DNA of 64,000 nt, taken from Micromonospora gifhornensis. GTDB lineage: Bacteria; Actinomycetota; Actinomycetes; Mycobacteriales; Micromonosporaceae. The stretch lies in NCBI RefSeq assembly GCF_016863515.1, contig NZ_BOPA01000028.1:1-64000 (forward strand), written 5' to 3'. Every line of letters starts with the position of its first letter. Positions within the stretch are counted from its first letter, which is position 1. Both the position numbers and the translations under genes were made by a program. The notes under the pieces were generated by a model. The model had not been told where the DNA came from and did not search any database. It saw only the letters and a program-made list of their open reading frames with translations. Positions 1 to 64,000 of this stretch are shown piece after piece.

Positions 1-16
1 AGGTAAGGCACCTGCG

Positions 17-277
17 GTGATCACGCTCCGAGCCGGTGACCTGGTGCAGGTAACCCGATCTGCCAGCGTTCAGTTCCACAAGCCGATCATGTTCCGTGTG
101 ATCCGGGTGCTGGACTGGGCTACCTACGACGGGTGGATCTGGCTGGAGGGCTACCAGCTCGACTCCCGAGGTGACGCCGTGGCGCGGCGGTCCATCTTCG
201 TGATGCAGGCCGGACTGCGGACCGCCCCGGCACCCGTGGTGGTCGGGCAAACGCACTTTCGGAGTCGCTGGAACTAG
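17..277 (+). CDS. small conserved hypothetical protein
   Basis: An 86-residue protein that I do not recognise. It starts at GTG with a purine-rich AAGG about 8 bases upstream. It is a compact soluble sequence of alternating hydrophobic and polar residues with several Trp and Tyr (DWATYDGWIWLEGYQL), which suggests a small beta-barrel fold. It has no signal peptide or membrane segment. It lies 52 bases upstream of the copper lipoprotein gene but shows no copper-binding residues, so a functional link is not supported. Codon use matches its neighbours and the frame is intact, so it is probably a real gene. Its left neighbour lies outside the window. Confidence 0.6.
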   Translation: MITLRAGDLVQVTRSASVQFHKPIMFRVIRVLDWATYDGWIWLEGYQLDSRGDAVARRSIFVMQAGLRTAPAPVVVGQTHFRSRWN

Positions 278-329
278 TGGGTGATCACGGGCGACCAACT
301 TCACGACGTCGCCCGTTGAGAGGAAACCT

Positions 330-953
330 ATGTTCAGCGCCACCTCGGGTCGGTTCACCCGCCCGGCCGTACTCTTGACCGGGGTTCTCCTCGCCGGTCT
401 GTTCGCCGGCTGCGGTTCCTCCGACGACGACTCGACCGCGGCCCCCAGCCCGTCGGCCACCGCCGTCCCCTCCGCCAACCCGGCTGCGGCGGACGGTGCG
501 CTTACCGTCCAGGATCCGTGGGTCAAGGCGGCCGACTCGGGGATGACCGGGGCGTTCGTCACTCTTGTCAACAACACCGACGCCGACGTCACCATCACCG
601 GCGCGACCTCCTCCGTCTCGCCGATGGAGGTGCACGAGATGACCATGCGCGACGGGCAGATGGTCATGCAGGCCAAGGAGGGCGGTGTGGTGGTCAAGGC
701 CCGGAGCGAGTACCGGCTGGAACCCGGCGGCGACCACCTGATGCTGATGAACCTCGCCCAGCCGGTACGGGCCGGTGACGAGGTCAGCTTCACCCTCACC
801 TTCGCCGACGGCCGGACCCAGACGTTCACCGCCGTGGCCAAGCCGTTCACCGGCGCCCAGGAGAGCTACGCCCCCGGTCACGGTGAGCCCTCGCACGCAC
901 CGCACGGTGAGCCGTCGCACGCCCCGTCGGCCAGCCACAGCCCGACACCATGA
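330..953 (+). CDS. copper chaperone PCu(A)C-family lipoprotein
   Basis: A periplasmic-type copper(I) carrier of the PCu(A)C (DUF461) family, anchored outside the membrane. Residues 1-28 form a lipoprotein signal ending in the lipobox LFAGC with Cys28. A Ser/Pro-rich linker follows, then the cupredoxin-like domain. Visible copper ligands are H102-x-M104 (VHEM), further Met residues in MRDGQMVM, and H136-x-M138 (DHLMLM), which matches the family pattern. The C-terminus carries a His-containing repeat (GEPSHAPHGEPSHAP) that may add metal sites. The start ATG has GAGAGGA 5 bases upstream. The gene overlaps the DyP peroxidase gene by 4 bases (ATGA), so the two are co-translated. Confidence 0.9.
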   Translation: MFSATSGRFTRPAVLLTGVLLAGLFAGCGSSDDDSTAAPSPSATAVPSANPAAADGALTVQDPWVKAADSGMTGAFVTLVNNTDADVTITGATSSVSPMEVHEMTMRDGQMVMQAKEGGVVVKARSEYRLEPGGDHLMLMNLAQPVRAGDEVSFTLTFADGRTQTFTAVAKPFTGAQESYAPGHGEPSHAPHGEPSHAPSASHSPTP

Positions 954-2170
954 CCTCGGCGAAATCGCCGGTGAGCCGGCGCGGTCTGCTCACCGGAGGC
1001 GCGTTGGCCGCCGGTGGCACGCTTGTCGGTGCCGTCGCGGTCGCCGCCGCCCGCAGCGAGGACACCACCGCTGCGCCCGCGCAGGTGCCGGTGGCGACCG
1101 TCGGTGAGGCGATCGAGCCGTTCCACGGCGTACGCCAGTCCGGTGTCGCCACCGAACCGCAGGCGCACGCGGCGTTCGTCGCCTTCACCCTGCGTCCCGG
1201 CACCGACCGCGCGGCGCTCGGCCGGATGATGCGCCTGCTCTCCGACGACGCCGCCCGCCTCACCCAGGGGCGGCCGGCGCTTGCCGACACCGAGCCGGAA
1301 CTGGGCCTGCTGCCGGCCCGGCTGACCGTGACGTTCGGCTTCGGTCCCGGCCTGTTCACCGCGGCCGGCCTCGACGAGCGCCGGCCCCCGTCGGTGGTCG
1401 ACCTGCCGTCGTTCCCGATCGACCGGTTGCAGCCGCGCTGGTCCGGTGGAGACCTGCTGGTGCAGATCTGTGCCGACGACCCGATCACGGTCGCTCACGC
1501 CCAGCGGGTCCTGGTCAAGGACAGCCGCCCCTTCGCCACCGTGCGGTGGGTGCAGCAGGGCTTCCGGCGAGCCGCCGGGGCCGAGCCGGGCCGGACCCAG
1601 CGCAACCTCTTCGGCCAACTCGACGGCACCGCCAATCCGAAGCCGGGTGGGCCGCTGGAGACGGCCGTGTGGATTCCCGACGGGCCGGACTGGCTGCGCG
1701 ACGGCACCACGCTGGTGCTCCGGCGGATCAGCATGAACCTGGAGACCTGGGACCTGCTCGGCCGCACCGACCGGGAGTTCAGCGTCGGCCGGCGGTTGGA
1801 CACCGGCGCCCCGCTGACCGGCACCGCCGAACACGACGAGCCGGACTTCGCCGCCGTCGGCCCCGACGGGCTGACGGTGATTCCGGACTTCTCCCACCTC
1901 ACCCGGGCCCACGTCGGCGACGACCGGTTCCGGATCCTGCGTCGCCCCTACAACTACGACGGGGTGCCGGCGGCCGACGGCACCGCCGACAGCGGATTGA
2001 TCTTCGCCTCGTACCAGGCCGACATCGCCCGACAGTTCCTGCCCATCCAGCAGCGGCTCGCCGAGCGGGACCTGCTCAACGAATGGACCACCCCGATCGG
2101 CTCCGCCGTCTTCGCCATCCCGCCCGGTTGTCCCGAGGGCGGCTGGGTCGGCCAGCAGCTGCTCGGCTGA
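950..2170 (+). CDS. Dyp-type haem peroxidase, Tat-exported
   Basis: A dye-decolourising peroxidase of about 406 residues, the usual length for the EfeB-like class. The N-terminus has a twin-arginine signal (SRRGLL, Arg10-Arg11) followed by a hydrophobic Ala/Gly stretch, so it should be exported folded with haem. The catalytic GxxDG motif is GQLDG with Asp225, and the probable haem-ligand His321 lies in TRAHVGDD. It overlaps the PCu(A)C gene and is followed 17 bases later by CopC. This trio (PCu(A)C, DyP, CopC) is often found together in actinobacteria, and its role in envelope copper or haem-iron handling is inferred from that context. Confidence 0.93.
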   Translation: MTSAKSPVSRRGLLTGGALAAGGTLVGAVAVAAARSEDTTAAPAQVPVATVGEAIEPFHGVRQSGVATEPQAHAAFVAFTLRPGTDRAALGRMMRLLSDDAARLTQGRPALADTEPELGLLPARLTVTFGFGPGLFTAAGLDERRPPSVVDLPSFPIDRLQPRWSGGDLLVQICADDPITVAHAQRVLVKDSRPFATVRWVQQGFRRAAGAEPGRTQRNLFGQLDGTANPKPGGPLETAVWIPDGPDWLRDGTTLVLRRISMNLETWDLLGRTDREFSVGRRLDTGAPLTGTAEHDEPDFAAVGPDGLTVIPDFSHLTRAHVGDDRFRILRRPYNYDGVPAADGTADSGLIFASYQADIARQFLPIQQRLAERDLLNEWTTPIGSAVFAIPPGCPEGGWVGQQLLG

Positions 2171-2187
2171 GGAGGAGAATCGTCATC

Positions 2188-2817
2188 ATGCGCACCCGAC
2201 TCCGCCACCTGTCCGCCCTGGGCCTGGCCGCCGTCCTGCTGGCCGCCACCGCCCTGCTGGCCGCGCCGGCTTCCCCTGCCTACGCGCACAACGTGCTGCG
2301 CAAGGCAACGCCGGCTCAGGACGCCGAGCTGACCAAGGCACCGACCAAGGTCACCCTGGACTTCCTCCAGAAGCTGAACCCGGCGTTCACCACGGTCACG
2401 CTCAGCGACGCCGACAAGCAGCCGGTGGCCACCAGCGAGCCGGAGGTGGACGGCACGAAGGCCACCGTGACCATCGACTCGCCGCTGCCCAACGGCGTCT
2501 ACACGGTGGCGTACCGGGTGGTCTCCAACGACGGGCACCCGGTGCAGGGGTCGTACAAGTTCACCGTGGCCGACCCGACCGCCACCGCCGAGCCGAGCCC
2601 GAGCCCGAGCCCGGAGCCGACCGAGCCGACGGAGAGCCCCAGCCCGACCGCCGAGCAGACCTCCGTCGCGCCCGCCAGCCCCGCCGCGAGCGACTCCTCC
2701 GGTGGCGGTGCGGGTACGGCCGCGCTGCTGACCGGCGCCGCCGTACTGGCCGCCCTGGCGATCGGTGCGGTGGTCGTCCTGCTGCGCCGCCGCCGCTCCG
2801 GTGACAGCGCGGCGTAG
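2188..2817 (+). CDS. CopC-domain copper resistance protein, membrane anchored
   Basis: A CopC-like Cu(II)-binding protein of 209 residues. A Sec signal (about residues 1-33, ending AYA) would expose His34 as the mature N-terminus, the classical histidine-brace ligand of CopC. The second ligand set is the DGHP motif in SNDGHPVQGSYKF. After the roughly 95-residue CopC domain comes a Pro/Glu/Ser-rich spacer and a single C-terminal transmembrane helix with an RRRR stop-transfer, so the domain is tethered at the cell surface. The start was placed at ATG 2188 because GGAGGAG lies 10 bases upstream; the frame stays open far upstream only by overlap with the peroxidase gene. There is no fused CopD. 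Confidence 0.92.
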   Translation: MRTRLRHLSALGLAAVLLAATALLAAPASPAYAHNVLRKATPAQDAELTKAPTKVTLDFLQKLNPAFTTVTLSDADKQPVATSEPEVDGTKATVTIDSPLPNGVYTVAYRVVSNDGHPVQGSYKFTVADPTATAEPSPSPSPEPTEPTESPSPTAEQTSVAPASPAASDSSGGGAGTAALLTGAAVLAALAIGAVVVLLRRRRSGDSAA

Positions 2818-2871
2818 CGGGCACACCGGCGTGACCGGTGCCGTGCGCGCCTCGGTGTGCCCGGCACACCG
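2818..2871. terminator. hairpin between convergent copC and ECF sigma genes
   Basis: Directly after the CopC stop codon an 11-bp arm at 2818-2828 pairs perfectly with 2853-2863. The right arm can instead pair with GCACACCG at 2864-2871 (8 bp, 3-base loop). These two mutually exclusive GC-rich stems lie between converging genes and lack a U-tract. A bidirectional terminator is the simplest reading. Confidence 0.6.
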
Positions 2872-2888
2872 GGCGTGCCGCGCGCCGG

Positions 2889-4172
2889 TCAGCCGGCCAG
2901 CGCGTCGGCGCGGCGTCGGAACAGCGCGCGTTCGCCGTCGTTGCGGGTGAGTTCGGCGGCCCGGAGGAACTCGTCGCGGGCCGGCCCGGCGTGGCCCAGT
3001 CGGGCCAACAGTTCGCCGCGCACCGCGGGCAGCTGCGGGTAGTCACGCAACGACCGTTCCTGCGCCAGCTCGTCGACAAGCGACAGCCCTCGCTTCGGAT
3101 CACCCGCCAGACCCACCGCGGCAGCCCGGTTGAGCAGCACCACCGGGGTCGGCTGGAGGTGGGCGAGGACCTCGTACAGGGCCACGATGCGGGGCCAGTC
3201 GGTCTGCTCGGCGCGGGTTGCCCGGGCGTGGCACGCCGCGATCGCGGCCTGCAGGGTGTAGCTGCCGATGCCCAGCGCCTCGGCGCGGGCCAGCCCGTCC
3301 AGTCCGCGCCGGATCAGCAGCCGGTCCCACGACCGGCGGTCCTGGTCGAGCAGGGGCACCGGCTGACCGGCGGCGTCGACCCGGGCGCGCAGCCGGGATG
3401 CCTGGAGTTCCATCAGGGCCAGCAGGCCGTGCACCTCGGGCTCGGCGGGAAGCAGCCCGGCGAGCAGCCGTCCCAGCCGCAGCGCTTCGTGGCACAGCTC
3501 CGGACGCGCCCAGTCCGGGCCGCTGGTGGCCGCGTACCCCTCGTTGAAGATCAGGTAGACGACCTCCAGCACCGCCGCGAGCCGCTCCGGCAGTTCCGCG
3601 CGGGTGGGTAGCTCGAACCGCACGTTCGCTGCGGCTAGGGTCCGTTTCGCCCGGACGATGCGTTGGGCGGCGGTGGACTCGGAGACCAGGAACGCCCGGG
3701 CGATCTCCGGGGTGGTCAGGCCGCCGAGCAGCCGCAACGTCAACGCGACCTTGGCCTCGCCGGAGAGCACCGGATGGGCGGCGGTGAAGACCAGCCGCAG
3801 CAGGTCGTCACCGATGTGGTCGTCCAACTCGGCGTCCCGGTCGGCCTCCGCGTACTCCTGCCGGATCTGGATGTCCCGGGTGAGCAGGGCGAGCTTGCGC
3901 GCGTACCGTTCCTCGCGGCGCAGCCGGTCGATGGCCCGATGCTTGGCGGTCGCCAGCAGCCACGGCCCGGGATTTTCCGGCACCCCGGTCTGCGGCCACC
4001 GTTCCAGGGCCACGACCAGCGCGTCCTGGGCCAACTCCTCGGCCAGCCCGACGTCGGAGACGAGCCGGGCCAGGCGGGCGATCAGCCGGGCCGACTCGAT
4101 CCGCCAGACCGCCTCGACCGCCCGGTGGGTGGCCCGCCTCGCGTCGTCCGGGGTGGAATCGGTAGCCGTCAC
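2889..4172 (-). CDS. ECF42-type RNA polymerase sigma factor
   Basis: A long ECF sigma factor of about 427 residues. The N-terminal part has sigma region 2 (LAEELAQDALVVALERWP, then NPGPWLLATAKHRAIDRLRR) and region 4 (GGLTTPEIARAFLVSESTAAQRIVRAKR). The remaining roughly 230 residues are the helical C-terminal extension (DUF6596-like, TPR-like) typical of ECF42. ECF42 factors have no classical anti-sigma but sit next to a DGPF-domain gene, exactly as here. The start was set at GTG 4172, because the open frame further upstream would run into the DGPF gene. It is probably the third gene of a minus-strand operon. Target genes are not evident. Confidence 0.9.
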   Translation of the reverse strand: MTATDSTPDDARRATHRAVEAVWRIESARLIARLARLVSDVGLAEELAQDALVVALERWPQTGVPENPGPWLLATAKHRAIDRLRREERYARKLALLTRDIQIRQEYAEADRDAELDDHIGDDLLRLVFTAAHPVLSGEAKVALTLRLLGGLTTPEIARAFLVSESTAAQRIVRAKRTLAAANVRFELPTRAELPERLAAVLEVVYLIFNEGYAATSGPDWARPELCHEALRLGRLLAGLLPAEPEVHGLLALMELQASRLRARVDAAGQPVPLLDQDRRSWDRLLIRRGLDGLARAEALGIGSYTLQAAIAACHARATRAEQTDWPRIVALYEVLAHLQPTPVVLLNRAAAVGLAGDPKRGLSLVDELAQERSLRDYPQLPAVRGELLARLGHAGPARDEFLRAAELTRNDGERALFRRRADALAG

Positions 4173-4194
4173 GGTACCGATTCCACCATCGAAG

Positions 4195-4566
4195 TCAGGC
4201 TGCCGGCGGGAAGTCCTCCGGCCCGAACACCTTGCGCACCTCGGTCTCACCCGACCAGCCGGGCCACATGTCCCGGTGCAGCTTCATGAACCGCGACGTC
4301 CACTCCACCGCCTCCTCCCGGTCGCGTACCTCGTAGACCGCATAGCTGATGATCTCCTTGGCCTCGGTGAACGGCCCGTCGGTGACCGCCAGCTTCCCGG
4401 CGGAGACGTCGACCCGCCAGCCGGCTGCGCTCGGCAGCAGCCCGCCCTGGTCGAGGAGGACGCCGGCGCTGGTGGCCTCCTCGCCGAGCTTCATGATCGC
4501 TGCCATCAGCTCCGGCGGGGCCGGGGTGTCGGGCTGGAGGGCCTTGAGCAGTGCCAGGTACCGCAT
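4195..4566 (-). CDS. DGPF-domain (YCII-related) protein, ECF42 partner
   Basis: A 123-residue single-domain protein of the YCII/DGPF family. The name-giving motif is visible as TDGPFTEAKE, preceded by the typical MRYLALLKAL start and GLLPSAAGWRV segment. The start is ATG 4566 with AGAGGAGA 5 bases upstream. The gene ends 22 bases before the sigma factor start. In known ECF42 systems DGPF genes are both neighbours and targets of the sigma factor; how they modulate it is not established. It is soluble with no signal peptide. Confidence 0.9.
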   Translation of the reverse strand: MRYLALLKALQPDTPAPPELMAAIMKLGEEATSAGVLLDQGGLLPSAAGWRVDVSAGKLAVTDGPFTEAKEIISYAVYEVRDREEAVEWTSRFMKLHRDMWPGWSGETEVRKVFGPEDFPPAA

Positions 4567-4589
4567 GTCGATCTCCTCTTTGACGGATT

Positions 4590-4904
4590 TCAGTGGGTCG
4601 TGCTGCTGCGGTGGTGCCACATCGTCGACGACAGCCAGGCCCAGGCCAGCAGCATGGCGGCGGTGAACGCCAGGTTCGCGGCGACGCGCCCGCCGCCGGC
4701 GGCCATCGCGACGAACCCGGCCAGGAACAACACCCCTGTGGTACGCGACAGGACCGCCCAACCGCGCCGCCGGTCAGCGGCGAAGCGGCGAGCCAGGCCG
4801 AGGCACGCGGCGACGAGGCAGCCGAAGCCGACCGCTCCCGCCCCGAAGTGCAGCAGTCCGTGCCAACTCATGGTGCCGGTGTCAGCCGTTGTGGTGCGGG
4901 ACAT
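4590..4904 (-). CDS. small DUF998-like membrane protein
   Basis: A 104-residue protein with about three hydrophobic helices (LLHFGAGAVGFGCLVAACLGLA, GWAVLSRTTGVLFLAGFVAMAA, ANLAFTAAMLLAWAWLSS). The pattern resembles the C-terminal half of DUF998 membrane proteins, which usually have about 200 residues, so this may be a shortened or degraded copy. An AAGGGAG sequence stands about 7 bases before ATG 4904. It lies 23 bases upstream of the DGPF gene and probably belongs to the ECF42 transcription unit. The family assignment is tentative. Confidence 0.6.
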   Translation of the reverse strand: MSRTTTADTGTMSWHGLLHFGAGAVGFGCLVAACLGLARRFAADRRRGWAVLSRTTGVLFLAGFVAMAAGGGRVAANLAFTAAMLLAWAWLSSTMWHHRSSTTH

Positions 4905-5024
4905 CTCCCGGCTCCCTTCGCTGTCCGGGGCGCGCCGTTCGGCCCCGCTACCAGGAAGCTCGAACGGGAAGACCGGGATTCGACACCACGGCCCAACTTT
5001 TTCGAGAAATTTCTCGGGCGGGAG

Positions 5025-5369
5025 TCAGGCGCCGCGCGGGGCGTACATGATGACGGCCACCCCGAGCAGGCAGATCGCCGCTCCGGCCAGGTCCCAGCGG
5101 TCCGGCCGGAAACCGTCGAAGATCATTCCCCAGGCCAGCGAACCGGCGACGAAGACCCCGCCGTACGCGGCCAGGATGCGCCCGAAGTTCGGGTCCGGCT
5201 GGAAGGTGGCGACGAACCCGTACGCGCCGAGCGCGAGCACCCCGGCGGCCACGAACCACAGCCCGCGATGCTCACGCCAGCCCTGCCACACCAGCCAGGC
5301 CCCACCGATCTCGGCGATGGCGGCCAGCACGAACAGCAGGACGGAACGCAGCACGGTCACCTGCCGCAC
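5025..5369 (-). CDS. YnfA/UPF0060 family membrane protein
   Basis: A 114-residue integral membrane protein with four predicted helices, the usual size for UPF0060 (YnfA), a relative of small multidrug-resistance transporters. Characteristic segments are [50 protein letters not shown] and [27 protein letters not shown]. The start is uncertain between GTG 5369 and GTG 5360; neither has a strong ribosome binding site. Its substrate is unknown. It diverges from the fluoride-channel genes with 73 bases between the starts. Confidence 0.88.
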
Positions 5370-5442
5370 CCTACTGCGCGTCGCCGAGGCGGCGACGAGT
5401 TGCCGGAGCTATTCTCGGTCCCCCGTTGAGGAGGTGGTGACC

Positions 5443-5925
5443 GTGCCGCCCGAACAGCCACCCGTCGATCCGGACGTCGACCTCCGCGTCCCGCGCCAGC
5501 GTGCCGAGTTGCGCCGCGGCACCCCGAGCCTGCTGGCGGCGATCGCCCTCGGCGGCATGATCGGCGCCGTCCTGCGGCACGGGTTGGCGGTGGCGGTCCC
5601 ACACTCCCCCACCGGCTTTCCGTGGGCCACCTTCGCGGTGAACGTCTCCGGCTGCCTGCTCATCGGCGTACTGATGGTGCTGATCACCGAGGCGTGGACC
5701 GCGCCTCGACTGGTCCGACCCTTCCTCGGCGTCGGGGTACTCGGCGGATACACCACCTTCTCCGCGTACGCGGTGGAGGTGCAGCAGGCGATGGCGGTCG
5801 GCGCGGCACGCACCGCGCTGCTGTACCTGGCCGGCACCCTGGTCGCCGCGCTCGTCGCCGTCCGGGTCGGCCTCACGCTCACCCGGCTGGCGACCGGCGT
5901 GCGACGCCTGCGGAGCAGCGGGTGA
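5443..5925 (+). CDS. crcB: fluoride channel CrcB/Fluc, first subunit
   Basis: A Fluc-type fluoride exporter of about 160 residues with four transmembrane helices. Family signatures are GGMIGAVLRHGL, FPWATFAVNVSGCLLIGVL and GVGVLGGYTTFSAYAVEV. It has a longer polar N-terminus than its partner. The start was set at GTG 5443, 8 bases after GAGGAGG. It overlaps the second crcB gene by 4 bases (GTGA). Paired genes are known to form antiparallel heterodimers whose subunits insert in opposite orientations. No fluoride riboswitch was recognised upstream. Confidence 0.92.
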   Translation: MPPEQPPVDPDVDLRVPRQRAELRRGTPSLLAAIALGGMIGAVLRHGLAVAVPHSPTGFPWATFAVNVSGCLLIGVLMVLITEAWTAPRLVRPFLGVGVLGGYTTFSAYAVEVQQAMAVGAARTALLYLAGTLVAALVAVRVGLTLTRLATGVRRLRSSG

Positions 5926-6296
5926 CAGTCCTGCTCGTGGCGCTCGGCGCGGCCGTCGGCGCACCGCTGCGCTATCTGCTCGACCGGGCGGTGCAGGCCC
6001 GGCACGGCTCGGCGTTCCCGTGGGGCACCCTCACCGTCAACGTGCTGGGCTCGCTGATCCTCGGGGTGCTGATCGGTGGCGCGGGAGCCGGCGCGGTGCC
6101 CGGTTCCCTGGTCGCCCTGCTCGGCACCGGTCTGTGCGGGGCGCTGACCACCTACTCGACCTTCGGCTACGAGACGGTCCGCCTCGTCGAGACGGGTGCC
6201 CGCCGGTACGCCCTGGTCAACGCCGTGGTCAGTGTCGCCGCCGCGCTCGGTGCCGCGTTTCTCGGCGTCACCCTGGCCGAGGTGCTCTGGGGGTGA
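5922..6296 (+). CDS. crcB: fluoride channel CrcB/Fluc, second subunit
   Basis: The partner of the preceding gene: 124 residues, four helices, with the motifs GAAVGAPLRYLLDR, FPWGTLTVNVLGSLILGVL and GTGLCGALTTYSTFGYETV. The Asn of TVNVLGS and the aromatic pair of the TTYSTF segment line the fluoride pathway in the family. The GTG start at 5922 lies inside the stop region of the first subunit, so translational coupling should give equal amounts of the two halves. The shorter N-terminus fits the opposite-topology subunit of a heterodimer. Confidence 0.92.
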   Translation: MTVLLVALGAAVGAPLRYLLDRAVQARHGSAFPWGTLTVNVLGSLILGVLIGGAGAGAVPGSLVALLGTGLCGALTTYSTFGYETVRLVETGARRYALVNAVVSVAAALGAAFLGVTLAEVLWG

Positions 6297-6330
6297 CCCC
6301 ATCCGTAGTTCGGGTGCCGCGCCGAAGCGG

Positions 6331-6729
6331 TCACGAAGCACCGGCAGGGGACTCGTCGAGCGGGTAGGCCATCGTGGTGGCGAGTGCCACCGCCCCGGAC
6401 CGGCGGGTGTCCTGCCGCAGGAACTGCGCCACCACCGGCACCGGGGAGCGGAGCACGCAGCCGTACGGGCGGTCGAGGCGGACGGCCTCCGGGTCGATCA
6501 GGTCGTTGACCCGTACGTGCCGGATCCGCCGCGCGCCGACGACCAGCCGGTACGGCCCGACCGGCTCGGTGTCCTCGTAGTAGAAGTCCAGCCGCAGGTC
6601 CGCCTCGGCGTCGCCGGTGTTCAGCACGCACAACTGGTCGAAGCTGGTGTATTCGGGCTCGGGGCCGGTGCCGCCGAACGGGATGCGACCGCCCGGCACC
6701 ACCCACACCCGTGCCCCGAGCTGCGTCAT
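6331..6729 (-). CDS. sensory rhodopsin transducer-like protein (ASRT family)
   Basis: A 132-residue soluble protein closely resembling the Anabaena sensory rhodopsin transducer family. Matching landmarks are VWVVPGGRIPFGGTGPEPEYTSFDQLCVLNTGD, FYYEDTEPVGPYRLVVGARRIRHVRVNDL and PVPVVAQFLRQDTRRSGAVALATTMAYP. No rhodopsin gene is in the window, so a photosensory role is unlikely here. The family fold is a beta-sandwich that has been compared with carbohydrate-binding modules. The ATG start overlaps the stop of the upstream flavoprotein gene by 4 bases, which ties the protein to sugar oxidation rather than light sensing (inference). Confidence 0.88.
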   Translation of the reverse strand: MTQLGARVWVVPGGRIPFGGTGPEPEYTSFDQLCVLNTGDAEADLRLDFYYEDTEPVGPYRLVVGARRIRHVRVNDLIDPEAVRLDRPYGCVLRSPVPVVAQFLRQDTRRSGAVALATTMAYPLDESPAGAS

Positions 6730-7946
6730 CGGGTCTCCTCCAGCAGCCGGGCCAGATCGGGGGTGAGGAACACGCCGTCCGGGTCGAGGCGACGACGTAC
6801 CGTCTGGAAGTCGTCCCACCGGGGCAGCAGCGGGCGCAGCTCCCGCGCGGTCAACCAGTGCTTCTTGCCCCAGTGTGGTCGGCCACCGTAATGCAGGAAG
6901 ACCGATTCCATGTCCCGGAAGTAGTCCTCGTACGGCAGGGTGGTGTTCTGCAGGCAGGCGATGGTGGTGGTGGGACGGCCGTACGCGTTGCTCAGCCAGA
7001 TGTCGTCGGCGGCGATCGTACGGACCAGCACCCGCCAACCCACGTAGCGGCGGTGCCGGGTCAGGATGCGCCGCCGCACCTCGGCGAAGCAGGCCGGGAA
7101 CGCCTCCGACGGCAGCATGTACTCGATCTCCTCGAAGCGCAGTTCCCGGTTCTGCGGGATGGTCTGGTGGGTCGGCCCCACGTCGACCTCCCGAAGCTGA
7201 CCCTCCGGGCCGGCCTCCAACACCTGCCGCGTCGCCCACCGCTGATCGTCCGGTGCCTCGTCGGCCCGGTTCATGGTCCGGACCTGGGTCAGGTCGCTGC
7301 GCGGATACCAGTAGAAATCCATGTTGCGGTTGGTGTGCTGCAACTCGGCCAGGTGGTCCAGGGTCCAGTCGACCGGCGCGCACCAGGCCCGTCGGTGCAG
7401 CTCGTAGCGGGACTGCACGTCGAGCGTCAACTGGGTGACCACACCCAGCGCGCCCAGCGACAGCCGGGCGGCGGGCAGCAGGTCGGCGTGGGACTCCGCC
7501 GAGATGTCCAGTGTCTCGCCGGTCCCGGTGACCAGCCGGACCTCGGTCACCTGGGTGGACAGGTTGCCGAAGCCGAGACCGGTGCCGTGGGTGCCGGTCG
7601 CGGTGGCACCGGCGATCGACTGGTAGTCGACGTCGCCGAGGTTGTCCATCGCCAGACCGGCCTCGTAGAGACCCTCGCCGAGCGCCTTGAGCCGGGTGCC
7701 GCCCCGGACGGTGGCCCGCTCGCCGGCCTGGTCGACCACCCCCACCATCCCGTCCAGGCTGAGCAGGATGCCGTCGGTACGCACCAGTGGGCTCGACGAG
7801 TGTCCGGAACCCACCGGCCGCACGGTGCGGCCCGACTCCCGGGCGCGCAGGATCACCTCCCGCACCTCGTCCTCGTCGGCCGCTTCGACGCGCTCGGCCG
7901 GGGTGAAGGACAGGCTGCCGGACCAGTTCACGAACGGACGGGACAC
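6726..7946 (-). CDS. FAD-linked oxidase, D-arabinono-1,4-lactone oxidase-like
   Basis: A 406-residue flavoprotein of the vanillyl-alcohol-oxidase superfamily, most like sugar-lactone or alditol oxidases (ALO/GULO group). The N-terminal FAD domain has RPVGSGHSSSPL, where His49 is the residue to which FAD is covalently attached in relatives, and DVDYQSIAGATATGTHGTG. The C-terminal half has the ALO signature HWGKKHWLTARELR. It would oxidise an aldonolactone or polyol with oxygen; the substrate cannot be read from sequence. The start is GTG 7946 with AGAGGAGAAGG upstream. It is the first gene of a two-gene unit with the ASRT-like protein. Confidence 0.88.
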   Translation of the reverse strand: MSRPFVNWSGSLSFTPAERVEAADEDEVREVILRARESGRTVRPVGSGHSSSPLVRTDGILLSLDGMVGVVDQAGERATVRGGTRLKALGEGLYEAGLAMDNLGDVDYQSIAGATATGTHGTGLGFGNLSTQVTEVRLVTGTGETLDISAESHADLLPAARLSLGALGVVTQLTLDVQSRYELHRRAWCAPVDWTLDHLAELQHTNRNMDFYWYPRSDLTQVRTMNRADEAPDDQRWATRQVLEAGPEGQLREVDVGPTHQTIPQNRELRFEEIEYMLPSEAFPACFAEVRRRILTRHRRYVGWRVLVRTIAADDIWLSNAYGRPTTTIACLQNTTLPYEDYFRDMESVFLHYGGRPHWGKKHWLTARELRPLLPRWDDFQTVRRRLDPDGVFLTPDLARLLEETR

Positions 7947-8036
7947 CCACCTTCTCCTCTACTGACGGGCGCAGGCGCTTACCCCGCACGTCACGGGGTA
8001 GTCCTGGAGGCACCGACGTCCCCTACTGGAGCCGCG

Positions 8037-9836
8037 ATGACCTGTCCCCCCATCGACTCGTACGCCTTCCTCTCCGACACCCACACCGCCGCGCTGGTCG
8101 CCGCCGACGGCGCGGTCGAATGGTTCTGCGTGCCGCATTTCGCCGGTGACGCGGTCTTCGCCCGCCTGCTGGACCGCAACCGCGGCGGTGTCCTCGAACT
8201 GACCGTGGCCGGCTGCGCCGAGCCGACCCGGCGGTATCTGCCGGACACCCTCGTGCTGGAGAGTCGCTTGTCGACTCCGCAGGGGTCGGCGGTGGTGCAG
8301 GACTTCCTGGCGGTGGCGCCCGGCGAGGGTGCCCAGCCGCTGCGCGCCGACAAGATGCTGGTACGCCGGGTGACCGTCGAGCACGGCACGATCCAGCTGA
8401 CCATGCGGGTGGCGCCCCGAGTCGGGTACGGCGCCCGCGACGTCGCCTGGGAGCGGGTGGGCCGCCGCTGGCGGGCCGTCGGCACCGATCTGTGGGTCGG
8501 CGGTGACCTGCCCGCCGAGGCGTCCGGCGGGGCACTGCGGATCGAGGCGGAGCTGTCCGCCGGTACGACTGTGGCGTTGCTGGTCGGCTACGACGACGAC
8601 GCCACCGACGTCGTCGACCCGGACGAGTTGCTGGCGCGTACCTGCCGGACCTGGCAGGCGTGGTCGGCGCGCAGCGACTACACCGGCTTCGGTTCCGACG
8701 CCGTCCGGCACAGCGCGCTGGTGTTGCGGGGGCTCTCCTTCGACGAGACCGGGGCACTGATCGCCGCGCCCACCACCAGCCTGCCGGAGGAGATCGGCGG
8801 GGTCCGCAACTGGGACTACCGGTACGCCTGGCACCGGGACGCCGCGCTGCTGCTGCTCGCCCTGTTCCGGCTCGGGCACGCCGAGGAAGGCAGGCGGTAC
8901 CTGCACTTCCTGATCTCCGTCTGCAACGGTGACCTGCTCACCCCGCTCGTCGACATCCTCGGCAGCACTGCGGAGGAGCAGGAGCTGCCCCACCTGGAGG
9001 GTTACGCCGGCTCCCGGCCGGTACGGATCGGCAACGAGGCCGCCGAACAGGTGCAGTTCGACACGTACGGCCACATTCTGGATGCCGCGCTGGTGTACCA
9101 GCAGCTCACCGGCGACCTGACCGGCGAGCAGTGGGCGTTGCTGCGCAAGCACGTCGACGTGATGGCCGACCGCTGGCACGAGCCGGATCACGGTCTCTGG
9201 GAGGTGCGGGGTCCGCGCCGGCACTACGTCAACGCGAAGGTGATGACCTGGGTCTGCCTGGACCGGGGCATCCGCCTGGCCGAGTTGCTCGACGACCGGA
9301 CCGCCGACGTGCAGCGGTGGCGCACGGCCCGCGACGCGGTGCACGCCGAGGTCCTGGACCGCGGCTTCGACCCGCAGGTCGGCAGCTTCGTGATGGCGTA
9401 CGGGTCGACCGAGCTGGACGCCTCGTTGCTGCGGATTCCGCTTGTCGGTTTCCTGCCCGGCGACGACCCTCGGATGCTCTCCACCATCGACCGGGTGCGG
9501 CAGGAGTTGGAGATCGGCCCTGCGCTGCTGCGGCGTTACCGGGCCGACGACGGGCTGCCCGGGGAGGAGGGCGCCTTCCTGCTCTGCTCGTTCGAGCTGG
9601 TCTCGGCGCTGGTCCTGGCCGGTCAGCGGGACGAGGCTCGCAAACTCTTCGACCAGCTCAGCGCGTACGCCGGTCCGCTGGGTCTGTACGCCGAGCAACT
9701 CGCCGCGGACGGCACCGCCCTGGGCAACTACCCGCAGGCGTTCACGCATCTCGCCCTGATCGAGGCGGCGCTCAACCTCGACGCGGCGGGTGACCGGGAC
9801 GCGCTGCACGAGTGGGCCGACCGGGGTGGCCGCTGA
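8037..9836 (+). CDS. GH15 glycoside hydrolase (glucoamylase/trehalase-like)
   Basis: A cytoplasmic GH15 enzyme of 599 residues, the normal length for the bacterial trehalase/glucoamylase-like subgroup. The N-terminal beta-sandwich begins PPIDSYAFLSDTHTAALVA and contains VEWFCVPHF. The (alpha/alpha)6 barrel carries GGVRNWDYRYAWHRDA, EGYAGSRPVRIGN and RYRADDGLPGEEGAFLLCSFE, with catalytic Glu expected in the last segment. No signal peptide is present, so it acts on an internal substrate such as trehalose or maltodextrin. The start is ATG 8037; the frame is open upstream, but that sequence is antisense to the oxidase gene. It diverges from the oxidase. Confidence 0.9.
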   Translation: MTCPPIDSYAFLSDTHTAALVAADGAVEWFCVPHFAGDAVFARLLDRNRGGVLELTVAGCAEPTRRYLPDTLVLESRLSTPQGSAVVQDFLAVAPGEGAQPLRADKMLVRRVTVEHGTIQLTMRVAPRVGYGARDVAWERVGRRWRAVGTDLWVGGDLPAEASGGALRIEAELSAGTTVALLVGYDDDATDVVDPDELLARTCRTWQAWSARSDYTGFGSDAVRHSALVLRGLSFDETGALIAAPTTSLPEEIGGVRNWDYRYAWHRDAALLLLALFRLGHAEEGRRYLHFLISVCNGDLLTPLVDILGSTAEEQELPHLEGYAGSRPVRIGNEAAEQVQFDTYGHILDAALVYQQLTGDLTGEQWALLRKHVDVMADRWHEPDHGLWEVRGPRRHYVNAKVMTWVCLDRGIRLAELLDDRTADVQRWRTARDAVHAEVLDRGFDPQVGSFVMAYGSTELDASLLRIPLVGFLPGDDPRMLSTIDRVRQELEIGPALLRRYRADDGLPGEEGAFLLCSFELVSALVLAGQRDEARKLFDQLSAYAGPLGLYAEQLAADGTALGNYPQAFTHLALIEAALNLDAAGDRDALHEWADRGGR

Positions 9837-9894
9837 CCAGGCACCGGGCCGCCCCGCCGGGAACCACGTCGACCTGACGAGCGACTATCGGTAC

Positions 9895-10731
9895 ATGGGG
9901 TGCGAGCAGTGGCGGGAGATTCTGTCGGCACAGTTGGACGGTGAGGCGACGCCGGACGAGGAACGTGCGGCCGACGGGCACCTGGAGACCTGCACGGCCT
10001 GCCAGGGCTGGTACAGCCGGGCCGCCACCGTGACCCGGCGGGCGCGTACCCAGGTGGTGTCCGCGCTACCGGATCTGACCGAGGCCATTCTCAGCGCCGC
10101 GCCGCCGCCTCGCCGCCGCGCCCGTACGCCGATCGCCGCCCTGCGGCGTCAGCGCTGGTTCGCCGCGTTCGCCGGACGGATCACCGCGGTCACCGCGTTG
10201 CGGGCCGCGCTCGGACTGCTCGGCGCGGTGCAGCTGGTCCTCGGGCTGGCCCAGGTCGGCCGGGCCGAGGTGGCCCAGCACGTGCACGCCAACGGGCAGC
10301 ACCTGTGGCACGAGTCGGCCGCCTGGAACGTGGCCGTCGGGGCGGGCTTCCTCTTCGTCGCGCTGCGCCGGACCCGCCCCTCCGGGATGCTGCCGATGCT
10401 CAGCGCCTTCGTGGCGACGCTCGTCCTGTTGTCGATCAACGACCTCGTCGCCTCCCAGGTCGCCGTGGAACGCCTGGTCAGTCACGGCTTCCTGGTGGTC
10501 GGCTATCTGATCACCGTGCTGTTGGCGCGCAGCATGCGGCAACCAGGTGACCCGAACGACCGGCAGCGCCCGGAGCGATCCCGCTGGCGACTCCGCCTCG
10601 ACGAGACCGACGAGCCGGCCACCCTCCGCCTCCTGCCGCCCTACTCAGCCCAGGCCCACTACCCGGCCCAGGCCCACCACCCGGTCAAGGCCCACCAGGG
10701 CCGCCGGCACGCCTCCCGCCACGCCGCCTGA
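9895..10731 (+). CDS. zinc-finger membrane anti-sigma factor with His-rich regions
   Basis: A 278-residue ZAS-type anti-sigma factor. The N-terminal zinc motif H29-x3-C33-x2-C36 (HLETCTAC) is complete. After a basic linker there are four predicted helices (about residues 104-125, 142-158, 165-185 and 198-213). The loop after the first helix holds four His (H129, H131, H136, H139 in QHVHANGQHLWHE), and the C-terminal tail is again His-rich (AQAHYPAQAHHPVKAHQ). These could bind a metal or haem, which is inference. It converges on the ECF sigma gene 41 bases away, its probable partner. Start ATG 9895. Confidence 0.8.
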   Translation: MGCEQWREILSAQLDGEATPDEERAADGHLETCTACQGWYSRAATVTRRARTQVVSALPDLTEAILSAAPPPRRRARTPIAALRRQRWFAAFAGRITAVTALRAALGLLGAVQLVLGLAQVGRAEVAQHVHANGQHLWHESAAWNVAVGAGFLFVALRRTRPSGMLPMLSAFVATLVLLSINDLVASQVAVERLVSHGFLVVGYLITVLLARSMRQPGDPNDRQRPERSRWRLRLDETDEPATLRLLPPYSAQAHYPAQAHHPVKAHQGRRHASRHAA

Positions 10732-10772
10732 CCAGCCCACCCTGCTTCCCGGCTGAGGACGGCGGAGACGGG

Positions 10773-11351
10773 TCAGCCGACGGCGTCGGGGCGGGCGCCG
10801 CGTCGGCGGGTGGCCGGGCGCATGGCCGCGACCAGGTCTTCCCGGGCCCGCGCCACCCGGGACCGGATGGTGCCCACCGGCACGTCGCACACCTGCGCGG
10901 CTTCGGCATACGACAGTCCGAGCAGTTGGGTGGCGACGAACGCCTCCCGGCGGTCGGACGTGAGGCCGTCGAGCATCCGGTAGAGCACCACCTCGTCGTC
11001 CACTCCGGCCCGTACCCCGGCCGAGGTCGCCTCGGCGGCGGCCTGCCAGTCGGCGAGGTTTGCGGTGCGGGGGCGGGCGGCGGCGGCCCGCACCTGGTCG
11101 ACCGCGACCCGGCGGGCGATGGCGAGCAGCCAGGTCCGTGCCGTGGACCGGCCGGCGAACGACGGCAGGGCGCGCCAGGCCCGCAGGTACGTCTCCTGGA
11201 CCAGGTCGTCGACGTCGCGAGTGCCGGGTAGGTGCGCCAGGAACCGGTGTACGTCGTGTTGTGTGGCACGGACGAACGCCGCGGCGGCGGCTTGGTCGCC
11301 CCGGCCCGCGGCGAACGCGTACCCGGTGATCTCGTCGGTCGCGGCTGTCAT
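10773..11351 (-). CDS. ECF RNA polymerase sigma factor
   Basis: A 192-residue ECF sigma-70 family factor. Region 2 is visible as RDVDDLVQETYLRAWRALPSFAGRSTARTWLLAIARRVAVDQVR, and region 4 as LDGLTSDRREAFVATQLLGLSYAEAAQVCDVPVGTIRSRVARAREDLV. The start was set at ATG 11351; an upstream frame extension adds 28 residues outside the conserved region. The convergent gene encodes a zinc-finger anti-sigma factor that probably holds it at the membrane. Resemblance to corynebacterial/mycobacterial SigC-type factors, which are linked to copper and terminal-oxidase control, is possible but not decisive. Confidence 0.88.
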   Translation of the reverse strand: MTAATDEITGYAFAAGRGDQAAAAAFVRATQHDVHRFLAHLPGTRDVDDLVQETYLRAWRALPSFAGRSTARTWLLAIARRVAVDQVRAAAARPRTANLADWQAAAEATSAGVRAGVDDEVVLYRMLDGLTSDRREAFVATQLLGLSYAEAAQVCDVPVGTIRSRVARAREDLVAAMRPATRRRGARPDAVG

Positions 11352-11360
11352 CGCCGTATT

Positions 11361-11387
11361 GGTCGCTCGACGCGGCGGGTTGGTTCC
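11361..11387 (-). promoter_or_regulatory. candidate ECF-type promoter of the sigma gene
   Basis: Reading the minus strand, GGAACC (11387-11382) is followed after about 16-17 bases by CGACC (11365-11361), which resembles the GGAAC/CGTC pattern of ECF promoters. It lies just upstream of ATG 11351 and would allow autoregulation. One match of this kind can occur by chance in such DNA. Confidence 0.3.
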
Positions 11388-11456
11388 CGGCAGTTCGACA
11401 TTGACGAAGTCGATTGGCCGGGGGCAGTCGTACACTGCGACGATGAGGCGCGTGAC

Positions 11457-12284
11457 GTGAGTGGGCAGGCCCTACCGTACGGACACCAGTGCTGGGCCTA
11501 CGACGATCCCGCCGGCTTCACCCCCCGGGCGGAGGACTTCCTGCGCTCCGGCCTCGCTGCCGGCGAGCAGGTCTGGTACGTCGTCGCCGGCAGCGAGGCC
11601 GGAGCGGTCCGGGACCGGTGGCGCGATCTGGATCTGTTCGCCGAGGCGCTGTCCTCCGGTGCCGCCGAGGTACTCACCCTCGACGCGGCCTACTCCGGCG
11701 TCGAGGTGATCGACCCGGCCGGCCAGGTGTCGGCGTACCAGATGGCCACCCGGATGGCGCTCGCCGCCGGCTACAGCGGCCTGCGGGTGGCCGCGGCCTG
11801 CACGGATCTGGTCCGTACGCCGGCTCAGCGGGCGGTGTTCGCCAGCTACGAGCAGCAGATCAACCGGATGATGCGGGGCGAGGCGTTCCAGGGCATGTGC
11901 GGGTACCACCGGCCGACGTTGGGTGATCGGGCGGTCGCCGAGCTGGCCTGTCTGCACCCGGAGCACAACGTCACCGACCTGCTGTTCCGGTTGTACGCGC
12001 CGACGGCCCACCAGGGTCACGCCGTGCTCGTCGGGGAACTCGACCCGGCCAACCACGATCTGTTCCGCGCCGCGCTGGAGCATTCCGAGCTGCGCCCGGT
12101 CGACGATGAGTTGATACTGGATGCAAGTGGGCTCCGCTTTCTCGATCACCGTACGCTGGTCCACCTGAGTGAGTACGCCCAGCAACGGGAGGCGAGACTG
12201 GTGCTGCGCGGCTGCTCTGCCGGCACCGTACGGCTCGCCGCCCTGCTGGATCTGCCTGGCGTGAGTATGGAGGTGACCCGGTGA
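11457..12284 (+). CDS. MEDS-domain protein with C-terminal STAS domain (anti-anti-sigma type)
   Basis: A 275-residue two-domain protein. Residues about 1-175 form a MEDS (DcmR sensory) domain: GHQCWAYDDPAGFTPRAEDFLRSGLAAGEQVWYV, then later VSAYQMATRMALAAGYSGLRVAAACTDLV. The last roughly 90 residues form a STAS fold (AVLVGELDPANHDLFRAAL, LILDASGLRFLDHRTLVHLSEYA), as in anti-sigma-factor antagonists; in this fold a Ser or Thr after the D/A-S-G-L strand is phosphorylated. The start is GTG 11457. Its stop overlaps the next gene by 4 bases (GTGA). The pair looks like a partner-switching module in which both members carry the same sensor domain. Confidence 0.82.
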   Translation: MSGQALPYGHQCWAYDDPAGFTPRAEDFLRSGLAAGEQVWYVVAGSEAGAVRDRWRDLDLFAEALSSGAAEVLTLDAAYSGVEVIDPAGQVSAYQMATRMALAAGYSGLRVAAACTDLVRTPAQRAVFASYEQQINRMMRGEAFQGMCGYHRPTLGDRAVAELACLHPEHNVTDLLFRLYAPTAHQGHAVLVGELDPANHDLFRAALEHSELRPVDDELILDASGLRFLDHRTLVHLSEYAQQREARLVLRGCSAGTVRLAALLDLPGVSMEVTR

Positions 12285-13327
12285 GGACGGGTCCCGCCGC
12301 CGCCGAATCCGGATACTTGCACGAGGCCCTGTGCTACGCCTCGGACGACGAGCTGCTCGCGGTCGCGGTGCCGTTCCTGCTCGACGGGGTCACGGCCGGC
12401 GAGCCGACCTTCGTGGCGCTCGGCGAGCGCACCGGCGGCCTGGTCCGCTCGGCGTTGCCGGTCGACAGCGGGGTGGAGTTCCTCACCGGTGCCGGGGTGT
12501 ACGCCCGACCGGCCGCCGCCATCCGGATGTACCGCAAACTTCTCGCCGACCTGACGGCCGGCGGCGCGGATCAGATCCGGATCATCGGCGAGGTGCCGCC
12601 GCCCTCTCTCGGGTCGACCTGGGACTGGTGGGCCCGGTACGAAGCGGCGATCAACCGCGCGTACGACGACTGGCCGCTGTGGAGCATGTGTGCGTACGAC
12701 ACCCGGATCACGCCCCCCGACGTGCTGGCCGATGTCGCCGCCACCCACCCGCACATCGCCACCGCCGGGCAGCGGCATCTGCCCAGCCCGGACTATCTCG
12801 CCCCGGAGTCCTTCCTGCGGCAGAACCGGCCGGCGCCACCCGACCCGATCCAGGCGTACCCACCGTTGCTCGAACTGACCGATCCGACCGCCGCGCAGGC
12901 CCGCTCGGCAGTGCACCAGGCCGGTCTGGGGCAACTGTCGACGGAGGACTTCGACGACTTCGTCATCGCGGTCAGCGAAACCGTGACCAACGGGCTGCGG
13001 CACGGCTCTCCGCCCGTGCGGCTGCGCCTGTGGACGGCACCGGACCGCATCGTGGCCACCGTCAGCGACACCGGCAAGGGGCCGGACGATCCGTACGCAG
13101 GTCTGCTGCCACCCGCCGACAGCACGCCCGGTGGGCTGGGCCTGTGGATCACCTACCAGTCGTGCAACCACGTCACCCAGCACCGTGACGCCAACGGCTT
13201 CACCCTCCGGCTCACCGCTGGTCAGCCACCTGGCCTGACCGCCGTTACGCAGAGCGAACCGCCGGGCGGCGAGCGCCGGCCCGGCGGTTCGGGGGATCCG
13301 CAGCTCAGCTCCGGAACGCGTCCTTGA
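12281..13327 (+). CDS. MEDS-domain anti-sigma regulatory kinase (RsbA-like)
   Basis: A 348-residue protein with an N-terminal MEDS domain (YLHEALCYASDDELLAVAVPFLLDG through WSMCAYDTR) and a C-terminal HATPase_c_2 domain of the RsbW/SpoIIAB type. The ATP-binding boxes are complete: N box ETVTNGLRHG, G1 DTGKGP, G2 GGLGLW. Such proteins are named RsbA-family anti-sigma regulators in actinobacteria; they bind a SigB-like sigma factor or phosphorylate a STAS antagonist. The GTG start overlaps the STAS partner gene. Its last 23 bases overlap the convergent csbD gene. No SigB-like sigma gene is in the window. Confidence 0.85.
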   Translation: MRTGPAAAESGYLHEALCYASDDELLAVAVPFLLDGVTAGEPTFVALGERTGGLVRSALPVDSGVEFLTGAGVYARPAAAIRMYRKLLADLTAGGADQIRIIGEVPPPSLGSTWDWWARYEAAINRAYDDWPLWSMCAYDTRITPPDVLADVAATHPHIATAGQRHLPSPDYLAPESFLRQNRPAPPDPIQAYPPLLELTDPTAAQARSAVHQAGLGQLSTEDFDDFVIAVSETVTNGLRHGSPPVRLRLWTAPDRIVATVSDTGKGPDDPYAGLLPPADSTPGGLGLWITYQSCNHVTQHRDANGFTLRLTAGQPPGLTAVTQSEPPGGERRPGGSGDPQLSSGTRP

Positions 13328-13478
13328 TCTTCTCGCCGGCCTGCTTGATGTTGGAGCGGCTCTGATCGGCGCGGCCCTCGGCCTCCAACTGCTCGTTGTC
13401 GGTGACCCGGCCGACACCCTCCTTGACCTTGCCGGTGGTGTTCTCGGCGCTGTTGTTGAACTTGTCCTCGACACCCAT
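13305..13478 (-). CDS. CsbD-family stress protein
   Basis: A 57-residue hydrophilic CsbD-like protein (MGVEDKFNNSAENTTGKVKEGVGRVTDNEQLEAEGRA...). The pattern of Lys/Glu-rich helix with GKVKEG and the D/N-E-x-L-x-A-E-G motif is diagnostic. The family is induced by general-stress sigma factors in many bacteria; its biochemical role is unknown. The start is ATG 13478, matching the usual short length. The position beside the MEDS partner-switch genes fits a general-stress neighbourhood. Confidence 0.88.
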   Translation of the reverse strand: MGVEDKFNNSAENTTGKVKEGVGRVTDNEQLEAEGRADQSRSNIKQAGEKIKDAFRS

Positions 13479-13548
13479 GTCAGCCTCCGTGGTTCGTTCG
13501 GTTGCTACGTCCATCAAGTACCCAGCCGAGCCTCGGCGAATCACCGAG

Positions 13549-15795
13549 TCAGGTAGCGGGACGAAACCGTCGCAGCCGCAGGCTGTTGGCCACCACGAAA
13601 ACCGACGAGAAGGCCATCGCCGCCCCGGCGATCATCGGGTTGAGCAGGCCGGCGGCAGCCAGCGGCAGCGCCGCCACGTTGTACGCGAAGGCCCAGAACA
13701 GGTTGCCCTTGATGGTGCCCAGCGTGCGGCGGGCGAGCCGGATGGCGTCCACGGCGGCCAGCAGGTCGTCCCGGACCAGGGTCAGGTCGGACGCCTCGAT
13801 CGCTGCGTCCGTACCGGTGCCCATGGCCAGTCCGAGGTCGGCCTGGGCGAGCGCCGCCGCGTCGTTGACACCGTCACCGACCATCGCCACCACCCGTCCC
13901 TCGGCTTGGAGCCGGGAGACGACGTCGACCTTCTCCGCCGGCAGCACCTCCGCGATCACCTCGTCGATGCCCACCTCGGCGGCCACGGCACTGGCGACGG
14001 TGGCGTTGTCGCCGGTGAGCAGCACCGGGGTCAGGCCGAGAGCCCGCAGTCGGCGTACCGCCTCCCGGCTTGTCGGTTTGACCTGGTCGGCCACCGCGAG
14101 CACGGCGCGGGCCCGGCCTTCCCAACCGACAAGCACCGCCGTACGGCCCGCCGCCTGCGCGTCGGTCGACGCCCGCGCCAGATCGTCCGGTACGACCAGA
14201 CCGCGCTCGCGCAACAGCCGGGGCCGGCCGAGCAGCACCTCGCGGCCGTCCACGCTGCCGCTGACGCCCAACCCGGCGACGTTCGCGAAGCCGATGACGG
14301 GCGGCAACTCGCCGACCTCGGCGGCTCCGGCCACCACCGCCCGAGCCACCGGGTGCTCCGAGCCGGCCTCCAGCGCGGCGGCCATCCGGAGGGTCTCGTC
14401 GCGCTGCTCACCCGTGCCCGGGATCACCTCCAGCAGGGTCATCCGGCCGGTGGTGACGGTGCCGGTCTTGTCCAGCACCACGGTGTCCACCCGCCTGGTG
14501 GACTCCAGCATCTCCGGTCCCTTGATCAGGACGCCGAGTTGCGCGCCGCGCCCCGTACCGACAAGCAGCGCGGTCGGGGTGGCCAGGCCGAGGGCGCACG
14601 GGCAGGCGATGATCAGCACCGCCACCGCGGCAGTGAACGCGGCGGTCGGTCCGGCGCCGGAGCCCAGCCACCAGCCCAGCGTGCCGGCCGCCAGTAGCAG
14701 CACGATCGGTACGAAGATCCCGGAGATGCGGTCGGCGAGCCGCTGGGCGGCGGCCTTACCGGACTGCGCCTGCTCGACCAACCGGGCCATCTGGGCCAGT
14801 TGGGTGTCGGCACCGACCCGGGTGGCGGTGATCACCAGTCGTCCGCCGGCGTTTACGCAACCGCCGACCACGGCGTCGCCCACCCCGACCTCGACCGGCA
14901 CCGATTCGCCGGTGACCAGGCTGGCGTCGACCGCGGAGGAACCCTCGTCCACCGTCCCGTCGGTGGCGATCTTCTCGCCGGGCCGCACCACGAACCGGTC
15001 CCCCACCGCGAGTTGCTCGACCGGGATGCGGGTCTCCACCCCGTGGCGGAGCACGGAGACGTCCTTGGCACCGAGTTCGAGCAGGGCGCGCAGGGCCGCC
15101 CCGGCGGTGCGCTTGGAGCGTGCCTCGAAGTACCGGCCGGCGAGGATGAACGCGGTCACCCCGGCCGCCGCCTCCAGGTAGATGTTGCCGGCACCGTCGG
15201 TACGGCCGATGTCGAAGCTGAACGGGTGCGTCATGCCCGGCGTGCCGGCGGTGCCGAGGAACAGCGCCCACACCGACCAGCCGAAGGCGGCAAGGGTGCC
15301 CACCGAGACCAGGGTGTCCATGGTCGCGGCACCGTGCCGCAGGTTCACCAGGGCGGCCCGGTGGAACGGCAGCCCGCCGTAGACCACGACCGGGGCGGCC
15401 AGCACCAGCGACAGCCACTGCCAGTAGGTGAACTGCCAGGCCGGCACCATGGCCAACGCGATCACCGGCACGGTCAGCGCCACGGAGACCCACAGTCGGC
15501 TACGCAGGCTGCGCAACTCGTCCACCGGCTCGTCGGTGCCTGCCGCCGGGGTGGCCGGCGCGGGCAGGCTGGCCCGGTAGCCGGTCTGCTCCACCGTGGC
15601 GATCAGGTCGTCCGGGGTGACCGGGGCGTCGTAGGAGATGGTCGCCTTCTCGGTGGCGTAGTTGACGCTGGCCTGCACGCCGTCCAGCCGGTTCAACTTC
15701 TTCTCGATGCGAGCGGCGCAGGAGGCGCAGGTCATCCCGCCGATCGACAGCTCGATCCGGCCGGTCGCGGTGCGCAGCGGTCTGTTGGTGGTCAT
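13549..15795 (-). CDS. copA: copper-translocating P-type ATPase CopA
   Basis: A P1B-type Cu(I) exporter of 748 residues. In order: one N-terminal heavy-metal domain with GMTCASC (C23, C26), eight predicted membrane helices, the TGES actuator loop ([12 protein letters not shown]), the CPC transport motif in helix 6 (C398-P-C400), the phosphorylation site DKTGT (Asp442), the SEHPVARAV nucleotide-binding His-Pro, and the [10 protein letters not shown] hinge. Start ATG 15795, 11 bases after the His-rich protein gene stop. It lies in a minus-strand unit copZ, His-rich protein, copA driven from the CsoR-operator region. It pumps copper out of the cytoplasm. Confidence 0.96.
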
Positions 15796-15806
15796 CGCTG
15801 GTCCCG

Positions 15807-16766
15807 TCAGTTGTGCTCGTGTCCGGGGGTGCCGTGCTCGTCGGCGATGACGCCGTTCGGGCTGGGGATGGCGCCCGGGGCACCGACGTGCACGGTGAAT
15901 TCGGCGGTGTGTACCACCCCGTCGTGGCGGAAGTCGAGATAGAGCCGGTACGCCCCGGCCGAGGGGAACTCGGCGCCGAAGCGCACCTGTGGCCCGGGTG
16001 CCGTCAGCCCGTCGCCCGGCCCGCCCTCGGGGTGCACGTGCAGGTAGGCCAGGTCCCCCTGGCGTAGTGCGACCAGGTGGCCGTACGCCCCCAGGTACGG
16101 TTCGAGATCGCGGACCGGCACCCCGTCGCGGCTGACGCTGAAGGTCAGGGTGGTGCTCTGGCCGGGCTGGGGTGTGCCGTGGAAGTCGACGGTGTAGCCG
16201 TGGACCGTGGTGCTGCTGGCCGGGGCCGGTAGGGCCTGCTCGGTCAACTCGCCGGGCACGGTCACGTCGACGCCGAGGGTCAGCGGCTCGCCGCCGGTCG
16301 GGGTGAAGTCGGCGAAGGCCCGCCACACACCGGGCGAGTTCAACGGTGAGGCGACCCGCCAGGTGCCGTCGGCGGCCAACTCCGGGTGCACGTGCTGGAA
16401 GCCGGAGAGGTCACGCCGGGCGACGATCAGGTGCATCGGCTTGTCGTGCGTCACCTCGTACCGGGTCACCGGCTTGCCCTCGGGGCCGGTGACCCGGAAG
16501 GCGAACTCACCCTCGGTGGCGGCGACCGGGACCAGGGTGTAGCCCCGGTCGGAGACGAGCAGCCCGCCGGGCAGGTGCCCGGCGGCTCCCGACGCGTCGT
16601 GCCCGCCCGTCTCCTGCCCGGGTGCGGCGGTTCCGTGCGGGCCTGTGTCATGGCCGTCGGCGACGACCGGGGCGGCGGGACCGGTCACCTGGCCGACGCC
16701 GTACGCGGCACCGAACACCGCCGCGAGGCCGAGCGCGAAGCCGGTGAGCTTCGTCGCTGTGTTCAT
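15807..16766 (-). CDS. exported or membrane-anchored His-rich copper-locus protein
   Basis: A 319-residue protein between copZ and copA. The N-terminus is an uncleaved anchor or signal ([23 protein letters not shown]), followed by a His/Gly-rich segment ([32 protein letters not shown]). The bulk is beta-rich with two related passages, GFQHVHPEL and [10 protein letters not shown], each with the H-V-H-P motif and preceded by a Leu-Ile/Val-Ala/Val-Leu stretch ([20 protein letters not shown]). This suggests a duplicated domain of about 110 residues with metal-binding His. The C-terminus ends [12 protein letters not shown] role as an external copper-binding or delivery protein is inferred; I know no named family. 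Confidence 0.82.
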
Positions 16767-16798
16767 CGTTGCACCTCGGTTTTCCGCCGCCGGTCGCC

Positions 16799-17008
16799 TC
16801 AGGCGCCGAGCAGTTCGTATCCGGCCTCGTCGACGGCCGCGCGTACCGCGTTCTCGTCGAGCGGCTGCTCGCTGGTGACGGTGACCCGGCCGGCGGGCAG
16901 GTCGACCGTCACGTCGGTGACGCCGGACAGCGCGCCGACCTGGCCGCTGACCGCGCTGACGCAGTGTCCGCAGGTCATGCCCTGCACCTGGTAGGTCGTG
17001 GTGACCAT
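16799..17008 (-). CDS. copZ: CopZ-like copper chaperone (heavy-metal-associated domain)
   Basis: A 69-residue single HMA domain with the Cu(I) site MTCGHC (Cys13, Cys16) and the end EAGYELLGA typical of CopZ. It should carry Cu(I) in the cytoplasm and pass it to CopA. The start is ATG 17008 with AAGGAGAAG upstream. It is the first gene of the minus-strand copper unit, directly downstream of the two CsoR-type operators. Confidence 0.95.
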   Translation of the reverse strand: MVTTTYQVQGMTCGHCVSAVSGQVGALSGVTDVTVDLPAGRVTVTSEQPLDENAVRAAVDEAGYELLGA

Positions 17009-17061
17009 GGGGCTTCTCCTTTTCCGCCTGGCCCGGCCGAGGGGCGGCCGGTGCCACGAAC

Positions 17062-17078
17062 ATACCCGAGGGGGGTAT
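17062..17078. promoter_or_regulatory. CsoR-type operator 1 (copZ side)
   Basis: The 17-base sequence ATACCCGAGGGGGGTAT is an inverted repeat of the TACCC/GGGTA type recognised by CsoR repressors. It lies 54 bases upstream of the copZ start and most likely overlaps that promoter. Confidence 0.82.
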
Positions 17079-17096
17079 CTCCAACGCGACCGTAGC

Positions 17097-17113
17097 ATAC
17101 CCCCAGGGGGTAG
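17097..17113. promoter_or_regulatory. CsoR-type operator 2 (csoR side)
   Basis: The 17-base sequence ATACCCCCAGGGGGTAG is a nearly perfect CsoR box 16 bases before ATG 17129 and 35 bases (centre to centre) from operator 1. Binding here would repress csoR itself, giving autoregulation plus co-regulation of the divergent efflux genes. Confidence 0.85.
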
Positions 17114-17128
17114 GTTATCCTCGTGCTC

Positions 17129-17425
17129 ATGACCACACCGACGCCGATCCGCGGCTACACCGCCAGCAAGGACCAACTGCTCGCCCGGCTGCGCCGCGTC
17201 GAGGGCCAGGTGCGCGGCGTCGAGAAGATGGTCGACGAGGATCGCTACTGCATCGACGTGCTCACCCAGATCTCCGCCATCCAGGCCGCACTCGACAAGG
17301 TCGCCCTCGGCCTGCTCGACGGGCACGCCCGGCACTGCATGCACGAGGGAGCTGCCGAGGGCCGCGCCGACGAGATGGCCACCGAGATGATGGCCGCCGT
17401 CGGCCGCCTGATGAAGCGCGGCTGA
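17129..17425 (+). CDS. csoR: copper-sensing repressor CsoR
   Basis: A 98-residue CsoR/RcnR-family repressor. The Cu(I) ligand triad is present with exact spacing: Cys41 (RYCIDVL), His66 and Cys70 (GHARHC), i.e. C-x24-H-x3-C as in mycobacterial CsoR. The DNA-binding helix region LLARLRRVEGQVRGVEKMVD is conserved. Copper binding releases CsoR from its operators and derepresses efflux. The start is ATG 17129; a GTG two codons upstream is possible. It is transcribed away from copZ across a 120-base intergenic region holding two CsoR boxes. Confidence 0.96.
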   Translation: MTTPTPIRGYTASKDQLLARLRRVEGQVRGVEKMVDEDRYCIDVLTQISAIQAALDKVALGLLDGHARHCMHEGAAEGRADEMATEMMAAVGRLMKRG

Positions 17426-17756
17426 CCCGCTCTCCGGGCCACCCGTCGACCACCGCCCGCGCTCACGAACCGCCGACGGACCCCACGCACCCTGCGATCC
17501 GTTCCGGGGCTGGCTACCATTCGCACACGATGGCCTGCCGACATCCGCGCCTTCCGGCCCACCGCGCCGCCGGACGCGCACCCGCACCGCCGCCGCTGCC
17601 CGGCGACGACGACGGCCGCCCCGACACTCACCGTACGCAGCGATTCCGCCACGTTCCGGCCGCCTCGGCCGCCCACCGCGAGAGTCGTACGGCCGGACTG
17701 AACCGACTCGCCCGCCGACACGTACTCCGCTGAAGAAATCGTTGGGAGACTATCGA
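17426..17756. other. intergenic region without recognised features
   Basis: The 331 bases between csoR and the YibE/F gene hold no gene I can support. The only open frame (17530-17733) encodes an Arg/Pro/His-rich peptide of the kind that random high-GC sequence yields. GGGAG at 17744-17748 is the ribosome binding site of the next gene. Confidence 0.5.
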
Positions 17757-19118
17757 ATGGGCGCCGATCACAGCCGTGCCGCTCCGCCCACCCCACCCGG
17801 GGTGCGGCGGATCCTCATCGTGACGGTGGTCCCCCTCTTCCTCGCCACGCTTGTCGCCGCGCTGGTGCTCTGGCCCCGCGACGCCCCCCGCCCGGAGGCC
17901 GGCGACGACCTGCCCCGGTACCACGGCACGGTCACCCGGGTGGTGACCGAACCCTGCCCGCCCAACCCCGCGGTGCCGGAGGGCACCCCGACGACGGCCG
18001 GTGGCCCGTGCGGCACCGTCACGGTACGGGTGCAGGACGGCCCGGACGCCGGCCAGCACGTCGACACCCCCATCCCGGCCGGGCCGGGCGCACCCTCGGT
18101 AAGCGTCGACGACGACGTCATCCTGGTCTCGTTGATCGACCCGGAGGACCCGGCGATCAGCACCTACAACATCGCCGAGCACCAGCGCGGTACGCCACTG
18201 ATCTGGCTGGGAGTGCTCTTCGCCGCCGCCATCGTCGCCTTCGGACGACTGCGTGGGCTGGCCGCCCTGGCCGGCCTGGCGGCCAGCTTCGCCATCCTGC
18301 TCACCTTCGTGCTGCCCGGCATCAGCGCCGGCCAGCCGCCGCTGGTGGTCGCCATCGTCGGCGCCGCGTTGATCATGTTCGTGGTGCTGTACCTGACGCA
18401 CGGGGTGTCCGCGCAGACCTCGGTGGCCGTACTCGGCACCCTCGGCGCGCTCGTGCTCACCGGGTTACTCGGCCTGGCCGCCACCAACGCGACCCACCTG
18501 ACCGGCTTCGGCAGCGAGGACGCCACCACCCTGTCGATGTTCCGGGGCGACGTCGACCTGCACGGCCTGTTGCTGGCCGGCATCATCATCGGGTCACTGG
18601 GCGTCCTGGACGACGTCACGGTCACCCAGGCCGCGGCGGTCACCGAGTTGGCCCACGCCAACCCGAACATGTCCCGCCGCGAGTTGTACCGCTCGGCGAC
18701 CCGGGTGGGCCGGGCGCACATCGCCTCGGTGGTGAACACCATCGTGCTGGCGTACGCCGGCGCGTCGCTGCCGCTGCTGCTCCTGCTCACCGCCGACTCC
18801 CGCGCGCTGGGTCAGATCGTGACAAGCGAGTTCCTCGCTCAGGAGATCGTCCGCAGCGTGGTGGCCACGCTCGGGCTGATCGCCGCCGTACCGCTGACCA
18901 CCGCCCTGGCCACGGTGGTGACCACCGCCGGACGACGCCGTGCCGGGGCGAACGCCGCGCCCGGAGCACCCGACGACGTGGCCGTCGCCCTGCCGCGACC
19001 GGCGACGGACCGGGCCGAGACACTCCAGGCCCTCAGCACACCGCGTACCCGTCACACGCCCCCCGCCACCCGTTCGGAGTGGCCCGAACCGGACAGGAGC
19101 ACCGACACCCCATGGTGA
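17757..19118 (+). CDS. YibE/F family multi-pass membrane protein
   Basis: A 453-residue protein of the YibE/YibF family. An N-terminal helix is followed by an extracytoplasmic beta-rich region (RYHGTVTRVVTEPCPP... TVRVQDGPDAGQHVDTPI) and then about seven helices. Conserved parts are GRLRGLAALAGLAASFAILLTFVLPGI, HLTGFGSEDATTLSMF, IIIGSLGVLDDVTVTQAAAVTELAHANP and GRAHIASVVNTIVLAYAGASLPLLLLL. The C-terminus is a Pro/Thr/Arg-rich tail. The function is unknown; a transport role is usually assumed. The start is ATG 17757, 8 bases after GGGAG; a TTG five codons earlier is less likely. Confidence 0.88.
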   Translation: MGADHSRAAPPTPPGVRRILIVTVVPLFLATLVAALVLWPRDAPRPEAGDDLPRYHGTVTRVVTEPCPPNPAVPEGTPTTAGGPCGTVTVRVQDGPDAGQHVDTPIPAGPGAPSVSVDDDVILVSLIDPEDPAISTYNIAEHQRGTPLIWLGVLFAAAIVAFGRLRGLAALAGLAASFAILLTFVLPGISAGQPPLVVAIVGAALIMFVVLYLTHGVSAQTSVAVLGTLGALVLTGLLGLAATNATHLTGFGSEDATTLSMFRGDVDLHGLLLAGIIIGSLGVLDDVTVTQAAAVTELAHANPNMSRRELYRSATRVGRAHIASVVNTIVLAYAGASLPLLLLLTADSRALGQIVTSEFLAQEIVRSVVATLGLIAAVPLTTALATVVTTAGRRRAGANAAPGAPDDVAVALPRPATDRAETLQALSTPRTRHTPPATRSEWPEPDRSTDTPW

Positions 19119-19259
19119 CACTCCTCAACGTGAGCACGCCGACCGAAAGGATCGACAAGCGTGTCACTCGTCACCCAGTGCGATTACGAAATGACACATC
19201 TTGCCGGGTTCGGCACGTAGAGGACCAGACCGACCGTCGGGTAACCTCACTGCCGGTCA

Positions 19260-19401
19260 CCGCCGAAGGCGCGCACCGGCGCCTGCGGTGCCACCGCCCA
19301 ATCGCCACCAGGCGAGCCGGGAACCCAGGTACGTGGGGTGAATCCGCACCAGCGGTAGGGGCCACTTCCGTCCCGAACCCGTCAGCTAACCCGGTCGGCG
19401 G
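19260..19401 (+). ncRNA. ydaO/yuaA-type cyclic di-AMP riboswitch
   Basis: The leader before the secreted cell-wall gene carries the conserved blocks of the ydaO riboswitch in order: GCCGGGAACCCA (19316-19327), GGGGTGAATCCG (19335-19346), TAGGG, then TCCCGAACCCGTCAGCTAAC (19371-19390) and CCGGTCGGCGG. The closing P1 helix is visible as CCGCCGA (19260-19266) with TCGGCGG (19395-19401). The ribosome binding site of the next gene starts 6 bases later. Known ydaO RNAs bind c-di-AMP and switch off downstream expression, and in actinobacteria they commonly precede secreted cell-wall hydrolases. Confidence 0.9.
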
Positions 19402-19419
19402 TCGATGGAAGGGAAGACA

Positions 19420-20433
19420 GTGACGGCACCCCTACGCCGCTGGTTGACGCCCGTGGTGGCCGTGTTCGCCGCGTTCGCCGTCTTCGCCGGCCCGCTGCCG
19501 GCGACGGCTGCGCCGAAGCCCCCCAAACCAGCCGGTCACGACGACGACCCGCCGATGCTCAACGAGCTGATCGAGGCGACGAACCGGGACTACACCAAGG
19601 CCAAGTCGAAGCTGGAAAAGTCCAAGAAGAAGCAGCTCAAGCTCGCCGTCGAGGTCCGCCGCGCCGAGGCTGACCTGGACGCCCTCGCCCCACAGGTCGC
19701 CGAGATCGCCACCCAGTCGTACCGGACCGGCCGGGTGGGCGCGATCGCCATGCTGTTGCAGAGCAACGCCCCCGACTCGTTCATCCACCGCGCCGCCGCG
19801 CTCGACGAGTTGAACCTGGTCAACAGCAAGAAGCTGGGTGAGGTCAACGCGGTCAAGCGCCGCGCCGAGACGGCCAAGCTGGCGCTCGACGCCGAGGTAG
19901 GCGAGCAGCAGAAGCTGACCAACGACATGGCCCGCAAGAAGAGCGACGCGGAGAAGTCACTCCGCCTGGTCGGTGGCGTCGGTCTTACCGGCGGCCTGGT
20001 GGCCGCCACCTCTCCGGTCGCCCGGCCCGGCCCGAACCGGTCAGCCGACGGCGGCTGGAAGGCCGAGTCGTGCAACCAGAACGACCCGACCACCTCCGGC
20101 TGCATCACGGCGCGTACCCTGCACATGTACAAGGAGGTCAAGCGCGCCGGTTTCAACAGGTTCGTCGGCTGCTACCGACCGGGTGACAAGTGGGAGCACC
20201 CCAAGGGCCGAGCATGTGACTGGTCGTTGCAGAACAGCGGTTTCCGGCCCTGGTACAACGACGACACCCGGATCTACGGCAACAACCTGGCCGCGTTCCT
20301 GGTCCGTAACGCCGACCGGTTGGGTGTCTACTACGTGATCTGGAACCGGCAGATCTGGTTCCCGGCGACCGGCTGGAGTTCCTACAGCGGCCCGTCGAAC
20401 CACACAGACCACGTGCACGTCTCGATGTACTAG
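19420..20433 (+). CDS. secreted coiled-coil protein with ARB_07466-like C-terminal domain
   Basis: A 337-residue exported protein. A Sec signal (WLTPVVAVFAAFAVFAGPLPATAAP) precedes a coiled coil of about 140 residues rich in Lys/Glu/Ala (DYTKAKSKLEKSKKKQLKLAVEVRRAEADL...), like the N-terminal helices of NlpC/P60 endopeptidases. The C-terminal roughly 120 residues (CNQNDPTTSGCITARTLHMYKE, GCYRPGDKWEHPKGRACDWS, GPSNHTDHVHVSMY) match a domain common in actinobacterial secreted proteins, with the His and Asp pattern of a peptidase-like site. Start GTG 19420 with GGAAGGGA upstream. A role in peptidoglycan remodelling under c-di-AMP control is inferred. Confidence 0.85.
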   Translation: MTAPLRRWLTPVVAVFAAFAVFAGPLPATAAPKPPKPAGHDDDPPMLNELIEATNRDYTKAKSKLEKSKKKQLKLAVEVRRAEADLDALAPQVAEIATQSYRTGRVGAIAMLLQSNAPDSFIHRAAALDELNLVNSKKLGEVNAVKRRAETAKLALDAEVGEQQKLTNDMARKKSDAEKSLRLVGGVGLTGGLVAATSPVARPGPNRSADGGWKAESCNQNDPTTSGCITARTLHMYKEVKRAGFNRFVGCYRPGDKWEHPKGRACDWSLQNSGFRPWYNDDTRIYGNNLAAFLVRNADRLGVYYVIWNRQIWFPATGWSSYSGPSNHTDHVHVSMY

Positions 20434-20452
20434 CGCACGTCCGGCAGCACTT

Positions 20453-20488
20453 CGAGGGCCGTCCCGCCGTCCGGTGGGGCGGCCCTCG
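20453..20488. terminator. strong hairpin after the secreted protein gene
   Basis: A 16-bp stem (20453-20468 with 20473-20488, two G-T wobbles) closes a 4-base loop, 20 bases after the stop codon. It lies between convergent genes and has no T-run. It probably terminates transcription from both sides. Confidence 0.75.
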
Positions 20489-20526
20489 GTCCGTCGGCTG
20501 ATGCCCTCGGCGGCTCGGGCGCGCCG

Positions 20527-21225
20527 TCAGGCGGCGGACGCGAGCTCGGCGACCAGCTCCGCCGGTTCCGCAGCCACCGCACGGACCTCGCCGGCGGCCA
20601 GCCGGTAGGACATGCCGACCACCGCGCAACGCCCGGCGGAGACCTCGGCGGCAAGCATCGCGGACGAACCCAGCATCGCCGTCACGGTCTGCGCGATGTG
20701 AATGTCGACGATCGAGTTCAGGTCGTCCACCCCGGCGGCCTGGGCCTGGCGCAGGCTGGGCACCACGGCGTCCACCACCGCACCCAGGTGACCCGCGGGG
20801 GCAGCGCCGGTGGCCAGTGCCGCGCGGGCCGCCTGCACGGCACCGCAGGAGTCGTGCCCGAGCACCACCACCAGCGGCGTACGCAGCACCGACACCGCGT
20901 ACTCAACGCTGCCCAGCACCTCCGGGCCGACGGTGTGCCCGGCGGTCCGGACCACGAAGAGGTCACCCAGCCCGCGATCAAAGATGATCTCGGCGGCCAG
21001 CCGGGAGTCGGAGCAGCCCACGATCACGGCAAACGGATGCTGCTCCCCGGCCACGGCAGCGCGACGTCCGGCGTTCTGATTGGGATGCCACGCCGTGTCG
21101 GTGACGAACCGCCGATTACCGGCCATCAGTTCGGCAAGCGCCAGTTGCGGCGCGCCCGGAATATCCGCGGTGAGCAGTTCCCGCTCCGGCCGCAGCTCTG
21201 TTCCGATCGGTCCGGGTCGACTCAT
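20527..21225 (-). CDS. beta-class carbonic anhydrase
   Basis: A 232-residue beta-carbonic anhydrase converting CO2 and water to bicarbonate. The zinc ligands are Cys71 (GCSDSR, with the catalytic Asp-Arg pair D73/R75), His124 and Cys127 (GHDSCGA). RTAGHTVGPEVLGSVEYAV is the usual core. There is no signal peptide, so it is cytoplasmic. ATG 21225 gives the normal family length. It is a single gene, convergent with the cell-wall gene and divergent from the winged-helix regulator. Confidence 0.94.
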   Translation of the reverse strand: MSRPGPIGTELRPERELLTADIPGAPQLALAELMAGNRRFVTDTAWHPNQNAGRRAAVAGEQHPFAVIVGCSDSRLAAEIIFDRGLGDLFVVRTAGHTVGPEVLGSVEYAVSVLRTPLVVVLGHDSCGAVQAARAALATGAAPAGHLGAVVDAVVPSLRQAQAAGVDDLNSIVDIHIAQTVTAMLGSSAMLAAEVSAGRCAVVGMSYRLAAGEVRAVAAEPAELVAELASAA

Positions 21226-21426
21226 CCGGCGCCCCCTCGCTACTCATGCGATGCCTGGTCATCCCGGGCCGACGCTGGTCACGGGCTGGTCCAACGGTCA
21301 CACGCAGCGCAAGCCGCGTCAAGGAATGCGTGATATGGATTTCAGGTATCCCTGGACGCTTGCGCTCCGGGGCGAGCGGGTGCAGGGCCCGACGGCATAG
21401 CCCGAAAAAGCTGAAAGGCCCATACG

Positions 21427-21759
21427 ATGGGCGACATGGCAACGACAGGCGAGCGGGAGAACGCCCGTAACTGGACTTTTCTCACCAACCACGGGCATGT
21501 GCTGCTCGCCATCGCACGCAACCCCACCGCCCGGCTCCGCGACGTCGCCGACGAGGTGGGCGTGACCGAACGGGCCGCCCAGGCCATCGTCGCCGACCTG
21601 GAGGCCGAGGGTTACCTCCAGCGCACCCGCGTCGGGCGACGCAACGAGTACACCCTCAACCCGGCCGGTCGCTTCCGGCACCCCGCCGAGGCCGATCGTC
21701 AGGTCGGCGACCTGCTGGCGCTGTTCGCCGAGGAGCCAGTGGCCGGCACCACGTCGTAG
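21427..21759 (+). CDS. winged-helix transcriptional regulator, MarR-like
   Basis: A 110-residue protein made of one winged helix: NWTFLTNHGHVLLAIARNPTARLRDVADEVGVTERAAQAIVADLEAEGYLQRTRVGRRNEYTLNPAGRFRHPAEA. The recognition helix is TERAAQAIVADLEAEG and the wing is RVGRRNEY. No ligand domain is present, so the signal is unknown. ATG 21427 is chosen; ATG 21436 three codons later is possible. It is divergent from the carbonic anhydrase gene, which it might regulate (inference from position). Confidence 0.85.
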   Translation: MGDMATTGERENARNWTFLTNHGHVLLAIARNPTARLRDVADEVGVTERAAQAIVADLEAEGYLQRTRVGRRNEYTLNPAGRFRHPAEADRQVGDLLALFAEEPVAGTTS

Positions 21760-21860
21760 CCCGCACCCCGCCGCCCATCCGGCCCGCGCGTGGTGGCCTT
21801 CACCACCCCTGAACGAACGGGCCGCTGCGGTTGCTGCGCAAGGGCGATAGGTTTGACCGC

Positions 21861-22358
21861 GTGCCGAGTCTCGCGTTCTCCCGTCCACTGTGGTCGGTGA
21901 CGCGCTGCCCGCTGGCGGATCTGACCCGCCTGGCGCTGACGGCACTCATCCTGGCCGTCGGCCTCGGCGGCGTCACGGCCGCCGGCCTGCCGGACGGCAC
22001 AGCAGACCTCCCGGCCGCCCCACCCGCCGCCGCTGTGTCCAGCCGCGCCGGCGACGTGACCGCCCCAGCCTTCCGGCCCGGCAACAACGAGTCAGCGCAA
22101 CGTGTGGAGCCGGCGCGCACCCGGCCCGGGAACGACGAGTCGACGCTCAACTCGTCCCGAAACGAGTCAGCGCTGCCCTCCTCCTGGAACGAGTCGGCGC
22201 TCGTCTCGCCCGTGAGCGCTGTGCATGCCGCAGCCGCGGTGCCGCACTCCGAGCGCACCGACGCCGGGGCCGTCGCCCCCGTCAGCACCCGGCCTGCCGC
22301 CGTACGCCTCGCCGCCGGTCCCGGTGAACCGACCCGGCGCGGCCCTCCGACCGCCTGA
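21861..22358 (+). CDS. hypothetical protein with Asn-Glu-Ser repeats
   Basis: A possible 165-residue exported protein that I do not recognise. A hydrophobic stretch (LTRLALTALILAVGLGGVTAAG) could be a signal or anchor. After it come four copies of a short motif ending in N-[ND]-E-S-[AT] or N-E-S-A-L (PGNNESAQR, PGNDESTLN, SRNESALPS, SWNESALVS) at 16-27 residue spacing or less, in an Ala/Pro-rich background. Start GTG 21861 has no clear ribosome binding site, and ATG 21831 is an alternative. Composition is not strongly gene-like, so it may be non-coding. Confidence 0.4.
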   Translation: MPSLAFSRPLWSVTRCPLADLTRLALTALILAVGLGGVTAAGLPDGTADLPAAPPAAAVSSRAGDVTAPAFRPGNNESAQRVEPARTRPGNDESTLNSSRNESALPSSWNESALVSPVSAVHAAAAVPHSERTDAGAVAPVSTRPAAVRLAAGPGEPTRRGPPTA

Positions 22359-22562
22359 CCTGGGCAGGCTCACGACCACTGGCTGGCTTTGCGCCCTCTC
22401 CTGGCCGGGCCGGGCTCGCACCACCTGACGGAGTCGGCACCCACACGCCACCCGCCGGTGAGGCCCCCTCCCGACCACGACCAAGGTCACGGTCACGGGT
22501 TGCGGCCCTGTTCCTCCGTTTCCCAGCACAGTTCGACGAACCCCATCCGCCACGAGGTGCTG

Positions 22563-23384
22563 ATGATGCAGATCGCTCTCTCCGCCGTCCTGCCCGACGT
22601 GTCCCGGGCCGCCGTGATCTGGCTGAGCCTGTTGGGCATCGTCGTACTCGCCGTCTCCGGCCTGCTGCTGCGTCCCCGGCGACTTCGGTTCGACGTGGGT
22701 GCCCGGATCCGGGAAGCTGCCCTGCCGACCCCGCCGGAGGAGCGGGACGAGGATCGCTGGGCGGAAGAGGTCATGGTGGCCGCCGACCGCGCGGAGGCGA
22801 CGGCTCGCCGCCGACGCGACGAATGGCTCGCCGCACAGGACGAGGCCGAGCAGGCGTGGGAGGCGTACCAGGCGGCGGAGGCGGACGTACGCCGGTTGGC
22901 CGAAGCCGCGAACATGCCACTGCCGCACACCCCACGCACCCCGGCCGAGTACGCCGACCGGGAGCGCTGGCTGCACCGGGCGGTGCTGGAGGCGTACTGG
23001 CGGCGGGAACTGTCGGTGGAGCAGCTCAGCGATGTCTTCGCGCACCGCGGCTGGGACCCCCGCCTGCACCCGGTCCAGCAGGAGTTGGTGCTACGCCGGG
23101 CGATACGTGACCACCTGTTCGCCCAACAGCGGGTGGCCCGGGAACGGGAGCAGGAAGCCTGGCACGCCGCCGAGGTCGCCGCCGCAGCCGCCCGCAACCT
23201 GCGAGCCGAAACCACCACCGCCCTCCTGACAGCCGAACAACACGGCTCCCTCCTCCCCCTCACCCCCCTCCCCGACCCCACCCCACCACCCACTCCGCCC
23301 ACCACCACCGAACACCCCAACCCCGAACAAACCCGGGAAATCCCCCCCAACCCCATAGCCCGCCCCCCAGCCCCCGCCTACTGA
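22563..23384 (+). CDS. membrane-anchored coiled-coil hypothetical protein with Pro-rich tail
   Basis: A 273-residue protein of unknown function. One N-terminal transmembrane helix (AAVIWLSLLGIVVLAVSGLLL) with a following RPRR implies a cytoplasmic body. Residues about 55-230 are charged and helical (ARRRRDEWLAAQDEAEQAWEAYQAAEADVRRLAEA...), including WLHRAVLEAYWRRELSVEQL. The last roughly 45 residues are Pro/Thr-rich (PDPTPPPTPPTTTEHPNPEQ) and coincide with the start of a C-rich DNA tract that runs on past the stop codon, so the tail may be a by-product of that tract. Start ATG 22563; ATG 22566 is also possible. Confidence 0.72.
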   Translation: MMQIALSAVLPDVSRAAVIWLSLLGIVVLAVSGLLLRPRRLRFDVGARIREAALPTPPEERDEDRWAEEVMVAADRAEATARRRRDEWLAAQDEAEQAWEAYQAAEADVRRLAEAANMPLPHTPRTPAEYADRERWLHRAVLEAYWRRELSVEQLSDVFAHRGWDPRLHPVQQELVLRRAIRDHLFAQQRVAREREQEAWHAAEVAAAAARNLRAETTTALLTAEQHGSLLPLTPLPDPTPPPTPPTTTEHPNPEQTREIPPNPIARPPAPAY

Positions 23385-23513
23385 CCCACCCCAGCCCTCC
23401 ACCCCGCCTTCCCTCCACCCCAGCCTCACCACCCAGCCACCCACCCCACCGCGCCCAGCCTGAGCAAGCGCCAAGGCACCGTTGACGCCCCCACCCGCCA
23501 ACGCCCACCAGCC

Positions 23514-23579
23514 CGCGTTGATCAAGAGGTTTTGGTCGGGAATCGTGCTGAGGCAGACCAAAACCTCTTGATCAACGCG
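23514..23579. repeat. 24-bp perfect hairpin inside a C-rich/G-rich composite element
   Basis: A perfect 24-base inverted repeat (23514-23537 with 23556-23579, 18-base loop). The inner arm is GATCAAGAGGTTTTGGTC. The 300-base gene-free stretch around it (23385-23684) is C-rich before the hairpin and G-rich after it. It is the first of three such loci in the window; the other two are near 38.3 and 48.4 kb. Confidence 0.92.
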
Positions 23580-23684
23580 AAGGGCCGGGGGGTGGGGAAG
23601 GCCGGGCGAAGGCGGAGCGGGGTGGGACGGGGGTGTTGGGGGGAGGGTGGGTGGGTAGGACCTCGCGGACGCGAGGAGGGCGAC

Positions 23685-24866
23685 GTGGTCGCAGCGGGGG
23701 GTGCCGGGCGCAGGCCCGATGAGGCGGCGGACCGGGCGGCAGCGGCAGCAGCCGGACCGCGGCAGACGTGGGCGGCCCTGCCCTGGTTGGTACGTACCGC
23801 CGTGGTGTGGAGCGCCTGCCTGGTGGTGATCGCCGCTGGGCTCTACCTGCTGGCGCGGATCACCCTGCTGGTCACACCGCTGGCCATCGCGCTGGCCGCC
23901 ACCTTCTTCCTCGCCGCGCTGCTCGACCCGGTGCAACTCGCGCTCCGCCGGCTGCGGCTGCCCGCCTCGCTGGCCGCCCTGCTCACCGTCCTGCTGCTGC
24001 TCGGCATCCTGGGTGGTCTCGGGGTACTTGTGTGGAACCTGACCGCCAACCAGTTCAGCGAACTGGGTGATGAACTGCAGCAGGGCCTCGGGCGCACCCG
24101 GGATCTGATCACCTCCACCCTGCCGGTGACCGATCAACAGCTCGACGGTCTTCTCGACCAGCTACGCAAGGCGGCCACCGAGCAGGAGGTCGACCCGGTC
24201 GCCAGCGCCCGCACCGTGACCGAGGTGTTCGGCTCCGCCCTGCTCGCCCTGGTGCTGCTGTTCTTCCTGCTCAAGGACGGCCGGGCGATGTGGCACTGGA
24301 CGTTGCGCCGGATGACCGGGCCGAACCGGGACGTCGCCGCCGAGGCGGGCCGGGTCGGTTGGCGCACGCTCGGGTCGTACACCCGAGGCACCATGCTGAT
24401 CGCGGCCATCGACGCGATCGGCATCGGCCTGGCACTGGTCCTTCTCGGCGTACCGTTGGCCTTTCCCCTGGCCTTGATCACGTTCATCGGCGGGTTCGTG
24501 CCGATCATCGGCGCGACCGTGGCCGGCGCGGTCGCGGTGCTGGTGGCGCTCGCCGCGAACGGTCCCACCACGGCGCTGCTCACCCTGGCTGCGGTGATCG
24601 CCGTGCAGCAGATCGAGGGAAACCTGCTGGAACCGCTGGTGATGAAGCGTCAGGTACGGCTGCACCCGGTGGTGATCCTGTTGGCGGTCACCGCCGGCAC
24701 CCTCATCGCCGGCATAGCCGGGGCCTTCGTCGCGGTGCCGATCGCCGCCGTCGCCTGGCGGATCATCGACAGCGTGCAGCGCCAACGAGAGGCCGCCGCA
24801 GCAGCCCGACCGGCACCTCCGGCACCCGACGACCCCCCGGCCACCGCAGATCCCGCACCCGGCTGA
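23685..24866 (+). CDS. AI-2E family transporter (PerM/TqsA-like permease)
   Basis: A 393-residue membrane protein of the AI-2E transporter family with about eight helices. Diagnostic parts are TPLAIALAATFFLAALLDPV, the cytoplasmic helical segment LGDELQQGLGRTRDLITSTLP, ALVLLFFLLKDGRAMW, and the C-terminal GVPLAFPLALITFIGGFVPIIGATVAG and QQIEGNLLEPLVMKRQVRLHPVVILLAV. Members export a range of small molecules; autoinducer export is only shown for some. Start GTG 23685 was chosen because GAGGAGGG lies just upstream; further upstream the frame crosses the repeat element. The tail is Ala/Pro-rich. Confidence 0.9.
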   Translation: MVAAGGAGRRPDEAADRAAAAAAGPRQTWAALPWLVRTAVVWSACLVVIAAGLYLLARITLLVTPLAIALAATFFLAALLDPVQLALRRLRLPASLAALLTVLLLLGILGGLGVLVWNLTANQFSELGDELQQGLGRTRDLITSTLPVTDQQLDGLLDQLRKAATEQEVDPVASARTVTEVFGSALLALVLLFFLLKDGRAMWHWTLRRMTGPNRDVAAEAGRVGWRTLGSYTRGTMLIAAIDAIGIGLALVLLGVPLAFPLALITFIGGFVPIIGATVAGAVAVLVALAANGPTTALLTLAAVIAVQQIEGNLLEPLVMKRQVRLHPVVILLAVTAGTLIAGIAGAFVAVPIAAVAWRIIDSVQRQREAAAAARPAPPAPDDPPATADPAPG

Positions 24867-24946
24867 GACGCCCGCACTCCCGTCGCCGCGCAAGCGTCAA
24901 GTGGGACGACACGCTGTCGACGACGGGCACGGGGGCCGCGATGGTG

Positions 24947-25615
24947 TCAGGCCGGGGAGAGCTGAGGGTGCAGGTAGTCGTGGAACCAGTCGGCCGCAGC
25001 CTCGGCCACCTGTTCCAGGGTGCCGGGCTCCTCGAAGAGGTGCGTCGCACCGGGGATCACCCGCAGGTCGGCCGGGGCCGTCAGCTGGTCCAGCGCGTGC
25101 CGGTTGAGCGAGATCACCGGCTCGTCGAGGCCGCCGACGAGCAGCAGGGTGGGGGCGCGCACCTGGCCGAGCGCGGCTCCCGCCAGATCCGGACGACCGC
25201 CTCGGGACACCACGGCGTACACCTGCTCGGGCCGTCGGGCCGCCGCGACGAGGGCGGCGGCGGCACCCGTACTGGCACCGAAGATGCCGATCCGGGCCGT
25301 GTCGAAGGGCTGCTCCGAGGCCAGCCAGTCCACGATCGTGGCCAGTCGGCGGGACAGCAGGTCGATGTCGAAGCGTAGTTCGGCGGTGACGGCGTCCGCC
25401 TCGGCCTCCGCCGGGGTGAGCAGGTCGACAAGTACGGTGCCGAGCCCGCCCGCACTCAGCGACCTGGCCACGGCGACGTTGCGGGGACTGTGCCGCGAAC
25501 TTCCGCTACCGTGCGCGAACAGCACCGCGCCCACCGGCTGGGCCGGAATCAGCAGGTCCGCCGGCAGGTCGGCCCCACCAGCCGGGATCGTCACCGCGTT
25601 GCCCCGAACGTCCAT
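24947..25615 (-). CDS. alpha/beta hydrolase, dienelactone hydrolase-like
   Basis: A 222-residue single-domain alpha/beta hydrolase. The oxyanion region is LFAHGSGSSRHSPRN, the nucleophile elbow is GASTGAAAA (Ser), the acid is in LLLVGGLDEPV (Asp), and the base is in PGATHLFEEPG (His). The GSGSSRHSPRN loop is typical of a DLH-like subgroup often fused to phosphoribosyltransferases in actinobacteria. Start ATG 25615 lies 6 bases from GGGAGG; ATG 25621 is too close to it. The substrate is unknown. Confidence 0.85.
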   Translation of the reverse strand: MDVRGNAVTIPAGGADLPADLLIPAQPVGAVLFAHGSGSSRHSPRNVAVARSLSAGGLGTVLVDLLTPAEAEADAVTAELRFDIDLLSRRLATIVDWLASEQPFDTARIGIFGASTGAAAALVAAARRPEQVYAVVSRGGRPDLAGAALGQVRAPTLLLVGGLDEPVISLNRHALDQLTAPADLRVIPGATHLFEEPGTLEQVAEAAADWFHDYLHPQLSPA

Positions 25616-25682
25616 CGTCATCCTCCCGATCACGGCCGACCCGATCCCCCCGGCATACCCCGCCCGGCGGTCACCACGCCGT

Positions 25683-25725
25683 CGCTCACGAGCGACAGCG
25701 TGCTGACCGCTGTCGCTCGCGAGCG
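25683..25725. repeat. 18-bp inverted repeat between divergent genes
   Basis: Arms 25683-25700 and 25708-25725 are inverted repeats with one mismatch and a 7-base spacer; each contains a GCGACAGCG/CGCTGTCGC core. It lies 68 bases upstream of the hydrolase start and about 90 upstream of a small plus-strand gene. It could be an operator or a structured leader. Confidence 0.75.
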
Positions 25726-25813
25726 TTTGCCGGGGGTCGGGTCGGGTAGCCGTCGCGGGACCGCAGACGGACCGGTGCCATCGGGTACCGGCGATCAGAT
25801 CGCGAGGACCGTC

Positions 25814-25993
25814 ATGCCGCATCATCACCGTGAGCCCGTCGACCAGGCCGCCGAACGTAAGCGGCAGAAGCAGGACGCCCCGCGTGGTCAGGACTGGGCG
25901 GACAAGGCTGCCCAGGCGCGGTCGGCCGACGACCCTCGGGCCCGAACGCCCCACGATCCCACCGGACGCCCTTCGCAGGGTGAACCTATCTGA
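25814..25993 (+). CDS. small hydrophilic hypothetical protein
   Basis: A possible 59-residue protein (MPHHHREPVDQAAERKRQKQDAPRGQDWADK...), highly charged, with no hydrophobic core, and probably disordered. GAGGA lies 5 bases before ATG 25814. It fills the gap between the hydrolase and GH65 genes and has no recognisable family. The charged, Lys-containing composition is unlike the Arg/Pro-rich noise of random frames here, which slightly favours a real gene. Confidence 0.4.
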   Translation: MPHHHREPVDQAAERKRQKQDAPRGQDWADKAAQARSADDPRARTPHDPTGRPSQGEPI

Positions 25994-26069
25994 CCTGCCG
26001 CGCGGACGGCCCTCTGCTCAGAGCAGACGCTCAGGGCAAGGGCTCGTAGCAGGCGCTCGGAGCAGAGGC

Positions 26070-28448
26070 TCAGGGCAGGTGCTCGGGCAGGCGGAGCAGC
26101 GGGGCCCGGCCGGGGGGCTGCTCCACCGGGGGCAGGTTCTCCGGCGGCGGGGGAATCGGCAGGGTCACCGGCTCCCCGGAGGTGACCTGCACCGATTCGC
26201 CGTGGTGGCGTACCTCCATGGTGGCGTCCGGATCGGTGTGGTGGTGCAGGACGTACGTCGTCTCGTGCGGTCGTACGGTCACCCGTAGCCGGAGTCCCCG
26301 GCACTCGAGCGAGAACGCCAACCGGCCGATCCGGGTGGGCAGACGCGGGGCGAACGAGGGTACGCCGTCGTGGTCCCGTAGCCCACCGAAGCCGGCGACC
26401 AACGCGATCCACGCGCCGGCCAGCGACGCCATGTGCACGCCGTCGCGGGTGTTCTCGTTCAGGTCGTGCAGGTCCATCAGCGCTGCCTCGCGCAGATAAC
26501 TGTGCGCCAACTCCAGGTAGCCGACCTCGGCCGCCAGCACCGCCTGGGTGCAGGCCGACAGCGACGAGTCCCGGACGGTACGCCGCTCGTAGTAGAGGAA
26601 GTTGCGCAGCTTCTCCTCGTCGGTGAACGCGTCACCCCGCCAGTGCATGGCCAGCACCAGGTCGGCCTGCTTGACCACCTGCTTGCGGTACAGGTCGAAG
26701 TACGGGTAGTGCAGCAGCAACGGGTACTTGTCCTGCGGGGTGTGCGCGAAGTCCCACTCCTGCAACCGGGTGAAGCCCTCGACCTGCTGGTGCACGTCGA
26801 TCTCGTCGTCGTACGGAATGTGCATGGCCGTGGCGGCGTCCCGCCACGCGGCGGCCTCCTCGTCGGTGACCCCGAGGTGGAAGGCGTCGTCGCGGTAGCG
26901 CATCGCCACGTCCGCGGCGACGCGCAGATTCCGCTGTGCCATCAGGTTGGTGTAGATGTTGTCGTTCTTGACGGCCGTGTACTCGTCGGGGCCGGTCACG
27001 CCGTCGATGTGGAACTGACCGTTGCGGTCGTGGTGCCCGAGGGAGCGCCACAGCCGGGCGGTCTCCACCAGCAGGGTCAGCCCGATCTCGCGTTCCAACT
27101 CCTGATCGCCGCTGATCAGCACGTAGCGTCGCAGCGCGTCGGCGATGCCGGCCGCGATGTGGAAGGCAGCCGTGCCGGCCGGCCAGTAGCCCGACGACTC
27201 GGGACCTTCGATGGTCCGCCAGGGGAAGGCCGCCCCGGCCAGGTTGAGTGTGCGGGCCCGCTCGTGCGCCTGTTCCAGGGTCGAGAATCGCCAGAACAGC
27301 GCGTCGCGCACAGCCGCCGGATGGGTGTACGTCAGCACCGGCAGCACGAACATCTCGGTGTCCCAGAACGCGTGCCCGTCGTACCCCGGGCCGGTGAGAC
27401 CCTTCGCGGCGATGGGCCGGCGTTCCGCGCGGGCGCCGGCTTGGAGCACGTGGTACAGCCCGAACCGGACGGCCTGCTGGACCTCCGGATCGCCGTCGAT
27501 CTCCACGTCGGCGGCGTCCCAGAACTCGTCCAGGTACTCCCGCTGCTCGCGGACCAGCCCGTCCCAGCCGTCGAGTTTCGCGGCGGCCAGAGCAGCACCC
27601 ACCTGGTCGCGCAGGGCGGGTAGCGAGCGCCGGCTGGACCAGCCGTAGGTCAGGTACTTCACCACACTCAGCCGCTGGCCCGGCTCCAGCACGCAGCCGA
27701 CGGTGGTCCGCACCCAGTCCTCGTACCCCTCGGACTCGATCGTGGTGCGCGACGGTGAGTCGACCTCGTGCTCCATCGCCGCGGCGACCCGTAGCCCGGA
27801 GACCTTGGTGCGGTGGATGAGCAGCCCGCCGTCGGAGGTGGTCAGCTCCTCCTCGGCCTGCAGGGGCGACTCCAGCACGGCGGCGACCCGGGGGTCCCGG
27901 CTCTGCGGCGGCAGGGCCTCGTTGGCCACCAGCTCCGACTGGATGATCAGCCGCAGCGGCCGGTCGTCGGCGACCTCCACCTCGTAGCGGATGGCGGCCA
28001 CCGACCGCTGTCGGAAGGAGACCAGTCGGGTGCTGTGCACCCGCACCTCCCGGCCGGCCGGCGAGCGCCAGTGCAGGGTCCGGTGCAGGGTGCCGGCCCG
28101 CAGGTCGAGGACCCGTTCGTGGGCGAGCAGTTCGCCGTAGCGCACGTCCAGCGGCTCGTCGTCGACAAGCAGCCGGATCAGCTTGCCGTTTGTCACGTTG
28201 ACGATGGTCTGACCGGACTCGGGAAAACCGAAACCCGCTTCCGCGTACGGCAGGGGACGCAGCTCGTAGAACGAGTTGAGGTACGTGCCGGGCAGCCCGT
28301 GCGGCTCGCCCTCGTCCAGGTTGCCGCGCAGCCCGACGTGCCCGTTGGAGAGCGCGAAGACCGATTCGGACTGGGCGAGCACGTCCACGTCGAGTTGGGT
28401 CTCCCGGACGTGCCACGGTTCGACCGGGTACGCCCGCTCCCGGATCAC
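26070..28448 (-). CDS. GH65 family glycoside phosphorylase/hydrolase
   Basis: A 792-residue GH65 enzyme, the normal length for maltose, trehalose or kojibiose phosphorylases. The N-terminal super-sandwich starts with RETQLDVDVLAQSESVFALSNGHVGLRGNLDEG. The catalytic barrel has KGLTGPGYDGHAFWDTE and the general-acid Glu489 in DGVTGPDEYTA. It would split a disaccharide with phosphate, releasing beta-glucose 1-phosphate. Its gene overlaps the beta-phosphoglucomutase-like gene (GTGA), whose product would convert that phosphate to glucose 6-phosphate, which supports a phosphorylase. A degenerate repeat of GCTC/GGGCAG units (about 26015-26088) covers its 3' end. Confidence 0.92.
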   Translation of the reverse strand: MIRERAYPVEPWHVRETQLDVDVLAQSESVFALSNGHVGLRGNLDEGEPHGLPGTYLNSFYELRPLPYAEAGFGFPESGQTIVNVTNGKLIRLLVDDEPLDVRYGELLAHERVLDLRAGTLHRTLHWRSPAGREVRVHSTRLVSFRQRSVAAIRYEVEVADDRPLRLIIQSELVANEALPPQSRDPRVAAVLESPLQAEEELTTSDGGLLIHRTKVSGLRVAAAMEHEVDSPSRTTIESEGYEDWVRTTVGCVLEPGQRLSVVKYLTYGWSSRRSLPALRDQVGAALAAAKLDGWDGLVREQREYLDEFWDAADVEIDGDPEVQQAVRFGLYHVLQAGARAERRPIAAKGLTGPGYDGHAFWDTEMFVLPVLTYTHPAAVRDALFWRFSTLEQAHERARTLNLAGAAFPWRTIEGPESSGYWPAGTAAFHIAAGIADALRRYVLISGDQELEREIGLTLLVETARLWRSLGHHDRNGQFHIDGVTGPDEYTAVKNDNIYTNLMAQRNLRVAADVAMRYRDDAFHLGVTDEEAAAWRDAATAMHIPYDDEIDVHQQVEGFTRLQEWDFAHTPQDKYPLLLHYPYFDLYRKQVVKQADLVLAMHWRGDAFTDEEKLRNFLYYERRTVRDSSLSACTQAVLAAEVGYLELAHSYLREAALMDLHDLNENTRDGVHMASLAGAWIALVAGFGGLRDHDGVPSFAPRLPTRIGRLAFSLECRGLRLRVTVRPHETTYVLHHHTDPDATMEVRHHGESVQVTSGEPVTLPIPPPPENLPPVEQPPGRAPLLRLPEHLP

Positions 28449-29197
28449 TCGGGCCGTCCGGCTTCGAGCAGTTCAGCCAGGTCGGTGACGACCACGTCGG
28501 CGCCGTGGGCGCGCAACTCGTCGGCCTGCCCGGCCCGGTCGACCCCGACGACGTACCCGAAGCCGCCGGCCCGACCGGCCTCGACTCCGGCGAGCGCGTC
28601 CTCGAAGACGGCCGCCTGCTCCGGCTCGACGCCGAGCAGCTTCGCACCGGCGAGGAAGGTGTCCGGATGCGGCTTGCCGCGCAACCCCTCGGCGCGTGCT
28701 GTCAGTCCGTCCACCCGTTCCTCCAGCAGCGGTTCGAGCCCGGCGGCGGCGATGACCTCCCGGCCGTTGGCGCTGGCCGTGACGACCGCGCGACGCAGCC
28801 CGGCCGCGGCCACCGCCTTCAGGTACGCCACCGAACCGGGGTAGACGTCGACACCTACGCTGCGGATCCGCTCCACCACCAGGGCGTTCTTCTGGTTGCC
28901 GATCCCGTGCACGGTCTGCGCGCCCGGCGGGTCCTCGGCCGTCCCCTCGGGCAGGGTGATGTTCCGCGAGGCGAGAAAGGTGCGGACGCCGTCGAGGCGG
29001 GGCCGCCCGTCGACGTAGCGGTGGTAGTCCGGTCCCGGGTCGAAGGGCTGGTACGGCTCGCCGCTGGCGTCGGCGTGCCGGTGCAGGAAGTCGTCGAACG
29101 TCTCGGTCCACGCGGCGTTGTGCACCCGGGCGGTCTGCGTGAGCACACCATCCAGGTCGAAGAGACACGCGGTCACATGATCCGGCAGGCCGAGCAC
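28445..29197 (-). CDS. HAD-family beta-phosphoglucomutase-like enzyme
   Basis: A 250-residue HAD hydrolase of the beta-phosphoglucomutase group. The nucleophile motif is LFDLDGVLTQTA, the cap contains HRYVDGRPRLDGVRTFL, a second motif is AVVTASANG, and KPHPDTF plus AVFEDALAGVEAG complete motifs III and IV. It should interconvert beta-glucose 1-phosphate and glucose 6-phosphate. Start GTG 29197 has no strong ribosome binding site; GTG 29176 is possible. It is translationally coupled to the GH65 gene, the classical pairing in maltose/trehalose/kojibiose use. Confidence 0.9.
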   Translation of the reverse strand: MLGLPDHVTACLFDLDGVLTQTARVHNAAWTETFDDFLHRHADASGEPYQPFDPGPDYHRYVDGRPRLDGVRTFLASRNITLPEGTAEDPPGAQTVHGIGNQKNALVVERIRSVGVDVYPGSVAYLKAVAAAGLRRAVVTASANGREVIAAAGLEPLLEERVDGLTARAEGLRGKPHPDTFLAGAKLLGVEPEQAAVFEDALAGVEAGRAGGFGYVVGVDRAGQADELRAHGADVVVTDLAELLEAGRPE

Positions 29198-29272
29198 CGC
29201 ACCAATCTATCCACGGTCACCGCCCGGCAAACGTACTTCGCCCAACCCGGCGCGCCGCCCGGTCATCGAGCC

Positions 29273-29330
29273 GTGTTAACAGGGGGCCCTTCCTCTACCG
29301 CAGGCGTTAAGAAGGTGCCCTTCCTTGCAC
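29273..29330 (-). repeat. 3'-end dispersed repeat, copy A
   Basis: A two-unit element built from AAGGGGCCCTTC-like palindromes, each with a TTAA flank, around a CTACCG linker. Read along the ATPase gene, it begins 2 bases after that gene's stop codon. A second copy with the same layout follows the citrate synthase stop (45389-45448). The two units can pair with each other and may act as a terminator or 3' stabiliser. Confidence 0.8.
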
Positions 29331-29332
29331 CC

Positions 29333-30634
29333 TCAGCGCCAGCCGACGTCGATGCGGGCGCCGCGTTCGTCGAAGAAGTGCAGGGCGTCCATGCGTACCT
29401 TGATGGCCAGTGGGTGACCGGCGGAGACGGCGGGGTACGGCGCGAGCCGGACCGCCAGTTCGGCCGGGCGGCGGTGGTGCCGGCCGGGATCGGCAAGGAC
29501 GCTGGCCTGGCCGCCGCTGTTCGGGTTCGCCTCCGGCACCGGGGCCCGGCCGGTGAACCGCTGCATCACCTGGCCGAAGCGGCGCAGGCCGCGCTGACCG
29601 AGCGGGGTGTCGCTGTCCGGCGGCGCGCCGACCTCGTCCACCACGATCGCGGTCGCGCCGATGTCGAGGAAGGCCAGCGACTCGTGCCCGTGGTGTTCCA
29701 GGTAGCGGATCCGGCCCTGGAGGACGTCGCCCGGTGCGTCGGGGGCGACCGGGGTGAGCGCCTCGGCCCGCATACCGACCACGATCCGCTCGCCGTGGTA
29801 GTGCGCCACCGCACGGCTGCGGATGTCGTCCCACGGCAGGTAGAGCGCCTGCTCCCCGAGGGTGAGGGTGACGTACCGGTCGAGGTGGACGTAGACCGAC
29901 GCCTCCAGCAGGTTCATCCGAGGGCTGCCCAGGAAGGCGGCGACGTAGAGGGTGGCCGGGCGGCCGTACACCTGGGTCGGGGTGCCCACGTCCTGGAGGA
30001 CGCCCTTGCGCATGATGGCGACCCGGTCGGCCATGGTCAGCGCCTCGGCCTGGTCGTGCGTCACGTAGATGGTGGTGACCCCCAGCTCGCGGGTCAGGCC
30101 GGAGATCTCGGCCCGCAACTCCGCGCGCAGTCCGCTGTCGAGGTTGGACAGCGGTTCGTCCATCAGGAACAGTTTCGGACGACGCACGATGGCCCGGCCC
30201 ATCGCGACCCGCTGCCGCTGCCCGCCGGAGAGCTGGCTCGGGCGTCGTGCCAGCACGTCACCGATGCCGAGGGCGCTTGCCACGTCGGTGACCCGCTCGC
30301 CTCGCGGGGCCGGTTCGACGCCGGCGAGCTTGAGCGGGAAGGCGATGTTGTCACCGACGCTCATGTGCGGGTAGAGCGCGAAGTCCTGGAAGACCATGGC
30401 AATCCCGCGCTCCCGGGGCGGCAGGTCGTTGGACACCTCCCCGTCGAGCATCACCGCCCCCGAGGTCGGCTCCTCCAACCCGGCGACCATGCGCAGCACC
30501 GTCGACTTGCCACAGCCGGAGGGCCCGAGCAGCACCATGAACTCTCCGTCGTTGACGTCGAGATTGATGCTGTCCACCGCGACCGTGCCGTCTCGGAAGA
30601 CCTTCGTGACATCCTTGAGCGCGACGGTGCTCAC
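29333..30634 (-). CDS. ABC transporter ATPase, MsmK/UgpC/MalK type
   Basis: A 433-residue carbohydrate-importer ATPase. Walker A GPSGCGKST, signature LSGGQRQR, Walker B LFLMDEPLSNLD and the H-loop TIYVTHDQAEAL are intact. The C-terminal roughly 190 residues form the regulatory OB-like domains of the MalK class (VGMRAEALTPV). Such ATPases often serve several sugar importers. No permease or binding-protein gene is adjacent, so this one probably energises transporters encoded elsewhere. Start GTG 30634 with GGGGAGGAG upstream. It lies upstream of the beta-phosphoglucomutase and GH65 genes, separated by a repeat element. Confidence 0.93.
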   Translation of the reverse strand: MSTVALKDVTKVFRDGTVAVDSINLDVNDGEFMVLLGPSGCGKSTVLRMVAGLEEPTSGAVMLDGEVSNDLPPRERGIAMVFQDFALYPHMSVGDNIAFPLKLAGVEPAPRGERVTDVASALGIGDVLARRPSQLSGGQRQRVAMGRAIVRRPKLFLMDEPLSNLDSGLRAELRAEISGLTRELGVTTIYVTHDQAEALTMADRVAIMRKGVLQDVGTPTQVYGRPATLYVAAFLGSPRMNLLEASVYVHLDRYVTLTLGEQALYLPWDDIRSRAVAHYHGERIVVGMRAEALTPVAPDAPGDVLQGRIRYLEHHGHESLAFLDIGATAIVVDEVGAPPDSDTPLGQRGLRRFGQVMQRFTGRAPVPEANPNSGGQASVLADPGRHHRRPAELAVRLAPYPAVSAGHPLAIKVRMDALHFFDERGARIDVGWR

Positions 30635-30782
30635 CGTCTCCTCCCCCACCTCGTCTGCCGAACCCGGCAATGACTGTGACCAGGATCATGTCGGTCGCAC
30701 ATCGGGTAAACGTGTGATGTTCCGGTCGTGACAGACGTATTACGTTCCATCGAGTAGCGGCTATCGACTGAATTTTCCAGAC

Positions 30783-32972
30783 TCAGCCGGAGATGTCACC
30801 GAGGAAAACCCGACGAACCACCCGCTGCGCGGCCTGCCCGTCCTCCAACGCACAGAATCTGTCCCGGAACCGCGCCCGGGTGTGGTCGGCCGCGACGGAG
30901 TCGGACTGCCCTGCCCGCAACACGTCCAGCAACTCGGGAAAGGTCCGCGCCACCGGCCCGGGCGGCTCGGCGAGCAGGTCGAAGTAGACCCCCCGGGTCA
31001 GCCGGTACGCGTCCCAGTCCGGCGCGTAGATGACGATCGGCCGGTCCAGCACCGCGTAGTCGAACATCGCCGAGGAATAGTCGGTGACCAGCACGTCGGC
31101 CGCGAGGTAAAGCTCCTCGACCTCGGGATGGGCGCTGACGTCGATGATGCGGTCCCGACCCGCGGGCGGCCACGCTCGCCGGTCGCGGTCGTGGAAGTAG
31201 TGGCTGCGCATCAGTAGCAGCCCGGACGGGCCGATCGCGTCGAGCACCCGTTCCGGGTCGAACGGTGGCCGATAGCCGGGCAGGTGCTCCCGGTGCGTCG
31301 GGGCGTACAGCACGACCAGCTCGCCGAGGCCGGCGCCGAACTGGGCGCGCAGCCGCAGCACCTCCTCGGGGGGCGCGGTGACCAGACGGTCGTTGCGCGG
31401 GTAACCCACCTCCAATGTGGTGTACGCGGCCGGATAGGCCCGCTCCCACATCTGGGTGGAGAAGCTGTTCGCGGTGATGCTGTAGTCCCAGCGGTCCACC
31501 CGGCGCAGCAGGCCGGCGAAGTCCATCCCGACCGCGCCCAACGGATAGCGCTGCTGGTCCAGGCCCATCACCTTGACCGGGGTGCCGTGGTGCGTCTGTA
31601 CGTGCACCGAACCCGGCCGTTTGCGCACCGAGTCAGGAAAGTTGACGTTGTTGATCAGCCACTTCGCCCGGGCCAGCACCCGGTGGTACGCGGGAGTGCC
31701 GGCCACCACGTACTCGACGCCCTCGGGCAACGTGTGCACCCGGTCCCGGCGGACGATCCACACACCTCGGATCTCCGGCACCAGTTGCCGGGCCGCCTCG
31801 TAGATCGCCGCCGGGTTGCAGGCGTAACCGCGATACCAGTAGGCCGCATAGACGGCGAGGTTCTCGTCCAACGGGCGACGCGCTTCGGCGCGGTGGTAGC
31901 CGTACAGCGCGACGTCCCGAGCCGCCCGTACGGTGGCCCGGGCCGGCGGCACCACCCGGCGCTTGACCCGCCCGGCGGCCCGGCGGGCCTTCTCCCCCGT
32001 CCGGCTGGTGGCGCGCAACGCCGAGTACGTCCGCCACTGCCCGGCCGCCACCAGCCGGTGCTTGAGCCCTTCCACCCCGGGGGGAATCCGGTGGCCGCCC
32101 GGCGGCCGGAAACGGGCGTGGTCGATCGTCACCCGGGCGAAGAAGGTCGGCCGCAGTTCCGCCGGGACCCGGTTCTCGTTGCCGAGCACCGTCAGGTAGT
32201 GCCACATCATCCGCTCGAACAGCGCCGCCCGCAGTTGCCCGGCGTCGAACCGGTCGGCCTCCCGGAACACCCGGTGCCACTGCTCGAAGACCTCGAAGTG
32301 CCGCTCACCCTGGGTCTTGGTGATCGCCCCCGCCCGCCGCTGCCGGTAGTTCACGCAGACCGTGTCGAGCACGCCGATCCGGTCGGCGGCCAGCAGCACC
32401 GGATAGCTGAACGAGACGTCCTCGTACCAGCCGGGGGCGAAGCGCAGCCCGATCTCGGCCAGGAACTGCCGCCGGACCAGCCGGTTCCAGGCGGTGTGCA
32501 GCAGTTCCAGGGTCTCCGGTCGGTCCCGCAGCCGGAAGGTGATCGGCCCGGTCGGCTCCGGGAACACCTCGGCCATCGCGCTGCGGGTGACCGTGCCGTC
32601 CCAGTGCGTGCGGACGTGGTCGACCAGCAGCACGTCGGGCCGGGTGGTGTGCAGCCGCTCGGCCACCTCGACCAGGCAGTCGGGCACCAGCCAGTCGTCT
32701 CCGTCGACGAACCAGACGTACTCGCCGACGGCCCGGTCCAACCCGGCGTTGCGGGCCGGTCCGAGCCCGAGGTTGCGGTCCAGCCGGACGGCGCGTACCC
32801 GGTCGTCGCGGGCCGCGTACTCGTCGAGGATGTCGCCGCTGGCGTCGGGCGAGCAGTCGTCGACCCCGATCACCTCGATGTCGGTGACCGGCTGGGCGAG
32901 GATCGAGTCCAGGCACTCCCGCAGGTAGCCCTGGACGCGGTAGGCCGGGACGACGAAGCTGATGAGCGTCAT
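30783..32972 (-). CDS. bifunctional GT2 glycosyltransferase / CDP-glycerol glycerophosphotransferase-like protein
   Basis: A 729-residue fusion. Residues about 1-230 are a GT-A family-2 transferase (ISFVVPAYRVQGYLRECLDSIL, IGVDDCSPDASGDI, GPARNAGLDRA, EYVWFVDGDDW). Residues about 370-725 match TagB/TagF-type polyol-phosphate polymerases (WLINNVNFPD, VQTHHGTPVKVMGLD, VLYAPTHREH, LLMRSHYF, DVLVTDYSSAMFDYAVLDRPIVIYAPD). The middle is basic. The protein should build a glycosylated glycerol-phosphate type polymer at the inner membrane face. It is the last gene of a four-gene operon with export ABC genes. Start ATG 32972. Confidence 0.92.
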   Translation of the reverse strand: MTLISFVVPAYRVQGYLRECLDSILAQPVTDIEVIGVDDCSPDASGDILDEYAARDDRVRAVRLDRNLGLGPARNAGLDRAVGEYVWFVDGDDWLVPDCLVEVAERLHTTRPDVLLVDHVRTHWDGTVTRSAMAEVFPEPTGPITFRLRDRPETLELLHTAWNRLVRRQFLAEIGLRFAPGWYEDVSFSYPVLLAADRIGVLDTVCVNYRQRRAGAITKTQGERHFEVFEQWHRVFREADRFDAGQLRAALFERMMWHYLTVLGNENRVPAELRPTFFARVTIDHARFRPPGGHRIPPGVEGLKHRLVAAGQWRTYSALRATSRTGEKARRAAGRVKRRVVPPARATVRAARDVALYGYHRAEARRPLDENLAVYAAYWYRGYACNPAAIYEAARQLVPEIRGVWIVRRDRVHTLPEGVEYVVAGTPAYHRVLARAKWLINNVNFPDSVRKRPGSVHVQTHHGTPVKVMGLDQQRYPLGAVGMDFAGLLRRVDRWDYSITANSFSTQMWERAYPAAYTTLEVGYPRNDRLVTAPPEEVLRLRAQFGAGLGELVVLYAPTHREHLPGYRPPFDPERVLDAIGPSGLLLMRSHYFHDRDRRAWPPAGRDRIIDVSAHPEVEELYLAADVLVTDYSSAMFDYAVLDRPIVIYAPDWDAYRLTRGVYFDLLAEPPGPVARTFPELLDVLRAGQSDSVAADHTRARFRDRFCALEDGQAAQRVVRRVFLGDISG

Positions 32973-32986
32973 CGTCCCGGCCTCCG

Positions 32987-34984
32987 TCAGATTGTCGTGC
33001 TCCTCCCGGCACCCGCCGGCACCCGCGCCGGTCGGACGAACCAGGCCAGCACCACACTTGCCACGAAAAGCACCAACAGGTAGATACCGAGTGTAGCCAG
33101 ACCAGTACTCGCAATTCCGGCTATCGCCGCCACCGCCAGCAGCACCGACCGCCCCTCCCAGCCGAGGGTCGCCGGGTGCAGCGGCGGTGCCGGTTGCCGC
33201 TTCTCCAGCCGGGCCACCAGGTCGTAGTGGTGCAGGGTCAGCACGAAGACGTACCCGAAGATCAGCCAGGCGGGCGCCTGACCGATCACCCCGACGGCGA
33301 TGGCAAACAGGTACTCACCGGCCCGTAGCGCCGCCGGCACCAGCCAGTCCAGCGGCCCGTTGTGCGCCGCACCGGCACCGCCGGCCGCGAGCAGCAACCC
33401 CACCAACGCGAGCAGCACGGTCCATCTCGGGTACGCCTCGCCGTAGCCCCAGGTGGCCAGCAGCACGAGAATCGTCGGCAACACGGCCAGCAGCGCCAGC
33501 ACCAACGGTCCCGGCCGGCGGGCCACCGGGAACCGGGCGGCCAGCGGGCCGTCGTCGCGGTGCAGGGTGGCGTCGAGCGTGTCCAGCACCGGCACCCACA
33601 TCCACCGGGCCCGCAGCGTACGCAGCGCCCCGGTGTACGCGAACGCCAGCACACCCCAGGTCAGTACCGTCAGCAGCGCGATCCGCTGGTTGAACAGTGC
33701 CGCGGCCAGCGCGATCAGCGCCCACCGTTCCCCGATCGGGAAGACCACCGTGCGCTTGAGCCAGTACGACAGCGAACCGGTGTCGGCCTGCACCTTGGTG
33801 GACGCGGCGTTGAGCCGGTCACCGATGCCGCCACCGCCGGTGCCGACCGCCTTCGGCCGGCGGGCCGCCTCGTCGTGCAGCACGCCGTACCACGCGTCGG
33901 TCATGTGTCGTACGGTCTGCAACGTCATCGCGGCGATCGCCAGAGCCCACCCGTACCGGACTCCGGCCGCCGTGGCGCCCCACCCGAGGCCGGCGTAGAC
34001 CACGTACTCCTTGGCCCGGTCGGCCATGGTGTCCAGCCAGCCGCCCCAGGCGCTGAAGTTGCGGGTGTAGCGGGCCAACTGGCCGTCCACGCAGTCCAGC
34101 ACGAACCCGAGATAGAGCAGCACCCCGCCGGTGACCAGGGCGAGCCGGCCGCCGCTGGCGAACAACGCCGCCGCGGCCACCGCGAACGCCACCGACAGCA
34201 TCGTCACCCCGGTCGGGCTCAACCCCAACCGGGCCGCCGCCTTGGTGACGTACGGGGACCAGGTGCTGACGAAGTACGTGGTGAAGAAGTCGTCCTTCTC
34301 CTTGACCGACAGCCGCAACTCGGCCCGGTCCTCGTCCACCTCGGCAACCTCGGCCCGCGCCCCGGACAGCCCGCTCTCGTCGTCGACCCGGTGCGCCACA
34401 AGCAGGCGTACCCGCTGGGCGAAGACCAGCACACCCTGGGCCGTGAGCCCGGTGAAGACCTGGTCCACGGCGGGCCCCGGCGGCTCGACGCGCGGACCGC
34501 CACCGTCCCCGTGCCCGGCGGCCACGTCGGCCAGCCGGCCGGTGGCGGCGGCCCGGGCCGCGGCCACCAGCGCCGGCAGGTCGTCCCGGCCGACCCGCAC
34601 CGCGCCACCGAAGATGCCGGTGGCTTCGCCGTCGAGCCGGTGCGCCGGCCCCGCGTCGACCACCTGGCCGCGCTCCTCGCGGACCGTCGTGCGGCCACCG
34701 GCGGGCGGGTCGGTGAGCACCAACGCCACCGTCGGCCCGACCGGGCTGGTCACCAGATGCCGCAGTACGGCGGTGTGCGCGACCAGGTCGGCACCGCTGA
34801 CCACCACCGGGCCCGTCGACCCGCCAGCCAGGTCGGCCAACTCGTCAAGGTCGGCCGCGAACCGCACGTCGGTGACGCCGGCCGCCCGCCACTGTGCGGC
34901 AAGCCGGTCGACAAGCGCCGTATCATCGCCCGCCGGCAGGCTCGCGGCCGGCGAGCCGGCGGCGAGCACGATCGCGAGCGTCAC
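32987..34984 (-). CDS. CDP-alcohol phosphatidyltransferase with degenerate nucleotidyltransferase-like N-domain
   Basis: A 665-residue protein. The N-terminal roughly 230 residues resemble a sugar-phosphate nucleotidyltransferase (LAIVLAAG start, LVDRLAAQWRAAGVTDV), but the GxGxR nucleotide loop after LAAG is missing. The middle holds the complete CDP-alcohol transferase motif D300-G301-x2-A304-R305-x8-G314-x3-D318-x3-D322. About 300 further residues form several membrane helices resembling DUF5941 proteins. It would join a CDP-activated alcohol to another alcohol at the membrane. Start GTG 34984 overlaps the ATPase gene by 4 bases (GTGA). Confidence 0.88.
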   Translation of the reverse strand: MTLAIVLAAGSPAASLPAGDDTALVDRLAAQWRAAGVTDVRFAADLDELADLAGGSTGPVVVSGADLVAHTAVLRHLVTSPVGPTVALVLTDPPAGGRTTVREERGQVVDAGPAHRLDGEATGIFGGAVRVGRDDLPALVAAARAAATGRLADVAAGHGDGGGPRVEPPGPAVDQVFTGLTAQGVLVFAQRVRLLVAHRVDDESGLSGARAEVAEVDEDRAELRLSVKEKDDFFTTYFVSTWSPYVTKAAARLGLSPTGVTMLSVAFAVAAAALFASGGRLALVTGGVLLYLGFVLDCVDGQLARYTRNFSAWGGWLDTMADRAKEYVVYAGLGWGATAAGVRYGWALAIAAMTLQTVRHMTDAWYGVLHDEAARRPKAVGTGGGGIGDRLNAASTKVQADTGSLSYWLKRTVVFPIGERWALIALAAALFNQRIALLTVLTWGVLAFAYTGALRTLRARWMWVPVLDTLDATLHRDDGPLAARFPVARRPGPLVLALLAVLPTILVLLATWGYGEAYPRWTVLLALVGLLLAAGGAGAAHNGPLDWLVPAALRAGEYLFAIAVGVIGQAPAWLIFGYVFVLTLHHYDLVARLEKRQPAPPLHPATLGWEGRSVLLAVAAIAGIASTGLATLGIYLLVLFVASVVLAWFVRPARVPAGAGRSTTI

Positions 34985-35727
34985 CGGGGAACCGCGTCGT
35001 GGTACGCGGCCAGCGCCTCGGCGATCGTGCCGTCCACGCTCAGCCGGCCCGCGTCGAGGAAGAGTCCTCGACGGCAGAACCGGGTCAGGTCCTTTTCGTT
35101 GTGTGACACCAGCACCAGAGTGCGCCCCTCCCCGAGCAGACGATCGATTGTCGTGTAGCACTTCGCGCGGAACTCGGCGTCCCCGACCGCCGTCACCTCG
35201 TCCATCAGCAGGATCGGGTGCGGCAGGTGGGAGATGATGGCGAAACCCAGCCGGACCTTCATTCCGGACGAGTAGTGCCGCACCGACGTGTCGATGGCCC
35301 GTTCCACCTGCTCACCGGCGAACGAGACGATCTCGTCGAAGTGCCGTTTCAGGTAGCCCGACGACAGCCCGTGCAGCCCGCCCACCAGGTACAGGTTCTC
35401 CCGCCCGGTGAGGTCGTTGGAGAAGCCGGCGGAGAGTTCCAGCAGCGGCGCGACGTCGCCGGAAACCCTGATCCGCCCCTCGTCGGGAATCAGCACCCCG
35501 GCGATCAGCCGCAGCAGGGTGCTCTTGCCGGTGCCGTTGCGGCCGATCACGCCGACGGTCTCGCCGGGCGCGATCGAGAAGGTCAGGTCGCGTAGCGGCC
35601 AGAACTGGCCGTCGCTCGCGCTGCGCCGACCCCGGTGGATGAGCAGCTCCCGCAGCCGCAGCTGCCGCCGACGGTTGCGGACGAACCGGATGCCGAGACC
35701 CTCCGCCTCGATGATCGATTCGCCCAT
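34981..35727 (-). CDS. teichoic acid/polysaccharide export ABC ATPase (TagH/Wzt-like)
   Basis: A 248-residue ATPase of the polymer-export class. Walker A GRNGTGKST, signature RHYSSGMKVRLGFA and Walker B ILLMDEVTAVGDAEF are complete; SSGM in place of LSGGQ is characteristic of TagH, Wzt and RfbB proteins. The N-terminal VRNRRRQLRLRELLIHRGRR insert before the core is also typical. There is no C-terminal polymer-recognition domain. Start ATG 35727 overlaps the permease stop by 1 base. Confidence 0.93.
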   Translation of the reverse strand: MGESIIEAEGLGIRFVRNRRRQLRLRELLIHRGRRSASDGQFWPLRDLTFSIAPGETVGVIGRNGTGKSTLLRLIAGVLIPDEGRIRVSGDVAPLLELSAGFSNDLTGRENLYLVGGLHGLSSGYLKRHFDEIVSFAGEQVERAIDTSVRHYSSGMKVRLGFAIISHLPHPILLMDEVTAVGDAEFRAKCYTTIDRLLGEGRTLVLVSHNEKDLTRFCRRGLFLDAGRLSVDGTIAEALAAYHDAVPR

Positions 35728-36554
35728 CAGAGTTCCTTGAGCACGGCGGGTTCGAGCCGACGGAACGACCACCAGCCGGCGACGAGCAGCAGCAGACTGA
35801 TGCCGACGGTGGTGGCCAGCATCCGGGCTGACGGGAACTCGTCCGGGTACCACACCGAGTGGTGCAGTTGGAAGATGCCGACCAGCGGGTTGAGTTCGTA
35901 GCCCAGCTTGAGCCAGCCCGGCAGGCCGGAGCCCTGGACCAGGCTCAGCGGATAGATGATCGGGCTGGCGTAGAACAGCACCCGGATGACCAGCCGCATG
36001 AACCGCTCCACATCGCGCATCAGCACGTTCCACGCGGACAGCAGCAACGCCACCCCGATCAGCAGGGTGGCCTGCACCAGCACCGCCAACGGCAGGGCCA
36101 GCAGCGACCAACCCGGATGGATCTTGCCGTCGGCGGCGTACCAGATCGCGATGCCGGCCAGAATCGGCAGGCCGGCGGCGTACTCGGCGAACCGACCGAC
36201 CACCCGGCCGATCGGAAACACCTGCCGAGGCACGTTCATCGTGGTGATCAGCCGGGACTGGCCGGTCAACGCGTTGGTCGCCTCGCTCAACGCCGAGCTG
36301 GTCCACATCCAGGCGAAGATCCCAGTGATCAAAAACAGCGGGTACGACCCGGCGGCCTCGCCCAGGTGTCGGTTGGTGTCCCGGGAGTACAGCACGCCGA
36401 AGACGAACCAGTAGATCGCGCCCATCCCCAGCGGCTCGATCAACGACCAGAAGTAGCCAAGCACCGACTGCTGGTACTTGACCGCGAGATCACGCCGGAC
36501 CAGGATGCGCAGCGAGTTGCGGTGCGACCACAACGCCCCCACGCCAGAGGTCAC
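35727..36554 (-). CDS. ABC-2 type polymer export permease (TagG/Wzm-like)
   Basis: A 275-residue permease with six predicted helices. The cytoplasmic N-terminus NSLRILVRRDLAVKYQQSVLGYFWSLIEPL is the hallmark of TagG/Wzm proteins, and GYELNPLVGIFQLHHSVWYPDEFP lies before the last helices. With the following ATPase it would flip a lipid-linked teichoic-acid-like polymer across the membrane. First gene of the operon; GTG 36554. The 59-base gap to the serine dehydratase stop holds no clear hairpin. Confidence 0.92.
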   Translation of the reverse strand: MTSGVGALWSHRNSLRILVRRDLAVKYQQSVLGYFWSLIEPLGMGAIYWFVFGVLYSRDTNRHLGEAAGSYPLFLITGIFAWMWTSSALSEATNALTGQSRLITTMNVPRQVFPIGRVVGRFAEYAAGLPILAGIAIWYAADGKIHPGWSLLALPLAVLVQATLLIGVALLLSAWNVLMRDVERFMRLVIRVLFYASPIIYPLSLVQGSGLPGWLKLGYELNPLVGIFQLHHSVWYPDEFPSARMLATTVGISLLLLVAGWWSFRRLEPAVLKEL

Positions 36555-36613
36555 CGTCGTTCTCCCGCCTACTGAACGGACGACAGGTTAGCAGTCGATG
36601 AAACTTCGTCCGT

Positions 36614-38041
36614 TCAGCACTCGATCACGTTTACCGCGAGACCGCCGCGCGCCGTCTCCTTGTACTTGACCTTCATGTCGGCGCCGGTCTCCCGCATGGT
36701 CTTGATGACCTTGTCGAGCGATACGGCGTGCACCCCGTCACCGCGCAGGGCCAGCCGGGCAGCGGTGATCGCCTTGATGCTAGCCACCGCATTACGTTCG
36801 ATGCACGGTATCTGCACCAGGCCGCCCACCGGGTCGCAGGTCAACCCGAGATTGTGTTCCATGCCGATCTCCGCGGCGTTCTCCACCTGCGCCGGCGTAC
36901 CACCCAACGCCTCGGCCAACCCGGCGGCAGCCATCGAGCAGGCCGAGCCGACCTCGCCCTGGCAGCCCACCTCCGCGCCGGAGATCGAGGCATTCTCCTT
37001 GAACAACACCCCGATCGCGCCGGCCGCGAGCAGGAACCGCACCACCCCGTCGGTGCTGGCCCCCGGCACGAACCGCGTGTAGTAGTGCAGCACCGCCGGA
37101 ATGATCCCCGCCGCGCCGTTGGTCGGCGCGGTCACCACCCGCCCACCAGCCGCGTTCTCCTCGTTGACCGCCAAGGCGAACAGGGTCACCCAGTCCATCA
37201 CGTACAGCGGATCGACTGCCCGCACCGTCACCCCCGCCTGCGGGGTTGCTGGACCCTCGGCGACTGGCTGCCCGGTGGCGGCGTCTGCTTCCAGGCTGCG
37301 GCGTAGTTCGGCGGCGCGACGGCGGACCTTCAACCCGCCCGGCAGCGTGCCGTCGCGAGTGCAGCCACGCTCGACGCATTCCTGCATCACCCGCCAGATG
37401 TCCAACAGCCCGGCCCGCACATCCGCCTCGGACCGCCAGGACAACTCGTTGGCGAGCATCACCTCGCTGATGGACAGCCCGGTCGAGGCGGTCACGTCGA
37501 GCAGTTGCGCTCCGGTGACGAAGGGATGGCGGACCTCGGTGCTGTCCGGCTTGATCCGGTCGGCACCCGCCGCCGCCTCGTCGACGACGAACCCACCACC
37601 AACCGAATAGTAGGTGCGCGTCCTGACCTCTGTTCCGCTCCCGTCGTACGCCGAAAAGATCATCCCGTTCGGGTGATACGGCAGTGACCGGCGACGATGC
37701 AGCAGAAGATCCCGATCCGGGTCGAAGTCGCTCTCGTGCGTGCCGAGCAGCGCCAGCCGCCGCTGCGCCCGAATCTCCGTCACACGAGTGTCGACGGTGT
37801 CGGTGTCCACCGTCTCCGGCACCTCACCGGCCAGGCCGAGCAGGACCGCCCGGTCGCTGCCGTGGCCGTGCCCGGTGGCGCCGAGCGACCCGAACAGCTC
37901 GGCCCGTACCCGACTCACCTCGCTGAGCCGACCATCGGCCTTGAGCCCGTGAACGAACGTACGCGCCGCCCGCATCGGCCCCACCGTGTGCGAGCTGGAC
38001 GGCCCGATGCCCACACTGAACAGATCGAACACACTGATCAT
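36614..38041 (-). CDS. sdaA: L-serine ammonia-lyase (single-chain iron-sulfur type)
   Basis: A 475-residue L-serine dehydratase converting serine to pyruvate and ammonia with a [4Fe-4S] cluster. The N-terminal beta domain is [25 protein letters not shown]; the C-terminal alpha domain has [36 protein letters not shown] and [20 protein letters not shown], containing the cluster cysteines. Start ATG 38041 has GAGAGG at a good distance; the GTG two codons earlier is too close to it. The divergent upstream region holds one of the composite hairpin elements. Confidence 0.95.
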
Positions 38042-38238
38042 GCCCACACCTCTCGCCCTGCGCCGGGATCACCGGTCAACAGACGATGAAGATCGTCACC
38101 GCCCTCGTTCCCAAGGCCGGCCGCCAGCGCCCCGATACGGACGCCCAACCCACCGACCCTAACCCCCACCCACCCAGCCTCCCTCCCCTCACCCTCACAC
38201 CCCACACGCAGCGGGCGGCCACAGGCGGGGACCTTCCC

Positions 38239-38314
38239 CGTCGATCTTGCACTTCTGGTCGCCGATTCCACCCGCTACACCCCTTATGCCCCGACCAGAA
38301 CTCCATGATCGACG
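38239..38314. repeat. 23-bp hairpin inside a C-rich/G-rich composite element
   Basis: Arms 38239-38261 and 38292-38314 match at 20 of 23 positions with a 30-base loop. The arm contains GATCTTGCACTTCTGGTC. In the 475-base gene-free region 38042-38516, the stretch before it is C-rich and the stretch after it G-rich. It lies between the divergent sdaA and PspC genes. Beyond this and a ribosome binding site (GAGGGGAA, about 38500) I see nothing else there. Confidence 0.88.
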
Positions 38315-38516
38315 AGCAGGGGTGGGGAGCGCGGGGTGCGGGGAGAGGCGTGCTGGGAGGGGGGCGCGGGTAGGGGTGGGGATAGGGAGGAGGGCGCGGG
38401 TATGTACCTACGGGTGGGCTGGGGAAGGTTCGTTCTGGGGACGGAGGGCGGGGGCAGGTCCTGGCCCTAGCGTTGATGCCAAGAGCGGCGGATCGCCGCA
38501 GAGGGGAACTACCACG

Positions 38517-38723
38517 ATGAGTCGCAAGCTTGTTCGGCCCCGGCAGGGGCGCATGTTCGCCGGTGTCTGCGCCGGCCTGGCCCAGCGTTTCGGCATGTCG
38601 GCCGGGATGGTCCGGCTGCTGTTCCTGCTGTCGCTACTGCTGCCCGGCACCCAGGTGATCATCTACCTGGCACTGTGGATCATCATGCCCAACGAAGACC
38701 GCTACCTGGCAACCGCCCGCTGA
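38517..38723 (+). CDS. minimal PspC-domain membrane protein
   Basis: A 68-residue protein that is just one PspC domain: RPRQGRMFAGVCAGLAQRFGMSAGMVRLLFLLSLLLPGTQVIIYLALWIIMPNED. One or two helices insert in the membrane. In other bacteria PspC senses envelope stress together with PspA or PspB; no such partner is adjacent. Start ATG 38517 with GAGGGGAA upstream. Confidence 0.93.
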   Translation: MSRKLVRPRQGRMFAGVCAGLAQRFGMSAGMVRLLFLLSLLLPGTQVIIYLALWIIMPNEDRYLATAR

Positions 38724-38751
38724 CCTCCCCCACGCCGGGCTCTCGCCCCCG

Positions 38752-38880
38752 AGGCGCCCACCCGCAGGGTGCCCACCCGCGAGGCACCCACCCGCAGGGC
38801 ACGAACACGCGGAGCACGAACACGCGGAGCACGAACACGCGGGGCAGGAACACGCGGGGGCACGAACACGCGGGGCACGA
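38752..38880. repeat. two adjoining families of 15-base tandem repeats
   Basis: Three units of GGCGCCCACCCGCAG type (38752-38796) are followed by five units of GCACGAACACGCGGA type (38799-38874, one unit 16 bases). Because 15 is divisible by three, all frames stay open across it, giving meaningless repetitive peptides. It sits just downstream of the PspC gene in the 311-base gap 38724-39034. Confidence 0.9.
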
Positions 38881-38912
38881 GCAACTTCGGGGAAAGTGCC
38901 GCCAAACGGGGA

Positions 38913-38949
38913 CCGGAGGCAACAACTTCCCCGGAGTTGCTGCCTCCGG
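38913..38949. terminator. hairpin downstream of the DUF4230 gene
   Basis: CCGGAGGCAACAACTT (38913-38928) pairs with GAGTTGCTGCCTCCGG (38934-38949), 14 of 16 positions, around a short loop. Two further GTTGCTGCC copies follow at about 38959 and 38984. It lies 86 bases past the DUF4230 stop, between convergent genes, so a terminator is plausible. Confidence 0.55.
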
Positions 38950-39034
38950 TTCCCCGACGTTGCTGCCAACAACTTCCCCCGACGTTGCTGCCTCCGGCCG
39001 GATGAGTCGGGCGGTGGGGCAGCGGGTCAGGGGG

Positions 39035-39778
39035 TCAGGGGGCCACGTAGGTGACGGTGACGTGCTCGAAGCCGAGGGAACCGAGCAGGCCCACCAGCAT
39101 CTTGCGGGTGTTCTCCTCGGCCCGGGCAGCCAACCCGCTGTCCCGCGCCGCGGCGGTGATCCGGTCCTCGGCGAGCTGGTAGACCTGCTGCTGCCGGTTC
39201 GGGTCACCGCCGATCAGGTCACCGACCCGGTTGAGCAGGCCCCGCTCCTCCGCGAAGACGTAGCTCTTGTCCAGGTCGAGGTTGGTCTTGGCGAGTTGCG
39301 GCGCGGGCAGCTTGATCTCGACGGACTTGCCGTCGGCCGACTGCACGATCGCCCCCTCGGTGAGGGTGCCGAAGTCGACGTACGCCTCGACGCTGCCCGC
39401 TCCGACGAAGAGCGTGCGCTGGTTGAGCAGCCAGTCCGGCACGTTTCGGCGGTCGTTCTGAAGGTCGACGACGACCTGGAAGTTGCCCTCGGCGGCCACG
39501 TAACGGCTGAGATCCTGCATCGACTCCAGCAGCGCCGGCTGACTGCGGTCGGTCTGCTCCTTGCTGAAGGGATTGCGGAACTCGGGCAGGATCCCGGTGG
39601 TCTGCACGCCGAGCAGCACCACCACGGCGAGCGCCGCCGCGCCGAGCACCCAGAGCAGTGCCCGTGCGGCACCGCCGCTCGACGGCGGCGGGGGCGGAAC
39701 ATCGGACCGGTCGTCCGGGTGCAGGTCAGAGTCGGGGAACCTGCTGGTGGGCTCGTTGATGTCGCCGTCGCGTGCCAT
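39035..39778 (-). CDS. DUF4230 membrane-anchored protein
   Basis: A 247-residue protein. A cytoplasmic acidic/Pro-rich N-terminus (about 35 residues) is followed by one transmembrane helix (ALLWVLGAAALAVVVLLGVQTTG) and an external domain matching DUF4230: LQDLSRY-like start (MQDLSRYVAAEGNFQVVVDLQND), NQRTLFVGAGSVEAYVDFG, SVEIKLPAPQLAKTNLDLDKSYVFAEERGLLNRVGD, AEENTRKMLVGLLGSLGFEHVTVTY. Its function is unknown. ATG 39778 is preferred over GTG 39787. Confidence 0.85.
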   Translation of the reverse strand: MARDGDINEPTSRFPDSDLHPDDRSDVPPPPPSSGGAARALLWVLGAAALAVVVLLGVQTTGILPEFRNPFSKEQTDRSQPALLESMQDLSRYVAAEGNFQVVVDLQNDRRNVPDWLLNQRTLFVGAGSVEAYVDFGTLTEGAIVQSADGKSVEIKLPAPQLAKTNLDLDKSYVFAEERGLLNRVGDLIGGDPNRQQQVYQLAEDRITAAARDSGLAARAEENTRKMLVGLLGSLGFEHVTVTYVAP

Positions 39779-39922
39779 CGCCCTCACCGTCCTTGTCAGA
39801 CGCGTTGTCTGTGATGACGGTAAGCCCCCCGTACGACAGCCGCTCGCCGAGTCACCCGATCGCGTGTCTGCGCAGGTCAGGCCGCATGAATGACAGCTGC
39901 CCGACGCTGGGAGACCGACGGG

Positions 39923-40228
39923 TCACTCCACCGCTTCGGCCAGCACGAACACCCGGGCGTGGATCTGGTTGCGCTGTTGCAGCGCGGCGCGCAGCGCGCG
40001 GTGCAGGCCGTCCTCCAGGTAGAGACCACCGTTCCACTGCACCACGTGCGGGAACAGGTCACCGTAGAAGGTCGAGTCCTCGGCGAGGAGCTTGTCCAGC
40101 GCCAACTCGCGCTTGGTGGTGATGAGCTGGTCGAGACGCAGCGGGCGAGGTGGGATCTCGGCCCATTGCTTGAGTGTCAGGTTGTGTTCCGGGTAGGGAC
40201 GCCCGTCCCGGACCGCTCTGAAGATCAC
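39923..40228 (-). CDS. conserved actinobacterial hypothetical protein, ParB-like signature
   Basis: A soluble protein of about 101 residues that I know only as a conserved actinobacterial hypothetical. It reads IFRAVRDGRPYPEHNLTLKQWAEIPPRPLRLDQLITTKRELALDKLL, then FYGDLFPHVVQWNGGLYLEDGLHRALRAALQQRNQIHARVFVL. The DGLHRALRAAL stretch, after paired Ile/Leu strands, resembles the GxHR motif of ParB/Srx-fold nucleotide-binding domains. Start GTG 40228 with GGGGAGGGGAG upstream; upstream sequence is Arg-rich and not protein-like. A role in DNA binding or nucleotide hydrolysis would be speculation. Confidence 0.75.
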   Translation of the reverse strand: MIFRAVRDGRPYPEHNLTLKQWAEIPPRPLRLDQLITTKRELALDKLLAEDSTFYGDLFPHVVQWNGGLYLEDGLHRALRAALQQRNQIHARVFVLAEAVE

Positions 40229-40417
40229 GACGGCACGCTCCCCTCCCCCTGCCCGGGTCGTACCACGACGCCGACGCGGGTCGCGGCACGGTGCCGCGAC
40301 CCGCGGCGCCGATGTCGGTGCCAGCGTAGCGGCCCCCCGCACTTCACGTTCTGCTCCCTGGTGCCAGTTTCGCTACCGGTAGTCCGGTTCCCAACAGGAC
40401 GAAACCACCCGTACGGG

Positions 40418-41020
40418 TCAGCTCCACCGTCCGCGGCGGACCACTTCGTCCACCGGACGACGACCTCGACGCAGTGAGGGTGACCGATGGTCGGGTGCGC
40501 GATAACCGACAGTGACAGCCCCGATCGGGTGGTACTCCTCCGGCACACCGAACGCCTCCCGGTAGGGCTCCAGCCGCTGCGGCGGAATCCCGAAGAAGCA
40601 GGAACCCAGTCCCTCGTCGACCGCCGTCAGCATCATCAGCAGAGCGGCGAACCCGGTGTCGATGTACCAGTAGGGCACCGGCCAGCGGTCCGTCGAGCGG
40701 TCCGCCCAGCCCTTGTCCGCTTCCGCGTACCGATCGAGGTAGACCGAGCGGTTGGCGTGCGGCACCACGATCAGCGGAGCGCGGCGCATCCCGGCCAGCC
40801 AGCGGCCCGTACCGCCGTCCTCCGGGGTGGTGGCCGCCCAGAACCGCTCGCGGTCCGCCGGCTCCTCCAGCACCAGGAATCCCCAGCCCTGGGAGAACCC
40901 GGCGGACGGGGCCCGCACGGCGTGGTCCAGCAACCGGTCCACGACTTCCGGCGGGACCGGGCGGTCCGGGTCGTAGTTACGCACCATCCGGCGTCGCCGG
41001 ACGACGTCCGCGAACTCCAC
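40418..41020 (-). CDS. nitroreductase family flavoprotein
   Basis: A 200-residue FMN-dependent nitroreductase-like oxidoreductase. Visible landmarks are the FMN phosphate site RRRRMVRNYDPDRPVPPEVVDRLLDHAVRAPSAGFSQGWGFLV and the second FMN segment EGLGSCFFGIPPQ. WPVPYWYIDTGFAALLMMLTAVDEG is the dimer helix. The natural substrate is unknown. Start GTG 41020 with GAGGAG upstream. A 19-base tandem repeat precedes it. Confidence 0.9.
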   Translation of the reverse strand: MEFADVVRRRRMVRNYDPDRPVPPEVVDRLLDHAVRAPSAGFSQGWGFLVLEEPADRERFWAATTPEDGGTGRWLAGMRRAPLIVVPHANRSVYLDRYAEADKGWADRSTDRWPVPYWYIDTGFAALLMMLTAVDEGLGSCFFGIPPQRLEPYREAFGVPEEYHPIGAVTVGYRAPDHRSPSLRRGRRPVDEVVRRGRWS

Positions 41021-41051
41021 CTGTCTCTCCTCGATGCTGGGCCGGGCCGAC

Positions 41052-41115
41052 CGACGTCGGGACGGCCGGTCGACGTCGGGACGGCCGGTCGACGTCGGGA
41101 CGGCCGGTCGACGTC
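41052..41115. repeat. 19-base tandem repeat, about 3.4 copies
   Basis: Three perfect copies of CGACGTCGGGACGGCCGGT (41052-41108) and 7 more bases fill the gap between the aldose epimerase stop and the nitroreductase start. Each unit has the palindromes GACGTC and CCGG. It would be transcribed in the nitroreductase leader. Confidence 0.95.
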
Positions 41116-41118
41116 CGT

Positions 41119-42045
41119 TCAGACTCCGGGCCGGATTCCCCAGGCACCCCGCCAGGTCTCGCCGGGTGCCAGGACGATCAGGTCCCGACCGGACCGGAAC
41201 GCGTCCGGCGGGCAGGTCATCGGCTCCACCGCCACCGACCGCCGGAACCGCTCACCGGTCAGTGTGTCGCCCGTGTAGACCTGCCACCAGCCGAACTGGG
41301 CGTCCGCCCAGATGCTCAGCCCGCTGGACCCGTCCGGGCCGCGCAGCGTCACCGCCGAACCGTCGTCGTCCCGGGTCACCTCACCGAAGGCGTGGTCCAG
41401 CACCGCGTCGCCAATGCGCCGCGGCTCGGTGTAGTCGTACTCGGTGCCGGCCACCGGGGTAACGCCGACCGGCAGCAACCGCCCGTCCACAAGCATCCGG
41501 GTCCGCCCGGGCACCTGCAACGCGATCTCCTCCACCGGCACCCCGGGCAGGCGCAGGTACGGATGCACCGAGAAGCCGAACGGCACCGGCTCGACACCGA
41601 TGTTTGTCACCTCGTGCTCACCGCGCAGCCCTTCGGTCCCGACGCTCCAGCGGGTACGCAGTCGCAGCGGCCACGGGTATCCCGGCTGCGGCGGCAGGTC
41701 GAAGCCGATCGTGACCTCGTCCGGCCGTTGCTCGATCAGGTGCCAGGACGACCAGTTGACCAGGCCGTGGATGGCGGTGTTCCGCTCCGGCTCGGTGATG
41801 TTGAGCTGCAACGACTGCCCGTCGAAGGTGTAGGCCCCGTCCCGGATCCGGTTGGGCCAGGGCGCGAGCACCTGACCTGCCGAACCGGGGCAGATCTCGT
41901 CGGTGGCGTACCCGTCGACGTGCTCGACGCCGTCCTGGCGGTAGGTGCGCAGCCCGCCACCCACCTCGACGATGACCGCCTCGTGACCGGCGGCGGCAAT
42001 GGTCCACTGTGCCCCGGAGAGGGGACGCGGCTCAGGGCTATCCAT
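41119..42045 (-). CDS. aldose 1-epimerase family protein
   Basis: A 308-residue galactose mutarotase-like protein interconverting sugar anomers. Conserved elements are GQVLAPWPNRIRDGAYTFDG, the active-site HGLVNWSSWHL with its His, and GFSVHPYLRLPG with the second His; the C-terminal Glu is expected near SVAVEPMTCPPDAF. It belongs to the sub-branch common in actinobacteria. ATG 42045 is preferred by family length, but GTG 42084 overlaps the MFS gene's TAG by one base and could be used through coupling. Confidence 0.9.
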   Translation of the reverse strand: MDSPEPRPLSGAQWTIAAAGHEAVIVEVGGGLRTYRQDGVEHVDGYATDEICPGSAGQVLAPWPNRIRDGAYTFDGQSLQLNITEPERNTAIHGLVNWSSWHLIEQRPDEVTIGFDLPPQPGYPWPLRLRTRWSVGTEGLRGEHEVTNIGVEPVPFGFSVHPYLRLPGVPVEEIALQVPGRTRMLVDGRLLPVGVTPVAGTEYDYTEPRRIGDAVLDHAFGEVTRDDDGSAVTLRGPDGSSGLSIWADAQFGWWQVYTGDTLTGERFRRSVAVEPMTCPPDAFRSGRDLIVLAPGETWRGAWGIRPGV

Positions 42046-42083
42046 GTCGCCAGACCCTAGCTCCCAGGTGGGCTCTGCGCTCA

Positions 42084-43379
42084 CTACGGTCGGCGGTCAC
42101 CGGTCTGAACCGACGCCCGGTAGCGGGTCAGCGCGGGGAACGCCACGGCGAGCAGCACCGCCAGCACCGCCGCCGCCAGACCACCGCCCACCCAGGCCAC
42201 ACCGCTGCCGAAACCGGCCGCCATGGCGCCCGCCCGCAGGTCACCCAGGCGCGGCCCGCCGGCCACCACGACGGTGTTGACCCCTTGCAGCCGCCCACGC
42301 ATCCGGTCCGGGGCGTACACGATCAGCATCGACTGCCGTACCACCGAACTGACCAGGTCGGCTGCGCCGGCCAGCACCAGCAGCGCGACGACCAGCCAGA
42401 GCTGGCGGGCCAGCCCGGCCAACGCCACCGCGACGCCCCAGCCGACGACCGCCAGCACCAGCACCAGCCCCTGCCGGCGGACCCGACCGATCCAGCCGGA
42501 GAACAGGCCGGCGAGCAGCGACCCGATGGCGATCGAGCTGTACAGCCAGCCCACCGCCGCGCCGCCACCGAACCGCTCGGTCGCCACCTCGGGAAAGAGC
42601 GCCCGGGGAAAGGCGAACACCATCGCGATCAGGTCGATCGCGAAGGAGAGCAGCAGCACCGGCGCGCCGGCCAGGTAGCGGACGCCGTCGGCGATGCTGC
42701 GCAGCCCGGCCTGCCGGGGAGCACCGTCCGGGTCCGGCTCGGGCGGCATCGCGGGCAGTCGCAGCGCCGCCCAGACCAGCGCGACGAGCAGGGTGGCGTC
42801 CAGGCCGTACGCGACGGGCAGCGCGATCCCTAGCTCGAAGACGGCGAGGATCAGACCCGCGGCCAGCGGGCCGAGCACCGAGGTGGCCATCGCCGTGGTG
42901 AAGTTCAGCGTGGTGGCGGCGGGCACCAGTTCGACAGGTACCAGCCGGCCGACCAGCGCGGCGCGGGCCGGACTGGCGATCGCGAACGACACCGAACTCA
43001 ACGCCACAAGCGCCAGCAGCAGCATCGGACTGCCGACACCCAGCAGGGCCTGCACCAACAACCCCAGGACGGACACCCAGAGCAGCACCGAGCCGCCCAG
43101 CAGCACCCGACGCCGGTCGAGGGCGTCGGCCACCGCGCCGCCCCACAACCCGAAGACCAGCAACGGTACGAAGGCAGCCACGCCCAGCAGCCCGACCCAG
43201 AGCGAGTCCTCGGTCAGCGCGTACATCTCCACCGGTACAGCGACCGCGGTGAACTGGAACCCGAACATCGCGATGGCGTTACCGACCCACAGTCGCCGGT
43301 ACGCCGGCACCCGCAGTGGGCGCAGGTCGATCGCCCAGCGGCGCTGCTCACGCGGCCGGGAGGTGTCTTTCAAGGTCAC
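42084..43379 (-). CDS. MFS transporter
   Basis: A 431-residue major facilitator with about 12 helices, similar to the enterobactin/macrolide exporter-like branch. The cytoplasmic loop between helices 2 and 3 reads LWGGAVADALDRRRVLL, and FNTVVVAGGPRLGDLRAG-like sequence (QGVNTVVVAGGPRLGDLRAG) lies near helix 10. The N-terminus PLRVPAYRRLWVGNAIAMFGFQFTAVAVPV is typical. The start was set at GTG 43379, overlapping the PdxH stop by 4 bases. The substrate is unknown. Confidence 0.9.
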   Translation of the reverse strand: MTLKDTSRPREQRRWAIDLRPLRVPAYRRLWVGNAIAMFGFQFTAVAVPVEMYALTEDSLWVGLLGVAAFVPLLVFGLWGGAVADALDRRRVLLGGSVLLWVSVLGLLVQALLGVGSPMLLLALVALSSVSFAIASPARAALVGRLVPVELVPAATTLNFTTAMATSVLGPLAAGLILAVFELGIALPVAYGLDATLLVALVWAALRLPAMPPEPDPDGAPRQAGLRSIADGVRYLAGAPVLLLSFAIDLIAMVFAFPRALFPEVATERFGGGAAVGWLYSSIAIGSLLAGLFSGWIGRVRRQGLVLVLAVVGWGVAVALAGLARQLWLVVALLVLAGAADLVSSVVRQSMLIVYAPDRMRGRLQGVNTVVVAGGPRLGDLRAGAMAAGFGSGVAWVGGGLAAAVLAVLLAVAFPALTRYRASVQTGDRRP

Positions 43380-44032
43380 GGGGCCAGCCGCTCCACGACC
43401 CAGCCGGTGTCGGTACGGCGGAACCGCAGCCGGTCGTGCAGCCGGCTGGCCCGCCCCTGCCAGAACTCCACCGAGTCGGGGCGTACCCGCAGGCCACCCC
43501 AGTGCTCCGGGGCGGGGATCGGCTCCACCTCGGCGAAGCGCTGCGCCGCCGCCCGGTAGGAGTCGTCGAGCGCGGCCCGGTCCGGCAGCACCGACGACTG
43601 GGTGCTGGCCCACGCGCCGAGCTGCGAGCCACGCGGCCGGCTGGCGAAGTACTCCTCGGTCGTGGCCCGGTCGATCCGCTCCACCGACCCGGTCACGATC
43701 ACCTGCCGCTGTATCGGAAACCAGGGAAACACCAGGCTGGCGTACGCGTTGACAGCCACCTCGGCGCCCTTGCGGGACCGGTAGTTGGTGAAGAAGACGA
43801 AGCCCTGGTGGTCGTACCCCTTCAGCAGCACGGTGCGGGCGCTCGGCCGACCGGCGGCGTCGGCGGTGCCCACCACCATGGCGTTCGGCTCCGGCAGCTC
43901 AGCGGCCACCGCCTCGGCGAACCAGCGATCGAACTGGGTGCACCAGTCGCCGGCCAGGTCGGCTTCGACCAGCCCGGAGCCGGCCGTGTACTCGTGGCGC
44001 ATGCCCGATGGCGGTGGTGTGTCCCCCGTCAC
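43376..44032 (-). CDS. pdxH: pyridoxamine/pyridoxine 5'-phosphate oxidase
   Basis: A 218-residue FMN oxidase making pyridoxal 5'-phosphate. Signatures: RTVLLKGYDHQGFVFFTNYRSRKGAE (FMN and substrate binding), VRVTGSV-type strand (QVIVTGSVERI), SRPRGSQLGAWASTQSSVL, and the C-terminal WGGLRVRPDSVEFWQGRASRLHDRLRF. Start GTG 44032 has GGGGAGGA at good spacing; ATG 44002 is an alternative. It diverges from the citrate synthase gene. Confidence 0.96.
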   Translation of the reverse strand: MTGDTPPPSGMRHEYTAGSGLVEADLAGDWCTQFDRWFAEAVAAELPEPNAMVVGTADAAGRPSARTVLLKGYDHQGFVFFTNYRSRKGAEVAVNAYASLVFPWFPIQRQVIVTGSVERIDRATTEEYFASRPRGSQLGAWASTQSSVLPDRAALDDSYRAAAQRFAEVEPIPAPEHWGGLRVRPDSVEFWQGRASRLHDRLRFRRTDTGWVVERLAP

Positions 44033-44281
44033 GTGTCCTCCCCTGTCCGTCCGGCGGATCCGCCCCCGACCAGCCCGTACGGTCAAGTCTCGCCGAACCG
44101 ATGACGGGCGGCTCATCCGGGGATGTCGCGTGCAGCACATCGACAGTGGGTCGCACACCCGGTTACCAGCAGGCAAGATGTCACGAACACATCCGGAGAG
44201 GGTCGCCGAAGGCGCTCACCCGGCCGGGGCCGGGTATCGAGCCCAGGGCGGGCGCACCGACCACACACCAGGAGTAGTGAG

Positions 44282-45388
44282 ATGGCCGATTTCAAACCCG
44301 GACTCGAAGGCGTCGTAGCGTTCGAAACCGAGATCGCCGAACCCGACCGTGAGGGCGGTGCGCTGCGCTATCGCGGGGTCGACATCGAGGATCTGATCGG
44401 CCAGGTCTCCTTCGGCAACGTCTGGGCCCTGCTTGTCGACGGCCGGTTCGGGCCCGGCCTGCCGCCGGCCGAGCCGTTCCCGGTGCCGGTGCACTCCGGC
44501 GACATCCGGGTCGACGTGCAGTCCGCCGTGGCGATGCTCGCCCCGTACTGGGGTCTGCAGCAGATGCTCGACATCTCCGACGAGCAGGCCCGCGAGGATC
44601 TCGCCCGGGTCTCGGTCACCGCGCTGTCCTTCGTCGCCCAGTCCGCCCGGGGTCTCGGCCTGCCGGCGGTGCCGCAGAAGGAGATCGACAAGGCTTCGAC
44701 GGTGGTCGAGCGCTTCATGAAGCGGTGGCGTGGCGAGCCCGACCCCCGGCACGTCAAGGCCGTCGACGCGTACTTCATCTCGGCCGCCGAGCACGGCCTG
44801 AACGCCTCCACCTTCACCGCCCGGATCGTCGCCTCCACCGGCGCGGACGCCGCCGCCTGCATCTCCTCGGGCATCGGCGCGCTCTCCGGCCCGCTGCACG
44901 GCGGCGCGCCCTCGCGGGTGCTCAGCATGCTGGAGGCGGTCGAGCGCAGCGGTGACGCCGAGAGCTACGTCAAGGGCGTCCTCGACCGGGGCGAGCGGCT
45001 GATGGGCTTCGGCCACCGGGTGTACCGGGCCGAGGACCCGCGCGCCCGAGTGCTGCGCCGCACCGCCAAGGAGTTGGGTGCCCCCCGGTTCGAGGTTGCC
45101 GAGGCGCTGGAGAAGGCGGCGCTCACCGAGTTGCAGGCCCGCCGACCGGACCGGGTGCTCGCCACGAACGTCGAGTTCTGGTCCGCGGTCGTCCTCGACT
45201 TCGCCGAGGTACCGGCGCACATGTTCACCTCCATGTTCACCTGCGCCCGGATGGGCGGTTGGAGCGCGCACATCCTGGAGCAGAAGAAGCTCCAGCGTCT
45301 GGTCCGCCCCTCCGCCCGCTACGTCGGGCCGGGCCCGCGCAAGCCGCACGAGGTCGACGGCTGGGACGCCGTCCCCCACGGCGTCTGA
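44282..45388 (+). CDS. citA: citrate synthase (CitA-type)
   Basis: A 368-residue short-chain citrate synthase joining oxaloacetate and acetyl-CoA. The catalytic residues lie in GPLHGGAPSRV (His), MGFGHRVYRAEDPRA (His) and the Asp in LATNVEFWSAVVLDF. Other family parts are LRYRGVDIEDLI and HGLNASTFTARIVASTGAD. This second, CitA-like form is found in most actinobacteria near pdxH and serC. Start ATG 44282, 7 bases after AGGAG. The upstream 249-base gap shows no gene. The stop is followed at once by a dispersed 3' repeat. Confidence 0.95.
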   Translation: MADFKPGLEGVVAFETEIAEPDREGGALRYRGVDIEDLIGQVSFGNVWALLVDGRFGPGLPPAEPFPVPVHSGDIRVDVQSAVAMLAPYWGLQQMLDISDEQAREDLARVSVTALSFVAQSARGLGLPAVPQKEIDKASTVVERFMKRWRGEPDPRHVKAVDAYFISAAEHGLNASTFTARIVASTGADAAACISSGIGALSGPLHGGAPSRVLSMLEAVERSGDAESYVKGVLDRGERLMGFGHRVYRAEDPRARVLRRTAKELGAPRFEVAEALEKAALTELQARRPDRVLATNVEFWSAVVLDFAEVPAHMFTSMFTCARMGGWSAHILEQKKLQRLVRPSARYVGPGPRKPHEVDGWDAVPHGV

Positions 45389-45448
45389 GGTGTAAGGAAG
45401 GGCCCCTTCTTAACGTTTCCGGTAGAGGAGGGGCCCCTTCTTAACACC
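45389..45448 (+). repeat. 3'-end dispersed repeat, copy B
   Basis: Starts directly after the citA stop with GTGTAAGGAAGGGCCCC, then CTTCTTAAC, a CGGTAGAG linker, and a second GGGGCCCCTTCTTAAC unit. In the sense direction it matches copy A (29330 to 29273), which follows the ATPase stop. The two units can form a long stem. Confidence 0.85.
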
Positions 45449-46856
<1,408 letters not shown>

Positions 46857-46870
46857 CCCGACGTTGAGAC

Positions 46871-46912
46871 AATGGGCCCGGTCGACCACCCCGTGTGGTC
46901 GCCGGGCCCATT
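46871..46912. terminator. long hairpin after serC
   Basis: A nearly perfect 18-bp stem with one bulge: AATGGGCCCGG and CGACCAC (46871-46889) pair with GTGGTCG and CCGGGCCCATT (46895-46912). It is 14 bases past the stop. It has no U-tract, as is common in actinobacteria. Confidence 0.82.
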
Positions 46913-47147
46913 ACGCTGAGCGGACCGGCCGCGCTGCGGCAGTGCCGTGCGCTGTCGTACCGTTGCGGTCGGCGGTCGGCGATTGACCGGCCACACAGCT
47001 CTCACCAGCACCGAAGAAGGCTGCTCAGCACGAGTTGCCCGGGCGTGGCGTCTCCCACCTGGACCCGGATGGGCGTACCGTGGTCCTCAACGCCCCGGGT
47101 GGCCGGCTCGTGGCGTACGGCCAGCGAAGCGGGACGGAGGCAACGCG

Positions 47148-48230
47148 ATGCGCCCAGTACGCTTCGTCGCCCTCTCCGAGGACGGCCAGGCCCTGGTGCT
47201 CGCCGACGAGGTCGGGCGCCTGCTCGCCCTGCCCATCGACGAGCGCGTCGCCGGAGTGCTGCACGCCGAGCCGGGTGCACCGACGCTCGCGGTGGCACCG
47301 ACCACCGCCGACCCGGTGCCGTCGCTGTCCCCTCGGGACATTCAGGCCCGGATCCGTTCCGGCGAGTCCGCTGAGGACGTCGCCCGCATCGCGGGCGTTC
47401 CGGTCGACCGGGTGCTCCGTTACGCCGGCCCCGTGCTTCAGGAGCGGGCGATGCTCGCCCAGCACGCTCGGCGTACCCGACTCAAGGGTGCCGAGAAGCC
47501 GACCCCGCTGGCCGAGGTGGTCAACGGACGGCTCGCCCAGCACGGCATCGACACCGAGAAGATCTCCTGGGACGCGTGGCGTCGCGACGACGGCACCTGG
47601 CGGATCGTCGCCACCTGGCCGTCCGGCAAGGCCACCGCGCAGGCGGTCTGGAATCTGGACAAGACCCGTCAGTCGGTGACGCCGCACGACGACATGGCGC
47701 AGTACCTCTGCGCCGAACGCCCCACGCCGATCCTCGGCCAGGAGCCGGCGCCGGAGCGGGGTGGCCACGCGCTGCCCGGTCCTTCGCGCGGCGAGCCGAG
47801 TCGGGGTGGCCACGGGCTGCCGACGCCGGCCGAGTCGGGCCGTACCGGCCGTGACCCGATCCGGGCCGGCCGGGACGCCCTGCTCGCCTCGCTCGATCGG
47901 CCGCTCGGCTCGACGTCGGGTCGCGGTCTCGAGCCGCGTACTCCGGCCGCGCTTGCCGGACCGCCGGATTCGCCCCGGCAGCGGGCCGTCTCCGGTGGCG
48001 CTGCGGCGTTGCTCGGCGGTGGTCAGGGCTCGGCCTTCGACGACGACGCGGACGCGCCGAAGGAGGTGCCGGCCGTGCCGTCGCTGGCGGTGCTGCGCCC
48101 TCGCCGCACCAACACGCCGGCCGCAGCCGCAGCCGACTCCACCGAGCCCGGCAGCAAGCCCCGCAAGCGCCTGCCCAGCTGGGACGACGTCCTCTTCGGC
48201 ACCGGCCCCGCCGCCCGCGAATCCTCCTAA
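47148..48230 (+). CDS. sepH: septation protein SepH (DUF3071)
   Basis: A 360-residue cell-division protein. The N-terminal DUF3071 domain (RPVRFVALSEDGQALVLADEVGRLLALPIDERV, LSPRDIQARIRSGESAEDVARIAGVPVDRVLRYAGPVLQER) includes a helix-turn-helix motif. A long disordered Pro/Gly/Arg-rich linker follows, and the conserved C-terminal tag is KRLPSWDDVLFG. SepH binds FtsZ and stimulates its assembly in Streptomyces and mycobacteria. Start ATG 47148 after GGACGGAGG. The C-rich arm of a composite repeat begins directly after the stop. Confidence 0.93.
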   Translation: MRPVRFVALSEDGQALVLADEVGRLLALPIDERVAGVLHAEPGAPTLAVAPTTADPVPSLSPRDIQARIRSGESAEDVARIAGVPVDRVLRYAGPVLQERAMLAQHARRTRLKGAEKPTPLAEVVNGRLAQHGIDTEKISWDAWRRDDGTWRIVATWPSGKATAQAVWNLDKTRQSVTPHDDMAQYLCAERPTPILGQEPAPERGGHALPGPSRGEPSRGGHGLPTPAESGRTGRDPIRAGRDALLASLDRPLGSTSGRGLEPRTPAALAGPPDSPRQRAVSGGAAALLGGGQGSAFDDDADAPKEVPAVPSLAVLRPRRTNTPAAAAADSTEPGSKPRKRLPSWDDVLFGTGPAARESS

Positions 48231-48400
48231 CCCCCCCGGGCCCTTCCCGCCACACCCTGCCCCGCACCGCCCCCCACCCTGCCCGCGCCTGCCCTGCCCT
48301 GCCCTGCCCTGCCCGCACGCGCCCCACCCTGCCCTCCGCGCGCCCTACCCTGCCCCCGCGCGCCCGCCCTACGCGCCACGCCGCCCCGACCCTCTTTGCT

Positions 48401-48470
48401 CGATCTTGCACTTCTTGTCGCGACAAAGACGGCAATCTGGGGCATCTATGCGACCAGAAGTGCAAGATCG
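48401..48470. repeat. 21-bp hairpin inside a C-rich/G-rich composite element
   Basis: Arms 48401-48421 and 48450-48470 are complementary at 20 of 21 positions, loop 28 bases. The right arm contains GACCAGAAGTGCAAGATC, the same core as the hairpin at 38239-38314. In the 331-base gap 48231-48561, about 165 C-rich bases precede it and a G-rich stretch follows into the thpR gene end. Confidence 0.92.
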
Positions 48471-48561
48471 GCGTGGGGTGTGGGCGTGGGGTGTGGCGCG
48501 GGGCGCAGGGTGGGGTGGGTGGGGGTTGTGGGGACGGGGCGGGGGCGGGGCAGGGTGGGGT

Positions 48562-49134
48562 TTAGAGGGGGTGGGTGGTCAGGGGGTGGTGGGTGGGTGG
48601 GGGGCCGGGGTGGGTGTGGACCAGTACCAGTTCGGTAGCGGGCCAGGGTGGGCCGAGGTAGTTGTCGAGTACGGCCAGGTCGGCTTCGACGTCGTCGGGT
48701 GGCATCCGGTCGCCGGGGCGGGCGATGGTCAGGTGCGGGCGGAACGGCTTGTCGTCGCTTGGCACCCCGATCGCGGCCAGTTCGCTCCGAACGTTCCCGG
48801 CCAGCGTCGCCAGGCGATCGACGTCGCCGTGCACGTCGACCCAGAGTACGGTGCTGCGGCCCCGCCCGAATCGACCACCGCCACCCAGCCGCAGCAGGGG
48901 CGGCGGGCCGCCGCGAGCCGTCGCCATGGCGAGCCGTAGGGCCTGCTGCACGGCGGTCAACCGGGTGGGATCGACCTCGCCGAGAAAGGCGAGCGTGAGG
49001 TGGGCCTTACCAGGGTCGGCCAGCCGTACGTTCGTTCCGGCGGCTGCCGCCGCGTTGAGCCGCAACGCGGCGACCTCGCTGAACAGGTGCCCGATCGCTT
49101 CGGCGGGCGGATATACCGCGATGAAGAGTCGCAC
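48562..49134 (-). CDS. thpR: RNA 2',3'-cyclic phosphodiesterase
   Basis: A 190-residue 2H phosphoesterase. Both catalytic H-x-T-x motifs are present, HLTLAF and HLTIAR. The start MRLFIAVYPPAEAI is typical of ThpR/LigT proteins, which open 2',3'-cyclic phosphates in RNA. The final roughly 20 residues (HTHPGPPPTHHPLTTHPL) are Pro/His-rich and encoded inside the G-rich arm of the neighbouring repeat element, so the native C-terminus has probably been replaced or extended. Start GTG 49134. Confidence 0.92.
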   Translation of the reverse strand: MRLFIAVYPPAEAIGHLFSEVAALRLNAAAAAGTNVRLADPGKAHLTLAFLGEVDPTRLTAVQQALRLAMATARGGPPPLLRLGGGGRFGRGRSTVLWVDVHGDVDRLATLAGNVRSELAAIGVPSDDKPFRPHLTIARPGDRMPPDDVEADLAVLDNYLGPPWPATELVLVHTHPGPPPTHHPLTTHPL

Positions 49135-49223
49135 CGACGCAGGATGTCAGCTGGGACGAGAACGCGATGACCGGCCGCAGCGGCCTCGGCGCACACCAGC
49201 CGACGTGAGCAGCCAGCCGCAGC

Positions 49224-49313
49224 CGTTCAGGAGTTGAGCATCCAACCCGCACCCGTTCAGGAGTTGAGCATCCGCCCGCACCTGTTCAGGAGTGGCGCTG
49301 GTGTTGGCCGGGC
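49224..49313. repeat. three direct repeats of 29-30 bases
   Basis: GTTCAGGAGTTGAGCATCC recurs at 49225 and 49255, and its first part GTTCAGGAGT again at 49284, each preceded by a similar GCACC/GCAGCC segment (period 30 then 29). The third copy contains the stop codon of the minus-strand gene ending at 49286; the others lie just downstream of it. Confidence 0.85.
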
Positions 49314-49789
49314 CGGGTGGCCGGCAGGCGCAGGCCGGCGGCATCCAGTTCGCCCTCGATCCGGACCCGTTCGATCTGCTGGTCGATGCCGGTCAACTCG
49401 GCCAGGTGTTCGGGGATGCCCAGCGCCCGGCACGCCAACCGGAGCCGGTCGTCGTACGCGTCGAGGACGCTGCTGTGCCACACCACGGCCGCACCACCGA
49501 CCCGGTCCCGACGCAGGCAGCGCAGGTCCGCCGCGAGTTGCTCCAACGGTCGCCGGTCGGGCCGGTCGAGGGCGCCGAGAACGTCAGGGTCGGCGAGATC
49601 CTCGACGGCCACCGCCTGATTCAGCCGGGTGATCAGGCGCCGTTCCCGTCCCCGTTCCCGCCATTCGGCGAATCGGCAGGTGACACGGTCGAGGACCTCG
49701 TCGGCACAGACCACGAGTGCGATAAGCGCCGGTACGCAGACCACGGCGGCCAGCGCCAGGGACAGCAGCAGCAAGCGCAGGAACTCCAC
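49286..49789 (-). CDS. membrane-anchored hypothetical protein
   Basis: A 167-residue protein of unknown function. One N-terminal helix (LRLLLLSLALAAVVCVPALIALVVCAD) anchors a charged helical domain (RFAEWRERGRERRLITRLNQAVAVEDLADPDVL, then RLRLACRALGIPEHLAELTGIDQQIERVRIEGELDAAGLRL). The second half has the heptad look of a coiled coil. Start GTG 49789. Its stop codon is part of a short direct-repeat array. I recognise no named domain. Confidence 0.75.
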   Translation of the reverse strand: MEFLRLLLLSLALAAVVCVPALIALVVCADEVLDRVTCRFAEWRERGRERRLITRLNQAVAVEDLADPDVLGALDRPDRRPLEQLAADLRCLRRDRVGGAAVVWHSSVLDAYDDRLRLACRALGIPEHLAELTGIDQQIERVRIEGELDAAGLRLPATRPGQHQRHS

Positions 49790-49885
49790 CCAACGAAGTT
49801 ATGCTGTCGCGGAGCGTCACGTTGCTGATTTTCAGTATCTGACCGTCCCGGCGCGAGCCGGCCGCCTCGACCGTGGTGCCCCCGT

Positions 49886-51163
49886 TCAGGCCTCGGTGAC
49901 GTAGAAGCGGGGCATCGGCAGGACCCGGAACCGCACCCGGGCACCGTCGCGGCGGAGCTGCCAGGCCAGCGCGAGCAGGGCGGTGGCGAGGGAGAGCAGG
50001 CCGCCGGCCCAGATGCTGACACCGGCACCGAAGGTCTCCGCGACCCAACCCACAAGCGGCGCACCGATCGGATTGGTGCCCAGGAACACCAGCACCCACA
50101 GCGCCATCACCCGGCCCCGGAACGCGGCGTCGGTGCCGAGCTGGACCCGCTGGTTGGCAGCCTGGGCGAAGTAGACCATGAAGAAGCCGGTCGGCGGCAG
50201 CAGCGCCACGACCGTCCAGTAGGTCGGCGCGAGCCCGACGAGGGTGCCGAAGACGGCACAGGCGATCGCGGCACCGAGCACCAACCAGACGGACGGGCGA
50301 CTACGTCGCCCCGTACCGGCCAGCGCACCGGCCAGCGCACCGACCGCAAGGGTGGTGCTGAACAGGCCGAACGAGGCCGCGCCGGTGTTGAACACGGTCT
50401 TCGCCAGTGCTGCCAGGGTGAGCTGGAAGTTGAACAGCGCCATCCCGATCACCGACATCACCACCATCGGCAGCAGCAGGTCGGGGCGTCGGCCCACGTA
50501 ACGCAGCCCGTCCATCACGGTCGCGGCGGCCCGTTCCTCACGCGGGGGCAGCGGAGGGCGGTACAGCTCGGACGACCGCATCTGGATCACCGTGACCAGG
50601 GGTGCGATCGAGCTGAGCGCGGTGACCATGAAGACCGGCCCGACGTCGAACGCCGCGATGGCCAGGCCGGCGACGGCCGGTCCGACTATCCGGGCGGAGT
50701 TGAAGACGGCCGCGTTGAGCGAGAGCGCGTTGGGCAGCAGCCGGGTGCCGACCAGTTCGGAGACGAACGCCTGCCGGACCGGGGTCTCCACCGCGTTGGC
50801 CACACCGAGCAGGGCAGCGAAGACGAAGACGTGCCAGAGCTGGACCAGGCCGGTGATGACAAGCACGCTCATCGCCAGCGACAGCACCGTCCAGAAGGCG
50901 TTGGCGACGAAGAGGAGCATCCGCTTGTCGTACCGGTCGGCGAGCCGGCCGGAGATCAGCGTGAGCAGCAGTACGGGGGTGAACTGAAGCGCGACCACCA
51001 CACCGAGCGCGGTGGCCGAGTCGTCGGAAAGCTCGAGGACCAGCCAGTCCTGGGCGATGAACATCATCCAGACGCCGATCAGTTTGACCAGTTGCCCGGA
51101 TGCGAAAAGCCGGTAGTTGCGGACCTGTAAGGACTGGAACATCGTGCTCAACCGTGCCTGCAC
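49886..51163 (-). CDS. MFS efflux transporter
   Basis: A 425-residue major facilitator with 12 predicted helices, of the EmrB-unlike, enterobactin-exporter-like branch: SLQVRNYRLFASGQLVKLIGVWMMFIAQDWLVLEL, LISGRLADRYDKRMLL (loop 2-3), GVANAVETPVRQAFVSELV and GLRYVGRRPDLLLPMVVMSVIGM. Start GTG 51163 with GAGGAGG 10 bases upstream; the ATG seven codons later is possible. It lies 78 bases downstream of a MarR regulator on the same strand, a common repressor-pump arrangement. Confidence 0.92.
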   Translation of the reverse strand: MQARLSTMFQSLQVRNYRLFASGQLVKLIGVWMMFIAQDWLVLELSDDSATALGVVVALQFTPVLLLTLISGRLADRYDKRMLLFVANAFWTVLSLAMSVLVITGLVQLWHVFVFAALLGVANAVETPVRQAFVSELVGTRLLPNALSLNAAVFNSARIVGPAVAGLAIAAFDVGPVFMVTALSSIAPLVTVIQMRSSELYRPPLPPREERAAATVMDGLRYVGRRPDLLLPMVVMSVIGMALFNFQLTLAALAKTVFNTGAASFGLFSTTLAVGALAGALAGTGRRSRPSVWLVLGAAIACAVFGTLVGLAPTYWTVVALLPPTGFFMVYFAQAANQRVQLGTDAAFRGRVMALWVLVFLGTNPIGAPLVGWVAETFGAGVSIWAGGLLSLATALLALAWQLRRDGARVRFRVLPMPRFYVTEA

Positions 51164-51241
51164 TCTCGGTGCGCCTCCTCGCGGTGGTACGCGTCGTCGA
51201 CAACGGACGGCGCGGCGCGAAGCACACTCGGGTGTGCGGCG

Positions 51242-51691
51242 TCAGGCGCGGGAGATCTGCTGGAGAATCTCTGCGGCGTGTTGCAGAGTCTCCCGGTCGG
51301 CATCGCTCAGCTCGGTCAGCCGGCGGGCCAGCCATTCATCTCGGACCCGCTCGAACTGGTCGAGCACGGCCTGGCCCCCCGCGGTCACCGCGAGGATCAC
51401 CTGCCGGCCGTCGGTCGGGTGGGGGGTGCGCTGCACGAGGCCGCGCTCCTCCAGCTTCGCGACGATCTTGGTCATCGTCGGTGGCTGCACCCGTTCGACG
51501 TCGGCGAGTTCCCGCGGCGTGAGCGCTCCACCCAGCCGGATGCTGGTGAGCGCGGACAACTGGGTGACCGTCAGGTCACCTACCGGCCGGGCCTGGCGGA
51601 CCCGCCGGTTGAGCCGGGTGATCGCATCACGCAGCTGATGGGCCAGCTGCGCCGGTGGCATGCTCTGCGCCGTCACCGTCCGCTCCGTCAC
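51242..51691 (-). CDS. MarR-family transcriptional regulator
   Basis: A 149-residue MarR repressor. The winged helix is LTVTQLSALTSIRLGGALTPRELADVERVQPPTMTKIVAKLEERGLVQRTPHPTDGRQVILAVT, with recognition helix QPPTMTKIVAKLEERG and wing DGRQ. N- and C-terminal helices form the dimer interface. It probably represses itself and the MFS pump downstream through the palindrome just ahead of its GTG start. Confidence 0.93.
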   Translation of the reverse strand: MTERTVTAQSMPPAQLAHQLRDAITRLNRRVRQARPVGDLTVTQLSALTSIRLGGALTPRELADVERVQPPTMTKIVAKLEERGLVQRTPHPTDGRQVILAVTAGGQAVLDQFERVRDEWLARRLTELSDADRETLQHAAEILQQISRA

Positions 51692-51693
51692 GA

Positions 51694-51708
51694 TAGTTAG
51701 CCTAACTA
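51694..51708. promoter_or_regulatory. candidate operator of the MarR regulator
   Basis: TAGTTAGCCTAACTA is a perfect 7-bp inverted repeat around one base, 2 bases upstream of the marR-type GTG start. It is unusually AT-rich for this DNA and must overlap the ribosome binding or promoter region, as expected for an autorepressor site. The core TTAGGCTAA also matches the centre of an IdeR/DmdR iron box, but the outer positions do not. Confidence 0.75.
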
Positions 51709-51800
51709 ATGAGCTTGCCGGACCGCAGCGAATATGACCACTCTCACCCGACTCGGGCCAGGTATGAGCGGATCACACCTGGCCCGGGTTCGGAAGAACG

Positions 51801-53276
51801 TCAGAACACCAGCGCCTCGATGGGACCGCGCAGGAAGTACACCACGAACAGTGCCGCCACTGCGTACAGCAACGGGTGGACCTCGCGGGCCTTGCCCTTG
51901 GCCAGCTTGATCACCACGTAGGTGATCAGGCCGGCACCGATGCCGTTGGAGATCGAGTAGGTGAACGGCATCAACACGATGGTGAGGAACGCCGGGATGG
52001 CGATCTCGTAGTCGGACCAGTCGATGGTCCGTACCGCGGTCATCATCAGGAAGCCGACCACCACAAGCGCGACGGACGCCGCCTCGAACGGCACGACCAC
52101 CACCAGCGGGGCCAGGAACATGGCCAGCAGGAACAGCGCGCCGGTGACCAGGTTCGCCACGCCGGTCCGGGCACCCTCCGCGACACCTGCGGCACTTTCG
52201 ATGTACGCGGTGTTGCTGGAGACGCTTGCCGCGCCGCCGGCCGCCGCGCCGATCGAGTCGACAAGCAGGATCTCCTTCGTACGCGGCGGGGTGCCCTGCT
52301 CGTCGAGCATGCTCCCTTCCTGCCCGACCGCGACCATCGTGCCCATGGTGTCGAAGAAGTCGGTGACCAGCAGGGTGAAGATGAACATCAACACGACCAG
52401 CCAGCCGGCCCGCCCCCAGGAGCCGAGCACGTTGAACTGACCGAGCAGCGACAGATCCGGCAGGTCGACGGGGTTGCTGGGCAGGGTCGGGACGTTCAGC
52501 GACCAGCCCTTCGGGTTCGGCACGCCGTTGACGAAGGACGGGCCGACGTTGCCGAGCGCCTCCACCACCATGGCCAGCGCGGTGGAACTGAAGATGCCGA
52601 TCAGGATCGCGCCCTTGACCCGGCGTACCACAAGCACCAGGGTCAGCAGCAGACCCAGCACGAAGACGAGCGTCGGCCAGCTGGCGAGCTTGCCACCGAT
52701 GCCCAGACCGAGCGGCACGGTGCTGTTCGCCGCGTCCGGGATGCGGCGGACGAAACCGGCGTCGACCAGACCGATGATGGTCAGGAACAGGCCGATGCCG
52801 ACGCCGATGGCCGTCTTCATCTGGGTCGGCACCGAGCGGAACACGGCGGTACGCAGGCCGGTCAGCACCAGCACCGCGATGATCACACCCTCGATCACCA
52901 CCAGGCCCATGGCATCGGCCCAGGTCATCTGCGGCGCGATCTCGTACGCCACCAGGGCGTTGACGCCGAGGCCGGCGGCGACGGCCAGCGGGAACCGGCC
53001 GACCACGCCCATCAGGATGGTCATCAGACCGGCGACCAGCGCGGTGGCCGCGGCGATCGCCGGAATCGCGAGGGCCTTGCCGTCACCGTCGACGGCACCG
53101 CCGAGGATGAGCGGGTTGAGCACCACGATGTACGCCATCGTGAAGAAGGTGGCCAGACCACCCCGTAGCTCGCGGGTCATCGTCGAGCCACGCGCGGTGA
53201 CCTCGAAGTACCGGTCGAAGCGGCTGACCGGCCGACTGGGGTCGGGCGGTGTGTTGTCGAGCGGCGCTACTGACAT
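51801..53276 (-). CDS. NCS2 purine permease (AzgA-like, guanine/hypoxanthine)
   Basis: A 491-residue permease with about 13 helices. AzgA-type signatures are GGLATFFTMAYIVVLNPLIL, GRFPLAVAAGLGVNALVAYEI, FTLLVTDFFDTMGTMVAVG, and VSSNTAYIESAAGVAEGARTG with the Glu that binds purine. It imports hypoxanthine, guanine or adenine with protons. ATG 53276 is preferred over GTG 53288. It is transcribed alone. Confidence 0.94.
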   Translation of the reverse strand: MSVAPLDNTPPDPSRPVSRFDRYFEVTARGSTMTRELRGGLATFFTMAYIVVLNPLILGGAVDGDGKALAIPAIAAATALVAGLMTILMGVVGRFPLAVAAGLGVNALVAYEIAPQMTWADAMGLVVIEGVIIAVLVLTGLRTAVFRSVPTQMKTAIGVGIGLFLTIIGLVDAGFVRRIPDAANSTVPLGLGIGGKLASWPTLVFVLGLLLTLVLVVRRVKGAILIGIFSSTALAMVVEALGNVGPSFVNGVPNPKGWSLNVPTLPSNPVDLPDLSLLGQFNVLGSWGRAGWLVVLMFIFTLLVTDFFDTMGTMVAVGQEGSMLDEQGTPPRTKEILLVDSIGAAAGGAASVSSNTAYIESAAGVAEGARTGVANLVTGALFLLAMFLAPLVVVVPFEAASVALVVVGFLMMTAVRTIDWSDYEIAIPAFLTIVLMPFTYSISNGIGAGLITYVVIKLAKGKAREVHPLLYAVAALFVVYFLRGPIEALVF

Positions 53277-53365
53277 CAGGAACCTCACAGCGAATGATCA
53301 GGTCGTCGCGCGCATCGTCCCAGATGGCAGGCGGTCCCGGAAGTTCTGTCGCGTACTCTGAGCAG

Positions 53366-53608
53366 GTGCCGAAGCAGCAGCCGCGTCCTGAACCACTCGA
53401 TCCGCCGATGGTGCCGTTCGCGCTGGCCGGCATTGTCGCGTGGGCGGTGGCCGGGGTGGTGCTGCTCCTCTTCCGGGACCGGCTGGCCGCGAGCGGGAAC
53501 GAGGACTGGCTCTGGATCTGCCTTGCCGGCTTTCTGTGGGGCTTCCCCGGTCTGGCCGTGATGATGCGGCACGACGCCCACCGACGCCGCCGCCGCGCCG
53601 CCAACTGA
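53366..53608 (+). CDS. DUF2530 small membrane protein
   Basis: An 80-residue protein with two helices (VPFALAGIVAWAVAGVVLLLF and WLWICLAGFLWGFPGLAVMMRHD) and a basic tail RRRRRAAN, matching DUF2530. Both ends should face the cytoplasm. Start GTG 53366. It is widespread in actinobacteria and of unknown function. It converges on the DUF3027 gene 37 bases away. Confidence 0.88.
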   Translation: MPKQQPRPEPLDPPMVPFALAGIVAWAVAGVVLLLFRDRLAASGNEDWLWICLAGFLWGFPGLAVMMRHDAHRRRRRAAN

Positions 53609-53645
53609 CCGCCACCATCCCGGCCGGACGACCGAGCGTGGTTGA

Positions 53646-54482
53646 TCAGGAGTGGCCGTACGGCTCCGCAGGCTCACCCGACTCGACCGACCCCGGTGCC
53701 CGGGATACCGACATCGGCTCCACCGCGCTGTCGTCGTAGACGGCGGGCACCTCCTCCACCGCCGTCTCGGCCTCGACAAGCGTCTCCGAGTGCGCACCGC
53801 AGCCGTGGTCGGTGCTGACCACCCGGCCGTCGTCCGGGGCGTAGAAGTTGCCGCAGACACCGAAGCACTGCCGCAACTGCCCGGCGAGCGGCAGGTAGAA
53901 ACCGCAGGTGCCGCACCGCGCGGCGGCCGGGGCGGAGGTGGAGATCGGCGCCGACGGGCCGTGGTCGCCGTCGTACCAGCGCTGGGCCGCCTCGGCCCGT
54001 CCCTCCCGCGACAACACCCGGGCCCGGCCCAGGCCCAACTCCCAGGCGGTCTCCTCCACCGCCGGGTCGTCGGAGAGCAGGTAGCCGGGCGCGAGCCGAT
54101 CGTCGTCGGCGGGCGTGGGCAGCAGATCACCCGGACCGAGATCACCGGGCTTGAGCCGCTCCTGCCACGGCAGCCAGCCGGGCGCGAGCAGCGCGTCCGG
54201 CCCGGGCAGCAGCACGGTCTCGCAGATCGTCACGGTACGGCTGCGCGGCACCCGGGTCACCGTGACCGCCCACCGCCAGCCGCGATAGCCGGCAAGCAGG
54301 CATTCGAAGTAGTGGGTGACGAGCCGATCGCCCTCGGCGACAGCCTGGAGATGTTCACCGACTTCGGTGGCGTCCACCTCGGTGATGCCGGCACGCGCCA
54401 CCTCGACGGCGGCGGCGCAGACCTGGTCGAGACGAGCGGCGCGGGCGGAGACAGGCCTGGTCACCCAACCATTGTTCCCCAT
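53646..54482 (-). CDS. DUF3027 family protein with putative zinc cluster
   Basis: A 278-residue actinobacterial protein. The N-terminal part is ARLDQVCAAAVEVARAGITEVDATEVGEHLQAVAEGDRLVTHYFECLLAGYRGWRWAVTVTRVPRSRTVTICETVLLPG. The C-terminal part has paired Cys in CGTCGFYLPL and QCFGVCGNFYAPDDGRVVSTDHGCGAHS, probably a zinc site. The end is acidic and variable. Function unknown; RGWRWAVTVTR and the WLPWQERL segment are family hallmarks. Start ATG 54482. Confidence 0.88.
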   Translation of the reverse strand: MGNNGWVTRPVSARAARLDQVCAAAVEVARAGITEVDATEVGEHLQAVAEGDRLVTHYFECLLAGYRGWRWAVTVTRVPRSRTVTICETVLLPGPDALLAPGWLPWQERLKPGDLGPGDLLPTPADDDRLAPGYLLSDDPAVEETAWELGLGRARVLSREGRAEAAQRWYDGDHGPSAPISTSAPAAARCGTCGFYLPLAGQLRQCFGVCGNFYAPDDGRVVSTDHGCGAHSETLVEAETAVEEVPAVYDDSAVEPMSVSRAPGSVESGEPAEPYGHS

Positions 54483-54569
54483 GGGTGGGGCCGACCGTGA
54501 GGCACTCCCCAGAGGTGTTCTCCGACGGTGGTGCGGCATCCGGCCAGACGATAGGTCAGGATGGGTGCC

Positions 54570-56216
54570 ATGCCGCTGTCCTCCCACTCCGAGCGGTCCC
54601 TCCTGGGGCGGACCGTCGGCACCGGCATCCGTGCCATTCGGCTGCTGTTCCGCGGGTCGGTCAACGGTGGCCGCTGGGTGACGCGCAGCGCCGCCCGCGC
54701 CCGGGCCCGGGGTGCCGGCGGCGAGACCGGCATGGTCCGCCTGTTCGATCTGCATGCGGTCTCCTGCGCCGGGGACACCCTGATCGCCATCGGCCTGGCC
54801 GGCACGATCTTCTTCAACGTTCCGCTCGGCGAGGCCCGCAGCAAGGTCGCCCTCTACCTGCTGGTGACCATGGTGCCGTTCGCCATGCTCGCCCCGGTGG
54901 TCGGGCCACTGCTCGACCACTTCCGGCACGGCCGGCGGTACGCCCTGGCCACGACGATGCTCGGCCGGGCGTTCCTGGCCTGGATGATCTCCGATTACAT
55001 CCACGGCTTCGGGCTCTATCCGGCGGCCTTCGGGGTGCTCGCGCTGTCCCGGGCGTACGGGGTGGCCCGCTCCGCGGCGGTTCCCCGGCTCCTGCCCGAA
55101 GGGCTCGGCCTGTCCCAGGTCGGTGCCCGAGCCAGCGTGTACGGCACGGTCGCCGGTGCCCTGGTCGCGCCGATCGGCCTGGCCGCGTTCTGGTTCGGGG
55201 CGCAGTGGCCGTTACGGGTCGCCTCGGTCATCTTCCTGGTCGGCATGGTGATCGCCCTGCGGCTGCCGCCCAGGGCCGACTCCGAACCACCCGAGCGGGT
55301 GCCCCGACCGTTGCGGGCGCTGCGACGAGCCACCGGCGACCGCCCGCTGGGACGGGGACGTCCCGCCGGCCGCCTGGTGATCTCGAACCTGATCGGGGCG
55401 GCGACACTACGCGCGCTCTACGGCTTCCTGCTGCTCTTCCTGGCCTTCACCATCAAGGCCGGCGACCTGACCACTGTGTTGTTCGGCCGCGACCTGGGTG
55501 ACAAGGGTGCGCTGGGCCTGGTCGGCGGGGCACTGGCCGTCGGCACCTTCCTGGCCACCGCGCTCGGCACCCGACTACGCATCCACCGGCCGACCGCGCT
55601 CCAGTCCAGCGGCATGATCATCGTGGCCGGGGTGGCCGTCTTCGCCACGTTGTACTTCTCCCTGCTGATGGTCACCCTGCTCTGCGTGGTCGCCGCGATG
55701 ATGAGCGGCATCGCGAAGCTCGCCGTGGACGCCTCGATCCAGGAACGCATCCCGGAACGGCTCCGGGCCAGTTCCTTCGCCCACTCCGAGACGGTGTTGA
55801 TGCTCGCCTTCGTGGCCGGCGGCGGGCTGGGACTCGTACCTTTCCATGGTCGGATCGGCATCGCCGTCGCCGCCGGGGTCGGGGTGCTGGCCGCCGCGCG
55901 AGGGCTGCTGATGGCGCACCGGTTGCGCGCCGAGCGGCTCTGTGGCCGGCCGCTGACCGACGAGGAACTGACGGAGACGGAGCGGGACGCCGACGCCCGG
56001 GCCGCCAAGGAGCAGGCCGACCGGGACCGGAAGGCAGCCGAGAACGCCGAGGACAACGCGCCCACCTCCCCCGCTCCCGTCCAGGGCGGTTCGACCCCGC
56101 CGGAGCCGGATCTGGCGCCGCCGGGCTTCCACATCTACCGGCCCTCCTCGACGGTGACCGGGTCCGGCAGCGGTGAGGACGAGCCGCGGCGCAGCTCGCC
56201 AGGGTCGGTGTCGTGA
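54570..56216 (+). CDS. large MFS transporter of the conserved actinobacterial block
   Basis: A 548-residue MFS-like membrane protein with 12 predicted helices (VRLFDLHAVSCAGDTLIAIGLAGTIFFNVP as the first). An N-terminal basic segment of about 50 residues and a charged C-terminal tail (ELTETERDADARAAKEQADRDRKAAENAED) frame the transport core. By length and neighbours it corresponds to the mycobacterial Rv0876c-type protein (from memory). ATG 54570 is preferred, since AGGA lies 8 bases upstream. The stop overlaps the futalosine hydrolase gene (GTGA). Confidence 0.87.
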   Translation: MPLSSHSERSLLGRTVGTGIRAIRLLFRGSVNGGRWVTRSAARARARGAGGETGMVRLFDLHAVSCAGDTLIAIGLAGTIFFNVPLGEARSKVALYLLVTMVPFAMLAPVVGPLLDHFRHGRRYALATTMLGRAFLAWMISDYIHGFGLYPAAFGVLALSRAYGVARSAAVPRLLPEGLGLSQVGARASVYGTVAGALVAPIGLAAFWFGAQWPLRVASVIFLVGMVIALRLPPRADSEPPERVPRPLRALRRATGDRPLGRGRPAGRLVISNLIGAATLRALYGFLLLFLAFTIKAGDLTTVLFGRDLGDKGALGLVGGALAVGTFLATALGTRLRIHRPTALQSSGMIIVAGVAVFATLYFSLLMVTLLCVVAAMMSGIAKLAVDASIQERIPERLRASSFAHSETVLMLAFVAGGGLGLVPFHGRIGIAVAAGVGVLAAARGLLMAHRLRAERLCGRPLTDEELTETERDADARAAKEQADRDRKAAENAEDNAPTSPAPVQGGSTPPEPDLAPPGFHIYRPSSTVTGSGSGEDEPRRSSPGSVS

Positions 56217-56866
56217 CCGATCTGCTCGTGGTCACCGCGGTACCCGCCGAGGCCGAGGCGATCCAGGCCGGCCTCGACGGTTCGACAGTCGTGGTGGTCC
56301 CGGTCGGCGTGGGACCGGCCGTCGCCGGTGCGGCGACGGCCCGACTGCTCGCCTTCGCCGAGGCTGCCGGCCGACCGTACCGTGGGGTGGTCAGCGCGGG
56401 CGTGGCCGGCGGCTTCGCCGACCGGGTGGCGGTCGGCGACACGGTGCTCGGCAGCCGATCCGTCGCCGCCGACCTGGGCGCGGAGTCACCCGACGGCTTC
56501 ATCCCCATCGACGAGTTGGGCATGCCGGCCGAGCTTCTCGGCTGCGGCCCGGCCGTGTCCGCCGACGCGGAACTGCTGACCACCCTGCGTACGGCGTTGC
56601 CGTCGGCCACCGTGGGCCCGGTGCTTACCGTCAACACCGTGACCGGCACCGCGGCCAGCACCGAGGCGCTACGCCGACGGCACCCGGACGCGGTGGCCGA
56701 GGCCATGGAGGGGTACGGCGTGGCCGTCGCGGCCCGTCATGCCGGCATTGCCTTCGTCGAACTGCGTACCATCTCGAACCCGATCGGCCCGCGCGACCGC
56801 GACGCCTGGCGACTGGGCGACGCCCTCGCCGCCCTGACCACCGCCGCCACCCTCGCCCTACGCTGA
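56213..56866 (+). CDS. mqnB: futalosine hydrolase
   Basis: A 217-residue nucleoside phosphorylase-fold enzyme that removes the base from futalosine in the alternative menaquinone pathway. Landmarks: LLVVTAVPAEAEAI, VVSAGVAGGFADRVAVGDTVLG, LTVNTVTGTAAS, and AEAMEGYGVAVAARHAGIAFVELRTISNPIGPRDRDAW, with catalytic Asp/Glu residues in AEAMEGY and PRDRDAW. The GTG start overlaps the MFS stop by 4 bases. The mqnD gene follows after 168 bases. Confidence 0.92.
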   Translation: MTDLLVVTAVPAEAEAIQAGLDGSTVVVVPVGVGPAVAGAATARLLAFAEAAGRPYRGVVSAGVAGGFADRVAVGDTVLGSRSVAADLGAESPDGFIPIDELGMPAELLGCGPAVSADAELLTTLRTALPSATVGPVLTVNTVTGTAASTEALRRRHPDAVAEAMEGYGVAVAARHAGIAFVELRTISNPIGPRDRDAWRLGDALAALTTAATLALR

Positions 56867-56918
56867 CCGGTCGATCAGCTGGGCCTGGTCCGCTGCCACC
56901 AGGCCACTCGCCCCACCC

Positions 56919-56952
56919 GTCCACCTGTGGACAACCCTGTGGACAAGTGGAC
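56919..56952. promoter_or_regulatory. cluster of DnaA-box sequences
   Basis: Two perfect TGTGGACAA boxes (56926-56934 and 56938-56946, the reverse complement of the actinobacterial box TTGTCCACA) lie 12 bases apart on the same strand. A third GTGGAC core follows (56947-56952) and a reverse one, GTCCAC, precedes them (56919-56924). The cluster is in the 168-base gap between mqnB and mqnD. Confidence 0.7.
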
Positions 56953-57034
56953 AGCCGGCTGTGGGATGTGACCGGGCAGGCGCGGCCCGCCTGCCACTCG
57001 ACGTCGTCCGACCAGGCGGGGATACGGTGGGGAC

Positions 57035-57883
57035 GTGGCGCTCTCGATGGCGATCTCGCCCTGCCCCAACGACACGTTCGTCTTCCATGCGCTGGTGCAC
57101 GGGCAGGTGCCCGGGGCGCCGGCGGTCGAGGTGACGTACGCCGACGTGGACGTGACCAACACGGCCGCCGAGCGCGGCGCGTTCGACCTGGTGAAGGTGA
57201 GTTACGCGGCGCTGCCGTGGCTGCTGGACGACTACCACCTGCTGCCCTGCGGCGGTGCGCTGGGGCGTGGCTGTGGGCCGCTGGTGCTGACCCGGGCGGA
57301 TCGCGACGGCGGGCCGGACCGCACCGATCTGCGCGACGCCACAGTGGCGGTGCCCGGCGACCGGACCACGGCGTACCTGCTCTTCCGGCTCTGGTCGGCC
57401 GGAAGAACCCCCCGGCGCATCGAGGTGGTGCCGTTCCACGAGATCATGCCCGGCGTCGCCGCTGGGCGGTACGACGCCGGGCTGGTGATCCACGAAGCCC
57501 GCTTCACCTACCCGCGCCACGGGCTGACCGCGCTTGTCGACCTGGGCGAGTGGTGGGAAGGCGACACCGGCCTGCCGATCCCGCTCGGGGCCATCCTGGC
57601 CCGACGCGGGGTGGTCGACCCGCAGCAGGCCGCCGGATGGATCCGGGAGTCGGTCCGGCAGGCCTGGGCCGATCCGGCGGCCAGTCGGGCGTACGTGCTG
57701 GAGCACGCCCAGGAGATGGAGCCCGACGTGGTGGACCGGCACATCGGCCTCTACGTCAACGAGTTCACCGCCGACCTGGGATCCGCCGGGTTCGCTGCCG
57801 TCGAGGCGCTGCTCGGCCGGGCCGCCGACGCCGGGCTCGTGCCTCAGACCTCCAGCTCGCGGGCGACCGCGTGGACCAGCTGA
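57035..57883 (+). CDS. mqnD: 1,4-dihydroxy-6-naphthoate synthase
   Basis: A 282-residue periplasmic-binding-protein fold enzyme turning cyclic de-hypoxanthinyl futalosine into 1,4-dihydroxy-6-naphthoate. Signatures: ISPCPNDTFVFHALVHG, DLVKVSYAALPWLLDDYHLLPCGGALGRGCGPLV, VVPFHEIMPGVAAGRYDAGLVIHEARFTY and WWEGDTGLPIPLGAI. Start GTG 57035. Its last 40 bases overlap the convergent cold-shock gene. With mqnB it indicates futalosine-route menaquinone synthesis; mqnA, mqnC and mqnE are not in the window. Confidence 0.94.
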   Translation: MALSMAISPCPNDTFVFHALVHGQVPGAPAVEVTYADVDVTNTAAERGAFDLVKVSYAALPWLLDDYHLLPCGGALGRGCGPLVLTRADRDGGPDRTDLRDATVAVPGDRTTAYLLFRLWSAGRTPRRIEVVPFHEIMPGVAAGRYDAGLVIHEARFTYPRHGLTALVDLGEWWEGDTGLPIPLGAILARRGVVDPQQAAGWIRESVRQAWADPAASRAYVLEHAQEMEPDVVDRHIGLYVNEFTADLGSAGFAAVEALLGRAADAGLVPQTSSSRATAWTS

Positions 57884-58230
57884 GCGATCTTCTGGGCCGT
57901 CTTGCGATCCGGGAAGCGACCCCGGCGCAGGTCCGGCTGGACCTTCGCCTCCAGCACCTTGATCATGTCTTCGACCAGGCCGTGCAGCTCCTCGGCCGGA
58001 CGGCGGCGCAGCTCCGCCACGGACGGCGGGGCCTCCAGCAGCTTGACACCCATCGCCTGCGTGCCGCGCCGGCTGTCGACCACACTGAAGTCGATGCGCT
58101 GGCCGCCCTTCAGGTCGGTGACACCCGCCGGTAGCGCGGCCTTTGGCAGGAACACGTCGCCACCCTCGTCACTGGTGACGAACCCGTATCCCTTGGTCGC
58201 GTCGTACCACTTCACTCGACCCGTAGGCAC
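57844..58230 (-). CDS. cold-shock domain protein with C-terminal extension
   Basis: A 128-residue protein. Residues 1-66 are a cold-shock domain with RNP1 KGYGFVTS and RNP2 VFLPKAAL (usual VFVH altered); it starts TGRVKWYDATKGYGF. The roughly 60-residue helical extension (PPSVAELRRRPAEELHGLVEDMIKVLEAKVQPDLRRGRFPDRKTAQKIAQLVHAVARELEV) is typical of the larger actinobacterial CspB-type proteins. It should bind single-stranded nucleic acid. Start GTG 58230. Confidence 0.92.
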   Translation of the reverse strand: MPTGRVKWYDATKGYGFVTSDEGGDVFLPKAALPAGVTDLKGGQRIDFSVVDSRRGTQAMGVKLLEAPPSVAELRRRPAEELHGLVEDMIKVLEAKVQPDLRRGRFPDRKTAQKIAQLVHAVARELEV

Positions 58231-58258
58231 CTGAAATCCCCTGCTTCGCTTGAGACGT

Positions 58259-58882
58259 CTACTGCGTCAAGGCTAGCCGGATCATGCCGTCGAGTGCCGC
58301 CGGGAATCCGGTGAGATCGGGCAGCACCGCCGCGGCGCCGGCCGCGCGCAGCTCATCGACGGAACACGGGCCGGTCGCGACCGCGATTCCGGGCACGGCC
58401 GCAGCCTTGGCGGCCACCATGTCCGCCACGTGATCGCCGACATAGTATGTCGCACCGTGCTCGCGCAGCGCCGCCGCCTTCTCCTCGGCGAACAGGTCCC
58501 CGGCCAGCTCGTCCACGGCCAGCCCGAGATGGTCCAGGTGCAGCCTGGCCAGCCGACCGAGCTTCGAGGTGACCACGACCACCCGCCCGCCGCGCTCGCG
58601 TACCGCGTCCAGGGCGGTCCGGGCGCCGGGCAACGGCACCGTCGGCGTGATCGCGTACGCCGGGTAGAGCTCCCGGAAGATGCGAACCGCCTCGTCGACC
58701 TGCTCGGCCGGGAACCAGCGGGCGATCTCGGTGCGCAGTGGCGGACCGAGCCGGGACACCGCCGCCTCGGCGTCGACGGGAACACCGGTCTGTGCGGTCA
58801 GCGCACGATAGGTCGCGGCGATGCCGGGACGGGAGTCGACCAGTGTCATGTCGAGGTCGAACCCGACTGTCAGAAGGGGCAT
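58259..58882 (-). CDS. HAD-superfamily phosphatase
   Basis: A 207-residue HAD hydrolase with a helical cap, like phosphoglycolate phosphatase. Motif I is GFDLDMTLVDSRPG, motif II VVVVTSKLG, the motif III Lys lies in AEEKAAAL, and motif IV is YYVGDHVADMVAAKAA. Met in place of Gly in DLDMT is unusual but tolerated in the actinobacterial group. The substrate is unknown. Start ATG 58882. It is 28 bases downstream-adjacent to the cold-shock gene on the same strand. Confidence 0.88.
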   Translation of the reverse strand: MPLLTVGFDLDMTLVDSRPGIAATYRALTAQTGVPVDAEAAVSRLGPPLRTEIARWFPAEQVDEAVRIFRELYPAYAITPTVPLPGARTALDAVRERGGRVVVVTSKLGRLARLHLDHLGLAVDELAGDLFAEEKAAALREHGATYYVGDHVADMVAAKAAAVPGIAVATGPCSVDELRAAGAAAVLPDLTGFPAALDGMIRLALTQ

Positions 58883-58969
58883 TCTGGGAAAGCTACCCGG
58901 TCGGCCCCCAGGGCAGCCCGGTCGTCCGGTGGGCGCAACCCGGCCCGGCCGGGCTAGCGTGGAACGACG

Positions 58970-61444
58970 ATGAGCACCTCACTCGCCGACCACCTACGGT
59001 CGCTGCCCGACGAGTCCCTGGCCGCGCTGCTGCAACTGCGGCCCGACCTCGTCGTGCCGGTCCCCGCCGACGTCGCCGCGCTGGCCATCCGGGCCCAGTC
59101 ACGGGTTTCGGTGTCGCGCGCCCTGGACGGGCTGGACCAGTTCACCCTCCAGATCATGGATGCCGCCCGGTTGACCCGTGATCCGGTCGACGGCACCACC
59201 TCGGTCGACGGGGTCCTCGCCCTGGCCACCACCGGCCCCCACCCACCCGCGCCCACCTCCGTCCGGGCCGCCATCGACCGGCTGCGGGCGCGTTTCCTGG
59301 TGTACGGCCCCGACCATCAGTTGCAGCTCGTCGGCGGCATCGACGAGATCTCCCCGTACCCGGCGGGGCTCGGCCGACCGGCGGCGGAGCTGGACGCACG
59401 CACGGCCGCACTCTGCGCGGACCCGGCGAAGCTGCGCCGGACCCTGCTTGCCGCACCGCCGTCGGCGCGGGCGATCCTGGACCGACTGGCGGCCGGGCCA
59501 CCGGTCGGCAGCGTGCCGCCCGGCGCGTTGCAGGCCCCGGCGACCGGCAGCGACGACGATCTGCCTCCCGACGAGACAAACGGTGGGGCACCCACCGGTT
59601 CTCCGGTGCGCTGGCTGGTCGACCACCGACTGCTGGTGCGGGTCGCCGGCGGTAAGGGCGGCACCAGCGGCATGGTCGAGCTGCCCCGGGAGATCGGGTT
59701 GCTGCTGCGCCGCGACACCGGCCCGCTGGGACCGCTGAGCGCCGGCCCGCCGCCGGTGGCCAGCACGCCACGCGAACCGAAGGCCGTCGACTCCGCCGGG
59801 GCCGGGCAGACCATGGAGGTGGTACGCCACACCGAGGCGCTGCTGGAGCAGTTGGCCGCCGAACCGGCGCCGGTGCTGCGTTCCGGCGGCATCGGCGTCC
59901 GTGATCTGCGGCGACTGGCCCGCGTCACCGGGCTTGACGAACCGACGGCGGCGCTGCTGCTGGAGGTGGCGTACGCGGCCGGTCTGGCCGGCGAGATGGA
60001 ACTGTCCGCAAGCGCCGGCCGGTACGGCGCGGACCAGCAGGTGCTGCCCACCGCCGGATACGAGTTGTGGCGGGCCGGTTCGCTGGCCCAACGCTGGGAG
60101 CAGTTGGCCCGCGCCTGGCTGACCATGACCCGCCAGGTGGGGCTCATCGGCCAGCGCGACGACCGGGACCGGCCGATCACGGTGTTCTCCGCCGAGGCGG
60201 AACGGGCCGGTGCGCCGGCCGCCCGACGGGCGGTACTCGGCGTGCTCGCCGACCTGGAACCGGCCGCCGCACCCACCGTCGACGAGGTGCTGGCGCTGCT
60301 CGACTGGCGGGCCCCGCGCCGCAGCCGGGGCCGGGAGGCCGCCCACCGGGAGGTGCTCGCCGAGGCGGCCACGCTGGGCGTGACCGGGCTGGGGGCGCTC
60401 ACCTCGTACGGGCGGCTGCTGGTGGCCGAGGCGACCGCGGCCGAGGAGCGGGACAGCGACGACCCGCTCGGCTTGCGTAACGAGAGCGAGGACGCCGGTG
60501 GCACCGCGGTACGGGTGCTGGACGGCCTGCTGCCCGCCCCGGTGGATCACTTCCTGGTGCAGGCGGACCTGACCGTGGTGGTTCCCGGGCCGGCGGAGCC
60601 GGCGCTCGCCGCCGAACTGGACGCGATAGCCGAACCCGAGTCCGCCGGTGGGGCCAGCGTGTACCGGGTGACCTCGGGCAGTGTGCGTCGGGCGTTGGAC
60701 GCCGGCTACTCGGCCGACGACCTGCACGAGCTGTTCCGTCGCCGCTCCCGCACCCCGATCCCGCAGGGGTTGACGTACCTGGTCGACGACGTGGCCCGCC
60801 GGCACGGTGGGCTGCGGGTCGGTTCGGCCGGGGCGTACCTGCGCAGCGACGACGAGGCGTTGCTGACCGAGTTGCTTGCCGACCGGCGGGTCGAGGAGTT
60901 GACGCTGCGTCGACTCGCGCCGACGGTGCTCGTCACCCCGTACCAGAGCGGCCGCATGTTGGCGGTGCTGCGGGAGGCCGGCTACGCGCCGGTCGCCGAG
61001 GACGCCACCGGCACGGCCGTACTGACCCGGGCCAGGGCCCGACGGGCCGCCGCGCGGGTGTCGGTGGCGACCCGGGCGATCGACCCGCTCACCACCGCGC
61101 GCCTGCCGCTGCCCCGCCTGCTCGGGGTGGTCGAGCAGATCCGCCGGGGCGATGCCACGGCCCGGGCGGCCCGGCGGGCTCCCGCAGCGGTACGCGGATC
61201 CGCAGCCTCGACCGGTCCGGCCCCCGCACACAGTCACGCCGACGCCCTGGCCGTGCTGCAACAGGCGATCCGCGACAAGGCGCTGGTCTGGGTCGGCTAC
61301 GTCGACGCGCACGGGGCGACCGCGTCCCGGCTGGTCCGCCCGGTCTCCCTCGGCGCCGGCTACCTGCGTGCCGAGGACGAGCGGACGGAGATGCTCCACA
61401 CCTTCGCGCTGCACCGGATCACTGCGGCAGTGCTGGAGAAGTGA
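58970..61444 (+). CDS. helicase-associated protein with Helicase_C_3-like and WYL-like domains
   Basis: An 824-residue protein found beside bacterial XPB genes. The N-terminal half (LADHLRSLPDESLAALLQLRPDLVVPVPADVAALAIRAQSRVSVSRALDGLDQFTLQIMDAARL) and the middle PAPVDHFLVQADLTVVVPGPAEPALAAELDAIAEPESAGGASVYRVT match the XPB/Ssl2-like Helicase_C_3 family. The last 65 residues (IRDKALVWVGYVDAHGATASRLVRPVSLGAGYLRAEDERTEMLHTFALHRITAA) look like a WYL ligand- or nucleic-acid-sensing domain. No helicase motifs of its own. Probably a partner or regulator of the XPB helicase (inference). Confidence 0.87.
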   Translation: MSTSLADHLRSLPDESLAALLQLRPDLVVPVPADVAALAIRAQSRVSVSRALDGLDQFTLQIMDAARLTRDPVDGTTSVDGVLALATTGPHPPAPTSVRAAIDRLRARFLVYGPDHQLQLVGGIDEISPYPAGLGRPAAELDARTAALCADPAKLRRTLLAAPPSARAILDRLAAGPPVGSVPPGALQAPATGSDDDLPPDETNGGAPTGSPVRWLVDHRLLVRVAGGKGGTSGMVELPREIGLLLRRDTGPLGPLSAGPPPVASTPREPKAVDSAGAGQTMEVVRHTEALLEQLAAEPAPVLRSGGIGVRDLRRLARVTGLDEPTAALLLEVAYAAGLAGEMELSASAGRYGADQQVLPTAGYELWRAGSLAQRWEQLARAWLTMTRQVGLIGQRDDRDRPITVFSAEAERAGAPAARRAVLGVLADLEPAAAPTVDEVLALLDWRAPRRSRGREAAHREVLAEAATLGVTGLGALTSYGRLLVAEATAAEERDSDDPLGLRNESEDAGGTAVRVLDGLLPAPVDHFLVQADLTVVVPGPAEPALAAELDAIAEPESAGGASVYRVTSGSVRRALDAGYSADDLHELFRRRSRTPIPQGLTYLVDDVARRHGGLRVGSAGAYLRSDDEALLTELLADRRVEELTLRRLAPTVLVTPYQSGRMLAVLREAGYAPVAEDATGTAVLTRARARRAAARVSVATRAIDPLTTARLPLPRLLGVVEQIRRGDATARAARRAPAAVRGSAASTGPAPAHSHADALAVLQQAIRDKALVWVGYVDAHGATASRLVRPVSLGAGYLRAEDERTEMLHTFALHRITAAVLEK

Positions 61445-61459
61445 CCTCCGGGGCGCCGG

Positions 61460-61699
61460 TCAGCGCCGGCTGCGGCGCACCGAACCGATGATCGCCACGA
61501 TCAGCAGCAGGGCGAAGCCGGTGCCGGCGGCTTCGCCTACCGAATCGATGAAACCCTGCTGGAGCACGAGCCAGCCGAACAGGAACCAGCCGAACAGCAG
61601 CGCCCCGACGACCGCGTACGCCACCACTGTCGCGGTGGAGACGGGTTCCGCGGACTCGGCCTTGTCGCGTTCAAGGATCAGTTCCTGGTCAACGGACAT
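61460..61699 (-). CDS. small membrane protein, hypothetical
   Basis: A 79-residue protein with an acidic N-terminus (SVDQELILERDKAESAEPVS) and two helices (ATVVAYAVVGALLFGWFLFGWLVLQ and AAGTGFALLLIVAIIGSVRR). Start ATG 61699 with GGGGAGGG upstream. It lies between the helicase-associated and XPB genes on the other strand. Unknown function. Confidence 0.7.
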   Translation of the reverse strand: MSVDQELILERDKAESAEPVSTATVVAYAVVGALLFGWFLFGWLVLQQGFIDSVGEAAGTGFALLLIVAIIGSVRRSRR

Positions 61700-62128
61700 C
61701 TGCCCTCCCCGTACGGTCCGGCCTGTCATCCCAGAGTGTCATCCCGGGCGGCAACCGGCCAGCACCGCGCCGACCGGCCCCGGCGGCTTCTACCCGTCGA
61801 CGAGTACGCCGAATCCGGCGGAAGGTCGGCCCGGGCGTGCCGCTCGCCCCCGTTGGCTTGTCCGCGACGGCGGCAAGGGCCCCCGCTTCCTGGCCCGCCT
61901 GATCGCGGATCGAACGCGCACGCACCGCGCCGACCTGGGAGACGAGTGACCAACCGGTCACGACAGTCGTCTCCCCAGTAGCAAGACGTGGTTCCGATCG
62001 GAAAAGGTTGCAGCCCGCGTACGCATTCTTCGTGCCGGTTTCTGCGTGTAACACTGGATGGTCGCCCGGTGGCAGGTCAGGCACCTACCGTGCCGACCCG
62101 ATCGGCCGTACGGAGGAGGAGATTCGGC
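61700..62128. other. gene-free stretch upstream of the XPB helicase gene
   Basis: 429 bases with open frames only of the random high-GC type on both strands. GGAGGAGGAG (62112-62121) is the ribosome binding site of the helicase gene. I see no repeat or structured RNA here. Confidence 0.5.
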
Positions 62129-63808
62129 GTGAGCGGTGGACCCCTGATCGTCCAGTCGGACAAGACGCTGCTGCTGGAGATCGACCATCCCGACGCGCAG
62201 GTCTGCCGGATGGCCATCGCGCCCTTCGCCGAGCTGGAACGCTCCCCCGAGCACGTGCACACCTACCGGCTGACCCCGCTCGGGTTGTGGAACGCCCGCG
62301 CCGCCGGCCACGACGCCGAGGGCGTGGTGGACGCCCTGATCAAGTACTCCCGCTACCCGGTGCCGCACGCCCTGCTGGTCGACGTGGCCGAGACCATGGA
62401 CCGGTACGGCCGACTCCAACTCGCCAACGACCCGGTGCACGGGCTGGTGCTGCGCGCCCTGGACCGGATGGTGCTGATCGAGGTCGCCAAGAGCAAGAAG
62501 CTCGCCGGGATGCTCGGCGCCAAGCTCGACGACGACACCATCGCGGTGCATCCGTCCGAACGTGGCCGACTCAAGCAGGCCCTGCTCAAGCTCGGCTGGC
62601 CGGCGGAGGACCTGGCCGGGTACGTTGACGGCGAGGCGCACCCGATCGAGCTGGCCGAGTCCGGCAAGGACGGGGGCAAGCCGTTCACGCTGCGGTCGTA
62701 CCAGCGCGAGGCGGTGGAGGCATTCTGGGCCGGCGGCTCGGGCGTGGTGGTACTGCCCTGCGGCGCCGGCAAGACGCTCGTCGGTGCGGCGGCGATGGCC
62801 GAGGCGAAGGCGACCACCCTGATCCTGGTCACCAACACCGTCGCCGGTCGACAGTGGAAACGCGAGCTGATCGCCCGTACCTCGCTGACCGAGGAGGAGA
62901 TCGGCGAGTACTCCGGCGAGCGCAAGGAGATCCGGCCGGTCACCATCGCCACGTACCAGGTGCTGACCTCGCGTCGCGGCGGCGCGTTCACCCACCTGGA
63001 CCTGTTCGGGGCCCGCGACTGGGGCCTTGTCGTCTACGACGAGGTGCACCTGCTGCCCGCGCCGATCTTCCGCTTCACCGCCGACCTCCAGGCCCGCCGC
63101 CGGCTGGGCCTGACCGCCACCCTGGTCCGTGAGGACGGCCGGGAGGGCGACGTGTTCAGCCTGATCGGCCCGAAGCGTTACGACGCCCCGTGGAAGGACA
63201 TCGAGTCGCAGGGCTGGATCGCCCCGGCTCAGTGCACCGAGGTACGGGTGACCCTGACCGACGCCGAGCGGATGTCGTACGCGACCGCCGAGGCCGAGGA
63301 GCGTTACCGGATGGCGGCGACCGCCCGCACCAAACTGCCGGTGGTGAAGGCACTTGTGGACCGGCATCCGGAGGAGCAGACCCTGGTCATCGGCGCGTAC
63401 ATCGACCAGCTGCACCAACTGGGCGAATACCTGGACGCGCCGATCGTGCAGGGCTCGACGACCAACAAGGAACGCGAGCGGCTCTTCGACGCGTTCCGTT
63501 CCGGGTCGCTGCGTACCCTGGTGATCTCCAAGGTGGGGAACTTCTCCATCGACCTGCCCGAGGCGGCGGTGGCGATCCAGGTGTCCGGCACCTTCGGCTC
63601 GCGGCAGGAGGAGGCGCAACGGCTGGGACGGGTGCTGCGGCCGAAGGCCGACGGCCGGCAGGCGCACTTCTACACGGTCGTCTCCCGGGACACCATCGAC
63701 ACCGAGTACGCCGCCCACCGCCAGCGCTTCCTCGCCGAGCAGGGGTACGCGTACACAATCGTCGACGCCGACGACGTCCTCGGCCCGACGCTGCCCTCGT
63801 TCGACTGA
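62129..63808 (+). CDS. XPB/Rad25-family DNA helicase
   Basis: A 559-residue bacterial XPB (ERCC3-like) SF2 helicase. In order: N-terminal damage-recognition-like domain (about residues 1-180), Q/motif I LRSYQREAVEAFW and PCGAGKT (Lys215), motif Ia VTNTVAGRQWKRE, DEVH box (304-307), motif III LGLTATLVREDG, the RED-type motif within it, motif IV VIGAYIDQLHQLGEYL, motif V ISKVGNFSIDLPEAAVAIQVSG and motif VI EEAQRLGRVLRPK. It unwinds DNA 3' to 5' in repair. Start GTG 62129 after GGAGGAGGAG. Confidence 0.96.
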   Translation: MSGGPLIVQSDKTLLLEIDHPDAQVCRMAIAPFAELERSPEHVHTYRLTPLGLWNARAAGHDAEGVVDALIKYSRYPVPHALLVDVAETMDRYGRLQLANDPVHGLVLRALDRMVLIEVAKSKKLAGMLGAKLDDDTIAVHPSERGRLKQALLKLGWPAEDLAGYVDGEAHPIELAESGKDGGKPFTLRSYQREAVEAFWAGGSGVVVLPCGAGKTLVGAAAMAEAKATTLILVTNTVAGRQWKRELIARTSLTEEEIGEYSGERKEIRPVTIATYQVLTSRRGGAFTHLDLFGARDWGLVVYDEVHLLPAPIFRFTADLQARRRLGLTATLVREDGREGDVFSLIGPKRYDAPWKDIESQGWIAPAQCTEVRVTLTDAERMSYATAEAEERYRMAATARTKLPVVKALVDRHPEEQTLVIGAYIDQLHQLGEYLDAPIVQGSTTNKERERLFDAFRSGSLRTLVISKVGNFSIDLPEAAVAIQVSGTFGSRQEEAQRLGRVLRPKADGRQAHFYTVVSRDTIDTEYAAHRQRFLAEQGYAYTIVDADDVLGPTLPSFD

Positions 63809-63826
63809 ACGGCAGGGCTCGGCCGG

Positions 63827-64000
63827 TCAGGCGGCTCGGAGTTTGCGCAGGACATACTGGTTGAGGCTCAGGCCGTCCTCTGCGGCCTGGATGGCGAGTT
63901 CCCGGTGCAGGCTCTCCCCGACGCGCAGGTTGAACTTGCCCGAATAGCTGCGCTCCGCGAACGGCAGCGGCACCTGCTCACCCTGCTCCTGCATGTCCTC
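63827..64000 (-). CDS. HicB-family antitoxin-like protein, 5' end cut by window edge
   Basis: The last 57 residues of a minus-strand protein whose start lies beyond 64000: EDMQEQGEQVPLPFAERSYSG, then KFNLRVGESLHRELAIQAAE and DGLSLNQYVLRKLRAA. The SGKFNLRV...LHRELAIQAAEDGLSLNQYV stretch is the ribbon-helix-helix DNA-binding domain of HicB-type antitoxins, joined by a short linker to a domain outside the window. No toxin gene is visible on this side. It converges on the XPB gene with an 18-base gap. Confidence 0.85.
   Translation of the reverse strand, partial: EDMQEQGEQVPLPFAERSYSGKFNLRVGESLHRELAIQAAEDGLSLNQYVLRKLRAA

Follow-up and report, generated by a model that had tools for sequence, protein, structure and literature searches.

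In enterobacteria, REP and BIME sequences are extragenic palindromes located at the 3′ ends of genes. Gene 3′ ends are likewise the location of Rho-dependent terminators, at whose rut sites the inbound RNA is C-rich and G-poor. REPINs, in the part of their description drawn on here, are REP doublets that form hairpins and are dispersed through extragenic space, with arms of ∼16–18 bp held at a fixed distance around a variable spacer (PMC3116915). Inverted repeats found downstream of bacterial genes have a spacer of primarily 4–5 bp, according to an excerpt from a survey of spacers of 0–8 bp (PMC13155455), and an account of an Actinoplanes genome mentions, in the portion considered, that stable secondary structures of high G+C content impeded sequencing (PMC3364876). 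No description of the element reported below was found in the parts of the open-access literature reached by topic searches and by searches with the text of the arm sequence.

Organization of the window locus

The window is the whole stretch of DNA analyzed, 64,000 nt of contig NZ_BOPA01000028.1 from Micromonospora gifhornensis (the host). An inverted-repeat search of this 64-kb window recovered the perfect 24-bp inverted repeat that had been claimed in an earlier note on the same DNA. The left arm, which consists of CGC followed by GTTGATCAAGAGGTTTTGGTC, occupies positions 23514–23537 on the forward strand, and the right arm, a perfect inverted copy on the reverse strand, positions 23556–23579; they enclose an 18-nt spacer (23538–23555) belonging to the short class of a palindrome family in which spacer length is fixed and spacer sequence is mostly unshared between copies. 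TTGATCAA is present twice in the window, where 0.10 occurrences would be expected, and both copies fall within this element (23514–23579). The C-to-G composition switch that the note described was also found, GC skew passing from −0.80 at 23250–23349 to +0.56 at 23600–23699. The left halo (23230–23513), C-rich and G-poor on the forward strand, extends into the 3′ end of an upstream gene without a Pfam match (22557–23384, forward strand; start approximate; stop codon 23382–23384), so that the C-rich tract begins within the ORF and encodes its Pro-rich tail, in agreement with the note. The right halo (23580–23700), G-rich on the same strand, reaches the start region of a gene for an AI-2E family transporter (23685–24866, forward strand; Pfam, scanned as 23802–24863), which in our reading would start at the GTG at 23685, with AGGAGG at 23674–23679.

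Two long-class members with 32-nt spacers are also present in the window, at 38243–38310 between divergent genes and at 48402–48469 between convergent genes, with flips (right-minus-left GC skew over 100 bp) of 1.19 and 1.26, respectively. Other repeats in the window are 15-bp tandem repeats of the GAGCACGAACACGCG kind (38782–38883), a 19-bp tandem repeat present three times and resembling GGCCGGTCGACGTCGGGAC (41045–41115), and, outside the palindrome family, a G+C-rich inverted repeat whose perfect 23-bp arms lie 17 nt apart (11544–11606).

The core stem of the window element is very stable (−44.7 kcal/mol). The combination of a G+C-rich stem, short loop and U tract that marks intrinsic terminators is not seen, as neither strand has a run of T after the stem of this element and the spacer is 18 nt here and up to 33 nt elsewhere in the family. 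An Rfam scan of positions 22000–25000 gave two matches, both far under their gathering scores (26.1 vs. 230 and 20.2 vs. 70 bits). The flanks had been described as roughly complementary, and the 455-nt fold at the locus does stand well apart from shuffles of the whole sequence (z = −6.2). When shuffles preserved both the local skew and the core, the fold was −216.6 kcal/mol vs. −201.4 ± 5.8 kcal/mol, with 1 of 100 shuffles as good, and the same procedure at 75 family sites gave a mean z of −1.0, with 19 of the 75 below −2. The complementarity of the flanks is thus mostly composition, with a modest excess on top.

The palindrome family of the host genome

A strict two-arm pattern derived from the family is matched by 117 copies in the host genome and its reversed pattern by none; GTTGATCAAGAGGTTT, with up to two mismatches permitted, has 93 matches vs. 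one for its reverse. The arm is also present in relatives. It had been set out beforehand that an arm unique in the genome, or further matches lacking the composition flip, would refute the note; the arm proved repeated in the host and in other Micromonospora, and the other matches do flip. A looser search of 1.43 Mb of host DNA yielded 76 sites, and none with a reversed-sequence control; the 76 are a non-random sample, many short-class loci having been chosen by arm match, and none was selected by flip. Two length classes share the arms GATCNNGNNNTTNNNGTC, a short class with spacers of 18 nt (36 sites) or 19 nt (7), and a long class with spacers of 31 nt (11), 32 nt (19), or 33 nt (3). When spacers of 8–38 nt were permitted with the strict pattern, each of the 65 sites in the host DNA analyzed had a spacer of 18, 19, 31, 32, or 33 nt. 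The sites possess the features by which REPINs are recognized, namely short conserved inverted doublets at a fixed distance in extragenic positions, with 3 of the 76 inside called genes. Among same-class neighbors less than 300 bp apart in the host DNA analyzed, spacing is 135–138 bp in four of six pairs and 112 and 204 bp in the rest; close neighboring elements occur in the host at C3:164929/165064/165202, C1:74268/74403, and C15:57051/57187.

Positions of the arms left free in the search pattern are conserved too. Variable arm positions 9 and 12–14 of the long class pair no better than do the arms of different sites, and its inner positions 22, 23, and 25 are paired at frequencies of 0.15, 0.15, and 0.09 vs. 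0.37, 0.41, and 0.35 expected; pairing below chance implies that the element has a polarity. Co-variation is evident at short-class positions 13–14 (paired 0.81/0.91 vs. 0.54/0.57) and at long-class position 4 (0.85 vs. 0.61). The spacer pairing test, covering the outer nine positions per side, placed the short class mostly near expectation, with position 19 above it (0.58 vs. 0.40). Spacers of different copies are no more similar than column shuffles, save for two short-class pairs (0.89 vs. a maximum of 0.83), and 16 orthologous pairs had an identity of 0.91 in the arms and 0.65 in the spacers.

Long spacers carry A/T at a helical period, the phasing power at 10–10.5 bp being 5.2–7.8 in sets of 19, 11, and 17 elements vs. 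shuffle maxima of 1.7–2.1; in 36 short spacers it is 1.5 vs. ≤1.0. This result is one of non-random A/T positions and does not show bending. Mismatches between orthologous spacers preserve the A/T or G/C class at 67 of 161 positions (42%) vs. 1743 of 4269 (41%) at 600–1200 bp away, a background rate at which no conservation of the phasing between species is evident. Fixed spacer length, A/T phasing, and long-class arms that mostly retain sequence over pairing together suggest double-stranded DNA bound by a putative bending protein more than they suggest an RNA hairpin. The co-varying short-class positions 13–14 and long-class position 4 are hairpin-like and count against this reading. As regards the single large hairpin or cruciform that the earlier note had envisaged at the locus, the mostly unpaired variable arm positions of the long class, the mainly compositional flanks, and the 10-bp A/T phase leave it poorly supported as the biological object. 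Supported from the note's overall reading are the repeated composite of C-rich tract, palindrome, and G-rich tract, the flip at further matches, and the Pro-rich tail.

Placement relative to genes

With genes called by a simple codon-usage caller, 69 of the 76 sites are intergenic, the remainder lying in called genes (3) or at sequence ends (4). The intergenic sites comprise 33 co-directional, 32 convergent, and 4 divergent cases, vs. 294, 40, and 159 among 493 control gaps without a site, and the convergent enrichment is marked (Fisher 5e-14); counted per gap, 27 of 63 are convergent. For co-directional sites the median distance is 40 nt to the stop codon upstream and 140 nt to the start codon that follows, 30 of the 33 sites being nearer the former.

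The C-to-G halo

The flip was measurable at 75 of the 76 host sites, the remaining one being too close to a sequence end; it is above 0 at all 75 and above 0.4 at 69, vs. above 0.4 in 16 of the 493 control gaps (10 of 294 co-directional, 2 of 40 convergent, and 4 of 159 divergent). In the short-class average, the skew of G over C goes from about −0.5 to about +0.5 across the palindrome and decays over 200–300 bp. In six tiled contigs, flips of at least 1.0 numbered 30 in the C-to-G sense, 28 of them at family sites, vs. none in the G-to-C sense; at lower thresholds the C-to-G and G-to-C totals were 38 vs. 9 (0.8) and 74 vs. 52 (0.6), so that both senses are common at 0.6 and the excess emerges above 0.8. 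Eleven C-to-G flips of at least 0.75 lack a family site, and four of these contain a different palindrome scoring ≥12. The 80 non-family intergenic hairpins that score 14–17 have median flips of 0.04, with 5 of 80 above 0.4; the 20 non-family inverted repeats that score ≥18, which include the other odd palindromes that sit at flips, have medians of 0.27 and 0.34, with 5 of 20 above 0.4. Such palindromes, with flips of 0.44–1.1 and arms such as GATCTTGGTACGAAA, GCAACTTCCCTGATGTTGC, and GTTGTGGCAGTGGAGTTGGTC, were noted in the host; non-family examples are at C11:66321, C11:72366, C2:145500, and C21:29796. Further palindrome families may share the halo. Between the members of tandem groups the halo is weak or cancelled, the measuring windows there including the neighboring element.

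The halo is not weaker where a gene begins. Beside co-directional genes, the intergenic 5′ side has an inward-strand skew of −0.61 within 50 bp and the 3′ side one of −0.47; at 0–25/25–50 bp from short-class co-directional sites, skew is +0.58/+0.66 to the right and −0.50/−0.59 to the left. The flip is present at four of four divergent sites, and C-rich, G-poor inbound RNA occurs equally on sides that are not downstream of a gene. A promoter side no weaker than the 3′ side argues against selection on the inbound RNA, and the halo, which is independent of gene direction, is probably an effect at the DNA level. In genes running toward a site, third codon positions have a skew of −0.83 vs. a background of −0.10, and first and second positions −0.39 and −0.49, a pattern that fits a pressure strongest at near-neutral positions. 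Proline makes up 13.2% of the last 20 residues in the 60 genes ending ≤80 bp from a site vs. 7.4% in 1087 others. The inward strand has a small excess of A over T (0.05 to 0.21 in the short class, −0.12 to 0.13 in the long), and AT skew is reversed (−0.12) over the 25 bp nearest to long-class elements.

Selection for G-quadruplexes was rejected as a source of the halo, since motifs occur in 106 of 149 flanks vs. 104.1 on average in block shuffles, and G runs of ≥5 are depleted. As regards replication fork direction, left and right skew did not differ between two chromosome regions, in a weak comparison in which the origin of the relative G219 was not located. Three pattern matches in viral contigs, with flips near 0, were judged to be chance.

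Distribution and divergence in relatives

The strict pattern was detected in 34 of 61 relative genomes, all belonging to the host's genus (34 of its 37 genomes), and in a family-level scan in 24 of 150 genomes and 7 of 44 genera; of the 134 genomes from other genera in that scan, 9 had it. Among the matches listed, most named records belong to Micromonospora and Verrucosispora, and Dactylosporangium is also represented. Strict copies number 100 in G003 and 70 each in G008 and G012. The arms vary between genomes and are largely uniform within one: in the matches listed, GATCAAGGAGTTTGTGTC and close variants characterize G021, and GATCTTGGAGTTGTGGTCC is the arm dialect of genus g66. Such dialects look like sequences read by a trans-acting factor. 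Elements of other species from named records, a few of which are chance matches, have a flip above 0 in 109 of 111 measured cases and above 0.4 in 92 of 111. Measured separately, nine of nine elements in G047 and seven of eight in G021 exceed 0.4. Genus g66 has a weaker halo, in that the flip is above 0 in 19 of 19 regions (1 of 20 having been dropped as too near a sequence end) and above 0.4 in 8 of 19, with a median of 0.39, and faint in G086 (median 0.16; above 0.4 in one of four).

G219, a close relative whose DNA is 91% identical at the one locus tested, has an orthologous region for 35 of 38 host sites examined; 23 retain a family site and 12 lack one under the strict search, and a flip is present in 7 of these 12 and absent in 5. 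The G219 ortholog of the window locus shows a flip, shorter tracts, and a palindrome in degenerate form, and in 28 other orthologs no such element and no flip above 0.38 was detected, a single chance-like match lying elsewhere in L174. At one orthologous place, G219 carries a member of the GATCATGAGGTTGGCGGCA class (flip 1.27) in the position of the host's long-class element (flip 1.03). This third class, which comprises GATCATGAGGTTGGCGGCA and its variants and has a spacer of 19 nt, was observed in G219 at B1:108136, 215589, 286973, and 402250; C21:101880 of the host holds a related, differently spaced palindrome. At C2:216595, one match covers the element in full in G003, G222, and G223, is interrupted in G207, G007, G225, G052, and G001, and gives way in G219 to a clean absence of ∼183 bp; loss of the element in G219 is a plausible interpretation. 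At C3:73002 the palindrome is absent in G219 and a flip of 0.65 persists, and at C3:10490 the two species have an ordinary terminator hairpin in common, with the element present in just one of them.

Directional differences accompany presence and absence. In 15 site comparisons in which one species lacks the element, with flip and no-flip groups pooled, positions with C in the bearer and G in the lacker outnumber the reverse 48:13 at 0–100 bp and 57:24 at 100–200 bp, vs. 38:31 at 200–300 bp and 106:119 at 300–600 bp. The pooled figures avoid the bias of the no-flip group, which was picked by low flip and whose asymmetry is partly by construction; two of the comparisons share one region, and for the group with elements in both species, a regional site of whichever family class was counted. 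Within 100 bp, again pooled, bearer C with lacker T (35:14) and bearer A with lacker G (36:5), as well, run in the same sense. If the element was gained, these would read as C-to-G, C-to-T, and A-to-G changes on the outward strand, a direction that matches the expectation from single-strand exposure. The largest single substitution class is G-to-C on the inward strand, and with C-to-G (outward) as the largest class, deamination alone is insufficient.

Possible explanations

A skew running from −0.5 to +0.5 across an element of 60–70 bp and gone by 200–300 bp indicates that some process treats the two strands differently at fixed sites, with more than 100 such centers per genome and a halo scale of ∼200 bp. 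The explanation preferred here, which we put forward tentatively, is that the elements are sites of a putative protein that would mark gene-end boundaries and be surrounded by an outward, strand-biased substitution halo. Each element would be a dyad-symmetric double-stranded site for this putative sequence-specific protein, which would grip the two conserved arms and bend the spacer, placing the A/T tracts on one helical face. Past the 3′ ends of genes, and especially in convergent gaps, the complex could act as a two-way boundary, either a roadblock to RNA polymerase or a supercoil barrier. The halo would be the trace of a strand-asymmetric substitution process running outward for ∼200 bp on both sides, in which the outward-reading strand would lose C and, more weakly, A, and would gain G; repeated single-strandedness of the outward strand could produce this direction. 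The weaker halo in g66 and G086, the flip seen at some non-family repeats of score ≥18, the predominance of G-to-C on the inward strand, and the weak A-over-T component count against this reading. A more elaborate form, a so far undescribed Micromonosporaceae nucleoprotein boundary system in which arm dialects co-change, a phased and bent spacer lies between transcription units, and an outward mutational halo rewrites synonymous codons and makes protein tails Pro-rich, is rather doubtful.

The placement at gene 3′ ends and in convergent gaps is what would be predicted of a two-way Rho-assisted terminator, in which C-rich, G-poor (rut-like) transcripts arriving from either side would be released at the palindrome and the halo would be selected through the RNA. 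The inbound strand is indeed C-rich, CCCACCC being found within 300 bp of sites 154 times in the inward and once in the outward orientation, and the substitutions deplete this strand of G and T. Of the 24 convergent gaps that contain an element, 1 has a hairpin of score ≥14, vs. 21 of the 84 that contain none (Fisher p = 0.024), and this rarity of ordinary hairpins would also fit a terminator, although the difference is not significant at a score of 12 in convergent gaps (p = 0.087) or over all gaps of 100–450 bp (p = 0.41). A flip equally strong on the downstream 5′ side and present at the divergent sites is difficult to accommodate in such a scheme, as are the non-family hairpins of score 14–17, which mostly lack one, and the terminator hairpin at C3:10490 that both species possess irrespective of the element. 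We consider this explanation unlikely.

A selfish miniature mobile element of the REPIN or MITE kind, tolerated only at gene 3′ ends, would account for dispersed inverted doublets with fixed spacing and some tandem groups, for presence and absence between close species (including the clean difference at C2:216595), and for the two short-class spacer pairs that are more alike than any column shuffle. The remaining spacers are no more alike than such shuffles, however, a family site is kept in 23 of the 35 orthologous regions, E. coli REP-like loci carry no flip, and no match to Y1_Tnp (PF01797, RAYT) was found in the host, with its 117 copies, or in G003, G008, or G012. A mobilizing gene of a kind other than Y1_Tnp could be involved, and the explanation as a whole is improbable.

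Selection for polar DNA is likewise improbable. Under this proposal the outward G-rich GGGTGGG would steer a translocase or helicase off the palindrome, or would mark local outward DNA synthesis. In its favor are the polarity of CCCACCC/GGGTGGG near sites, the concentration of 155 of its 649 occurrences in 1.9% of tiles, and a skew sign, from C-rich to G-rich, that is origin-like; against it, other C-run words are polar as well (CCCTCCC 86:0 and CCCGCCC 145:6) and G-quadruplex motifs stand at the level expected from composition, with long G runs depleted. An ordinary intrinsic terminator hairpin in a stretch skewed by chance would explain the stability of the stem, but is very improbable given arms conserved beyond the search pattern, 117 strict copies, fixed long spacers, and a flip at every measured family site vs. 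above 0.4 at so few non-family hairpins.

Should the more elaborate nucleoprotein boundary system be correct, the family would represent a bacterial insulator-like element bearing its own mutational signature. Identification of the putative protein would bring to light either a new two-way gene boundary of high-GC bacteria or a source of strand-biased mutation that acts locally. For annotation, the halo matters in that it alters codon choice and raises proline in the tails of neighboring proteins.

Comparison with known systems

The family differs from Rho-dependent terminators in that its halo is symmetric and independent of gene direction and its palindrome is conserved in sequence. It also differs from REP-like loci of E. 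coli K-12, for which the median flip was −0.005 and none of 12 loci in 100 kb exceeded 0.4; these 12 were found with a short REP core, and some may be chance. We know of no family that has such a halo and phasing. Like intrinsic terminators the inverted repeat follows stop codons, but its spacers of 18–33 nt, conserved arms, and flip set it apart; most non-family hairpins of the host genome lack the flip. As far as the description drawn on extends, REPINs (PMC3116915) are the nearest known kind: the palindrome family, too, consists of dispersed inverted doublets with conserved arms, fixed spacing, and variable spacers, in several groups per genome, and departs from them in the absence of a Y1/RAYT match in the host, in lacking compensatory pairing in the spacers of the long class, and in having A/T phasing and a C-to-G halo. 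On this basis the family is filed as a variant of the dispersed extragenic palindromes.
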